Positions 1 to 64,000 of a stretch of 64,000 bases of DNA are shown here, piece by piece (the first letter of the stretch is position 1; every line of letters starts with the position of its first letter). Made by a program: the position numbers and the translations under genes. The stretch is taken from the NCBI RefSeq assembly GCF_032854445.1, contig NC_088302.1, forward strand, positions 36,956,191-37,020,190, in the 5' to 3' direction. Source of the DNA: Liolophura sinensis. Lineage: Eukaryota > Mollusca > Polyplacophora > Chitonida > Chitonidae. The notes under the pieces were generated by a model. It worked only from the letters and a program-made list of their open reading frames with translations, made no database searches and was not told where the DNA came from.

Positions 1-526
1 TTAATGTTATGGTCAAGGCTGTGCTGTTGTATTTATACATTGGAGTGCTGATTTCAGTAAATATATCGTATGACTTACACAGTATTGACATTGCTTCTCA
101 AGCAGCCTGTCTTTAAGCGGTATCATCTTGCTTGAAAGAATCTCAGCAGCAGTAGCACTAAGCTGAACATAGGACCAAGACATGTTTGTTCTAAAATGCC
201 AATTTTAATAGTGACACAGCAACCAAGACTTCAAACCATAACTGCTTTTGATTAGAATGTTACAAATGTGGCCCCTGGCCTTGAAATGTGGGTGGTTGAC
301 GTAATCAAAAAATCGGTTACAGGTTTTAAGCCTTGAATAACCAATTGTTCGGTTTCGCCAACACACGAAAACAGGCCAATCATTCCAGTTGCATTGACCT
401 GATTGATAAATAGGTCACGGACTTCAACGAAATTTGGTCAGAGCAGAAAGCTGGTAACTGCATAAATTTTAGTGCATACTGGCATTGAGTTCAAGTTCAA
501 TAGAAAACTTTGCAACATCTTGGCAC

Positions 527-812
527 CAAATGACCGTTTCATTCATGGTCGTATTAGCGCTTGTTTATTTGCCAACGGACAAGTATTAAAACAACCTGGG
601 AAGAGCTAGCTCTAACAACTGACAACTTCGATTTTTGGTAGCTTTCACTGTGGATGGTCATCATTGCGGGAGTAACGCTAATATACCCATTGAGCGCTAT
701 GCAGTTTAAGCTCTGCTTTTGTGGGAACGCTCTGGGGGACAGATCAAAGTAACTGATTTGTTGGTCGACACATTTACACTCCACCCAACCAACATGCAAA
801 TGACCGTTTCAT
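527..812. mobile_element. possible 254 bp insertion flanked by a 16 bp direct repeat
   Basis: CAAATGACCGTTTCAT occurs perfectly at 527-542 and 797-812, like a target-site duplication around the intervening 254 bp. I do not recognise the inserted segment. No gene is evident in 1-1410 otherwise. Confidence 0.4.
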
Positions 813-1410
813 CCATTTTGATTTATTTTGATTTATATACATGTAGAATGTTACATCATACACATATGTAACAATTACAGTATACAAACTGACCATAGCA
901 TATTTTGATTGTAGAAAGTTACATGTTATATAGTGCCTACAATATATAACTGCAAACTCATCACAGCATCTTTTAATTAAAACACTGGAAGTTGGCAGTA
1001 ATACATATATTTGCATACATTTGATTTACCTGGGAACTGGATTAGCAGATTTTAACACGCAGAAGCCACTAACTCAAATTTGCAAGGCTAGCAACAACAT
1101 GTTTCATAAGAAGAACATGTTGAAACTAGCTTGGTGCTTCTAGGCTTTTGCTTAACATCTAGATTATGACACATATTGAAGTGATTTACTTGTCTAAAGC
1201 GATGTTACTGATAAGTAGGAGTTGCTGTACAGTTGTCCATTGTTTTAATGTGACATTCCAATCATTAACTTTTCCTTGGCGATAACTTGTTTTTTGTAAT
1301 TTTCTTACTATTAAATTGTGCATCACCTTTTGCCCTTGGTAGTGGTCGTGTTGTAGTAATTTGATATGGTAATTCTAAATTATTTCACTTTATAGTGCAA
1401 TCTTTTACAG

Positions 1411-1490
1411 TAAAAATCAGTCAAGTAGATGACATACCTACTCCACCCCCTCTCCGTCCCAGCCCCTTCAAGAAAAATAAAATGCATGAG
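1411..1490 (+). CDS. candidate proline-rich exon of the GRAF-type gene
   Basis: After a reasonable acceptor (tcttttacag, ending at 1410) one frame reads KISQVDDIPTPPPLRPSPFKK followed by NKMHE, a proline-rich linker of the kind that precedes SH3 domains in GRAF proteins. The donor is uncertain. GAG/gtgttg at 1490 is phase 0 and does not suit the next recognised exon at 4668, which needs phase 1. A weaker gtacaa donor at 1504 would be in phase (exon end 1503). An unrecognised exon between 1504 and 4668 is also possible. Confidence 0.4.
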
Positions 1491-1639
1491 GTGTTGTTGC
1501 CATGTACAATGCCTTGAGCTTTGTCATGTTGTAAGAAATATCTGGTTAAAGATGTTGTCACCTGTTTGTTTATGTGAGGTATCCCCACCCTTTGACTTGG
1601 TTATCCTATTACACATTTATGCCAGATGCCTATCCCTTT

Positions 1640-1800
1640 TAGACAGGGATAGGCCAGGTTCATGTTCTGGACAACCAGGTGTTGCTGTACTATGACAGAG
1701 TGCTTGTTGTGTCTGGTGTCTTTGGCATGGCATCCAGTGAAGCAGCACAGTGCATGTATATGGAGACTGTGACTGGCCTGTCTACAAGGAGACACTGTGT
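1640..1800 (+). mobile_element. degraded copy of SINE family C
   Basis: Phrases such as TGTCTGGTGTCTTTGGCATG match the reverse complement of the copies at 23536-23850 and 49777-50123. The copy is strongly diverged. Confidence 0.5.
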
Positions 1801-2927
1801 TGTAACGTGACTTATATTATGTTGAAAGCAATACTAAACAACAAGCAAACAGAAAAACAAGTTCTGTCTTGTACATGTCCGTGAACTACAAGGAGTTTGT
1901 GACACATAAACTGTCTTCACGGAGAAATGGAAACAGAAAAATGTATGCTCTTTCTGATGGGTATTACACATATTTGTAGAAAATGCTGCAATCCATCCAA
2001 TTCTGTTTTTTTTTTAAAATACTTTTATTATACATATACATAAACTACTTAATAACCTATTGTAGAGGTAATTAGGGCTCCTAAGGGTACTGGTTCAAAA
2101 TCTGATGTGATCTCTTTTTCACCACTAGAATCTCTGCCTAATCACATGCATCAACAATGTGGTATCCCCAGGTGTTATACTACTATTACATTTTGACTGT
2201 TTGAACATGTATTCCAAACGACTCTGTCTTTCTGTTGTAACTCTAAATCAACAAGATTACTCAGTGCCCCAGGCAGTTCTGTTGCATGATAAATGTGTAG
2301 AATATTACACCAGATGCTTCTAAGGTTGCTAAGATATTATGATCTAAACCGTGTATGTGATGCTAGAAAAAAAGATATTAGGTAGATGAGTAAAGATCAA
2401 GAGAAACCAAATCAGTGAAGTATTTTTGTGAAAGCTTTATGGATGGGTATACATTGTACATGTAGCTGTACATCACTGGATGTTCTTCGGCAGCTGATGT
2501 ATCAGATATTTATAGATTTCAGATGATTTTTGTTTTTTTTTTTCTTTTTTTTTCTTTATTTTTTTTTTTATACATCTAAAGCAGTGTTAAGGGTGATATC
2601 TGAAAAAGCACTGCATGTATTAGGCTCAGCTTGTTGCGTTCATGTAAAGAACTATAATGTGAGGGGGATGTTCACTCATTGATGATCTGTGTTGATGTTT
2701 AATTACAAGTTTTAACGATGTAGCCTCTCTTTTTAAATACATGCCTTGAAATCAGCGTGTTAAGGTAAATCATAAGGGTATTGTCTCTGTTATTGCCTAT
2801 TAAGGGTACTGCATTCAGGTGTGTCCTACAGGTGAGCTCTTTGGTAGCTTCAGGTTATTTATCATGATCTTTCATCAAATTCAAATGTCGTACAGAAAGC
2901 TTTGTTCTTATTTTGTTTTCTTTTTTT

Positions 2928-2949
2928 GGGGGGGGGGGGGGGGGGGGGG
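2928..2949 (+). repeat. 22-base G homopolymer
   Basis: An uninterrupted run of 22 G follows a T-rich stretch in an intron. It could form a G-quadruplex and is also a spot where assembly length may be wrong. Confidence 0.95.
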
Positions 2950-3393
2950 AATCATGCCGTCTCCATTTGATTGAACCCAAGTTAAGAATCATTCGTACAC
3001 TTGCAGGTACATTCTGCCTCGTTGTGTATTTCTCAATGTGATTTCTGATGTAAGTTGGTGAGTCATTGTATTAAAGTGTGTTGGTGGGTAACCTGTACAA
3101 ACCAGCTACTGTTTGGTGATTGATTGTTAGTGAAGAAAGTGGAATAAGTATGGCCTCAAAGATGAAAGGGGTTTTTTGGGGCTTTTTTTTTGTGTGTGTG
3201 TGTTTTAAAGGGCTTCACCCTGTACAACATTGTAGAAATCTGACTGATTTCAGTCCAGCTTATACTTCACCTAAAGCTATGGTCTTGTCATTTACAATGT
3301 AAAAAGTGTTATAAAGTAACAGTATCAGAAGCCCAGCAAGTAGTAGTCATCCTAAATAATGATCATATAGTCAAGTTATGGTCGTTTAGTATA

Positions 3394-3480
3394 TTTATTT
3401 ATTGATGTAATTGGTGTTTTACACCATACTCTAGAATATTTCATATTGGTGAAGTTGACTGCATTGGTGAGAGGCTTCTG
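3394..3480 (-). mobile_element. internally deleted SINE family A copy
   Basis: Read in reverse orientation it has the tail (TTATTTATTGATGTAATTGG, TGTTTTACACCATACTC, AATATTTCA) joined directly to head-proximal sequence (GCATTGGTGAGAGGCTTCTG, GATCATT). The body is missing. Confidence 0.7.
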
Positions 3481-4667
3481 GATCATTGGTCTGTTAATAT
3501 AAAGTAGATAACTGTGATTATCTTGTAGATCTTTAGTGGTAATATTATATACAAAGTTACCCAGATAATAGTTGTATTTCGGTGAGTAAATGTTGAGGCC
3601 AGAGGAAAATCACTGCTCTGCTACTGGGAAACAGAACATGGAACATACATGTAGGTCATTATTTGTCTGCATTTACAGACCGTGTTTTGTAAGGATTTTG
3701 CAATGAGCAACTAAGGCTTCAGTTTGTGAGATGCTGACAGAACATTAACACAAGTAAAAGTACTGATGTGAGTTATAACCAGGCCTACATCTATATAAAG
3801 TAAGATCAGAAGGTCAACAGGAAGTGTGTTTTATACATGTACAGTATGTTTTAATACGCACAGAATGGCATCTGAAGAACACATTTTCACTGGGTGGTAT
3901 TAAAAGTCTGTGTGCTTTCAAGGTAAAGGTGGTGTGGAAGCGGAGAAGTGGATACTTTGCTTCAGCTTGTGGGAATTGACAACGTGTCTAAAATATCTAC
4001 AAAATACTGTATTTGACCTGGAATATCAACCTTGGCCATTACTAATTTTATCTGATTTTTAGAGTTTTTTTGATGTTTTGAGGATTATTTGAAGGACAAA
4101 ATGCTGTTCTATTGGGGAATGTAAGAAGCTAAAGTGATATGTTTATTATGGCATTTATATGCCACCTCAAAATGCCGTTATTTAGGTGGAATTCTTAGGG
4201 CAAATACAGTACTTCACACAAGTCTCCAATATTTGTGTTAACTTTGTGTCAATATTAGTGAACAAAATATAATAGTTGCAATACTTTTTTGATGTACCTG
4301 TAATCACTATATAAGATATATACCTTATGCAAGACTTCCTTTCCTGAAAAGCAATTAGCTAGTTACTTAGTGTAGAATTGTACATGTACAAAATCTGCAT
4401 ACATACTCTTCTCTACCATACTTGTTTTTGAATCATTTCAGATCTGATTGTTTATAGAAGAACAGATGAAATTCATACAAGTATCAGCTCCTTAGTTTCG
4501 ATGTAGATCCTAACACAGTTTTCAACCAAGTAGACCCATGAAAAATGCGTTTTCTCTTCTATGTACCTTATTTGTTCTTGACTGGTTTTACAGTTGTACC
4601 AACTTATTGTAAGGCTTATACTTATAGTAGCAGAGCTTTTGTATCGTATTTAATTCTCTCTTTACAG

Positions 4668-4710
4668 CAAACCGTGTCAGTATGTTCAACAACGCTGATC
4701 ATGCAGCATT
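4668..4710 (+). CDS. Graf: GRAF linker exon
   Basis: Acceptor tctctctttacag and donor gtaagtatct are both near-consensus. The phase is fixed by the following exon; it reads NRVSMFNNADHAA and a split Phe codon. Of the other two frames, one has a stop in this exon and the other runs into a stop after joining to exon 5643. Confidence 0.65.
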
Positions 4711-7700
4711 GTAAGTATCTGTGTGTCTTGATTTTTTTTTTAGGCATACATCAAAGCTTACCCTCTACCCACCCTCTGATGATCAAATGCACCTTCAAAT
4801 GTCATTAATGGGTTAACCATGACTTGATTATTGATAATACATACATCAAAGCTTGTATGTGGGAAGGTCTGCCAGCAGCCTGCAGATGGTCCTGGGTTTC
4901 CCCCGGGCTTTGCCCGGTTTCCTCCCACCATAATGCTGGCCGCCATCGTATAAGTGAAATATCCTTGAATACGACGTAAAACACCAATCAAATAAATAAA
5001 TACATCAAAGCTTCCCCTACAGCCCCTCCCCACCCTCAACCCCCCCGATGATTATATGCACCTTTCATATGTCATTTATGGGTTAACCTTGACTTGATTA
5101 TTGATAATAAGTAATGTCTCAGTTCTCTTGTGTTTAACTGTAATGTCATGGTGGGTGCTGTAAACCAAGCTGTACTTACAGGTGTACGTGTGGTATTATA
5201 ATCAGGGTGTTATACATGTAATGAAGGTGTTATTCTAGTAATGGGGTTAATATTACACATGCAGTTAGGGTGTTATATGTGTGATGAAGATGTTATACAC
5301 GTAAAGATGGTGTTATATGTACAAAGAGGATGTTAACGTTAATTAGCATTTAACGATATTGTTGTACATATATAAAAGTATACATGTATATATAATGTTT
5401 GACATGTCATGTGTAATGAGTGTTACATGTGTATTAAATTATGATGTCAAACATTATTAAGATTCTATACATGTGTTCATGTCTCATCCTTTATGTGTAG
5501 TATAGGACTCATTCAGATGTGTATTTTTCGATCATCATCCACATACCTTTGCCATAATTTGGAATGATCTGCTTAGAGAGATTGCACGACTAGAACTAAG
5601 GCTTTTGCTGTTTCATGACCTGAGTGTTGTTCCTTTTCGTAGCAGTTCAAGTGCGAAGAAACGTCCATCTAATGGCTCTATAACACAGTCCATGTGAGCA
5701 GTTTAACATGTCTAACCTTCCAAAACCTTGTCCTACCAGTCTGTCTTTACACAATGTCTCATTTTGCTGTATAAGTGCATGATGAATTTCACTATTGCCA
5801 TACATGTATGTCCTGTCATACTGTACATTATTCTCGCTCGTTTCTTACCTCGTTTCTGTGGAAAAATAACATAATGAATTGTTTTGACAAAACTTGGAAT
5901 CTTGAAAGAATCTGTGTATCTTGCTTATGATAGGTTTAAACTTGTACCAACCACTTGCTTACCCATGAAACCCAGTGTACATGTAATCCCCAGCATCTGT
6001 CTTGCTGTAGATCTATAGCCTCTTTGGGCATAATATGTTCAAAATCAAAGAGAAGAATAGAAGCAGTTTTATATTGTTGAACATAAATTTCTTCCTAAAA
6101 ATTAAATGATATGCCTATCTTTCTTGGTACAGTCAAGTAGTTTCAGAAAAATTTGCATATCATTATTACACGCTTTTGCATTTTCTCATTTGCATATATA
6201 CATGTACCGTGATCTGTGAATTATCTTGGTACACCTGTCACTCTGTCAGTCATTAATCTGTTGTCCTTGACCTAGTATTGTCCTGAGAGTGGTGTAATGT
6301 CTTGTGATATCTTCTCATTTATACTTCATGCACATATAGTGACTTCACTTCCTGTTCCATCGGTTATCTATCATTTTATATATAAAAAAAAGACTTCATA
6401 GTTTGATAGCTGTGTTTTGTAAGGTGTTGTGAGGCATTTCAGATTTTGATTTGAGACAGTAAATGAAAAAAGCTGTACAGATTAAAGGAGGATTCCACAG
6501 CAAAGTGTTCTTAAAACTAGGTGAAACGTTGTTGCTAAACTAATTAGTATCCTCATGTGCATAGCTTTTTCTTAAAAAAAATTGACTCAGAAAGTCATCA
6601 TATAAATATCATAGATTAGAGTACATAAATGTATTTAATTATTGAGGTAATAAATAATCCCTGTCTTAGTCTTTCCACTGGTGAGAGGAAGTCAACAGAA
6701 AAGCAATATTTTATAGCATCTTCAGTTGTCTGATTACTTGCAGCTAAGTTTATCCACTAATATCATCGGCTTATTATGTATGTATACAAGAATTCAGTAT
6801 AAATGTACATGTAGATATGCAGGTGGCTGTCTTTCTGCCCTATAGGACATCCTCAGTGACCAGTATGACAGGAAGTGTGGCCAGCAGTTTGTCCAGCAGT
6901 AGCAGTTCCTCCAAACCAAGACGGTCAGTGAGAAGAGATGACCAGTATCAGTTATGATCAAGTCTGACCAAGTAGCCACTCCACACACTCACTGACTAGA
7001 TCTGAAGAAACACCCGTTCCCAGTCTGCCGGATTAATCAGCTACCTTTGCCTCATATTCTTTCCTCAGATATAGTCAGCGTTAGATTAGTGTAGGGAATT
7101 ACCTTACCAGACCTGATTTTACTGATATTGATGTGATGGCCATTTTTGTTTTTATAAATTTCATAAACTTTGCTTGTCTTGTAAAAAAAAAAAATTCTTG
7201 TTAGTTTCTGACTACTGTATTTCACCTGGTGTTAGGTCTGTAAAAATGTGTAACTTTTCATCAAATCTTTAAATTTACAATGTATGTGTATTTTTCACAT
7301 TTTCAAAAATGTTGTAAAAGCCTGACATCCTACTTCTTGATGTGTGTGTATTAAATTATACTTCAGCACTTGTACTTTTGACCATTGCACTTTCAGTTCT
7401 GTGAGAACCCTGTATTCCTGTGATGCTGAGAATGAGTCTGAACTGTCCTTTGAACCAAACCAAATTATTACTAATGGTAAGTTAATTTAAGTAGGAAACT
7501 ACAGCACAGCTAACATACATGTATAATTGAGTACTGGGAGAGAGTATTGGCCAAGTGATTAAGGTGATTTCCTGTCAATTAAGTGATGGCCCAAGGCTGA
7601 TCATTATGCTCCATTCCATTCTCGGGGGTCTTAGTGCCAAAAGCCAGACTTTGGCACTCCTGTGTGGTCACACATGAAGTTTGCTTTAGACACCTTGCCT

Positions 7701-8536
7701 TCCACCACTAGGACGCATGTCGAATGTGGGAAAGTTTGTCAGTAACCGGTCAGAAGATTATTTACTCAAGCAATCTGACTGGCCCCGCTAGCACAGTTGG
7801 TAGAGTGTCTACTTTGGGAGCGGTAGATCCAGGGTCAGTCCTGGGTCGAGTCAGACGTAAGACTTTAAAAGAGGAAGTTGGAGTTTCCTCGCTTGGCGTT
7901 CAGCATGAAAGCGATAATGCACTTACTGGTTGACCTGTATCAGTGCAATGGCTCGGGCGGGGCGGGTTACTTGCATTCGGTAAGGCATCTCAGGGAAGCA
8001 GCATTAGATAAAATAGCGGTGGAAATCTGTCCTGCAACAAGGAGGCACATAACATGCATTCTAAGGATTCCTTCGTCGTCAAATGATGTCAAAAATTGTT
8101 AAATACAACGTTAAACCCCAAGCACTGGCTCACTCACTCCAGGCAATCTGGCTGCCTCTGCCCAAGCTGGCTGCCATCATACATGTGAAAAATTTTTGAG
8201 TATGGTGTTGAACAACAATCAAATAAATAAGAAAAAATATAAGTGTAACTGTTGTGCATATAATAAATTGGATGGCAATACGTATTGTGTATGTACATTT
8301 ATCTAAAGAGCGACTGTGAATACATACTCAGTATACCTAAATTACATGTACCTTGTGTGTTTCTGTTTTATCATACATGTAGTGGTATTAAATTTAGTTG
8401 CTGTGTGATGCTAATTGTTGTTACGTTTCTGGTTTTATCCTCAGTCCGATCGTCAAAAGAACCTGGCTGGTTAGAGGGTTCTTTAGGTGGAAAAACTGGA
8501 CTAATTCCCCAGAATTATGTGGAGTTTATAAACTGA
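4668..8536 (+). CDS. Graf: 3' end of a GRAF-type RhoGAP gene (ARHGAP10/26/42 family), C-terminal SH3
   Basis: Five exons join in phase: 4668-4710, 5643-5693, 6846-6923, 7397-7476 and 8445-8536, with stop TGA at 8534-8536. The joined product runs from a Ser-rich linker (NRVSMFNNADHAAF, SSSAKKRPSNGSITQ, then a serine run ending SKPRRS) into an SH3 domain beginning VRTLYSCDAENESELSF and ending EPGWLEG...GLIPQNYVEFIN. Family knowledge: GRAF proteins have BAR, PH, RhoGAP, linker and a C-terminal SH3 that ends almost exactly this way; they inactivate Rho-family GTPases and shape membranes in endocytosis and at adhesions. The SH3 shows the ALYDY-like YSCDAE segment, the acidic ELSFE stretch, the GW pair and the PQNYV end. 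The BAR, PH and RhoGAP parts must lie upstream, outside the window. The SH3 is split over two exons, joined at a Val codon (AATG/TC). SH3 identity is firm; assignment to GRAF rather than another SH3 protein is likely. Confidence 0.85.
4743..5108 (+). repeat. tandem duplication of a ~100 bp unit, interrupted by a SINE
   Basis: A unit starting CATACATCAAAGCTT and ending GACTTGATTATTGATAATA lies at 4743-4838. A second copy starts at 4838 and continues after a SINE at 5001-5108. The SINE is flanked on both sides by ATACATCAAAGCTT, its target-site duplication, so the tandem pair existed before the insertion. Confidence 0.75.
4855..5000 (+). mobile_element. SINE family A, 5'-truncated
   Basis: Contains TGGGAAGGTCTGCCAGCAGC, the CCCGGGCTTTGCCCGG block, CATAATGCTGGCCGCCATCG, then the tail GTAAAACACCAATCAAATAA. 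A 14 bp target-site duplication flanks it. The tRNA-like head is absent. Confidence 0.85.
5643..5693 (+). CDS. Graf: GRAF linker exon
   Basis: Acceptor ttgttccttttcgtag, donor gtgagc. It reads SSSAKKRPSNGSITQS with a split Met codon (AT/G) completed by the exon at 6846. Length 51 nt keeps the frame. Confidence 0.7.
6846..6923 (+). CDS. Graf: GRAF Ser-rich linker exon with possible retained-intron end
   Basis: Acceptor ctttctgccctatag. It encodes TSSVTSMTGSVASS followed by a serine run and SKPR. The donor gtcagt gives an Arg codon split CG/T that joins cleanly to the SH3 exon. If the donor is not used, the frame runs on through SVRRDDQYQL to a TGA at 6955-6957, giving a product without SH3. 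Confidence 0.75.
7397..7476 (+). CDS. Graf: GRAF SH3 exon, first half
   Basis: Acceptor ttgcactttcag, donor gtaagt. It encodes SVRTLYSCDAENESELSF and EPNQIITN: the RT-loop half of the SH3 domain, with the ALYDY-like YSCDAE and the acidic ESELSFE stretch. Confidence 0.9.
7728..8232 (+). mobile_element. SINE family A relic split by a family B SINE
   Basis: 7728-7778 (TGTGGGAAAGTTTGTCAG...) and 8140-8232 (GCTGCCATCATACATGTGAA... CAATCAAATAAATAAG) look like the two halves of one diverged family A copy. The 8 bp GCAATCTG is repeated at the break points, as expected for insertion of the inner element. Confidence 0.6.
7779..8139 (+). mobile_element. tRNA-derived SINE, family B, nested
   Basis: It begins with a tRNA-like promoter: an A box (TAGCACAGTTGGTAGAG) followed about 50 bp later by a B-box-like GGTCGAGTC. 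It ends GTTAAACCCCAAGCACTGGC then TCACTCACTCC. It lies in the intron between the two SH3 exons, inside a family A relic. Confidence 0.75.
8445..8536 (+). CDS. Graf: GRAF SH3 exon, second half and stop
   Basis: Acceptor ggttttatcctcag. It encodes RSSKEPGWLEGSLGGK, then TGLIPQNYVEFIN and stop. The GW pair and the PQNYV motif mark the ligand-binding surface of the SH3. The protein ends two residues after the domain, as in vertebrate GRAF proteins. Confidence 0.92.
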
Positions 8537-8845
8537 CACTGGGTGACCAATCCACACACAGAAGCAGAAGTCTTGCATTTTGAAGATTGACTGACTGAAC
8601 AAATGACTGATTGCAGATAGAGTCCGTTACATACCTTCCATGATCCATATTGTCTTGAGAGAGTAGGAAAGCTCATTTGCTTTTGGATTTCCATGGATGT
8701 TGTTTGGTTGCGGTGTGTTGTCTTGGTTCTACATTTCACTGAGATCTTCAGCATCCTCTGTCCAATGTAGACTGAAAAATTGACTTATGTTAGAACTGGT
8801 CTGAGGGTAAAAATTCTGCAGGAGATATAGTGTGACTAAAATAGG

Positions 8846-9096
8846 TCAGCTTGAATTGCGAGAATGTCAGCTTGAATTGCGAGAATGTCAGCTTGAATTG
8901 CGAGAAGATAGGCTTGTATTGCCAGATGGTCCTGATGGTCCAGTTCCTAGATGAACCGCGCTTCATTCCAGAGGCAAGCCTACTCAGAAAGTTGCAAGAA
9001 AAGCAAAGAGTCTTGTTGGATTGCAAGGTCAGCTTGGATTGCAAGACGGTCCAGTTCAGAGATGGACCTCTTCATTCCAGTGGCAAGCCTTACTCA
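8846..9096 (+). repeat. 21 bp triplicate and a diverged duplicated segment in the 3' UTR region
   Basis: GTCAGCTTGAATTGCGAGAA plus T occurs three times in a row at about 8846-8908. A related phrase, GTCAGCTTGGATTGCAAGA, recurs near 9028. The segments after each (CCAGTTC...AGATG...TTCATTCCAG...GGCAAGCC, at 8939-8988 and 9050-9096) are diverged copies of one another. Confidence 0.8.
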
Positions 9097-10404
9097 ACTG
9101 TGCATATTCAAGCCAGCAAGACTTTTGGCAGACCATGATAAATGTGATGATTGAAGTTTCTTTGCGAATGTTTTCGTTTTCATAGATGTATATGTAGTTA
9201 CACCATAAATGTCTGCATGAAAACTCAGGGCTAGTAACATGATTGAGACAGTGAAATGACCAAATGCTTGGATGGAATTACACATTTCTAAGTGTTTTGA
9301 TAAATGGAAATGCTAGGTGATCTTTGAGACAAGCCCACAGAGGTAGAAATGTGTGCAGGGACATGAACTTAGTTGAAATATTGGAACTGACTTTTACTAT
9401 AAAAGTGCAAGGATCTTGAAGAGACGTTCAAAGGTGACGGCAAAGGCTTGTGGGAAGTATGTCAGAAAGGAATATTTGCGAAGAGACCATGATGTGTTGA
9501 AATCAGCCAGTTTTGCGATGTCTTTAAATGAGAGTGATAAGAACTTTGTGAATGGTTGAACAGCAAAATGGGTGGCTGCATTCAATTAACCTTAATGTTC
9601 TGTTGAAGGAATCTCAAGAGCTTTTGTTATGATCAAGGATTTAATGTTTACATGGACATTTAACATGTAGTTGTATATGTATATTTTGGTCGTGGTTTGT
9701 TTCCTCCAAGACAGTTAATTCATTGTATATATTGATATAGGGTATATATACATGTGGGTCATTTACATATGTATGCAGAGTACAGTAATAAAAATATCAA
9801 TAATGACTGGGCCAACAAAATATTTAACTTCTCCGTAAAAATTGCATTGCAAAAACCGTTAAGATGTCTAGCATAGTTGTAGTTTTTGATACATCAATGC
9901 ATGTTGTTCTACTGTCAGATGTTCGTGTACGTTTTGATGCTACTGTGAATTTTGTGTGTAAAACAGTTCTTCTTTGGAGGGTTGTTGGTGAACGGAGCTT
10001 GCCATGCATCTGGGTAAAGGCAAACATGTCAGCATTTCTTGCAGGCAGTATGCGCGAAACCATTAATTGGAGATTCAGTTGAAACATTTACTTATTTAAT
10101 TACATATTGTTCAGTATGGTACATACCTATGCATCATATTCAGTTCAATTAAAGACACGGGCCAAGTTGCTCCTTTCTTGTCCATTCTTCGTTTACTGCA
10201 TGAGCTCTAGAATATAATCGGCCATGCGAAGGAAAATATACCTGTAGTAAGGTTACATCCTGTTTGCAGTAGCCTTCATAGCCTTCATCATCTACATGTA
10301 CTTCTTCATACTCTTATATGTTTCATATATGTGATGTGCTTGCCAAAGGATGCATGTGTGTTGGGATAATTATGTACAGGAATGTAATTCAAATGTTATT
10401 AATC

Positions 10405-10670
10405 TGGCTTTTTGCGTTCTTCAAAATGGGAGGTAAATTTCCCCACATCTTTATGAACAGAACCTATCAGTTGACAAGTCCTGTCACTTTGCCTGTATGG
10501 CCCCTCAGCTAACAGATGGCGCTAGGGTTCTAAATCACATTTTGTATGTTAAAGATTAGGACCACCTGGTAGCTGGAGGGACAAACAGGCAAAGTGATGG
10601 GGCTCTTTGATGGGCTCTGCTATGAGTCTCCCATAAGTTTACCTCCGACATGAAAAAAGCTGAAGATTTT
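10405..10670. mobile_element. imperfect fold-back (MITE-like) element
   Basis: The left arm (GGGAGGTAAA..., CACTTTGCCTGT, CAGCTAACAGATGG) and the reverse complement of the right arm (GGAGGTAAAC..., CACTTTGCCTGT, CAGCTACCAGGTGG) are alignable over about 100 bp, with a short centre near 10518-10560. No transposase frame is present. This is a non-autonomous palindromic element or the relic of one. Confidence 0.55.
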
Positions 10671-12074
10671 CACAGGGAGATCTTATAGGAACTCTTACAG
10701 GGACACTATTTTCCTCTACATGGCTTTAAAATCCAGAATCCATATCATAACACAAAATACCTGACTAAGTGTTTTATACTGTTTTATACTATTTTGTACT
10801 AACTGTGATGTATGTTGGTTGAACCGTGTTCCCCATGTGCCTAAGGGCCCCTTTGTATTCTCACTACGTAGCTGTATATATACATATATATATACTATAT
10901 ATATATCTGTATGTCTGTACAGTGCACTGGTCTTGTTTGTACATTACAATATGCTAGTGGTGTGGTGTATGTTGTTGGATATGCAGCATACGTATAAATA
11001 GACTGATATTTATAAGATTAGTTATATCTGGTAACTTGACTGATATACTGTTGTATGTATTTCTTCTGCCTGTTATACTTTCAGCTTTGTTACCAGCCAC
11101 AGTTCACAGAAGCTGTCACTTTGTTTCATTTTCATGGGCAAAATGTGTGTTTCGTTGTTGTGATATAATAATGAAATAATGAATACACTGGAAAAATGAA
11201 TGTAGTATTAAAGTAAACTTTCTAATATGTTCTTTATGATATCATTACATATTGTATTGTACTTGCAAAATGAAAACCAATGCTAAAGTAAAGATTGTTG
11301 CCAAATGTAAAACAGTTATTTTTTTTGTGCTCCCTATAGTTTATCTGTACTATGTTGAGTAATCCATCTTCTTCATTACACATGTACATTCAGAATATTT
11401 GCATGGGTTTTCGAGGAAGAAAGTGTTTTACTTCAGTATTCTGTGCACGTATATAAGATTGACATATACCAGCCTGTGTAAGAGCGCAGGTATTATGCAT
11501 TAACAAAAGTAAGTCCTTGTAGCCAGGAACAGGGAAGCCCAACGCATATAGAGATTAGATTAATATTCATTAGATTTATTTAGTAAATTGAGTTAATATT
11601 CACACATTGTAACTTGTTATACTATAAAATTTCGTCAAACTACCATTTACTTCCTTAGTTTATGTATGGCTGTCGTATCTAAAAATAATATGTTAATTCT
11701 GCTACCAGTGGCTTGTTTTCCCATTTGTGTCTAAAAGAGAAAGCTGTTTGCAATAATTTCTTGTATTTGAAGTATTGCGAGGGAGCATCCAGTACAGTTG
11801 ATGAAATGAAATGCATTTTTCTCAATTCTTCACCAATTAATTTATTTTCCTTGGTGCCAATCAGCCTGAACTAGCCTCCAGGAATCAGTGTTGTACTCTT
11901 GGAATAAATTGTCATTTCCCAGAAAATGTCATAACCAAATATCTTTTCCTGTCAGTTATATCCAGTTCAAAGTGCCAAGGGCTACATTTAAAAACCTTAT
12001 CTGTTCGCTTGAGTCTGTTTGAAGGACTGGCTTAAATTGGCCAGAAGTTGCATCTGATCATTAAAACAGATATT

Positions 12075-12395
12075 CGTATACGGTCAACCGGATGGACGTT
12101 TCGGGTCAATAATCGCAAGACCAATTTCTAAATCAACGTTCAACGCCAACCACAAAGTAAGGAACTAATTAAGTATATGAAGTTAGAAATTAGGACAGGG
12201 TCGTGCAAAGTGAAGCTGTCAACGTTTTTCAGTGATTACAGAAAGACACAAGGAATGTTTCAGGATAACGAATTAAGCCAGTAATCGTGTACAGTGCTAG
12301 CTCCTAAGTTGTTGATGATCAAAATATGTATCTCAGTTGCACTTCGATTGCAACTGTTGGTATGTCCAATACGATCTAAGCCAAAACGATGACCA
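12075..12395 (+). repeat. dispersed repeat, family D (copy 1)
   Basis: It shares blocks with 19385-19690: TCAATAATCGCAAG, a GAAATTAGGAC block, then TGTATCTCAGTTGCACTTCG and ATTGCAACTGTT. I see no coding capacity and no tRNA-like head. Confidence 0.7.
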
Positions 12396-13089
12396 TGTGG
12401 TCCACATTACACAGAATTACACACTATTATGAAGCGGGATGACAGAGATCCTAGACACTCCGTCCATATTTTACCTATGACTACTCTTTGTAGAGTTTAA
12501 GGCACCTTTAATAAACTGAAAGCGTTTGATAGAATGGCCTAGAGTGCATTTCATACGTGCACTAGAGAGAAAAAGAGAAAGATCCAGAGAAAAGCAGCCT
12601 CTGACATGCATAGACCAGTGTAAGTTACCGCGTAGTGAGCAGGATGCATCTCTGGGCCAAGTGCCTGATGTTGCCATGATAGCACCGGCACCATGAATGT
12701 AAGATCAATGCCTTGTCCAAACTATGGAATATGTCAAATAGGGACAGCAAACTACATGTACAGTAAGTGAAATATGTACTGCCGGTGAAATGGACTATAT
12801 TTGTCTAAAAACAGAAACAATGACTTACAGCTCGGAACTACATGTACATGTACGTCCTTTGAATTGTTAATAGTTAGTTTTGCCGTTTATCTAAACGCCG
12901 TTGTCTTGCAGGGCCTATATGTATGTAGGCGGTACAATACTAAAAATGTAACCCCCTTATTTCACCATCGGTGGGCCTGACAAGATTGTATGTAGTACCT
13001 CTATGAGAAAGCTGTAATTATGCAAGGCATGATGTGCGCGAATATTAACGTGCAACATGGTTATGTCACGTTTTACTATGTACACCTGG

Positions 13090-13195
13090 GGCCTGTTTTA
13101 CAAAGCTGTCGCAGCACTTCGCCAAGCTTCTCTTCAGTATATGTTGCCATGGATAATACGCCAGGCGCAATTTGCGACTGCTTCGTAAAACAGGC
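13090..13195. mobile_element. short MITE with 17 bp terminal inverted repeats
   Basis: The left end GGCCTGTTTTACAAAGC and the reverse complement of the right end GGCCTGTTTTACGAAGC differ at one base. The interior is about 70 bp with no frame. Similar ends occur at 17771, 26215 and 40660. Confidence 0.7.
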
Positions 13196-13204
13196 CTCTG
13201 ACTG

Positions 13205-14640
13205 GTGAGCAAGAGCCCAGGTGTTCTAGAACTTCACGTGCAACTTGGTTCTGCCACAATTTACTACACAACTGATGGCAGAGCGAGAGCACAAATGTTC
13301 TAGAACTTCCCATGCAGCATGGTTCTGCCACAATGTACTACACAACTGATGGCAGAGTGAGAGCACAAATGTTTTAGAACTTCACGTGCAACACGGTTAT
13401 GCCACAAGTTACTACACATCTGATGGCAGACCAAGAGCACAAATGTTTTAGAACTTCGCGTGCAGCATGGTTCTGCCACAATTTACTACACAACTGATGG
13501 CAGAGCGAAAACACAATGTTCTAGAACTTCACGTGCAACACGGTTATGTCACAAGTTACTACACATCTCATGGCAGAACGAGAGTAGATATGTTTTAGAA
13601 CTCCACGTGCAACATGGTTCTGCCACAAGTTACTACACATCTGGTGGCAGAGCGAGAGCACAAATGTTCTAGAACTTCCCATGCAGCATGGTTCTGCCAC
13701 AATTTACTACACAACTGATGGCAGAGCGAGAGCATGGTTATGCCACAAGTTACTACACATCTCATGGCAGAACGAGAGTACAAATGTTTTAGAATTCCAC
13801 GTGCAACATGGTTCTGCCACAATTTACTACACATCTGATGGCAGAGCGATAGCACAAATGTTTTAGAACTTCACGTGTAGCATGGTTATACCACAATTTA
13901 CTACACATCTGATGGCAGAGCGAGAGCACAAATGTTCTAGAACTTCACGTGCAGCATGGTTGTGCCACAAGTTTCTACACATATGATGACAGAGAGAGAG
14001 CATGGTTATGCCACACGTTATTACACATCTGATGGCAGAGCGAGAGCACAAATCTTATAGAACTTCACGTGCAACATGGTTCTGCCACAATTTACTACTC
14101 ATCTGATGACAGAGTGAGATCAAAAATGCTGTGGAACTTCACATGTAACATGGTTCTGCCACAAGTTACTACACACCTGATGGCAGAGCAAGAGCACAAA
14201 TGTTCTAGAACTTCCCATGCAGCATGGTTCTGCCACAATTTACTACACAACTGATGGCAGAGCGAGAGCATGGTTATGCCACAAGTTACTACACATCTCA
14301 TGGCAGAACGAGAGTACAAATGTTTTAGAATTCCACGTGCAACATGGTTCTGCCACAAGTTACTACACATCTAATGGCAGAGCGAGAACACAAATGTTCT
14401 AGAACTTCCCATGCAGCATGGTTCTGCCACAAATTAATACACATCTGATGGCAGAGCGAGAGCGCAAATGTTCTACAGCTTCACGTGCAGCATGGTTCTA
14501 CCACAATTTGCTACTCATCTCATGGCAGAGCGAGAGCACAAATGTTCTAGGACTTCACGTGTAACATGGTTATGCCACAAGTTACTACACATCTGATGAC
14601 AGAAGGAGAGCACAAATGGTTACGCCATGCATACTATATC
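13205..14640. repeat. 74 bp minisatellite array, type A
   Basis: About 20 units of roughly 74 bp: GCAGCATGGTTCTGCCACAA, TTTACTACACATCTGATGGC, AGAGCGAGAGCACAAATGTT, then CTAGAACTTCACGT. Many units carry the palindromes TTCTAGAA (or TTTTAGAA) and CACGTG. One unit with an internal deletion of about 30 bp, together with its neighbours, appears twice 536 bp apart (13656-13822 and 14192-14358, identical by eye), so a multi-unit block was duplicated. The short open frames here come from the repeat and are not genes. Confidence 0.95.
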
Positions 14641-15090
14641 TAATTGGAGACTGTGGGCCCAAATGTTCTAGAACTTCAAGTGGAGCATGGTTGTGCCATG
14701 CATACTAGATCTGATTGGAGACCGTGGGCCCAAATGTTCTAGAACTTCAGGTGGAGCATGGTTGTGCCATGCATACTAGATCTGATTGGAGACCGTGGGC
14801 CCAAATGTTCTAGAACTTCAAGTGGAGCATGGTTGTGCCATGCATACTAGATCTGATGGGAGACCGCGAGCCGAAATGTTCTAGAACTTCACGTGGAGCA
14901 TGGTTGTGCCATGCATACTAGATCTGATTGGAGACCGCGAGCCCAAATGTTCTAAAACTTCATGTGCAGCATGGTTGTGCCATGCATGCTAGGTCTGATG
15001 GGAGACCGCGAGCCCAAATGTTCTAGCACTTCATGTGCAACGTGGTTATGCCATGCATGCTAGACCTGATGGGAGAACGACAGCACTAAT
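14640..15090. repeat. 71 bp minisatellite array, type B
   Basis: About six units of roughly 71 bp related to type A but with a changed middle: GAGCATGGTTGTGCCATGCA, TACTAGATCTGATTGGAGAC, CGTGGGCCCAAATGTTCTAG, AACTTCAAGTG. Adjacent units at 14650-14870 are nearly identical, implying recent expansion. Confidence 0.93.
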
Positions 15091-15524
15091 GTTCTTGAAA
15101 TTCACAAATACAATATATATCGAAAAGATTTATTAAATTTGATTGGACTTATAACTTATACATACTCCTTAAAAGCCAATTTTCAATTTTATAATTCTTG
15201 GGTCAATCTTGTGATTGCTTTAAGGCAATGAGCAATGTTTATACATTAATTAACATTGACTTGCCAGGATGTGGACTGCATTATGATGTCTTGAGTGCCG
15301 GCATGTGCACGTTGTATATAGCGAACATAAAAGCCCACCGAAAACAAATCATGCATTTTACATATTGGACCATCTTAATCCCGCTAGCTATTATGTCAGA
15401 CACCATAACAAAGCCTGTAGTAAGCATCAGCCTTGCTGACAGGAAGATGGTCTTGGACAGAATATGTTACGTTTTCGTTTCTAAGCTTACATATATACTG
15501 TGCTCTTAATGTTACCTTATGGCT

Positions 15525-15950
15525 CAATGCCGACTAAGCAACTGTAAATTACATGTAGCGTATTAACCAATGCCGACTATACAACTGTAGCCTGCATGTA
15601 GCGTATTGACCAATGCCAACTATGCAAATGTACCCTGCATGTAGCGTATGAACCAATACCGACTATACAACTGTACCCTACATGTAGCGTATGAACCAAT
15701 ACCGACTATACAACTGTACCCTACATGTAGCGTATTAACCAATGCCGACTATGCAACTGTACCCTGTATGTAGCGTATGAACCAATACCGACTATACAAC
15801 TGTACCCTACATGTAGCGTATGAACCAATACCGACTATACAACTGTACCCTACATGTAGCGTATGAACCAATACCGACTATACAACTGTACCCTACATGT
15901 AGCGTATGAACCAATACCGACTATACAACTTTACCCTACATGTATCATAT
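15525..15950. repeat. 43 bp tandem repeat array
   Basis: Nearly ten units of 43 bp: GTATGAACCAATACCGACTA, TACAACTGTACCCTACATGT, AGC. Central units are identical and flanking ones diverged. 43 is not a multiple of 3, so the open frame through it is not a conserved peptide repeat. Confidence 0.95.
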
Positions 15951-16975
15951 TATATCATATCGGTGCTCCGAGCTATATAGCCTTCATGCTCATGGAAACA
16001 CACACAGTGTGTCAACTGGCTTCATTCAATTATCTACTCTTCGCTGATTATGCAAATAGCGATTTTGTATCTTCCATGGGAGGAAGGCGATGTCATGTCC
16101 GGCATACATGTATATTGATTCCTTCCATAAACAATATGCAAGATTTACGTGGTAAAGTAAATTGAATACACAAGTTAACATTCCATTGGTCTCAGTATAT
16201 GCAGACTTGTGCTCAGGAGACTTTATCAAAGAGCAAATTCATGGGAAGAACAACCTTTTCTAAGGCTGTACATGCATTTTTCAAAATGACTTATTTATCT
16301 CGCTAAGAAGTTGAAGTTCGAGTTCGAGTAACTGGGTGTGAGGTATTGCAAATATGTAATAAAAGTCAAAGTTAACATTTATATCGATTTCACACATACA
16401 GTTTGTAGCTGCTAATGCAGACAGACAGGTCTTTTATTGTGCGAGAGAAAAAAAAAATCGAATCCTATGCATATGTAGAAAAAATCTGGGGCCAATTGTT
16501 TCCTCAGCTGGTTTACGGCAATGTAAACATTTGCATGATCATCACTGCATATCGTGCCTATCCACAAAGGTATACGATACTCGGACACAAATCAATTACG
16601 TCTCGAAGTTGCCGCTAAAAAGGCTTCTCGTGAGTGAAACATGATTGAAGCAAGCATATCAGCTGTATATACACATCAGGGGAAAGGTGAAACCTTAAAT
16701 CACTCCTGCTCCATAGCTGATTGGGATATTGATATCAGCCCCAGTTGTTGTATACCGGAACGCTTTGAAAAGCTGAACAGGTAAATTAACAGTGGAACTG
16801 AACGGTGTATATTTTCAATTAAGAAATTAAGTTTATGAGTTAACAAACGAGGCATGAATATCGTGCTAACTACTATACGACTTGGTTACTCATGAATATT
16901 CTGTTGTTGTTGTTTTTTTTTGGCCTGGATCATTTAAAAATTTCATCAACCTCTGTGTTTTGCGGCTTTAGTGTG
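15951..16975. other. no gene recognised
   Basis: Unique-looking AT-rich sequence between the minisatellites and the lectin gene. The short open frames have no recognisable features. Confidence 0.5.
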
Positions 16976-16979
16976 TGTC

Positions 16980-16989
16980 GGTATATTAA
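16980..16989 (+). promoter_or_regulatory. possible TATA box of the lectin gene
   Basis: GGTATATTAAG lies about 70 bp upstream of the start codon at 17056. This would place transcription start near 17010 and give a 5' UTR of about 45 nt. Position and motif are the only evidence. Confidence 0.4.
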
Positions 16990-17055
16990 GTCCAACCGTG
17001 GTGCGAGATTAAGGCTGGCTGAGTTTGCGTGAGTCTCGCGCTGCTCCTGTAAACG

Positions 17056-17264
17056 ATGTTCTCCACCAGGCAAATCACGCAGCTGCTTGTCTCTCTTCTG
17101 ACGCTGATACCACGCAGCACCGCACATATGTACACGGTCTATCCACAAGCACAGAACTGGGCGGAGAGCAAGGCGTCGTGTGAGTCTAATGGTCTACAAT
17201 TAGTGGTCATTCAGAGCAATGAAGAAATCACGGAGTTTCAAGATTTCCTGAGCGCCCAAATTAG
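17056..17264 (+). CDS. lectin exon 1 (signal peptide, start of lectin fold)
   Basis: The ATG at 17056 is followed by a hydrophobic leader; donor AG/gtgagt. The exon ends in phase 2 (AG), and exon 2 supplies C to make Ser. Confidence 0.88.
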
Positions 17265-20200
17265 GTGAGTCTATGTGCCTTAACTTTTTGGGGGGATTGC
17301 TGCGAAATGTGGTTGCCCAAGAATATTTTCACGGGTATTATGGGCCTCTTGTATACTATGGACGGAGTAAACGAGAGTCGCTTTGGGTCAAGTGTCAAGT
17401 ATGTCGCGTATATATACATGTGTGACACTCAGGTTTGTTCCGGGCACAGTTTCCTCCAAAAATTCTTGGCATTAAACACCAATGAAATAAATAAATAGAT
17501 AACATTTTGTCATTTTTCACAACTGCATTTTCTCACATGAAACATTTGTTTTTTATTTGCTAACATGCATTTTAAGATGTGCCCTAAAGTGTAAAAGTAC
17601 AAAAAACGTGTCAGCTTTGTTCTTGGAGGGTAAAATGGTTCTGAAGAGCAGTTTTGTTAAGGTCCGCCTGGGAATTAAGTAGACTTGAGTTGTGACTTAA
17701 CGGTAATAGTCGTCGCAACAACTGTGTGGTGGGTAGAGGAGTTGGAGCAGGAGGGGCGCTAAGCCTGGGCGAGTTTCATGAAGCTGACTTAGCTCAATAA
17801 GCCCTTAACTACCATGGCAGCTTATGTTGTAGAGATATAAAGTGCACTTAGCTAAGGGCAACTTAACACTAAGTAAGCTTCATGAAACCGGCCTCTGGTC
17901 CCTGGAAGTTCATCGATGAAGTCATTTACGAAAATTTCCGACCACTGACAGAAACTAAGCATAAAATAAAGGGTCTATTTAAGTATAAAGTATGCTTCAA
18001 ACATGATGGTTTTTTTTTTCAATATAATTATATTCTTCATCCTCTTAAAAACATACTAGTAATCTCAGTTTTAGGGGCATTCTCCATGTATCCTTTACGT
18101 TGTAATTTGTTGGTCAAATACTTCCATATTTTATGTCACAATGGTTATTCCCTTACATCCTGTTTTCTCCCTGCCAAATAAATAAATAAATACATGAATG
18201 AGCATGGTTGTGGTCAACAAAAGTGTATTGTATAAGAACTTTGCCCTGTAGCTCTCGTATGTGGATGGGTCTTCGCGTCCCGGAAACATCCGAGTCCGAG
18301 CTGGATTTCCACTGGGTAGATGGGTCGGCCATGATAGTATCTGACTGGGACGGTGATGAACCTAACAATCTAGATAGGATGAAGTGTGTTCTGATTCAAG
18401 CAGAAGACGACGACAAATGGAATACGCGTCCCTGCTCGGAGAAACATCCGTTTGTGTGTCAGACGAAAGGTAAATGAATTTTATTATTTATTTATTTTAT
18501 TTATTTGCGTGGTGTTTTTACGGCGTTCTCAAGAATATTTCAAGTACTACGATGGCGATGGTGGGAGGAAACCGGGCAGAGCCCTGGGGAAACCCACGAT
18601 CATCAGCACGTTTTTGCCAGACGTACGGCCGGAGAGGAAGCCAGAATGCATTGAACTTGAACTCACAACTCCCGCATTGTTGAGAAGCTCCTGTTTCATT
18701 GGGCCGCGCTGTAAGTTAATTTTACAGTGATGACATAATAGCAGAATGTATGATACAAAACACTACATCATAAACAGAGTAAAATAATTGCAACGACGAG
18801 TGTGATATTGGCAAATGATTGGCCACACGTAAACGGTGAAATCCGGCTTCTTCACAGTTTACCTGTGTCAGTCATAGGGTTTTATTCTGACGTTTTTCAT
18901 GTAAATGCCTTAAAAGTAGCAACGATGATTGAATTTTATTAAACGTCACAGAGGCAGGTGGGTGTTATAATTGTTTCATGCATACACATCTGGCGAAACT
19001 ATTTCATTCACAGTGTCAGTGTGACATATGATTAGCTCTGCCTCCCTGCAACGCCCTGCTGAAGACACTAGACCAGTAGTTTCTTTGTGTGTTCCAGATT
19101 TAATTTCTTTACATTTATTTTGAAGCGGCTTCTAACTCACTTGCAATGCCCTGCCGCATTCGTAAACCCATGTAGTCTGGTTTCTCTGCAACGCCCGTGG
19201 GCAAAGAAATAGAGCAAATTCCCGTTAGTTTATTATACCAACATTTTGTAATTTTATCATGTGGCATTGATGAACAGCATGACTAGAAATTTGCAGTGCA
19301 CACCAGAATGCACAGTTGTGACTTTCCCAATACAACAACGCAGAAATGTATCCATGCATTGGAGCAGACATTCGTAGACCGACCTTCAATAATCGCAAGG
19401 CGAATTGCAAAAACGACGTGTAACACAAACCATCAAAGAACTAAAAAAGTATATAAAGTACGAAATTAGGACGGAACCATGCAAAGAGATGCAGTCGACA
19501 GTTTTCAATGATTTTGGAGAGAATTTGATGTTGAAAATGAGATTTCTTGGCGAAATGAGTGAATCAGTATTCAAACCGTGTACCATGCTTTGTGTAAGTT
19601 GTCCATAATAAAATTTGTATCTTAGTTCCACTTTGATTGCAACTGTTCAAAATGTGGTGATCTAATTCAACACGGTGAATATACATCCACTAGCAGACGT
19701 ATACTAGCTTGAAGTGGCCTCTTACATGACGGGGGCCTCCGTGGCTCAGTTGGTTAGCGCGCTAGCGCAGCGTAATGACCCAGGAGTCTCTTACCAATGC
19801 GGTCGCTGTGAGTTCAAGTCCAGCTCGTGCTGTCTTCCTCTCCGGCTATACGTGAGAAGGTCTTGCAGCAACTTGCAGATGGTCGTGGGTTTCCTCCCAC
19901 CACAATGCTGGCCGCCGTCGTATAAGTGAAATATTCTTGAGTACGGCGTAAAACAACCAATCAAATAAATAAATAAATCATACATGACGTAAATGGTTAA
20001 AAAGGAACACAGATTTTGGAAGAGAAAAAGGCGTAGTAGAACAAATCGAGAAACTCAATGAGCTGATCAGCCCAAACCTCGCTCTTTCTTTCAGGTTTAC
20101 TCTTCAAGTTTAACATTTTAATTAACATTGTTTTCTTTACATTTATCTCTCAGCTCAACAAGATTCATCCATCAGCCCATTTGCACAGTTCACCCTAAAG

Positions 20201-20410
20201 CCATGGACAAATAACTGCGACCCAGACAGCAATACCATTCAACTTATGTCTGCGTTCCTCTTTAACTGCTGCGCCAGGTGCTTGACTTACGACAGGTGTC
20301 ACATGATCACTTGGAACCATTCAACATGCGGGATTGTTTTGGACTCCGATGCCGTACCTTGCTACTGTAAAAACAAATGTGTCGCCTACAGGAGGCTGCG
20401 TCATGTCTAG
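17056..20410 (+). CDS. secreted C-type lectin with Cys-rich (PAN/apple-like) C-terminal domain
   Basis: Three exons join in phase: 17056-17264, 18252-18469 and 20154-20410 (stop TAG), giving 227 residues. Residues 1-24 form a signal peptide (hydrophobic LLVSLLTLI core). A C-type lectin fold follows: YTVYPQAQNWAESKASC, the WMGLRV strand, FHWVDGS, DWDGDEPNN and KWNTRPCSEKHPFVC. It is the short form with four canonical Cys. The EPN triplet (Ca2+ site 2, usually mannose-type specificity) is intact, but the WND partner reads WNT. Residues about 144-227 hold nine Cys (NCCARCLTYDRC..., TCGIVL, CYCKNKC) in a spacing reminiscent of PAN/apple modules; that assignment is tentative. Invertebrate C-type lectins of this layout are secreted and often act in microbe recognition; no direct evidence of ligand here. 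Introns carry SINE and MITE insertions. Confidence 0.88.
17771..17890. mobile_element. short MITE in lectin intron 1
   Basis: Left GTTTCATGAAGCTGACTTAG and the reverse complement of the right end GTTTCATGAAGCTTACTTAG match closely. The ends resemble the element at 13090. Confidence 0.65.
18252..18469 (+). CDS. lectin exon 2 (core of lectin fold)
   Basis: Acceptor tttgccctgtag, donor AAAG/gtaaat. It carries WMGL, EPN, WNT and the last two Cys of the lectin fold. 218 nt, phase 2 to phase 1. Confidence 0.92.
18481..18712 (-). mobile_element. SINE family A in lectin intron 2
   Basis: Reverse orientation: T-rich tail, CGGCGTTCTCAAGAATATTTC, the GGGAGGAAACCGGGCAGAGC block, GTACGGCCGGAGAGGAAGCC, B-box remnant TTGAACTTGAACTC, and a degraded head. 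Confidence 0.85.
19385..19690 (+). repeat. dispersed repeat, family D (copy 2)
   Basis: Diverged relative of 12075-12395, in the second lectin intron. Shared blocks: TCAATAATCGCAAG, GAAATTAGGACGG, TGTATCTTAGTTCCACTTTG, ATTGCAACTGTT. Confidence 0.7.
19732..19977 (+). mobile_element. full-length SINE family A
   Basis: The most complete plus-strand copy. Head GGGGGCCTCCGTGGCTCAGT with A box (TGGCTCAGTTGGTTAGCG), B-box-like GAGTTCAAGTCC, conserved body, and tail CAATCAAATAAATAAATAAA. The flanks carry TACATGAC on both sides (a target-site duplication). Confidence 0.92.
20154..20410 (+). CDS. lectin exon 3 (Cys-rich tail)
   Basis: Acceptor atttatctctcag. It reads AQQDSSISPFAQFTL and a nine-Cys module ending RRLRHV and TAG. 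The phase fits exon 2 and the frame is open to the stop. Confidence 0.82.
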
Positions 20411-20813
20411 ACGCAAAACTTCCGTTAGAGCAATACAGATTTTTTTGTGAAAAAGGAATTGTTTGTTAGAAAGTGGTATATGGTCATCTGTTTTGAGGAT
20501 TTGGAGACAGGTTATCTGATGAATCATGTAGACGCACTGCTGTTCAGTCATTAATCAGCCATGTTTTATTCGTGGGAATCGCCGTCACGAAGGCTTCATG
20601 ATAATTGGACCAACATACAAATATCCGGGTCCTGACAAATTCTCCAAGCCCGGGTGTATCAGGTGAAGAAAACAAACCTAACAACGCGTGTCTACATGCG
20701 TGAGATTTAATCTCAAAAAGAGCACACTCGGTTTGTACAGATATCCGAGTGATTCGTGTTGTGATGGTATAAAACTGAATAGACCATACAGTGGATTTGT
20801 TCAGACGGCGACC

Positions 20814-20965
20814 ATGACAATTTACCTTGCCGTTTTGCTTTCTCATATAGAAATGAAGTCACGCGTCTACTCTCCTCATATTGCTGAAAGAGATACCAGA
20901 TCTGATACAGATGCATGGTTAATTAATATTCAGTCGAGAATGACCAATGGGACGATCATACCATC
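20814..20965 (+). CDS. candidate first exon of an unrecognised gene
   Basis: A TATA-like box TATAAAA (20768-20774) is followed 40 bp on by a good Kozak context (GCGACCATGA). The frame runs 50 codons, starting MTIYLAVLLSHIEM, to a strong donor (ATC/gtaagc). I recognise no family and found no second exon, so this may be chance. Confidence 0.25.
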
Positions 20966-22544
20966 GTAAGCCGTAACATGTTGTTGCTGTTAAGTTACTG
21001 TGACGTGACGAATCGGGGTTTATATACAGATTAGGTTTTAATTATTATAAAGACTAATTATAAAGATAATTACACCTCCATGCACTTCGACCAAAGAAAA
21101 GTTGTACTTTGCCAAGACATTTTGCTCGTAAAGAGCGTTCATTGGCTAACACTTTTCACACATGTATTTCGACGGAGCATAGAAACGATAGATACGAATG
21201 GTCTGTCATGGAGAGAGTAAGTCACGTCATGTTCCGTTATTCAAATCGCACGACCTTGCATTTGATAGGTCAGACCTGCACGGAAGGACAGCTTATCCAA
21301 ATGACGCACTATTTGTGTTTTTCCATTGATGATTTATCTCTTTCTTCAGCATGCTAAGCAAACACATCAAGTTTTCCCGAATTTGTGGCCTACAAATGAA
21401 AAGAAATCTAACTGTATACTTGCATGTATAGGTTCTTGGGCTTGAACATTTCTACCACTAAAAGCGTATGAAATATTTCCTCACCAAAACAACACAAAAG
21501 TAGTCATACCTTGGCATAACAGCCAAAGTCGTCTGAGACACTAATACATGTAATGTTGATGAACCCGTTATTCTCCATTTCACCTCGATATCGATTGAAC
21601 ACATCCCCCTCTCACCCGTACCCATCCAACCCATCTGCTCATCTCCTTAAGAATATGTCTATGCATATACTGCACCAAGATTTTTTATTTCAAAGGGCCT
21701 ATGTGTGCTAATAACGGCTTTTCGATCTCGTTTTCTCTGCGCTGGATAAATAGAATCCGGCAATACAAACGATCGTTTTCTAATAACGCGACAAGAGAAC
21801 GTTTGTGGCGATGATCGTTTCATAAGAAAATGAACATACTCAGAATGACGCGCGCAATAAAAGCTTTTCATCCCCGCTCTTTCAAAACATTGACGTAGCA
21901 GCCAGCACGCAATTAGAAAGAAAAAAAATGAACATATGAAGCTTGAAGTATTACGTGGTGAAAAAGCACTACATACAAATATTACTTTCGTTACTATAGT
22001 TACTATATACTGCTATAATATTGACCAAAGCTTTGTATGTTCTATAATAGGCCAAACTTATCACTGGTAAAGAGCGACTGTAGGTTATGTGTACTGGTAC
22101 TTGACAGAGTGGAGCAAGTGAGTTATTTTATTGGTAGTTGACCTATATCAAATTCCTTGTATATAGAATGGCTATTGTTAACATATCGGTGTGTTTTTTT
22201 GCACAATATATCAAATGAACCCAGGTGTGTAAAGAGTGGATATATATCCAATTTACAAGGTTTACATTTGTCATTGACAGAAATGCTGAAGTATTTCAGA
22301 AGTCATTTATTTACTTATTTTATTATCATTAAACGTCATGCACAAGAAGATCAATATAAAGGGAAACGGGGTGCCAGGCGTAACCCTCCAAGTTTTAACA
22401 AGCTCTTATCGAATTTTCCCACTTTGGATGGCCAGATTTGCACATCACCTTTGACAAATCACCACCATATGGCATGCACAATGGCATCCTATTCTTGAGA
22501 CGGTGAAAAACGCCAATCAAATAAATAAAGAATAAAATGGCCTC

Positions 22545-22665
22545 CTTTGGTGTTTGTTGTCACCAAGGCCCCACGAACACGCAATGAGAGGGGCAAAATT
22601 CACAAATTGCCTGTGGCTGGGATCGAACCCGTACGTCGCGTATCTTAGCAATTGAATCCGACTAG
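22545..22665 (-). mobile_element. SINE family E fragment
   Basis: GTCACCAAGGCCCCACGAAC... CACAAATTGCCTGTGGCTGG then GATCGAACCCGTACG (a reverse-oriented B-box-like segment). Related phrases occur at 23950 and 48315. Confidence 0.55.
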
Positions 22666-23535
22666 GCATAGAAAGAAAATCATTTGATGTTTAAATGCTA
22701 CAGGAAGAAGAAAGAAAAAGGGAGAAGAAATTCGTTCAAGTATGTAGTGTACAGTATGGTGATATGTACAGGTTTAGCATTTCATTCACCTTCAGGCAAA
22801 TTAGAGAGAAAATCGAAAGCATTTAATGGTTCAAAAGAAATAAATAAAAGGTGGTCTCTCCTAAGTCGTTATTCGGGAAAAAAGAAAAAGGAAAAAAAAT
22901 TCGTCTTGAAATCAACATTGGCAACAAGAGGCAAGGCATTTTCGTGACCGTTTCCATGAGAGTTATACTGCCGACAGACATCTGTACAAGCATGCACGCA
23001 TGCAATGGGGAAACTCTGGTCCATCCATGAGCTCGACGTAACTGTATCGTTTTTCACATTTTCCGTGTGTCGTCTGAAGCTATTACACAAAAACACATTT
23101 CTTTAAATAAAGTCGAAAGAACAAAGATTGAGATAAGGTTTTTTGTTTCATCGAAAGTAAACATGTCGAAAAGTGCACATTAATCACCAATTAATCAACC
23201 AATTTATGAGTCTTTTGAAAATGTATTATATTAATTCAGAAATGGCCTTGGTCCCAAATAAAACATAGACTTAACTGTTATCGATCCATTTATGCTGTCT
23301 GTACCTTGTTTTTGTGGTGAATTGCGTCAATGGCGTTTGTCGCCGTCACGAAGATTATAGCTCCGTAGAAATCGGTGATATGATAGATTGATTGACTGAC
23401 TGAATGCAACGCTCAAGAATTTTTCCCTTACATGTATATAAGTATATAAGCATACGAGTAAAGGAAACCATGCAGAGTGTCCGGAGTAAAACATTTTTAC
23501 CCCCGACATTTGGCAAGAATATGTATGTATGTACA

Positions 23536-23850
23536 CTAGGGGGTTTAACGTCGTAATTAACAATTTTTCAGTCATATGATGACGAGGAGTCAATGAATGT
23601 GTGTACATATACTGTGTCTTCTTGTGACAGAGCCAGTCCACTCCGCCAAAGTGCTGCCGCCATCCAGTCACAGTATATAACACCGGACCAACCAGTCCTG
23701 TTTCCTTGCTCTAACCCCTCAGTGCTGAGCACCAAGTGGGGCAGGAACAAGGGAATTTTAATGCCTTTCGTCTAACCCAACCCGGTTTAATGCCGGGTTC
23801 CCCGACTTTCGAGGTGGACGTTCTAACTATTACGCCACCGAAACGGTCAC
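23536..23850 (-). mobile_element. tRNA-derived SINE, family C
   Basis: Read on the minus strand it starts with a tRNA-like head (CGTTTCGGTGGCGTAATAGT, then TAGAACGTCC) and continues through CCAACCAGTCCTGTTTCCTT (plus-strand sense) to TTCAGTCATATGATGACGAG. The same body occurs at 49777-50123. Confidence 0.8.
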
Positions 23851-24459
23851 CTTTGGCAAGACAATGCTTTCCGACTAGTTACGTTGAGACTTGCGTGCCA
23901 TAATGGTGGAACACAAGTGGCCTTCAGGAGACGCCATCGACCGCTAATTGTCACCAAGGTCCCACACCCTGTGAGAGCGGGACAATTAACCATCGTTAAA
24001 TGTATGACGATTGTCAGGTGTGTGGGAACGGGGAAACCAGACAAGGTATGTCTAGGCCTAACAGTGAAACATAAGGCTGTAGCTAAATGAAACCGGAGCT
24101 TAAGGGAACTGGATACTGTACTTGAAGCATGCATGCAGTCTTTAACACTGAGCTTAACACTGATTGTCGTGAAATTTAAGTGTTTGAAAAGTTCAAACAA
24201 ATTAATAAGAAGATCAGAATTAAATGTTAATAGAACCCAAAATACAACACACACGCTTCGGAGACAAACAGCTGAAAACGATAAGTACGTTTGTCCATTT
24301 CTTACCCTGATATGGAGGCTGGGGAACCTATAACCATTCATTACAGATTTTGTCCATAAATATCTTATGTCCTTCATATTCATTTTATTCTGTCAATCGC
24401 CCCACCTGTATCCTGTAGTTGCTTCTAATGAAATATAATTTGCTTTTGTGTCACGCGCT

Positions 24460-24707
24460 TTATTTATTTTATTTATTTGATTGGTGTTTTACGCCGTACT
24501 CAAGAATATTCCACTTATACGACGGCGGCCAGCACTATGGTGGGAAGAAACCGGGCAGAGCCTGGGGGAAAACCAAGACCTTCCCACGTACGGCCGGAGA
24601 GGAAGCCAGCATGAGCTGGACTTGAACTCACAGCGACTGCATTGGTGAGAGGCTCCTGAATCATTACGCTGCGCTAGCGCGATAAACCAACTGAGCTACG
24701 GAGTCAT
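24460..24707 (-). mobile_element. full-length SINE family A
   Basis: Complete from the T-rich tail to the head (GCGCTAGCGCGATAAACCAA, CTGAGCTACGGAG). The flanks TCACGCGCTTT and TCATGCGCTTT form an 11 bp target-site duplication with one mismatch. Confidence 0.9.
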
Positions 24708-25487
24708 GCGCTTTGGGTGTTCATTATATTGCAGGTACGTGATAAAGTACACATATCAGCCTATCCATACCGGTGTATGCCAGGTCAAACTCTTATTCAC
24801 AATGTTATATATGCATTTGTAGTTTTCTAAAAGATAATTTCTTTGGGGCTTATACGCGAGTCACTAAGGTATTTTATTCAGTCAGCACCAGAATTTTAGT
24901 CCTTAAAACGACAAATATCTTATTAGCATTCAAACTGCACGTGCGCTGCAACAGAAAGCAAAGTGAAAAAGTGTAAGCGCTCTTATTCACCGAAGTGAAA
25001 TATTGTTGTTGCAAATACGCCAACTCCCCACCCCCAACCATATCCGCCCCTTTCCCGACTACCTATCTACACTTTCTTCGAACAAGAATGATTTTGAACA
25101 GTGAAAACAGATTTGTTGAATAAACTGTTTTCGTTGTGTAGAATGGATGGCTATATGTCGTTTTACAAAACACAGGCTACATATTCAAATCAGTAGTTGG
25201 AAGTTGACCAAGATGTTTATGTATCTAACGTTTTTACCGATTTGAGTCACGGTAACTTTTGTCATATTGGTTTAAAATATTCACCGGCAGCCATAGAAAA
25301 GAATAGAGTGGGAAGCAAATATACCCCTGCTATTGTGAAACCCTGATATAACAGTCATCCGCTTGGCACGTGGTTCCTTGTAATTCATGAAATATTTGTT
25401 CAAAAATCATAAAAAAGCTATGTCACACTAGTGCTTGGTGCTGAATAAACTTAACACTTGGAGTCGATCTGGATTCGATTATTTCTT

Positions 25488-25640
25488 AATCTATTTAATT
25501 GGTGTTTCTCGCCGTACTCAAGAATGTTTCACTTGTACGGCGAGCTGCATTATGGTGGGAGGAAACCCGGGAAACGCAGGTTGCTGGCAGGCCTTCCCAA
25601 GTACGGCCGAAGTGAAAGGCAGCATGCCCTGGTTTTGGCT
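25488..25640 (-). mobile_element. SINE family A, partial
   Basis: Contains TTGGTGTTTCTCGCCGTACT, CAAGAATGTTTCAC, GTGGGAGGAAACCCGGGAAA and GTACGGCCGAAGTGAAAGGC. The head is missing or diverged. Confidence 0.8.
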
Positions 25641-25954
25641 TAGCATTATACATATATCTGCACAAGACCTAGTTGTTCAGGTACTTTCCTTTAAACCATC
25701 AAGACAGTCGAGGTGTGAGTTCAAATCCAGCCATAGACGGGGAATTATTTTTGTTCAAGGGGACGTCGCTCCGATAAGTGGTCGATGATGCTCACGTGGC
25801 AGTATGCATTCTAATTCTGTTTGAAAACCTCTTATCTTGTCTTCACTGTGGGCGCTTTCCTCCATCCATAAAACTGTTACATACCTACTCAGATTTGATG
25901 CCAGCAAACGCCATCAATCGGTTATGGTACATAGTATATCCAGTGCGGAGCAAC

Positions 25955-26045
25955 GACTCATGCAGGAGCCTCCCACCTATGCGGTCGCTGTGAGTTCGTG
26001 GGCGTACGTGGGAACGTTTTCCAGCAGCCTGTGGATGGTAATAAA
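25955..26045 (+). mobile_element. SINE family A fragment
   Basis: CAGGAGCCTCCCACCTATGC, GGTCGCTGTGAGTTCGTGGG, then GCCTGTGGATGGT: the internal part of a plus-oriented copy. Confidence 0.65.
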
Positions 26046-26214
26046 TATATAGTATACCTGCACTATACTTGCGATAAGTTGTGCAATTAACGCTTACAAA
26101 ACTTGATGTACATACATGCACGTATCAGAGTTGTGTTACGCCATGCAACATTGACCTTTTTCTACCTACATCGCAGCATACATATTATTAATAATGAGAT
26201 CATGAGATCAGGGG

Positions 26215-26346
26215 ACAGTTTCACAAAGATGTCATGTATGATAATCGCGCCTATAGGACAATGGTATGGTAATAGTGACGTGCAAATAATATCTTAGTAC
26301 AAATGTACGATAAAAAATGTTGTACACTGTTTTGTGAATCTGGCAC
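26215..26346. mobile_element. MITE-like element
   Basis: Ends GACAGTTTCACAAAGATG and, reverse-complemented, GCCAGATTCACAAAACAG are imperfect inverted repeats resembling the elements at 13090 and 17771. Confidence 0.5.
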
Positions 26347-26545
26347 CCGGATGTTTTCGTCTGCAGGTTGTTTATAGAAACACGTCCCGTATAAACGTCA
26401 CCCTTCTTATTGATGGCTGTAACTGCATTTCATGTACGAGTTCGTTAAACGGACTCACAACCTAAGTGGGGAGTTTCACCAATACAGGTATCTAAGAACA
26501 GGTATTTTCTGTCAACACTTGCATCCATGTACTGTATATGTAAGA

Positions 26546-26588
26546 TTTATTTATTTGTTTGATTGGAGTTTTACGCCGTATTCAAGAA
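26546..26588 (-). mobile_element. SINE family A tail fragment
   Basis: ATTTATTTATTTGTTTGATT, GGAGTTTTACGCCGTATTC, AAGAA: only the 3' tail remains. Confidence 0.75.
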
Positions 26589-28352
26589 AGTATATGTAAA
26601 AGTATTTAAACTCCTGTATAATTATTACAATGTCACATTTGTTCCGTATACCTGTAAGGTTTAGCGTGAATAAACAAATACACGGGTGTTTTTTACCGAG
26701 TCGTCTAATGAGTCCTATCGGTAGAAGACTACAACCTTCACCAATGGAACAGCGAGTTCTAATCCAGCTTTCTCAACATCGGCTACAGTGTTCAGCGCGA
26801 GCCTTTGTAGAATCCTGGCGGGATGCTCTGGTTTCCCTCAAACTCTGGCTCATCTCCCCTATCCATAAATCTGATCTCCATCATGTGAGATTTTAATGTC
26901 CCAATTGATAACAACGGAAAACAGCGGCATAAAACAAAAAAATATAAAAATACATCAAAAATATATACAATGGATAAACTGGTTCTGGTTGAACATCTTT
27001 ATTTTTTCCGTCCGAGGATACATTTTTCACATTTTCACGCCAGAGTGAAAACAACACTTTAATGGCCAACTTCACAATGAATTACTGATCACATATTCAG
27101 CGTGCTGACATAACATGTTATATGTTGAGACATAAGTTTATATGTTAATAGGAGTTTCGAGTCTTGTTGGTCTTTCATAGCCTTGTACATCACAGAATAT
27201 CTTTTCGTTTAGGACGCGTTCTTCTTACCGGTTAAGTGTTGAAGTTGGTCCACAGAAAAGTTAATCCCGTACCAGATGGGGGCTTAGGGGTGGAGCGGCA
27301 GACATTAGGGCTAGGTCCGGAGCACTGAGGTGGTCAGCTCCGGCCAAGTTGACAAACATTGACAAATATATAGCATTACCTCGACCAACAATCGAGCCCA
27401 CTTGTAACAATTAGTGTGGGCGGGTAGGCCACTTGACCACAACTACACTTTGTCCGGTGTTGCTTGACCACTCCTCTGAGCCTCCCCTTGACCACTTGGT
27501 AGGTGGCTGGAACCGTTACTGATCGCAGTCTATGACGGACAGGAAATAACCCCTTAAGAACGGGAGTTAATCTATTGACATTTTACTAAACTGAAGGTAA
27601 ATTGGCGTTTTCTATACCAACATTCACTAAATTGATAAATAAAGTTTTCTTTTCCCTTTTACAGCCCCCTAATCTGTATTTTGTGTGTTACCTTCCAGTG
27701 CTCCACTGACATTTTGAAAACACATTGGGGAAAAAACACATTTGGATGTACAGGAATACTGGATGCTGCGATAGGTGTTATCAACACATATGCCCCGGTC
27801 CCTTTTTTTAGATAAGATTATAGGGAAACACGCACTTACATGTGCGTGTATAAGAAAGGTGACATTCTCAAATATTAGTCAGATCGCGACAGGCTTAGTA
27901 AGTGTTCACCAAATTTCACCAAACAGCTCAGCTGACATACATGATTTGATTAAAGACAACTTACATACTAACATGGTACACGATTCCGATACATTTTCTT
28001 TTAACTCGTTCGCCTGGGCCATTTCTGGAGTCTTTTTATCATGACTGAAAAATACTGACTGCTTCTCTTTGCATGAATCCTACCGAATTTTTTACTTAAT
28101 ATTTATTTTCTTAGCACTTTGGTGGCTTGTGTTGAATGTTGTTTTGGAAATTGGTCTTAAGGTTACTGATGTGGAAAGTCCATTTGGGTTGACGGCTGGT
28201 ATGCGATTTTTTCGACTTTGACGCCTAATCAAAAACTTTTTTAAGTATACTGCTCACAAGATTATGCCATACACAAACACACGCATACAACCACCCCCAC
28301 ACAAATGGAAATAAAGATGCACCACTTGCATTGAAAAGCTCAAAATAGGATT

Positions 28353-28379
28353 GGGGGGTGGGGGGGGGGGGGGGCGGGG
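28353..28379 (+). repeat. interrupted G tract
   Basis: 27 bases that are all G apart from one T and one C. G-quadruplex potential; assembly length uncertain. Confidence 0.9.
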
Positions 28380-29477
28380 AAGAGGCACGGTATGAAAATA
28401 TATTTAAATGAAGTAAATGAAACCAAAACTGCAAAATAGTGTGACGCCTAATCTGACTTTACCGGTGACGAGAAACCTCTTTCTTTCACTCAAGGATAAT
28501 GAATGAGCATTATTACTGGTTCCCCATTATAATATACTGAGGGCGTTCGATACAGCACAATATAGGCCTACGTGACCAAGATTATTAGCTAAGTAAATAT
28601 GAGCAAAACGCCTACAGATGAACAATACCATTTAAATTTTAGAAAAGCTTCACTGGAGATGTTAGGGAAAGTTTGGTGGCTATGATATACTTAACTCTTG
28701 TGTATTGTGATAGCAATGGCAAATTTTTCGAAGACGGCAGATTTCCGTTCGTCCGGGTCCACCAACATCTCGACAACATCGAACGTTAATATTGTTAAAA
28801 CTTGTACACGTGCTAGAAGCAATATAATATGTATATAGTGTGAATTCTCTTGTATCAGAAAAAATAGGCCTACAGCGATCTCAATTGATATCCTAAAATA
28901 TGGTGTGAATTATAATTAGAGTTCGTTTAACTGAAGACGATAAGTGGCTTTATAACGACAGAAACAACTGATATCTTTAAACAGTAGCAACACAAAGAGA
29001 AATCAGTCCTCTGGTACGCCATACGGAGGCATATAAATCTGGACACTGGACAACAACAACTGAATCATGCAGGCAGCAATTTAGCCAACAAGAAGGTTAA
29101 GTAAAAACATTTATAATATATGAACTTTAATTTATTATCATTGGCAACACTTCATATTCATTGCGTTTTGTATAATACGACTGGACGGAATTATCATAAA
29201 AATACATTAGTTTCAACATTTAACATCTACATGTACATATTATATAAAAGGATAACATCTAAAACTTTTTTTCTAAAAATATATGGGTCATCGTATGAAA
29301 AATGCAAAAAACATATAGCACAAAAACAACAAAAGTTTGCACAAACAATTATATTAGCTTTTAAAATGTGTATTGCCTTAGGTAATGACGGTTATTTCAA
29401 ATTATCTGGAATTATAAGTAGCATTTCTGAGTGACAGCGTTAAATTAAGCTAGATATACACTATCTGGAAATGTAAT

Positions 29478-29483
29478 TTATTT
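29478..29483 (-). terminator. possible polyadenylation signal of FAM181
   Basis: Minus-strand AATAAA about 760 bp beyond the stop codon. Motif only. Confidence 0.25.
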
Positions 29484-30245
29484 GTTTCGTCTTTTTGAAG
29501 TTTTAACTTTTACGACGACAATTAGGTTTGCAGGTGGGGGTAACCAAAGTGTCCCGTTTAAAAAAACACTGCCCTGCACCAGCTACCAAAAAATCTTCAG
29601 ACTAAAGTTGAGCTATGGCGAGAGCTGGGTCCGAACCTGTAATTTCATTGGGCAGATACTTCTCACCGTCTTAATATTGCATCTTCAGATGCATTTATCC
29701 AGAGATATAATTACCAATTCTACTGAATTAAACCAGTAATCGTTACAAAACATATTACACACTCGATATGTTCATCTTGAAAGATCTGAGAGGTTATTAC
29801 AGGACAAAAAAAAAATTTAAAAATTCGCTCGCTGTAAAACAGCAACATGTCAAAATAATAAAGGACATAGCATTCTCAAACGGACTTTGTCTGCAAGTAA
29901 AAATAAGAGATGTCAGCGGTATTGAATCATGTGAGCCACACTTACGTCACCATAACGGAACAATTCTATCAACAAATGTCATACTATATTTGTCCCCCAA
30001 CAGACAAGCCTGTCTGTTATTTTCATCATTGCCAACTGGGTATTTAGACAATGTGGGTTAAGTTTAGCATAATACTTCACCAAAGTAATACATGATCTAG
30101 AATGCTCATATGGCTTATGCTGTCAGGATACAATACAAATCTTTGCCTCACAGGTTCCTAAGGACCACTTCTAATTATCTCGCACGAGCCTTCGTTCGTA
30201 CATAATACTGCAGCATGAACAAATTCACGAAAAAGCAATTAAAGT

Positions 30246-31445
30246 CTAAGCAAATGAAAAGCAGATCTGTTGCTGAGGGTCGTCTGGCCAGTTGGGAGAA
30301 TTCAAGGTAGAATATCGGTGGATAGAAGCAGCATTGGAACAAAATACATTCTGAAAAGTCGGCAGATTATTACCCCGGCTGTTGTCGTTGTTGAAAAGTG
30401 TTTGTTCGTGAGTGGTGTTGTCACAATACCTATGGTTGCCGTCCTCTAGTTGACTACACCTGAGGTAATCCGTATTGAAATTTGGATCTGGGGTCTGGAA
30501 TTCCAAGAAGCCATTGTCTATTTGAGAGATTCCATGATTGCTGAACACAGCATCGTTACAGTTTGTCAGGGAAGTGGAGCTGTAGCAGGGCATCCAGGAG
30601 GAATCGGTGGAGTTGTTTTGGAGGGGAGGGGTGGACGTGACAGGGTCGGAATGGTCAGAGTAAGACGACAGTGGGCTGCAGGGCTCGGCGGTGGCACCAT
30701 ACGGAGAATTACTGTTTAGCGAACCGGTATCCTCTTGCCACCCAGATCCACAGACGGGTGACAGCAGATCGGAAAACTGAGTATGTTCGAGGAAAGCTTC
30801 GAGAGATTCCGAAGGAAACTGCACGTAATCACGAGTGTCTATTTCAGAGCTCTGCATCTGTTTCTTGTATGACTGCTGTTGGTTGTACATGATATTGAAA
30901 CTCGGCAGAGAAGCTGTCGTCGGGGTATGTGGGAGCTCTTCTATGGGCTCCAGGAAGTAAGCGGGGTTTCTGTCCGTGGGGTCACACCGTCTTTTCACGT
31001 GAAGACTGGGTTCGGTGAAGAAGGAGGCTGGAAGGTTCCTCTTCCTGAGAGGTAATTTATTGGCCCCCGACTGGCATCTACTCACGGGGTCCGTGCAACA
31101 TTTTTCGTGCAATGTTCGAGGGTCAAACAATGCCTGAAGTGACCTCTGCTGAAGGCCTGCTTGAGACGTTTCTTTGCGGCTGCTTTTGACGAAGCACAAA
31201 CCTTGTCGATTAAGAGCGCTCTTGTTGGTGTCGGTTAGCACCGTTGTTGGGGACTCCGCGGAGTCTGATGGCGTGTTACCACATTGTTTCAACTGCTTCT
31301 GTAAGTACTTCCTGTGATTAACCTTTCGTTTAGATTTGGCGGGTCTGTCCAAGGCCAATTTAATGTTACTAGAAGCGATGTCTACAAAATTGAGTAGATT
31401 GACGGCGGGTTCATCCACCCCGTGTCGTCGAGCGGACTTCTCCAT
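30246..31445 (-). CDS. FAM181: FAM181 family protein (TEAD-binding motif protein)
   Basis: 399 codons in one exon from ATG at 31445 to TAG at 30246. Residues about 17-55 ([17 protein letters not shown], then [19 protein letters not shown]) are the signature block of FAM181A/B and are nearly identical to FAM181B. Residues 98-108 ([11 protein letters not shown]) are a second conserved block. Residues 131-146 ([16 protein letters not shown]) are the omega-loop motif with which FAM181 proteins, like YAP, contact TEAD transcription factors; Arg, Leu, Pro and the Phe pair of that motif are present. The rest (147-399) is Ser, Pro, Asn and Gln rich and likely disordered. The frame stays open upstream to 31541 without an ATG, and the [15 protein letters not shown] segment may be coding if an upstream exon joins near 31525, so the true N-terminus is uncertain. 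Expected role: nuclear partner or competitor in TEAD/Hippo-regulated transcription. Confidence 0.9.
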
Positions 31446-34400
31446 GACGAGCTGCCCGGGCAGGGACGCTGTGACTATGTTCTCTGAGACAGGCAGCAGC
31501 CAGGCTTCTTGCTCATCTGTATTTACCTGTTGATTACACAAACCCGTTCTCAGTCACTGACACACGTCACGGAGGTCCTCTCAAGCGAGCAGCAGTCCGT
31601 CCGCGTATATCCGCGTATCCAGCAATACCTGGGCCAACTTCAACCTTCTCGGTTTACACTCAGTGCTAAATGTGAGTGTACCTGATGATTAACATCTCAC
31701 CCTTGGACTCGGTTAGACTATTTGCCCGGTCGTCCGTTCACAGTGCCGGTCAGCCACTGTGCAGTGGGCCTATCACAACTTAACTGCTGTCTGATCCCAC
31801 AAAAACCACTCTACTTTCTTATATGTGAACACGGCCGACTGTTCTTGAAAGCGCAAGTCAAATATGACTATGGCTATAGAATGGATGATGGATGGCGGGG
31901 CGTTGAAAAGGTTGACTCAACTGTGGAGAACCCGACCACAGGTGTGTTTGATCCGGTCAATACATGAGAGGGGTGACAGGGTCGGGGCGGGCTTAGCGAG
32001 ACGGTCTTGAAAAGTATGGAGCACTTTCAAGAAGCAAACGTTATTCAATGTCCCATTCCCGAGCCACTTGAAATACGTCCCGACTCCAGCCTTGGCTTAT
32101 TTCACAATATTACGCTCATTTCGCAAATGATATTGCCAGCTATACCCCAAAGGGCAAAAATAAACTCGACCGAGCAAATCTTCAGTGAAATTGAAATCTC
32201 GCATCTATTGGTTGAATCAAATCGTCGACGTGTCGGGATCTGTGACATACTTAAGGAGTTTTGTCTGTTCATAATTTCAAATGGATTAGGAAATTTAAAT
32301 TCTTGCAATCTCAAGAAACGTGTTATGAATTCGACACTTGTGAATAGAGAGACATCGAAGGTATTGAACAGGGTCTTTACACTACTTTGACGGGACAAAA
32401 AGTCGCATTCGAGCTGATGTAGAGACGCTTTTTCTAACATAATGGGGATCATCTAGCCAGTAAACCAGCCACAAACGTTTGTTGAACTTGTAGTAGTATA
32501 TGCAAAATTCAGATTATATATACAAAACGAAAAGGAACTGAGGTATATAGCATGGGGCCGCAGTCTTTGAAAGGGGAATATATTATCTGTTGCGGACGTA
32601 TGCAGGCAGAATTGGCAAGAAGTCACTTTTCTGTCAGGACGCTAGTTTATAGTGTTATTAGAGTCGATTAGTCCTGCTTGGAAAATGGTCGTGCAAGGGT
32701 AGCAAGCGACCCTCTTTGTCCACCGATTATCCGACCCGATGACCACGCTCTATGGTAGGGAACAATTGTCCCGGCTCTCACTGGGGATTCACTCCTTACC
32801 GCGATCCTCCCTTCATTTTCACTTAATCTTCCTGCTTTATTAGCCTGTGTGAATGGGGCTAAACATTGTATCATCCAGTGGAAAACGCCCAGAGTTTACA
32901 CAGCGAGCGCTTAGGGCCGCACACAGTGTACATGAAGACTATACACAGGGTGTTTAGTGTATACATCAACGGTAAATGCCCCCAATCGGGGGGCGGGAAT
33001 CTGGGTAATCAACCCTTATTCACACCATGCTCACCTTGGTTTATACAGAGGTGGGAAAAAGTCACCAACAATCAGCGATATCTGTACAAATATATACACC
33101 TGAAATATATGATCAGACAAACAACAAGTAAAAAAACGTGCCAACATTGATTTACATATGGAAGATAGCATGTTGTAAAAGCCAAAGGAAATTTGTAAAA
33201 ATGAAGTATATTGCAAGTTCAAAACTCAGTTGATGTAAGTAAGATATCTGTTCAGATAGATGTTAAAGTAAATATTTACCAATTATCCATTTCAGTCAGT
33301 AAACAATAAAGACGATATGTTGTGTGTAAATAACAATAATTACCCGCTCAACGTGCCACAAAATTTCTGTTTGTAGAATTCAGTGATTTGCTTCATTTAT
33401 AGTTACACGAATGCCTTTTCTTAAAACGCTCAAGAATATTTCACATTTTTAGTTTCAGCTGGACCCTTCTCTTTGAATAGGTTTTTTTTTTAGCGTTGAT
33501 CCATTCTTTAATCTACTGATCATTTCATATCAGAATGTGCAATTGTTGAATTTTACGCTTGACAATGTACTTACTCGCAAGAATTGCTAAGAAATGAAGG
33601 GTAGGATTCTCCTGACCTTACGTTACTACAACGTTGTCGCGCGTTATACTGCAAACGTCTGCATTGCAGCTATGCAGAATCTCCGAGAGGGCATTATCTG
33701 AATACTCAGTTTGATAAACCCATATCTGTTTCCACACGGTAGTGATTTGTTCCGAAGGTTAAATCTTTTTTCAACCAACTGATGGGAACATTTGAAGTCT
33801 TAAAGTGAACTGCAGTCAAAGTTTTGTATTTTCTGGTGGAGGTCTTGGGCCAGATTAATAGTGTTAGATGGCAGTAAAGTGGATGGAAGTGAGTTATTCA
33901 CATTTTTTTTCATTCATTTTTTTTGGACTTCCAGTTCCATTGTAGTTGTTAACCTCGGAGTTTCGGGTGAAAATGTGTGTGAATTCAATGAAACCAAATT
34001 CATCCAACATAGAATGCAAATACTAGACTGCCTTTCATTCCGTCAAGTAGTAAAATAATATAAAAATATGAAAAATAACTATAGTTTTGGATATAGCTTT
34101 CGCTGGTCTCAACTCGGGCTTACTTCATTTTTCTGTTTTCTCAGACTTTACAGGCAACACATGTAAATGTCGTGATGGGTTCTAAAAATCGACCCACATT
34201 CATTGGATCACTGAACAGAAAAACTGTACATTACATGATCCATTTTTAAATAACGCTCTTTGTGTTGCGTGCACACATAATTATACCAAATAGCGACATT
34301 AAAGGACCGATTCGACACAGTCATTTCTGACTTCAGTCAAAGTTTAAAACCGCGTCACAGTAATCAGTTCTTGGTAATGGAAGTTGAAATGTTAACACAG

Positions 34401-37077
34401 TTTTTTAAGGTAACATTGACAATGTGGTCTACATTCTAGTTCCCATAGCCTCAAAATAAATTCTAAAACTGAATTGTAAATTTTGACCTAAGTCAAAACG
34501 GACTTCGGTTCCATCAGTGTCCACGTGGTATACTTATACCTGCACGCAACCATAACAATGCCCTTCACTACCGGTGTACCACGCCTGTCGAATGTAACTT
34601 TGTTTGGTTTAGAGCCTCTCCATCACACAAGGGTTTCACCTATCAAAGGCTGAGCTATTTAAGGTATAACAAAGTATCAAAGGTATACAACAGACACCTT
34701 AATTTTATATCGTCTCCGTCGATCGGCCCCTAAACAATGAGTCCACAGGCTCGAATCCAACTCTCGCCACTTTGGATGCGGTTTTAAGTCAGATCCCTGG
34801 TGACAGCTTTCTTTCACCCATAAACTTAACAGCAGGCATCTAATGACTATTGAAATATTCTTCAGTACCCTGTTAAACACAAAGTAAATACATTTCATTA
34901 TGAAACGAATAAGACAATATTTATGGGGAATAGTTATCACGCGATTGATTAACAGATGGATTGATTGGTGATTTTCATCATGCTCAGTTTTTTGCACATA
35001 TGGTGACGGTCAGATTCATGGGTGGAGGAAACCGGAGTGACCAGAGGAAACCACCGACCTTTGTCAGGTACCTGGAAAACCTCCTGACCTAAAGACCCGG
35101 CCGAAACAGTGAGATCTGGATTATCATACGCTTATCGGATGCATGGCATTTCGTTTTCCTTTAACTGTCGCCACGATATATTCCGCCTTACCAAAGGCTT
35201 CGGGGAATGTATACGCATCGTCTTTAGAAGCAAGCTAATATTGATTTACATCCGTATACTTTTAGTTCTGCATCCTAGTTCTTTTAGAGAGTTTATGAAT
35301 GTTTAACTATTTGATCATTCAACAATTGTCGGTCAGCACGAGAACGCCTGATGCTGCATATGAACACATGTCCTTCTGTACTCGATGAATACATATCCTT
35401 CCTAAACTGGAACGCATAAATCGTATATTCTTTCAAGAAAAAATATGATATAGTTTGTAAAATGAGAATTAGTATTATGAACTTCATCATTTGTCAAGTT
35501 TCAAGCATTATCGATCTTATTTACTTTTTTTTCAAGTTTCGAAATTCGGTAACAGGATGTAACATTAAAATAGACGTCTATCTTAACCCCAGGTTAAAAA
35601 GATGAAAATTGCTGTGGTGTTAAGAAAATGAACGATAGGAAATAGAAGCGCAACTACAGCCCATATAGACATGGCTTCGCGCGTCAATGTGAAGGTCGTT
35701 CTACTGCATTTTGTTTCAAATCCGGCGTTGATCCAAACTCTGCGAACACTAAGATCCTTATGCAAAGTTTTATAAGCGTGCTTGTTCTCTTGATATCACT
35801 GGGTTCTGCATCCAGGCTTTTATCACGGTTTTGCTAGACTTATGTATTATCTTATAAAGATTGTATCTTTAAGATATATTTTTTTTAGAGAAATTTCCTC
35901 CGATTCTCCAGTTGAAACCTGGAACATATCTTTTAACAGATCTCTTCCTGTCGAAAACACTTCCAACACAAACAAATCATTCACAAGGATGATAATAATC
36001 CCTTCTACGGAAAGAACATTCTAAACTTTATGCAGACATTATCTGTAAAACTCCATTATACTCTAAGACCCCAGTTTTTATGTTTTAATTGAAAATTCAG
36101 TCGCGCAAAGAAGTCTTATATCGTTAATTTGATACTTGCATATACTATGATGTAAATGGCAGAGATTAGGAGGCAGTGCCACCTTAATGTCACACGAACA
36201 ACATTAATGTCTAATTAACGATAAAGCTTCAACAGGTTTTAGGAAATTAAGCCCATTTCTCAGGCAATCGTGCTGGCCCCTTGCCAGCCGTCAAATCTCT
36301 GACCTTCACATTAAAAATCGTTTAATGATAGGCCGTTGTAGGATGTCGGGTTATATTTACGAGTACATGTACGGGCAAGTAAAGCTGTCAACTTTTCATG
36401 ACGAACTAACAGTAAAGTTACCGTGATTGTTATGGTAATTGTCATGGCTCATTTCCACCGTTTAACTGTCACATAAACCCGTTTGATGGCTGTGACCAAT
36501 GCGAACGCCACGGTTGCCTCTCTCTATAGACTTGGGACTAAATTGTTTCGAGTGTCCCTTGCTGAACCTTGACAGAAGGTCAGCGGATTAACGGGGAATT
36601 TAACGGTATAAACCGTTTTCCAGGCGGAGTCCCGTTATCCTGCCATAAAGAACAACCACTGACGGCTAGCCAGGCGGGACGACCTAAAAATCACTCTGAG
36701 AGACGATATGGGAGTTGACGTGTCCTAGAGCGGGCAAAACTTCCGTCTTTCCCCACCATTCTACTGTTATTTATATCATTTGTTGCTACAACAGGGCCGT
36801 TTAACTCCGTTGCTAACAAGTCTTTGCTCGTCTTTTACTTTCTTTTGAAATAGATGGCTGTTCACTGAGAACATTCAAGATAACGGACTTCTCAGTGTAC
36901 ATTTTATGCTTTCACCAAATGCAAAAATGGTCCAGTTTTATTCATGGGTCAAGGAATTGGGAACAACTCCTACAACCTCTTTTCATCGCAGAAAAATTGA
37001 TTAGGCTTGGCCCTTTTGAATCATGTACAAAAGATCACAGAATTTGAATACATAAACATCTACGGGCTGATTTCATA

Positions 37078-37136
37078 CATACACACACACACACACACAT
37101 ATATACACACAAAGAATACATATATATATATATACA
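37078..37136. repeat. (CA)n/(TA)n microsatellite
   Basis: Runs of CA followed by ATATATAC and a perfect TA run. Confidence 0.9.
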
Positions 37137-38148
37137 GATGCTTCCAGATCAATCTTGTCCTTGAATGGTGGCCTTCATTCAATATGATCGGTAAAAGCAT
37201 GTTTAAGCATATAAGTAGGAATAGGTGCAGATGCTTCGAAAATGCGATTTAATCGAAAACTCTATACGAAATCTGCAAGTCGTTTGAAAATCAATGAAAG
37301 AAGTGTTCATTACACTGGCAAATTCTTATATTACACGCCTCAAAAAGCTACCACTTACTTCAGATAAATTAACCCCCCCCCACCACCACCACGTCTTAAA
37401 CCCATGATTGTGTTTTAAATGTGATGACAACACAGTGTTTTGAGTAATTCTAGACCAGTTAACAAATTGCAGTTAACATCCCTGCTTAATCCCTGCTTGA
37501 GCCTGTAAATTGCTACAATTTATGCATTTACATGGTCAGAATAAAACCCTGGCTGAGATAAACTGACAAGAAGTCGCATTTCACCTGTTACTTGTGACAA
37601 TGTGTCAGTTATCACATTGTCCTGGTTCCACTCTCTGTGGTATATGTCTTTAATTATATTGTATGAGATAGACATGGTGGCACAGGTCCAATGAAAAAAA
37701 GGCCTAGGTCAATGAAAAACATGATTTTAGGTTTATATATAATAAAATTAAACAGAAAACTGCTTGACTGCTTCTAGAAATAGCGCGCTTAAAATCCGGC
37801 CACAAAATAGAACGTAAATAACCCCAATGACTAAAAAAATGAGCCAAAGACCGGAAATGAATAAATTTCTTGTCTAAGCAAATGGCGTGTTTGGTATAGA
37901 AGCTATAAGCGTTGAAGACATAAAAGTGTTTACAACAATACACACAAAAACACTTGTGTTGAAGTCTAACACCACAACTTGTGTTGTTTCATTCAACACA
38001 GAAATCTGTAGGTCAAGAAAAACATGTGTTAAATAAATGTGAAGTACATATGTTTATGTTACAAAATAATAAAACACACACCAAAACTTTGTCTTAATTC
38101 AACAGAAGATAGAAGTGTTTAAATATGAAACAAGACCTTTGTAGGAGA

Positions 38149-38396
38149 TTTTTTTTTTTTTTTTTGACTGGTGTTTTACGCCGTACTCAAGATTATTTCA
38201 CTTATACGACGGCGGCCAGCATTATGGTGGGCGGAAACCCACGACCATCCGCAGGCTGCTGAAACACCTTCCCACATACGGCCAGAGAGGAAGCCAGCAT
38301 GAGCTGGACTTGAGCTCACATCGACCGCATTGGTGAGAGACTCCTGGGTCATCACGCTGCGCTAGCGCGCTAACCAACTGAGCCACGGAGGCCCCC
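38149..38396 (-). mobile_element. full-length SINE family A
   Basis: T-rich tail to an intact head (GCGCTAGCGCGCTAACCAAC, TGAGCCACGGAGGCC). CCTTTGTAGGAGA at 38136-38148 and 38396-38408 is an exact 13 bp target-site duplication, so the insertion looks recent. Confidence 0.93.
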
Positions 38397-39589
38397 CTTT
38401 GTAGGAGAGAACACAAGTTTAGTTTTGTGTGTATGGATGGACAGACGCACGGCCTGGACTGCCGGACGTGCAATATACGACGACTATGATAATATGCTCC
38501 TATAGGCCAGTTTTATCTCATGGGTAAAACCTTGCCAATATGAAAAAAATTTTGACCATATTCATCACTGAATTGTGTCATGTGAATAAATAATCGCGAT
38601 TATATTAACGCGCTCCGAGGGTCTACGTCAGCAATTATAGAACGATTAATTGTGAAACCAAGCCATCGAAAGGTTCATGTGTGTTACCCTGAATAATTTT
38701 GTGTTGTATTCGTTTCAAACCGAACTTAGAAAGGTCAGTAGGTACAGCAGTGTTCAATCCATGAAATGTCAATCACACACACCGTCCGTGAAAAGAATTT
38801 TTGGTAATAAAATAATTCGGCTTTATGTACTACATGGTATGCTTTACGATCCTATAACATAATATTAGCCTGTTATATTTATTTATGCCTTGAGTTTTCA
38901 TGTGCGCTGCGGGGTCAGCTTTTTATGAGCGGGCCAGGCTTAAGCTAAGGTTAATGTGTAACACGGCGCTTTGACGTCTACATAGCATCATTTTGAGAAA
39001 AGCGTGAAGAGAAACCTGTAAGTTTTGAGAATGTGTTGAGACAATAAACACATATTGAAGTGAATATTCCCATTTTCCCACAACATTTTTTGCACATATA
39101 CTCTGGTGATTGTACTTGGATCACTCGTACGCTTACTTTGATAACGACACGTAATTAATACACCGTATAACATTTGACATATAAGATATTCACGAGAATC
39201 TTCATGCAAATTCATGCATAAATTACAACCTTAAAACTGCAACAAGCAGGTCGAAAAGGTCTGTCGGTAAAAATGTTAACATCTTGTCTTTTAAACACAT
39301 GCACTCTTTTTGACATTCACTTAATAACGGCCCTTAGTGTTATACCACACAAAACCCATAATGGTCAACTTTTAGTTGGATGCCGCAGCTATAGCGAACG
39401 TTTACATGAATAATTGACGCTTAGATTCTATCCAGTATATCTTCGTCGTACTTAATACTAATGAATATTTGAGCTTCAAATACACATACACTGTATACTG
39501 AGGCTTAGCAAAAATGTATTTTTGACTACACACTGAGTTCATTTTAAACAAGCAAAAAATTGACATCCCTATCAGTCACAATTATATCT

Positions 39590-39885
39590 GCACGTGCAAG
39601 TCTCATCGATCTATTTCATTCACGAGGCAAACTTCCGTGCTGCCGTAAGACGTCGGCAGATGCCGGACTAAACAGGGGAGGGCGCGAACTTTTGCACGTG
39701 CACTAACAGAGCTTGTTTACTAACCTATAAATCAATAGTTGATTTCAGTCCCCATAAGCGTGAGTCAGTACCATGCAATGACCAAGTCCCTATACTCCAT
39801 ATATAAACAACAAGCTACATTCACTTGACACAAGCTTGTACCATTCTGCTGGAAGGAACGAAAAGGCAGCTAAAAGTAAGACAGC
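39590..39885 (+). promoter_or_regulatory. promoter-like block with E-boxes and TATA
   Basis: Two CACGTG palindromes (GCACGTGCA near 39591 and again near 39694) lie upstream of CATATATAAACAAC near 39800. After the expected start (about 39830) comes a short leader ending CTAAAA/gtaaga, a possible donor. No matching coding exon is confirmed downstream, so the gene it might serve is unknown. Confidence 0.3.
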
Positions 39886-40659
39886 ACCCATCAGCTTGGG
39901 ATGATTGATGGACAGTTAAATATGCAGAAAATGTGTTGATTTTGTCTCCTTGTACGCAGTGCCCCTCCTCTAATCCGCCCCATTCACAAACCCTAGGGTG
40001 ACCTGCTTTTTTGACGCGCTATATAATAGCGAGTGCAATACACAGACACCTCTCATGCGTGTATTATGGGGAGCTTGTCGCATGTTATATAGTCTATATA
40101 CAAGCCTTTCGGCGTATACCATTAAGGCACCTCAACATTCCCTCCAAATCACACTTTGCAGTAACTGAAAAACTCGTCCTGGTTGCGTACATTGGGAAAA
40201 ACAAACAAAGACAAGGTGAAAGACAGTAAAATCCAATCTGCACACAATCTTTTTCTCTTTTCAACACCAGAGTGTATTTGAAGCTGTTGTCGAACGGAAA
40301 CCTACGACCAACCAGGATTAGGGGGATCGTTAAACACGAAAAACTTATGAACGGATCATACTGGTCTTGATTTCAGGTCCAAGAAAATAAAGTTGCACAC
40401 AAAATCGTATCAAAATCGGACAGCATTTTAATTGTAGCAATTGAAACACAGAAACGAAAGCATGGCATTGGATTGACACGCCCAAATTAATACCCCCCAC
40501 GTTTTGATTGATTGATTGGTTAATTGTTGTTCAATGCTGTGCCCTGCTCAACATTTTTTTTTTTTGACTTCTACTACGGCGGTCACTTTATGGGTCTTAC
40601 CTCAGATCCAAGCTTTATAATTGGTATTAACGACTAATACACTATGGCAATGTTTGGTC

Positions 40660-40772
40660 GATGTATAAGTAATCACTGGTAAGTGTGCCAATAATGTTGC
40701 AAAATTGTTGCCATGGCAAACATAAGATAGCAGTTTCTATCTTCCAACCCCGCTTTGTGAAACTGGGCCCAG
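40660..40772. mobile_element. degraded MITE-like element
   Basis: Its right end CTTTGTGAAACTGGGCCC matches the ends of the element at 13090 in reverse, and a TTGCCATGG core is shared. The left end is not clear. Confidence 0.4.
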
Positions 40773-41075
40773 ATCTGTAGATCAATATATGGATTCATAT
40801 AAAAAAACCTGTAAATACGGCGATGGTGAGATCAGGTAGAACTTGGAGAAATGAAAATATACCTTCATATACCAAACATCATCCAAATTTCCACATCCAG
40901 TCTTTGATGGGTTTGTATCAGAACTGCTCATCTTTGTAGGTATAAATATATTACTATGTATTTACAGACCGCATTCTTAGAGATCACATACACTTCAATG
41001 ATATACAGTTATCTGATTGATGTCTTTCACCTCAGTTAGAATCCATCATCTCTGCACCGACTGTAATCTTATTGA

Positions 41076-41588
41076 CGGGGGATATACCAGACAGAAGCTG
41101 CCCACCTCTGTGTAGATGACAGAAAACCGCAGCGTGCTCAGTGTGTAGCTAATGACGAGCACGCGACCTCACTGGTCAAGACGTGTGTGTCATCAAGAAG
41201 AAACATTCACGAGAAGAAACACTGGAGCTATGTTGTTGGCGCAAGTACATGAAACTACATGGACGGCGCCTTGCACAGAGAGTAAATACGAATCGCAAGC
41301 CTTTTGTAGACCATGTGCGTTTTTGCGACGCAGCTCTAAAGCTTTAGGTCTTTTTCATTGTTGTTCAGCGCCAGGCATTCTGAAGAATTGTTCCAGCTAT
41401 ATGATGACGGACACTACACTATGCAGGTGGAGGCAACAATAGCAAACTATCGGGAGAGTTATACCAATTGGCAAACTTTTTGCTCTTGTGACATGTATCA
41501 AACTGGTGAGAGACACGTGGTCTCTAGGGAGCTTCATGCAAGGCGACACCAGAAAGAGCGCCGTCGAGAACTTGTTTACCTATTTTAG
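41076..41588 (+). other. Cys-rich open segments, gene status unresolved
   Basis: Three overlapping plus-strand frames contain Cys-rich, protein-like stretches: EAAHLCVDDRKPQRAQC with KTCVSSRRN, CTESKYESQAFCRPC with FHCCSAPG, and FCSCDMYQTGER. No single frame or splice model joins them, and I recognise no family. This may be a decayed gene, small exons, or chance. Confidence 0.2.
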
Positions 41589-41961
41589 CTTGAAGCTGGA
41601 AGCCCCAGAAAAATGAAAGCATACAAATCTTACATTTGACTATCGTATAGAATTCGAGACACAGTTAATTCGTTGTAAAGGTTTGGCGTTTTGAAGATAA
41701 GGTATTCTGTTAAATTCGTTCTACCAGGCAACATACAAGATGTAAAGCTGTGCTTATTAACCAGGCCATTGGCTCACAAAAAGGTGACCTCAATTACAAA
41801 ACATTGATACATGCAAGTTTCAGTGACATCAACTCCAGTGCCTTTTCACACATTTTAGCGATACACATGGTTAAATATTGCCAAGGTTCTTTTTTGATGT
41901 CTCAACTGAACAGTGATATCAAAAAATTGTCTGAATATTATTCAGGAAATTCGTCACTTTT

Positions 41962-42125
41962 TATTTTATTTATTTGTTTCACTGGTGTTTTCAGCAGTAG
42001 TGAGGAATACATACGACAACAACCAGTATTATGGTGGTAGGAAACCGGGCACAGTCTGGGGGATACCCACAACCATCCACAGGTTGTTGGCAGACCTTCC
42101 CACTTATGCCCTTACGGCAGGAGTT
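41962..42125 (-). mobile_element. SINE family A, partial
   Basis: Tail TTTATTTGTTTCACTGGTG, body AACCAGTATTATGGTGG, GGAAACCGGGCACAGTCTGG and CATCCACAGGTTGTTGGCAG. It ends near GCCCTTACGGCAGG. Confidence 0.8.
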
Positions 42126-42234
42126 GTCATTTTTTAAGATTTTTCATTAATAGGTGGGTAGGCTACGTACAAGGCCAACAATGTCTTCCTTCAAAAACTG
42201 GCCAATATTTACAGAGGCCACACACACACGCACA

Positions 42235-42257
42235 AAAAAAAAAAAAAAAAAAAAAAA
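42235..42257 (+). repeat. poly-A tract
   Basis: An uninterrupted A run after CACACACGCAC. No retroposed gene sequence is evident upstream. Confidence 0.9.
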
Positions 42258-43993
42258 TGACAAACATTTGAAATACTGATTCTGTATGTTATATTTATTC
42301 AGAAGTTAATATCAGTGCGTAGTCAGAAATCAGATAAGTAAAGTCTGCCAGGGCAGGCCCTGCATTATGGCGGACTAGATATGTTATACACAGATCGAGG
42401 CAATACCACAGGTTTTTTTGATTGAGTCACACAAATATTCACAAACCAGTTATAAAATATTTATACAAGTTTTTACAAGTTTATGCATACTATAAATAGT
42501 AAGGTACCGGTATAAACACCAATATAATATACTTTTTTATATACATATTAAATATGCAGAAGTAATAAACACTGATAGAATCCAACGCCAAATTTTCTTG
42601 TGTTATATTAAAAATTTTGTTTTTTTTTGAAACAGGAAAATATCACCTCTATAACATTTTTACCTACATGTACAGGTCTGCACTACGCTATTTGCAACAA
42701 CATCAGATCTGAATGGTCTTTCACAAATACTACCTACACCAAAAAACCCCAGAAACAATGGAGAATCAGGCCTGTTTTGAGGTTAATTTTGCAACATCAT
42801 TGTCATGAATAATATGTATCAGTTCCTTGTTGAGTTGTCCTGTGTGGAATGCTGATTGTGGGCTGACACGGTTGTCAGAAATTATGCCACGGTTCACCAG
42901 ATAGCCCTATGGAACATGGAACGAGACAAATTCTACAAATATCTTGCCATTTTTCTCAGAACAATTTTTTAACTTGCATCTCCTTCCCAAAAATTTCAAT
43001 TTTTTCCCCTTGCATTAAAATGAAGACATGTAATAAGAAAAGCTAAAGCAAAACGTTTGACATATACAGCGCAAATTTTGGCTTTCAACAAGGAGCTACT
43101 AGGAGATCCTTCTATAGAACAATATCACAGTCAGATTGGAGGGATCGCCTTGAAATCTCTAGTACACAATAAAAGATGCTATCATACTGAAATGACAATG
43201 AGTGATTATAACATACAATTATAATAAATACATACCCATAATAATGAGTGTTTTAGGTTATTCCAAGTAGCAAACATTGCTAATGCTGAAATATGTAATG
43301 GAATTTTGAATATAATCAGCAAATGTATACTTCAGAATGTTTAAAGCCTTGTTGTTTAACACACTTGCAGATCACTGAACTTAACCACAAGACTGTTCTG
43401 ATGTTTCTAACCTTGTGTGAAATTCTGGAAACGATATTTTTGTCTGAAGCATCATTATTTATTCCTCTTAACAGAACCCAGTCCAATTTACCACAATACA
43501 AGTACATTTATGTACTTAAAATGTCTTTAAACAAGACCTTAATAGACACTTTTGAGGTACATTAAGAACCCAAATGCAATTCTGATTAACTCAGTCATAA
43601 TTAACATTAACGTCTTAAATAGTGTAATATTTTTAAAGGCAATTGTAAAAATAAAGCACACCAAATACATGTATAAATAGAATCAATCACTTCCAAGATC
43701 CAATTCAAATTCATATTCCTTCCATAATGATATGCACCAGTAATATGTAGCAATAAAGCATCAATTCAACAATAACATATGACACCGATACAAAGAGCAT
43801 TTTCAAACATGCATCATTAAGGTCCCACATCTCTTAACCATCTATTATTGGTGGTTTCCAGATGTAATATTATTTTACAAGAAATTTGTTATTTTTTTTT
43901 TTCACGAAAATCTTTGGTTGACAAATAAGAAATGAAATATGTCTTTTTTTCCTGTTGTTCTATAGGAATATAGGATAGGTACTTTCCATGTTG

Positions 43994-43999
43994 TTTATT
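43994..43999 (-). terminator. possible polyadenylation signal of the scaffold gene
   Basis: Minus-strand AATAAA about 245 bp after the stop codon. Further candidates lie downstream (near 43455 and 42290). Confidence 0.35.
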
Positions 44000-44242
44000 A
44001 ATAGGAATACAATATCTAAGAAAAATTTATACATATACTTCTTCAGACCACATGTTGAATCATTGACACTGATACCTAAATTTGTTATGGTCAAATAAAT
44101 CCAAATTTTTAACATTTTTTTCCTTTACATTTCACAAAAATTCTCAGTCTGAAATAGTCAATGGGACCATCCAAAATTACAAACAACCAGGTACTGGTGT
44201 ATCCCATTTTCTCTGGCAGATACCATTTACAAGGGTAGAGAA

Positions 44243-45460
44243 CTAATGTTCTACACTCACAGAAAGCAGTATCTTCATCAGGTCCCCTAGCAAAGATGCC
44301 AGCCACGTTGCTTGCTTCATCAGTTGTTTCATGGCAGGATCAGTCACAGGCTGTCCCATGATTTGTCGCGCCGTGATAACAGTCTTCTTGAAGGCGTCTG
44401 CGATCCGTGTCATTTCCTGCCCCAGTTTAAGAGCCTTAGGAACCTGATCCATCATCAACAGTGTGGCATGACAATGCAGAAACATCTTGGCTAGGGTATG
44501 GACACTACAGTTGACGTTACAGAAGAGTTTTGCAGATGACTGGGTGGCACTCGTCACCAAAGATTTGGCATCGCCGACAAATTGCCGGGTCACCAGAATC
44601 AGCTCGTCCCGACACATCTTTAGCTGCAATGGTTGTTTGTCTATTCGAGACTCCATCAAAGAAGACATGGTTTGTTCCAGCTCGGCCGCCAGACAATCTA
44701 CGTCGTTCCCAGCATGAGCTATGTCCCTGTCTGTTTCATAGTTCTTGGATAGAACAAATTTGATAAAGTTTGTATACTCGGGTGTCACAAAAGGATAGCC
44801 TGTTGCATCTTTGTGGATATCTCCATTAATGGATCGTTTCCTTCCACTGGATCCTCGGATCATGGGACCTCTCGTGGACTTTTCCATCTCTGGTGCATTG
44901 CTCCAAGATGGTGTGCGTGACACCGTAATTGTTCTGCTCCCAGCACTCAGTGCCCTCTGGTCGGAAGAGTCTGTGGAACCATTGGAACTGTCTGAGTTTG
45001 AGGTACTTCCTGTTCCAGAATTCCCAGCACTGCCGTTGGAGCTAGACTTCCTGGAAATGGGTCGCCACATCATGAGGTCGCCGTTTCTCTTCATGGTTGT
45101 CGTGGACTTTGAGGAGCTGTGGGCAGTAGTCTCTTGCTCGTTCTCCACATCTGAGGATGTTGTGAAGTCGTTCTCTTCAAAGATACTTCTTGCTTCCGCA
45201 AATGTAGGAGGGCTGGACTTTGCAGATGTTATGGTTTGTGGTGTTGTAATCTTGGAACTACTAGTTGGAATCCCACGTGTTTGGACTGAAGCACTATTTA
45301 ACTGATCTATGGAGCCCTTAGCCACACCTGTAGTGCCTGAAGCCTGGTTTGTAGTGCTTAAAGTCTCTTCACTGCCTGATGTCTTGTGTGATGTCTGACC
45401 TTGACTTTCGAACACGGCCTTGAGAGCCTTCAGAGGTCCCCGTTTCTTTCTTTCCCTTCC
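44243..45460 (-). CDS. scaffold gene, last exon (helical C-terminus)
   Basis: Acceptor ttcctcacag before GGAAGGG, phase 0, 405 codons and stop. It starts GRERKKRGPLKALKAVFESQ, has a Ser/Thr-rich middle with RSPSWS-like phosphosite contexts, and ends in a helical block containing CRDELILVTRQFVGDAKSLV, SVHTLAKMFLHC and MKQLMKQATWLASLLGDLMK. Confidence 0.92.
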   Translation of the reverse strand, partial: GRERKKRGPLKALKAVFESQGQTSHKTSGSEETLSTTNQASGTTGVAKGSIDQLNSASVQTRGIPTSSSKITTPQTITSAKSSPPTFAEARSIFEENDFTTSSDVENEQETTAHSSSKSTTTMKRNGDLMMWRPISRKSSSNGSAGNSGTGSTSNSDSSNGSTDSSDQRALSAGSRTITVSRTPSWSNAPEMEKSTRGPMIRGSSGRKRSINGDIHKDATGYPFVTPEYTNFIKFVLSKNYETDRDIAHAGNDVDCLAAELEQTMSSLMESRIDKQPLQLKMCRDELILVTRQFVGDAKSLVTSATQSSAKLFCNVNCSVHTLAKMFLHCHATLLMMDQVPKALKLGQEMTRIADAFKKTVITARQIMGQPVTDPAMKQLMKQATWLASLLGDLMKILLSVSVEH

Positions 45461-48400
45461 CTGTGAGGAAAAAATACGATAAAATCAATGAGAATTACAT
45501 GTATAAGTTTATCTGAATTACAGACACAAATTTCAAACACTGAATTGCCATCTTCTGCATGTACATAAATGGACTTATTTGGAATATTTTGTCAGTTTCT
45601 CATTTCGCTTTGCTTTGCATATTTTTCCTGATCCAAAACAGATTTCAGTAAATAGTATACATCAATTTGCAAAGTTGATTTCCCTAACCAGGATCAACAT
45701 ATCTTTTACAGAATTTTACAAGATACAGCTTTTTGCAAAATAAAGCTAATTAATAATTAATTGGTTAATTAATATACCAATTATCCACAAAATGACTATT
45801 TTAAGCTGAAAGGAAAGTAATATACTCATGTTAACAATAACTACATGTGCATGTTGGTTTTGTTTATTTCATTCTTTAATTTTAACAGCACTCTTTTATC
45901 ACTTCAGTTATTGACCACCTCCTCAAGTGATAAATGAGTTTTGGACATCAAGCACAAACAAACAATAAATCCCCAACTGTATTTTTGAAATGTCACAGAA
46001 ATTTCTTACTTATATCTTATGATATAGGGAATTACAACAGAATTTCTCACAATATTTAGAAGGAAGTCATCCCCGGAAAACAATCATACTGGACTACACT
46101 AAATTGATACATGTCCACTACATCTCAACAACTTGGGAGTACTTAGTCCATGAAATGCTACTACTTCTTTCTCAACTTTCCAGTGACAGTTTGTTAATGA
46201 GACATTTATTAAGTTGCCAGATGTGATTTCATGAAATATACTTGTCATTTATAAATTTATCTTGCTCAAGACCAAGGGAAATTTTGACACCTCTTTATAC
46301 CAGTTTAAGAATATATAAACTTTTAGCTAGCCTAGTATATATAAAAAGTACATTATACTTTCACCAGTCAGATTCCAAATAGTATTAATATATTAATGAA
46401 TTCACTAAATATTCAACAACACAGAACAGTTCTCTTTGAAATCTGGTTCTTCCAAAATTGGTTTTTATGAAGCACCACTGAAAAAATGTATGCCTGCATG
46501 ACTTTGGAAGGACATTGTATGAGGTTTCATTAAATTTAGCTTGCAAGTTCTGGCGATAGTTTTTCAGTCTTATTCAGGGTCAAATAAGAAGCTATTTGGA
46601 GGTCAAAGGTCATTTGAGTGGATTCATGTATGAATTAAGTTTCACTGAAATGTGGCTTTGTAGTATACGTTTGAAATATATTCGGCCAAATATGAATGTA
46701 CCTGCAAAAGTGGGTCAAATGTCAATGAAATATTGTCTGAGACTGTTCATTCTTTTTCAAGAGGTGTCAAATCTCTTATACTAATTTGTGCTAATTCCAT
46801 ATAGTCAGCGACAAACCATTTGCATGTACAGCTGAGTTTTAGTATGAAATATATCATCTTGGGCTACTGTAAATGATATAAAATTACATCCATGGCAAAA
46901 TAATCCTGATTTTGTCTTACTCTGAAAATTTGACTGATCTTACATTTGTTTGGAAGGTAGAGTGATATCTTACTTGATAAAGGTAAATTTCAGTCCCGTG
47001 AGTTATATTTTATAACCATTATTTGCCTCTAAAAAAAAACAACCATTTGGCTGCATTTTATGTCATTTACAGCTATGTTCATTTACAGTTACATTTATTT
47101 ACATGTTCTCCGGCTGTACATGCAAAGGTCTGCAGCAACCTGCGGATGGTTGTGGGTTTTCACCGGGCTCTGCCTGGTTTCCTCCCACAATAATGCTGGT
47201 CGCTGTCATATAAGTGAAATATTCATGAGTAAGGTGTAAAACACCAATCAATTAACTAAATCAATAAATAAATAAATCATTTACATGTCTAAGGGCAAAA
47301 GCACACAATAACAGAGGTGTACAAGACATACACTGTATGGTTATCCCGACACTGTCACACTCAAATGTAAACGCAGATGTTAAGCAAGCGTCTGTCCGTC
47401 CTACAAATTATTTGGATCTGATGCTTCACATATGTCACCATACAGCATGGATGATGACTTGATGATCATCGTTCAATCGCAGCAGAATTAAACTGAGAGG
47501 ATAAACAGAACATGCCAACACCTGACCATGCTGCATGCCAGTGACAGTATGAAAAGTGAGATAGATATACAATTAGCTGCCACTCCCTATAATTTACAAA
47601 GCTACACCAGTGTTTATTGTTGCTTTGTAGGCTGAATAAATCTTTTTCAATGTCAGAAGAGGCTATAAAATAAAAACTTGGAAACTGTCTAATTTGTGGA
47701 AAATATGGATTATTCTGGCAATTTTTCCTGCTTAACACCTAGAAATACAGGAAACTAAAAAAAAACACAAAACATGGAGATCAGACAAAAAATAAAAATG
47801 TGGATTTTCAGCTTTGTTTTATTCATTTTTGGATGCTTTTGTAGAGTTGCCTCACCCTCAACTTAAACTGGTATCGCCTAACAAAATTTGACAAACCATC
47901 TAATCTCAGCCCACCTGCAAGATTTAATCATGGATGCTGGAAAGGATTGAAAACAGATGTTTCCTCAAATCCAGTAAAGCAGCAAGTCACAGAAATGTGC
48001 CATACAGATCTGTGATGTTTATAGTAAGATTGCCCAACGCCCACACCAAAGATCAAATAATGGATGCGTGACCTGATAATCACAAAGCTATCCCACATAC
48101 ATCCTATCCTTATTTATTTATTTATTAGATTGTCGTTTAAATAATGCCATAATGTCAAGTTTCATAGGTGGAGGTGACCAGAGTGGACTTTATTCATGAC
48201 AAGTTTCACACATGTGGCCTACAAACAAGCATACCATACTGGTGGAAAAAGTGGTCCCCAATGATCGCTAGAGTGTGAACATACTGTATGGTGCGTGTGG
48301 CAAAACGCATATTGTCACCAAGGCCCCATATGTAGTGAGAGCAGGGAATCTACAAATTCCCTAAGGCTGGCTTTGAAACTGCACCTTGTGTGTTTTAGTG

Positions 48401-51400
48401 TCTCAAATATAAGCACCTTTAACTACTAAATACAGATCACGGCCCACCCACCAAACTACCATGAGGATGCCACCACCATATACGTATAAGAATATATATA
48501 TGTATATATACAGCATTTAGCTGTACGCTGGTACATGGTTAAAACTGCTAATATATAACCACATCTTCTGCCACCTAAATTAGCTGAAGCATGATGTAAG
48601 AGTTGACGTGAATGATATAACTATTCCAACTGTCAGAGAATGCTGAAAAAAAAAAATCCATCCTTTACCAAGCATGCTGGAGACTGACACCCATTTCCAC
48701 ATCCACATACATTTTGAGGGTTCAAAATTAAAAAAAAAAAATTACAACACTATGTAGTCACTGACATTCCAACAGAAACTTTACCATGCGATATGAAAAC
48801 TGGGCCATATGACCATACCTACACCACAGGGGGTTGGGGGCAAAAAGGGACATGCTCTTGACCAATCACCATAGCAACCAGGTGAAAAAAGAAGGTGATT
48901 TACCTGTGTGGAACTGAGGATCTATTGGTTTACCTGGAGAGACTCAGTAGCAGGGAGTTGCTCCACTACTGAATGGTCCCCATCTATCTCCTGTCAAAAG
49001 GCAAAACTAGAGAGTAAAACTTCACTAAAATGTTACATAAATCAGCAGATAATTATTACAATACAGCTAGGATCAATCCAGTCAAAAGCTCTAAAATACC
49101 TCATGATATATTACAAAGGGTCTGATCATCGAGTAAACAATCTTCAAAATACATGATCATAATACTGGATTCAGTATAAGTAAACAATTTCCCAAATACA
49201 TCACGGATTCAATCTGTAAACAATTTTCAAAGTACATGTACATCATAATCATGGGTTCATTCAGTAAACAATCTGTAAAAATACATCATCTTAATGGATT
49301 CAATATGTAAATATTACAGGGGAACTGATCACTGAGTAAACAATCTTCAAAATACATGACAATAATACTGGAGTCAGTAAAAGTAAACAAGTTTCAAAAT
49401 ACATTATAATCATACGTTCAATCTGTAAACAATCTATAAAAATACATCATCTTAATTGATTCAATCTCTAAACAAATTCCAAAATACATCATAATCATGG
49501 AGCAGACAATCTCCAAAATATTGGGTTCATTTCAAAAACAATTTTCTAAAACCCATCATATTATCAGATACATGAAGTAATCTTTCTTCAATGATATGCA
49601 TTCCACCGGAAATCAACAAAACAAAACACAATCCCATAAAACCAAATATAGCATGATTGCGAAACTCTGTTGTACTACTGACCATTCAAGATTAACATTC
49701 CACTGTAAAATAAACACGTGTATTAGTCAGACACTGTATGCAGTGCAAACAAGGTGAATGAATGAATGAATAAATGCTTCGGGTTTAAGGCCGTACTTAA
49801 TACATCTTCAGTCATATGACCACGAGGAGTCATCAGGTGTGTGTACATATACTGTGCCTTCTTGTGGCCGGGTGAGTCCATGCCGCCAAAGCCACCGAAG
49901 TATCATGCTGAAGACACCAGACATGACACCTCACCCAGTCACATTATGCTGTCATCGGTCCAACCAGTCCTGTTTCCTTGCTCTAACCTCTCAGTGCTAA
50001 GCGCAAAGCTAGGCAAAAAAAATTACCATTTTTGAAGTCTTTGGTATGACCCCACCCACGTCTAATCCAAGGTCTCTCTACTTTAAGGCGGACGCTGTAA
50101 CCATTAGGCCACCAAAGCAGTCCAAACAAGATGAAGGGAGACAACTGTTATGTGAAAAATGCTGGGATCATTTACATTCACGTATGTCTAAATGTAATTA
50201 TTTTTTTTCATAAGACATCCATAATGTTCTGAAGCATTATACAGTATTAGTGGCTCTGAAACTTCAACACAATGGCCATTTAAAAAAAAATATTTTAGAT
50301 GCAGGTGAACAGGTTTTTTTTTATATTTTCAGATAGAAACATATATCCAAATTACATGTTACATGTATATTGTAGGTACAGACTTTAGAAAAGTCTGAAC
50401 TGCAAAATGATTTCGTTAGAAATTTGCACACCTTTTTTTTCTTAGGTTTTTCAAACAGTAGGATGATACATGAACAAAATCTTTCAGCACTAATGTATTT
50501 CTCAGGCAAAATTTTATAGCAGATATAGTAATATATTCTTACTGGCATGTATGACACCAAATGCATCAATACTCCCAACACATCTAGACAAAAAAAAAAC
50601 AAACACAAACTAAAAGAAATTCTTTTTGATCACCACAGTAATTCAATAGCTACATTACTATTAAACGATACATGAAACGCTTTGGTTTTATTTCTTAATG
50701 TGCAGAATATCATGTGTAATAACATATAATATACAAACAAATTTTTCAACTTTCACTTTGAGAGTTAAAAATGGATTCAAAGTACAGTTTTCTTAAGGTC
50801 CCAGCCGTCAGTCCTGAATTTAACTAGCTTGCAATGTTGATGTCAACGATGAACCCTGTTTAAAAAGAACTCTGTGGGGGGCTGACCGAATAGGTTTGGC
50901 CGAATGGGGGCAGGAGTGTAGGGAACAGACCAAGTGGGGGCGGGAGTAGGGGCGCAGCGAGGGTGTTATGTTGGCCTGAAGAAATCATGCAGTATCTGTG
51001 TACATGTCACCTTGCCCATTGTAGCAACATGGTTCACCGGGCTTGGGGCACTTGCGGGTGTTGACTGAGTTCCGAGAAAGATCAATAATGACGTAATTTT
51101 TGAAAAATCCAACCATTGACTGAAAATATGCATAATATAGAGGGGTAATTAACAGGTATAAAATACTCCCAAAATGAAATGTTTTAAACAAAAATTCAAG
51201 GGCATAATTTTTCTTCATTTGGCATAGAAATATGCTCTTTATTTTATAGATCCTTTCCATGTATCCACTAAAGGTGGAGAAAACATAAAAATGACAAATT
51301 TCCGATGAAACAGTGCAAAAAGTTATTCCTAAATGTGGTGTTTAATATTTTTTCCGATATTTCCTTAAGGAGAAAAAGACACTTGAAAATAATTTTTGTA

Positions 51401-54400
51401 TGGTGGGTATTTGGGACCACCTTTTGGTATTTATAGTCTTTGTTCAATAATGTCGTGAGTGAGGACGTAACACAGGTTTAATAAATATTTTTGCACTAGA
51501 ATTTATTCTTTTCAGCTAACAAATGTATTGACCCTCAATTTGGATCATATTTATATTTTTAATATGTTCATAAATATTATCATAATTTAGATTAAATGCA
51601 CATGTTTTGATTTCAACAACAAATTTACATTAAAATAAATTTTTTAGACAAGCAGCACATCCTTATTTAAAACATTATTACGCAACAACGATAAATACCA
51701 AAAGCTGGTCCCAAATACCCACCATACAAAAATATTTTCAAAATACCCTTTTCTCTTGAAAAAAAATCCCCCAAAATATTACAGATTATATTTGCACATA
51801 CATTTTGACGTTCTCTCATCTGATTTTGTCATCATTTTTATGTTTTCTTCTCCTTTAATATCCTACCTATGCATCACACTGTATCAAACAGGAAAACCCC
51901 AAGGTAATGCTTGAATGACTTTAAATCATCCACTGATATCCTAATTAAAAACTCAAAGTCGCTTTAACCTTTATATCACATCAAAGCCGTAGGCAATCAG
52001 CATCAATTAATTTCAGAATATCTCTGTTAAAATCAACCTTAAGCAGACAGGAATGTGTGACGTAGACAGTTGGGATTCACACTTCTTTATGGGCCTTATA
52101 CGTCTGTCCATGAACACCCAATTACACATAATTAAATTATATCACAGCTAATAAAACTAATATTGCAGCAATTTGTAAGTCTAGATCTTGTATCCAAGAT
52201 TTCCTGTATTTACACAGTTTGTGTCTAATATGAAAATGATTCAAATAATGTTTGAAAACAATGTTTTTGTTTGTGCTACAAAGATGCAAGCATCACAAAA
52301 CTGTGCAAATTATTTCTCTGCAACACAAAGATCTATCAATCATGTCAGAATATTTCAAAATATTGTTTGAAGAGGTGGTTGAAAAGATTGAAGAAATTCA
52401 GGAATGTGCATGTCTTTATATTTTATGTGTATGTTTAACCATGTCTTCAGATTTTCTATGTATGTTTAACCATTAGACATCCAATAACATCTAAGAACAA
52501 AAAGACAAAAAAAAAAAGCAAAAAAAGAAAAGAACAAGCGGCTAATGTGAGTAAAAAGCATACACAATTACATGAGCATAGGTCAACAAATATGTTAGTC
52601 TTCATGGGAAAGTAAGGGACGACAAAAATAGCATCCAGAGTTTAACTGGCACTTACAACATTCCTCAGCCTCAGATCAGATAAGCACATTTCATTGTCTG
52701 ATACTCTCTAAGAAATCACTGCATCTGAATGACATGGCTGAGTATATCGGTTACGCAATGTACATCTCTATTTCTTTTTTTAAGAACATATCATTCCTTT
52801 CAATTTTACAGGTCAATATATATCTAGTTGTAAGTCATAAGTGTCAAAATAATGAGCATACAAAACATTCATGATGTTTTCTTCAAAAGATTTCTGCTTA
52901 TTAAAAAATATTAATATCCACATTACAAAACAGGGCAAAACAGGTACTGTTTTAAAATGTGTAGAGCCTCATTACATACATATCTACATGCAGCTAAATT
53001 TTCTATTAAATGAGATGTGCCTTTATTAAATCTGAGCTTCTACTGTTTGACCTATTTTGAGAAAGTCAAACAGGTCAAGTGAATTTTATTGCAATCACTT
53101 GTGGTATGTGTCAGGAAATGAATCATAGACGAACATTTTTTGCATAAATAATAATATTATCAAGCTTGACCAGTTTTATGTTCTTTTGTGTACAGGAAGA
53201 AGGAAAAAAAAAACACCCGAACAGTTATCGTTAATAGGTACTGAAAAACACAGGCTAAGAATATAACCAAATACAGCATTAGTATGGACAAGGTTGTCCA
53301 TGATTACATATAGTCGAGACAAAAATATTAAAACTGACACATCTGATATGCACAAAGTTCAATGGCAGAAAATAAAAGAGAAAAAAAATACATAGGACAA
53401 CTGCTTTAATAATAATCTCTCTCTATGGACTGTTAGAACACAAAACGCTGAGCTATCTTAACTTTACAATTTCTGGTGCCTTGCCAACAGTGAAACACAT
53501 TGTAAATATGCCCACATCTCCATATATACATGAGCATATCCAGAAACCATATCCGTCCTTTAATATAACAGGTTAGTGTTGAGTTCAAACCCTTTTCTTG
53601 CTAAAGGTAAAAAAAGCCCTATGTGTACTGCAGTCTGTGATTTGTGAAAATGTTGGTCAGCATTTGCGGGCGTTAATTTACCATGTTCCTGAGGAACAAA
53701 TGACGCTGTCTTCCGTCAGGAACTTTCTCAGTTTAGAAACATTCAGCTCAACTTTCTATATCATTTGTCTACTTTAACTTTTTGTGAAACTTTTTTTCAC
53801 ACCTCCATGTTATAGTAAATGTGATCAAAAACAGTTGCCTAACATTTTTGACATATCACATGACACAGTAGGACTTTTTCTAACTTTAATGATAAAGAGT
53901 TCAAAACTCCCATGTCAATTCAATCAGCAAATATTCTTTCCTTCATTTAGCTTAGTTCTTTGTATATGCAAATTTCAATACATATGGCAAGGTTGTTCCA
54001 AAACAATTAAGTATTCTTCAAAAGTTATTACACGTATATGTCCATATCTGTAATGGAGTTGTATAATTTTCATGAAAGACATGCATATATCAAACATGGC
54101 TTCCAGGTAAAAAGCTCACACTGAAGACCAAGGTCATTTAAATGCTGTACAAAGATAGAATGTTTTAAATTTAGTCACCATTACAGTTGCATTTTCATTT
54201 TTCCTAGAGTCAAGTAAGTGTAGTGTAAATGGGGCACACGGAGAAATGATTTGCATTTGACAATTCAGGAAATTCTCTTTCATCTCGGTTTGTATCTACT
54301 GATATTCTGTCATCTTGAAGCCCAGACATCAACATTATTACATACCATTTTATCCCTCATCTCCAACCTCCTCCTTAAGTTACCAGAACTTAATCCAATA

Positions 54401-57400
54401 CAGCTAATTAAATTAAATACAAGCTTTCTTCAGAGCTATCTTCATGTTTGCAACATCACACCAAGCTTCAAAATATAGATATGTTTATACCATTTCTTTC
54501 CTTCTGTAATTATTTGCAACTTCTTTATTTTGAGAAAAATCAATTTTATTTATTTATTTTGATTTATTTATTTCATTGGTGTTTTATGCCGCACTCAAGA
54601 ATATTTCACTTAAACGACGACGGTCAGCATTATGGTGGGTGGAAAATGGGCATAGCCCGGGGGAAACCCAAGACCATCCACAGGTTGCTGCAGGCCTTCC
54701 CATGTACGGCCGGAGAGGAAATCAGCCTGAGCTGGACTTAAACTCACAGCGATGGCATTGGCAACTTTATTTAAATTTTATGAAGAAAATCACACGGTCA
54801 GATCTGCAATAGTACAACAGGACTTGTTTTTTTTACCTTCACAATATCAGAGTTCGAACTCAAAACTCCCTGTTTCTTACGAGCATATGTACATCTCACT
54901 GTAAGCAAGTATGTCTATTATTAAAAGCTGACATACCAAAGTGTATCTTTGTGGTTTGCAACAACAACAGTGTTCTTTTTCACTGTGATGGAAAATGCCT
55001 GAGGAAAGATTTTAGTTGACTTACATCTTCATTCTATTGTGTGTAATGCATGAGAAGTGACATCCATGAGGAGCACTTACATTAATTTACTGCAACAATT
55101 CTATTCATCTTTGCTCGCTTCAGTGACTCTCCAACGAACATTTAAATTCAGACCAGTAGATTCTGAATCACACAGGTGGTAGCACACAAAATCCGGTTGT
55201 AGTTACAACAGGTATATAGACTTTACAGACGTCTATATTGTGCAGTCATTGTTCAAATAACCATGGAGAAATATGCATCTCAACATCTGTTGCATTTCTG
55301 TATGGCTGCGTGCAAACTTAAAGTAAAAGAAAGCTAAACTATGAAGGTTCATCACACAGACAAATGAAAACTATGCACAGATATACTTTCATTTATTTTT
55401 TTAGATTTTTGTGAAGAGAGTTAGAACCATTTAAACTTTTGAATTCCAAGGTGGGCTTAATGGACCATACTATCAGAGTTTAGGAACTCCAACGTCAGGG
55501 GAAGATTTTCCGTCTTTAATCATAACACTGAATGTTGCAATAACTCTTTTAACTCTTTAATAAGTAAAAGATTACTGAAATAATGTTTTCAAAAATTCCT
55601 TCCTTCTGGTGAACATCAGGAAAAAAAAATGGTGATATGATGTCAAGTTTCTAAACACAGTCAGTATGGCTAATAAAACCCACCACAGAATTCAAACATT
55701 TGAATGTCTATCAACACTCTTCAAAAAATCTGAAAAAATAAATGAAAGTATTTTTTTACACAGTTTTCAGTTGTCTGTATGATCAACCTTACTCATATTT
55801 TGGCTTTCTTTTACTTAAAAAAATCCTCAGACTTTTATCTCATAACCATTTATCTAAATGCCACATCTTGTTTGTTTTTATATTAAACCATGATGAAAAA
55901 ATTTGTTTCAGATTTCCATATAAGTCCTTTGAGAACATCAAATTAAAGTTCATACAGAAAAGAAATACTCCATGGAAAAAATTAACTCTTACGCCTCCTT
56001 ATACGTAATTTTGTAATAAAAAGGACAACATTCCAGACAACATGCATCATACATGCATATTACGTAGACATCACAGAACAAACTAAATCTTGTACACTCA
56101 TCAGGTTACTTTTTCAGGACAAGGGATGTACACAACATCAAACCAGTTTCCTCTCAGACCAAAAAAAAAACTGTTTCTTCCTCCTCAAATCCGGGTTATC
56201 CAGGTGGAAAAACAAATCTATGTGACAACAAATATTTTAAAAAGCCAATGAAGTTACCCACCTGTTACTGTTATTTGTTTTCAGTTGGTGTTTGTGAGCA
56301 GACAACGTTATCTCTGCTGGTCAAGTGGTATGAAGAGCTGTTTTCTAGACGACATAACTGAGGTGGCAGGTTCAAATCCAGAGGGATCTGGGTAAAATGC
56401 CTCTTTAGTTTACACATAAAGATGTGCCTGGCAGAAATAGTGATTTTCCGCCTTACCAGACTGGCCAGTTATACAAAAGTTTACTAAAATTTACCACAGA
56501 ATTTGCATGTTTTAATTCTTAATACCTCTTTAACCTGAATACATAACAATAGAATGTTACTGCTCAGACGTGAATTCTGTGCACGCTGAAGTTTAAACTC
56601 ACTTTTGCACAACCGACCCCTTACAATTTCTATCATCTATACACAAAATTTCTATTGAGCAGAACTATGTAGAGTAGGAGCCAAAACAGAAATCAAAGAA
56701 ATGTAACAAAATACACAGATACAACAAACAGATAAATTTAGACATTGTACGAAATGATATCAATTTGATATATTCCCCAACACAATCTCATCCACAAAAT
56801 CTTTCGATGCATATTTTAATAAGCTCTATAACTCATACTGGTACCTGGAGATAAGCTTACGTTCTGATTAGCTAATGTCCTTGTATACTTACTTGTATTG
56901 ATATAATGCATGTAAATCCCAGTCTGGACCATAATTCCGAAACTGTCCTGAACATTTCAACCTATCTCATCCACTAATAACCGCAGTCAGAATAATTTCT
57001 CCATGGATTTAAATATACTGTCATACAATATCTATGTCCCTAAGCTTTCATCTGACTCCCATTTGACAGCCTTAAGATAGAGGGATCCAGCCGGGTAAGC
57101 CTCCAGGCTCTTCCACGACACACAAGCTAATATCTCCGTCTTCTATCTCTGCACGCGCTCTCTAGGACTACAAAGAGTCTTGTTGCTGTCACCCCATTGG
57201 CTGATGTCCTCATGTGGAATTATAAAAACTCCAGACACATAAGTTCTAACCGAGAATGAGATCAGCAGGCTGACTTACATCCAAAAAATCCACTGTTGTC
57301 AGCTGACAAAATGTTAAAACATAATCATCCACACAGGATTGGCCAGGCGAGAAAAAAATCAACACACCCTGAGAACAATGAATGTATTTTATGCTGGATT

Positions 57401-60400
57401 TAAGAGTAGCATTGATCTGAATGTTATTCCAGTGATTTATGACAACATTTCTTAGCCAAATAATAAAAAAGACAACACAATAAATTATACAATACATGTA
57501 TACATGGTATATCTTTACAGCATAACACTCATTTCTAGACTTAGCTTTTTTGGGGACAAAATGTGCAACGAAGCCTACTTGAAGTCAATATAAACACACT
57601 CAACAACTTTTCAAACAAATTAATTCCTTGACTTTACGGTGTTTCTTAAAAAAGCAAAACAACAAGAAATGTTGACCCTTTGACAATGTTAAATCCTGCA
57701 AAGCTATTTTTATAAAATAAGGAGTCCTTTTTGTATGTCACAGGCAGGTAAGAAATTACACAATTCTCTCTAACTGAAAGCTAATGAAGACACATAAACT
57801 CTAATGTATAGCACTTAATATTTTATCAGGTATTTTCCACTTGAAAAAAAAACCTTACAGAATACTGGAAAAAAAAGTACCCATTTTATTATAGAACAAA
57901 AGTATTTCACTATTGGTACATAAATATGGCTCAAGATTCCTATTTTCAGCACCAGGCAGTGTATTAATTGAGCTGAATAAACTAATGGCATATATTAACC
58001 AGTGCAGTATTTAGAGTTCATTTTAAGTATTAAACTACTAGCCTATCATACAAGTACTACTGTGAATTTGCATACATTCACAAAATATCATAGTGCACAA
58101 TGGGAGCAAATAATAAATTCTGACGATACTCGAAAATATTTAGTTACAATAATATGCACTACATTAATATGTAAACAGTACCCTACAAAAATACATAGTC
58201 ATTTATCTAGAAGCCTATATTAAAGAATGCCTGAAAATCAAAAACCTCATATAGGTTTATAGGACAGTGTCTTTTAGAGCTAGAATATACACATATCTAC
58301 ATAATAACTGATGTGAAGTTCCACACTACTCTTGTGTGCTTTCTGATGATAATTCCACACATTTCACTTACCTTCAGAGAACACAAAACGTCTACACATA
58401 CATCAAGAGCTGATGTTAACTTTATCCCTGGGGGAGCAGACTCACCTGAGCATTGGAGTTGCCAGCTAAGGCCCTCAGTGACAGCTTATTGAAGTTCACT
58501 GGAAGTGTGTTAAACAAGGGCTTCATCGGGGCTTTTTTCTTGTCCCACTTGTCTTCAGAGTTGACGTTATTTTCAGAGTGGTTCTCTTCTTCCTCCTCAC
58601 GATCATTTTCATTGGCCGACCAGTTATTTGAGGTGAAAGGTGAGCGATTCAATGATAATGACTGCTGTTTCCGTGGAGACGACCGTTTTGAGACCTTCTG
58701 ATTATCTCTAGTCGATGACATGTTAATGCAACTCTGTTCTGACAATGAGCTTGACCTTCTTAGAGAACTGCCCTTGCTCTGACCTTTAGCACCAGCCTTA
58801 TCTCCCTTTACCGATGAACTCTCTTGAGCTGATTTAGCACCGCCGTTCCTGCGTCTCAGCATAATGTCTCTGTATTCCTGTAATTTCGCTTTGAGAGCAG
58901 CAAATGTGTCTGATTTGCCATTGCTATCTCCTGAGCCTTTGCTATTCTCACAATGTTGCACTGTCTCTACAGAACGTGTTTTTAAAATGGACTTTGGAAC
59001 GAACTGTCTACTAGGGGTCAAAGATGATTCTCCATTGGATGAATTAGAGCGTAGTCTTTCAGATGACATGCTCAACTGTCGAATGTTATTATTTAATTGT
59101 GGCGAAGGGGATCGCCGAACTCGTAAAGAGCTACTGCGGGCAATTTTCCCTGAGCCATTCGCATGTCCGCTCGTTTGCGAACTTTGTCCAGAGTCCTTGC
59201 GTTCACGATGAGACCACGTTTTCATCAATGAACTGTGAGTTTTTTCCTCATCCTGAATTTCAAATGGAATGGATTTCAGTAAAGAGTTCAGTCTTTCAGA
59301 AACAGTAGAGGGAGATTCGACTTCAACGTGTGCTGCCGTACCTATATTTACATCATCGGCAGACATGTGCCTTCTGTCCATTTTGAAATTCTCGGGTGGT
59401 TGAGGTGCTTTTCCCTTGAACTTTGACCCTTGACCATGTTCAACTGAACTTTCTAATGTTTTGTCACTGGAATGTTTTCTAAGAAGGGACAGATCAACAG
59501 AACTGGAACGCTTGTGAGGAGAGAGCTTTTTCATTTTGCCACCAGCATGATGACTGTTGTCAGGGGTGACAGGTGGCACGATGGGAATATCAATCAATGC
59601 CGGGGACGACGGAGGAGGGGGAATAATTAACGCTGCTATCTCTTCTTCTAGCGACAACTCATTTATACTCGGACTCAATGGACAATCTGCAGGTGACCAG
59701 CTGGAATGCTTACTTTTTTGTTTCTGTCTTTTGTAAGATTTAATTTTCTGCTCCGTTGTTGTTGTATTCCCTGTGGAAGGTGGTGGTGGGACAGTAAGCC
59801 TGGCGATCAGGTCATCAATATCAGTATTCAACTCACTGAGAGGATTGACTCTGAAGCTGTTCAGCTTGGGCGTTCCTCCAGGCGCCGCCCCCAGGGTACG
59901 GTTAGACACTCGCTGTTGATGAGACGCCACCAGATCAGCAGGCTCATGTCCCAGATTCTCTGCCAGACCGTTTGTTAGCTCGATGTTCTCAGAGGAGATA
60001 GTCTCGTTACCAGAATCGCTCTCGTCTTCTGTGAATACACAGTCGCTTAGCCGGGTACCAATCTGCTCTTTGTCGTCGTCTGCGGATGACAAAACACAGC
60101 AGATTGTATCTGTTAGTGAAATAAGGCAGAATCCAAATAGAACTAAAATTTCCTATCTTTTCACCAGCTGATTAGACAAGTGACATAAGCATGATTTCTG
60201 AACAAAGATGATCACCCAACCAGAATTAAGATTCCATATGTACCTGACCAAGCACATATAAATTAGGAAGAACTCGTTTACATTATTATTGCTCTAACAT
60301 GTAGCAAATCTCCACAACTCCGCATATAAGCCGCATGTTCTTTTAAGATGAAAAATAACCTCATATTTTAGTTAATTCACAGTGGTGTTTGGTACTAAAA

Positions 60401-63400
60401 TATAAAGTTTGGTAAAGTCAAAACATTCCAATGTACACACAACTTCTGACATGAAAGTGTACACTTCACTAGAATATACACAGTATCAAAAGTAGATGAA
60501 TACAAATTTAGGCTTATATCCTGGTGCATTCTTCACCCTTACAAGACGTTCTTACAATCCTGCTAGTAATCATCTTCTGGTTTAATTCAGATATCTGCTG
60601 CTTATGTATTTAGAACAGCACTATGGTCATGTTGACAGCTTATTTGATTGATTGATTTATTTATTTGATTGGTGTTTTATGCCGCACTCAAGAATATTTC
60701 ACTTATACGATGGCGGCCAGCATTATGGTGGGAGGAAACCGGGCAGAGCCAGGGGAAAACCCATGACCATCCACAGGTTGCTGCCAGACCTTCCCACATA
60801 CAACCGGAAAGGAAGCCAGCATGAGCTGGACTTGAACTCACAGCGACCGCATTGGTGACAACTTATTAGAAGATTTGGAATTAAAATTTACTGTTTACAT
60901 TAAGTCATGCATAAACTATTAAAATCATCTGTTTAGAGTTTTGCTCAACCTCTGTTACAGGACATTTGATAGGCTATTGTGACAGAGTCTGAATCTTTAC
61001 CCAACAAACCTAAGGTATATGTGACCCTACCTCAATTAAGAGGACCTTCCACAAAAAACATTTTTCTTTGTTCAAAATTCATTTGACAGATGAGCTAAGT
61101 CGACATAAGCACTGGTGTTACCTCAGTTAACAGGCTTTTTTCATCTCCAACATTTAATACTTTTCAGTGATAGAACATCTAATGATGGAATGGCTCAGTC
61201 AACTTAAGTTCTAGTGTTGAGGCAACCAATCAGCTCCTGACTAATGAGTTTGCTGCCACCTGCAATCCAGCTCTCGCTTGTTTTTTTTCCTTGATTAGGA
61301 AAGAAGCATCGACTAGGTTTGTTAGGCAGCTGACAAAGCACCTAATAATTACCATTTAATTATCGTTTTCCTTCAGCCACACACTTGACTGCCCTCATGG
61401 TAGTAATATTGTATGATGTTAGACCCTATCACTGTAAATATACATGCACCAATCTAATAAATGAATAAATAGAAGGAATCATTTAAGGCAGTTCGCTACA
61501 ATTTAAATTTAAGTATTTCTGCACTGATTTTCATGCATTTGTACTTGGTCACATCTGTGATGAAAGTTCTCCACTTACTGTGACGCCATGTTTCAGACGT
61601 TGCAGTAAAACATTCAGCGTCACTAAAATGATGTGATTTCTTACGTTGCACCTCTGCAGATAAACCATTACAACCGCATAAATTTTGTACAATATGTTTT
61701 TATTTATATGATTTTGCACTAATGTTGCACAAAAAAGTAGTTTGGTGAGCCTGATTCCTTTATTTGAAATTATCCATTCCCACGATTATTTGCAGAAATG
61801 TCAAAATTTTAACAAATTCTGAGAGTTAGAAGTGATGCAAAAATCTATACATACATCTGAGTGATATGTAGTGTAGTTACATGTGTATCGCACGTAAACG
61901 GACAACAAATATGAAGGCATCGTAAATGTTCCTTAGACAAGAAAAGTATTTCATTGACCACATATTTTTCACTCTATATTACTTCTTCTAACAGTTAAAT
62001 GCTAGCACTTCACCATTTTTTACGGTTAAATGCAGCAAGCTACCTTATTAAAAGGTGTTTTAATATGAGCTATTTTATCTCTGATTCAACACAATCGAGA
62101 TTTGCTTACCCAGCCTACACAGGAGCTCAAACTGTTTCTCCAGCTCCTGTTTGCTCATCAGGGGCTTCTTTCCTCTGCTACAGGAGGTCCCCGGGGACAA
62201 GGAGCCGTTGTCCATGAAACCTGGGGGAGGGGGATTAGCCATACTGGAGAAGTCGATCACAAGGTCATCATCTGGGGTCTTGGGAGGAGGGATTAGGGTC
62301 AAGTCTGAAATAGATCACACTTCAGTTAGCTATGGACAGATCAATGAAGCCCAATAATTGTGTAAGGGTTTGAATACTTAAACTCAGAATTCATAAACCT
62401 GACATCTTACATAAACATTGATTTAACACCACATTCTGAAAAAAAATTACTTAACACATTTTAGATTTTGGTAGTTTCTAACCGGTTCACAAAATCCACT
62501 GACTACACAGTCATGAGATTGAGAAACTATGCTCTTCATTTTCTTTCCAGCATGTTTTATTCCTTTATTTTAAGATTTCCTCTGGCAATTTATTGAGGCT
62601 GAGAGTTAGATGTCCAATTGTAAATGACCTTTTACTGGAATCTTAATTTTGCCTGTCAGTTGTGCTTAACTGACATAGCAACAGCTGGAAAAAGGAATTT
62701 ATTTATTATGGCATGTTTTAATGCAGGAAGTACACGTGTGACAACATGGCATGCAGCCTACATTTAATTTTAATTGCCAGATGCGGACAGGCCAAAACAT
62801 GATGTATCCTATTTGCAATTACAATTTTTTTTCCAAACTAAACAAATATTACTTTATTGATTCAATCTGCAGAATTCAACCTTCCGTCAGTGCCTATGGC
62901 AACAAGGTTAAGGTGTTGTATTGGTTTTATACTGGCACTTTATGCTGGCACAGGACTGAGTATGTACGTGCTACATACACACTACATGCAGGGATGTTCT
63001 GATTCATGTGGACTGTAGATAATACACAGAGGTCATATATTCCTCCTAACCAAGGCACAAAACCATGATATTCATGAATCAATGTCATCATTTATGAATC
63101 CATGTCATTATTCATCGATCTTACTCCAATCTGATTGAGACGCGAAGTTAGGAAGTCATCATTCCCTGCCATTTTGAGATGTCAAATAGAATTCACTTTT
63201 CACATGTACATTTATTGGTCTACAATCCATATAGATGAAGGAGAAGAATGGTTCCAAGTCACTGCATTGGTATATACTGTAAATAACCTAAATTTTTACC
63301 CAAATACATTTTTTTTGAGGCAAATACATGTTCGAAATACTACGTTATGTCCTAAAATTTGTCCTAAAAAGTTACATTTTTTAAAGCAGGATATTAGACC

Positions 63401-63896
63401 TAGCTCCCAAACAAACCTCAAAATGCCTTCCAAAGATCAACAGAACTTTCAGAATCGGCAAAATGTAAACCTTAGTCAAGAGTGAAAATTTAGGTTGTTT
63501 ACTGTACAAGGGAAAGCCATTACAAAATATATAATGTAAACATATTAACATACATGTACTTTGTGCTGACTAAATAAGAAAATAAGCAACCTTCACCACA
63601 ATAAAAACAGAAGATCATCCAATTCCAGGATTTTCTATGCCAGATTAAGCCAATATTACACCACCCTCCTCTTTTTAATTTTTTTTTTTTAACAAATGCA
63701 TGTAATATCCTTCCAGCAAAATCATTATTACAGCTCCTTACTGCAATTATGTAGAACAAAAATATGATATTGCTTGACCGTGGTTATATTTATAATACAA
63801 CAATAAAAGATTTATTGACCAGTAGAAGTATATTATATATAAGTCAATAGCAAGACATTTTACATTACCTGAACTTTTCACAGTATCGCAGCAGAG
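44243..63896 (-). CDS. 3' part of a large Ser-rich scaffold-like gene, family unresolved
   Basis: Five exons join in phase: 63896-63869 (tentative), 62304-62110, 60079-58446, 48990-48934 and 45460-44243 (stop TAG), about 1,043 residues; the 5' end lies outside the window. Features in order: LTLIPPPKTPDDDLVIDF and NPPPPGF; a short coiled coil (KQELEKQFELLCRLDDD); an acidic stretch (FTEDESDSGNE); two similar acidic-helix-plus-Pro motifs (ELNTDIDDLIARLTVPPPP and ELSLEEEIAALIIPPPP); a long basic Ser-rich region; a predicted helix (FAALKAKLQEYRDIMLRRR); a basic segment (GRERKKRGPLKALKAVFE); and a C-terminal ~170-residue helical domain (from about YTNFIKFVLSKNYETD to LMKQATWLASLLGDLMK). The layout suggests an adhesion or actin-linked scaffold, perhaps from a FERM-containing family, but I could not name it. 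Coding is certain from the long frames and phase agreement; function is inference. Confidence 0.85.
47115..47275 (+). mobile_element. SINE family A, 5'-truncated
   Basis: GCAAAGGTCTGCAGCAACCT, GCGGATGGTTGTGGGTTTTC, ACCGGGCTCTGCCTGG and tail GTAAAACACCAATCAATTAA. Confidence 0.85.
48110..48430. mobile_element. SINE family E, diverged
   Basis: Begins (TTATTTA)n then GATTGTCGTTTAAATAATGC, continues GGTGGAGGTGACCAGAGTGG and GTCACCAAGGCCCCATATGT, and ends with a degraded tRNA-like segment. Related to 22545-22665. Confidence 0.6.
48934..48990 (-). CDS. scaffold gene, 57 nt exon
   Basis: Acceptor gccttttgacag, donor CTCCAG/gtaaac. It reads EIDGDHSVVEQLPATESLQ, phase 0 on both sides, so it can be skipped without a frameshift (a possible cassette exon). 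Confidence 0.75.
49125..49560. repeat. degenerate tandem repeat, ~45-50 bp
   Basis: Recurring phrases GTAAACAATCTTCAAAATAC, ATCATAATACTGGATTCA and variants, about nine times with heavy divergence. Confidence 0.8.
49777..50123 (-). mobile_element. tRNA-derived SINE, family C
   Basis: On the minus strand a tRNA-like head (TTTGGTGGCCTAATGGTTAC then AGCGTCC) precedes a body shared with 23536-23850 (plus-strand phrases CAACCAGTCCTGTTTCCTTG and CTCTAACCTCTCAGTGCTAA). Confidence 0.82.
51269..51857. mobile_element. 589 bp fold-back element with ~165 bp inverted arms
   Basis: Arms 51269-51436 and 51691-51857 are reverse complements: left TTGTATGGTGGGTATTTGGG, ACCACCTTTTGGTATTTAT; right ATAAATACCAAAAGCTGGTC, CCAAATACCCACCATACAAA. 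The ends read TAAAGG...CCTTTA. No transposase frame; a MITE or fold-back element. Confidence 0.8.
54546..54765 (-). mobile_element. SINE family A, head-truncated
   Basis: ATTTATTTCATTGGTGTTTT, ATGCCGCACTCAAGAATATT, GGCATAGCCCGGGGGAAACC, GTACGGCCGGAGAGGAAATC. It stops at GCGATGGCATTGG. Confidence 0.88.
56310..56390 (+). mobile_element. tRNA-like relic
   Basis: GCTGGTCAAGTGGTATGAAG (A-box-like) and, about 50 bp on, GGTTCAAATCC (perfect B box). It lacks a clear tRNA end and looks like a SINE head or tRNA pseudogene. Confidence 0.45.
58446..60079 (-). CDS. scaffold gene, large central exon
   Basis: Acceptor gttttgtcatccgcag, donor GCTCAG/gtgagt. 544 codons open, starting (D)DDKEQIGTRLSDCVF and ending SLRALAGNSNAQ. 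It contains both acidic-plus-PPPP motifs and the Ser-rich basic region. The apparent frame beyond 58446 toward 58422 is intron. Confidence 0.93.
60080..62109 (-). other. intron of the scaffold gene
   Basis: AT-rich intron with one SINE (60650-60858). No exon recognised. Confidence 0.65.
60650..60858 (-). mobile_element. SINE family A, head-truncated
   Basis: TTTATTTGATTGGTGTTTTA, TGCCGCACTCAAGAATATTT, GGAGGAAACCGGGCAGAGCC, AGGAAGCCAGCATGAGCTGG. Stops at CGACCGCATTGGTG, nearly the same point as the copy at 54546. Confidence 0.9.
62110..62304 (-). CDS. scaffold gene exon
   Basis: Acceptor ctatttcag, donor CTGG/gtaagc. 195 nt, phase 1 to phase 1. It encodes LTLIPPPKTPDDDLVIDF, SSMANPPPPGFMDNG and a short coiled coil ending ELLCRL. 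Confidence 0.85.
62305..63868 (-). other. intron of the scaffold gene
   Basis: AT-rich intron between the 195 nt exon and the tentative micro-exon. No other feature seen. Confidence 0.5.
63869..63896 (-). CDS. tentative 28 nt micro-exon of the scaffold gene
   Basis: Between an acceptor-like ttaagaatag and donor TTCAG/gtaatg one frame reads LCCDTVKSS and ends in the phase needed to make Asp with the next exon (SS-D-LTLIPPP). Very short, so it needs transcript support. Confidence 0.4.
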
Positions 63897-64000
63897 CTAT
63901 TCTTAAAGATTTAAACAATATACACGTAAATCACTTGTACGTATTTCCCAGGAAAAAACGTAACCATAACAACAATATGTAGCACCCATTCATCAGATAA

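Follow-up and report, generated by a model that had tools for sequence, protein, structure and literature searches.

A probable FAM181 orthologue with a conserved TEAD-type omega loop in a 64-kb stretch of genomic DNA

Background

The closest described relatives of the protein reported here are FAM181A and FAM181B of vertebrates and R7UUL4_CAPTE, the FAM181 of the annelid Capitella teleta. The annelid protein was already reported in 2022, with the conserved N-terminus of FAM181 and TEAD interfaces 2 and 3 described (PMC9710580). In the same work, the interface-2 motif has the consensus LxxLF, the interface-3 motif, which is the omega loop, has the consensus PxxxRxLPxSFFxxP, and the conserved region of FAM181B is placed at residues 59-106. 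In a second annelid, Urechis unicinctus, a gene is annotated as FAM181B in the available part of PMC10380512. The 'FAM181' that appears in the excerpted text of PMC8526868 is read here as a region of YAP itself and not as a FAM181 protein. No paper testing the TEAD binding of an invertebrate FAM181 was found among the matches listed in a literature search that covered few subscription papers and no bioRxiv preprints.

Several other proteins share some of these elements. Human C19orf85 shares the FAM181 N-terminus and is without recognisable TEAD motifs, and PERCC1, a sister family known from echinoderms, molluscs, annelids, and chelicerates, has interfaces 2 and 3 and begins with a helix that is related to the N-terminal one in FAM181 (PMC9710580). 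Vg and VGLL2 have an omega loop that binds TEAD, according to the portion of PMC7566471 at hand. In YAP, residues M86, L91, and F95 occupy the interface-3 pocket, a TEAD aspartate pairs with R89 and a TEAD glutamate with S94, while F96 shields the loop and makes a pi-cation contact with R87, as given in extracts of PMC10146773 and PMC7566471.

The omega loop

The window, which is the whole 64-kb stretch of DNA that was analysed, contains on its minus strand the coding sequence of a FAM181-like protein of 399 amino acids plus the stop codon (30246..31445). Residues 131-146 of this protein, [16 protein letters not shown], encoded at 31008..31055 on the minus strand, make up the omega loop of TEAD interface 3, as identified by Pfam, by the consensus, and by the FAM181A peptide of PDB 6l9f. 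The whole protein matches the Pfam family PF15238.11 (TEADIR3, the TEAD-binding omega loop) with an E-value of 1.2e-7 and 32.2 bits, the cut-off being 26, and a 51-aa fragment matches it with an E-value of 1.4e-8. The interface-3 consensus is met exactly at residues 132-146, with every fixed position kept, and no other match to it occurs in any of the window's six frames. The Pfam match and the consensus together uphold the sequence-only reading of this locus, which had claimed a conserved TEAD-type omega loop.

Across the 16 residues of the loop, 13 are identical to the presumed FAM181B sequence, 11 to the FAM181A peptide of 6l9f, and 9 to YAP. An ungapped alignment pairs L133 with M86 of YAP, R134 with R87, R136 with R89, L138 with L91, S141 with S94, F142 with F95, and F143 with F96. 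These are the positions of YAP that contact TEAD or shield the loop (86, 87, 89, 91, 94, 95, and 96), and six of the seven are identical, the sole change being that of M86 to leucine. With these contact positions kept, the loop should sit in the TEAD pocket, where it would fill interface 3. The retention of all of the fixed positions of the loop argues for selection on TEAD binding. A protein of this kind would compete with YAP/Yorkie at TEAD, or would replace YAP/Yorkie there.

The interface-2 motif

N-terminal of the loop there is an interface-2-type motif that had been overlooked in the earlier reading. This is LQALF (residues 103-107; 31125..31139, minus strand), which fits the published consensus (PMC9710580); no second LxxLF occurs in the protein. 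Its residues L103, L106, and F107 are equivalent to L65, L68, and F69 of YAP. The linker that follows differs in length, with 25 residues from the motif to L133 here and 16 between F69 and M86 in YAP. The N-terminal block, the interface-2 motif, and the omega loop are present in the same order in FAM181A, FAM181B, and R7UUL4_CAPTE, the annelid protein being compared by its description (PMC9710580). The motif separates the protein from Vg and VGLL1, which have a TONDU motif with VxxHF in the accessible text of PMC7566471, whereas the helix motif of the FAM181-like protein is LxxLF.

It is possible that LQALF, lying 25 residues ahead of L133, adds a weak interface-2 contact. Interface 2 is less sure than interface 3: LQALF is complete, yet there is a proline shortly after it (LQALFDP), and a review states, in the part of it available, that the interface-2 helix is absent from FAM181A/B (PMC10146773). 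In the full-length model predicted from the single sequence, which is of very low confidence, there is a short helix at residues 109-116, past LQALF and not on the motif itself.

The N-terminal block and the ancestral function

The conserved N-terminal block of FAM181 is found at residues 15-56 (31278..31403, minus strand), as judged from presumed FAM181A/B sequences, and is predicted by AlphaFold to form a helix, a basic loop, and a second helix. The human FAM181A and FAM181B N-termini in this comparison are presumed sequences, written down after the window had been read, which weakens the comparison. The block is identical to the presumed FAM181B at 33 of 44 positions (score 173, against at most 47 in 2000 shuffles) and to the presumed FAM181A at 27 of 38 (score 136, against at most 53 in 2000 shuffles); none of the 2000 shuffles reaches the score for either. 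The presumed FAM181B block falls at residues 59-106, in agreement with the coordinates in PMC9710580, which is an independent check of its position. When residues 8-60 were modelled alone, AlphaFold placed helices at 12-33 and 42-55 around the basic stretch, with a mean pLDDT of 71.5 and a pTM of 0.34. The basic stretch, [15 protein letters not shown], was located by script in the translation at residues 37-51 (31293..31337, minus strand) and is a possible nuclear localisation signal. Pfam also matched the block to DUF5087 with an E-value of 0.11, but the 12.6 bits fall short of the cut-off, which is 27, and the match was taken as chance. The block, a hallmark of the family, would probably serve localisation or the binding of a second partner.

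The prominence of this block bears upon what the FAM181 proteins did in their ancestor. The TEAD motifs could be secondary in a genuine FAM181 protein, with the main ancestral task being that of the N-terminal block, as in C19orf85. The strong conservation of the block and its predicted helices are in keeping with this, as is C19orf85, which keeps this N-terminus although no TEAD motif is recognisable in it (PMC9710580). Against it stands the omega loop with all of its fixed consensus positions, and the idea is considered unlikely. It had been proposed from the sequence that FAM181 bound TEAD as its ancestral function, before FAM181A and FAM181B split. The age is plausible by sequence and is not new (PMC9710580), but there may have been two ancestral functions. 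TEAD binding need not have been the only one, since C19orf85 has the N-terminus without the TEAD motifs, and to name it as the ancestral function is a plausible but incomplete account, the N-terminal block being no less characteristic of the family.

It is plausible that TEAD binding was already present in the bilaterian ancestor. If the species is a protostome, the TEAD motifs of FAM181 date to that ancestor, in line with the published annelid member. TEAD motifs in an invertebrate FAM181 are not in themselves new, and an ancient link to TEAD can be inferred from the published work (PMC9710580 and, as far as its available part goes, PMC10380512). The locus instead gives a little-studied family of TEAD cofactors one more member, which is intact and apparently consists of a single exon. 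It raises the questions of how the family-marking N-terminal block functions and whether an invertebrate FAM181 makes use of interface 2. One tentative and rather doubtful answer is that invertebrate FAM181 would be a two-site TEAD binder, using interfaces 2 and 3, where vertebrate FAM181A has been described with interface 3 only. The N-terminal block would then be a second ancestral module that couples TEAD to another partner, and each vertebrate paralogue would have lost a different part, with the TEAD motifs gone from C19orf85 and the interface-2 contact from FAM181A.

Membership of the FAM181 family

The TEADIR3 match alone is insufficient to assign the protein to FAM181, because the loop of YAP scores equally. 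The window fragment has 35.1 bits, YAP 35.2, and the presumed FAM181B 34.4, while the presumed TAZ has 16.6 and is below the cut-off. The letters of the YAP control segment agree with PDB 9fza. The FAM181A peptide printed in the available portion of PMC10620186 has 40.6 bits.

Membership of FAM181 is nonetheless well supported by the loop identity, the sequence search of the PDB, and the N-terminal block. In the PDB search the best match of the whole protein is FAM181A (6l9f), with an E-value of 0.27 that is not significant alone, and for a 39-aa fragment 6l9f is the sole match at E up to 10, with an E-value of 0.0068. No YAP or TAZ chain was returned at E up to 10 for either the whole protein or the fragment, although a search with the YAP segment showed that the same copy of the PDB contains one TAZ sequence and at least 10 distinct ones of YAP/Yorkie. 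A match to UvrA (E 2.1) in the PDB was taken as chance. The segment covering interfaces 2 and 3 scores 113 with the presumed FAM181B, the linker of which was shortened by the analyst, and 49 and 46 with YAP and TAZ; each of the latter two scores was reached by 1 of 2000 shuffles. A match of the presumed FAM181B segment to the Pfam family RXLR_WY (E 0.09) is below the cut-off and was also taken as chance. The N-terminal block appears to be the most telling of the three comparisons that favour FAM181, the human sequences in it being presumed ones. It is therefore very probable that the gene encodes a FAM181 orthologue. The protein is predicted to be a nuclear, mostly disordered transcriptional cofactor and to bind TEAD on the face that YAP uses.

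Two other families have to be weighed. PERCC1 could be compared by description only (PMC9710580), and in that description it shares the motifs of interfaces 2 and 3, has the related N-terminal helix, and has a distribution that includes molluscs and annelids. That the protein is an invertebrate PERCC1 is nevertheless improbable, the closeness of its N-terminal block to the presumed FAM181A and FAM181B being the evidence against it.

A divergent YAP/TAZ (Yorkie) would likewise have the interface 2 and 3 motifs, and the equal TEADIR3 scores of the two loops fit this as well. However, a WW domain was not found in the FAM181-like protein, TEADIR3 being the sole Pfam family in it at E up to 10, and neither the protein nor its pieces have another Pfam domain above the cut-off. 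The loop is identical to that of YAP at little more than half of its positions, the YAP and TAZ chains present in the PDB copy are not retrieved, the interface 2-3 segment scores far higher with the presumed FAM181B of shortened linker than with YAP, and the N-terminal block strongly matches the presumed FAM181. The C-terminus of YAP is PDZ-binding, and that of the present protein is unlike it. The chance that this is a YAP/TAZ protein is consequently very slim, and assignment to FAM181 is retained.

A search of NCBIfam gave no match to the protein. Searches of bacterial and archaeal species genomes and of IMG/VR gave 27 and 3 pattern matches, none of them confirmed, using six patterns that lie mostly outside the conserved motifs and so had little power. 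Since this is an animal gene, no relative is expected in bacterial, archaeal, or viral contigs.

The C-terminal part

A Pfam search at E up to 10 gave no match for the 253 residues that follow the omega loop (147-399). The 399 residues of the protein include 50 serines, 33 asparagines, and 30 prolines, and this Ser/Asn/Pro-rich composition, together with the lack of Pfam domains, suggests that the remainder of the protein is disordered. The full-length AlphaFold prediction from the single sequence has a mean pLDDT of 34.1, which is too poor to prove disorder or to serve as evidence for or against an interface-2 helix. Within the otherwise Ser/Asn/Pro-rich C-terminus there is an acidic-hydrophobic stretch, [18 protein letters not shown], read from the translation at residues 213-230 (30756..30809, minus strand). 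It is possible, from its composition, that this is an activation segment.

Gene structure

The coding sequence lies in a minus-strand frame that runs without a stop from 31553 to 30246, a total of 435 codons. The protein begins at the ATG at 31445, which encodes the sole methionine of the frame ahead of residue 186, and the stop codon ends at 30246. In 60 random windows generated by a first-order Markov model, the longest stop-free runs have a mean of 153 codons and a maximum of 204. The remaining five frames each have between 11 and 22 stops across the coding bases. The GC content is about 0.49-0.51 across the gene, where the window as a whole has 0.38, and it stays high as far as about 32000. 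By the length of its frame and by its composition, the gene is real. A pseudogene or a chance open frame has next to no probability: the gene is known from genomic sequence only, but the intact frame of 435 codons is a strong argument against a pseudogene and is more than twice the random maximum, the other frames are full of stops, and the TEAD and N-terminal motifs stand in the published order.

Upstream of the ATG the frame continues for 36 codons without a further ATG (31446..31553, minus strand) as far as an in-frame stop at 31556, and it includes a donor-like CAG|GTAAAT at 31526. This stretch is probably either a 5' UTR or the last part of an exon that lies upstream. One more donor-like sequence is found inside the frame, at 31085. 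The gene, as known from genomic sequence, is apparently a single exon. The two peptides quoted in the sequence-only reading are present where it had placed them, as residues 37-51 and 131-146 in the frame 30246-31553. Its statement that they are in one exon holds in that both are within one uninterrupted minus-strand frame; the donor-like sequences at 31526 and 31085 make this exon structure provisional.

The surrounding sequence

Scans of the 64-kb window for tRNA genes and for Rfam families gave no match. In the region around the gene (29000-33500) there are two TEAD half-sites, one GGAATG and one CATTCC. A C-type lectin domain is encoded on the plus strand at 18202-18477 (PF00059, E 3e-11).

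Two further long open frames are on the minus strand, at 44243-45484 and 58422-60152, of 413 and 576 codons. A codon-usage score, for which the three longest frames were the training set, singled out a 73-codon stretch at 62096-62314, also on the minus strand. These three may be exons that belong to a single large serine-rich gene, possibly the part encoding the C-terminal tail of a scaffold protein of the FERM/PDZ type. None of the three has a Pfam family above the cut-off, and the two long frames have no match in the PDB at E up to 1.

The window also has repeated sequences of two kinds. Large tandem arrays are found at 13207-15104 and 15525-15944, with units of 74, 71, and 43 bases. Dispersed repeats fall into two families, one with 133-base copies at 24464, 38151, 41958, 54559, and 60652, and the other with 136-base copies at 4873, 19845, and 47133. 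In both families the copies are 60-91% alike to the reference copies, and both are probably remnants of transposable elements.
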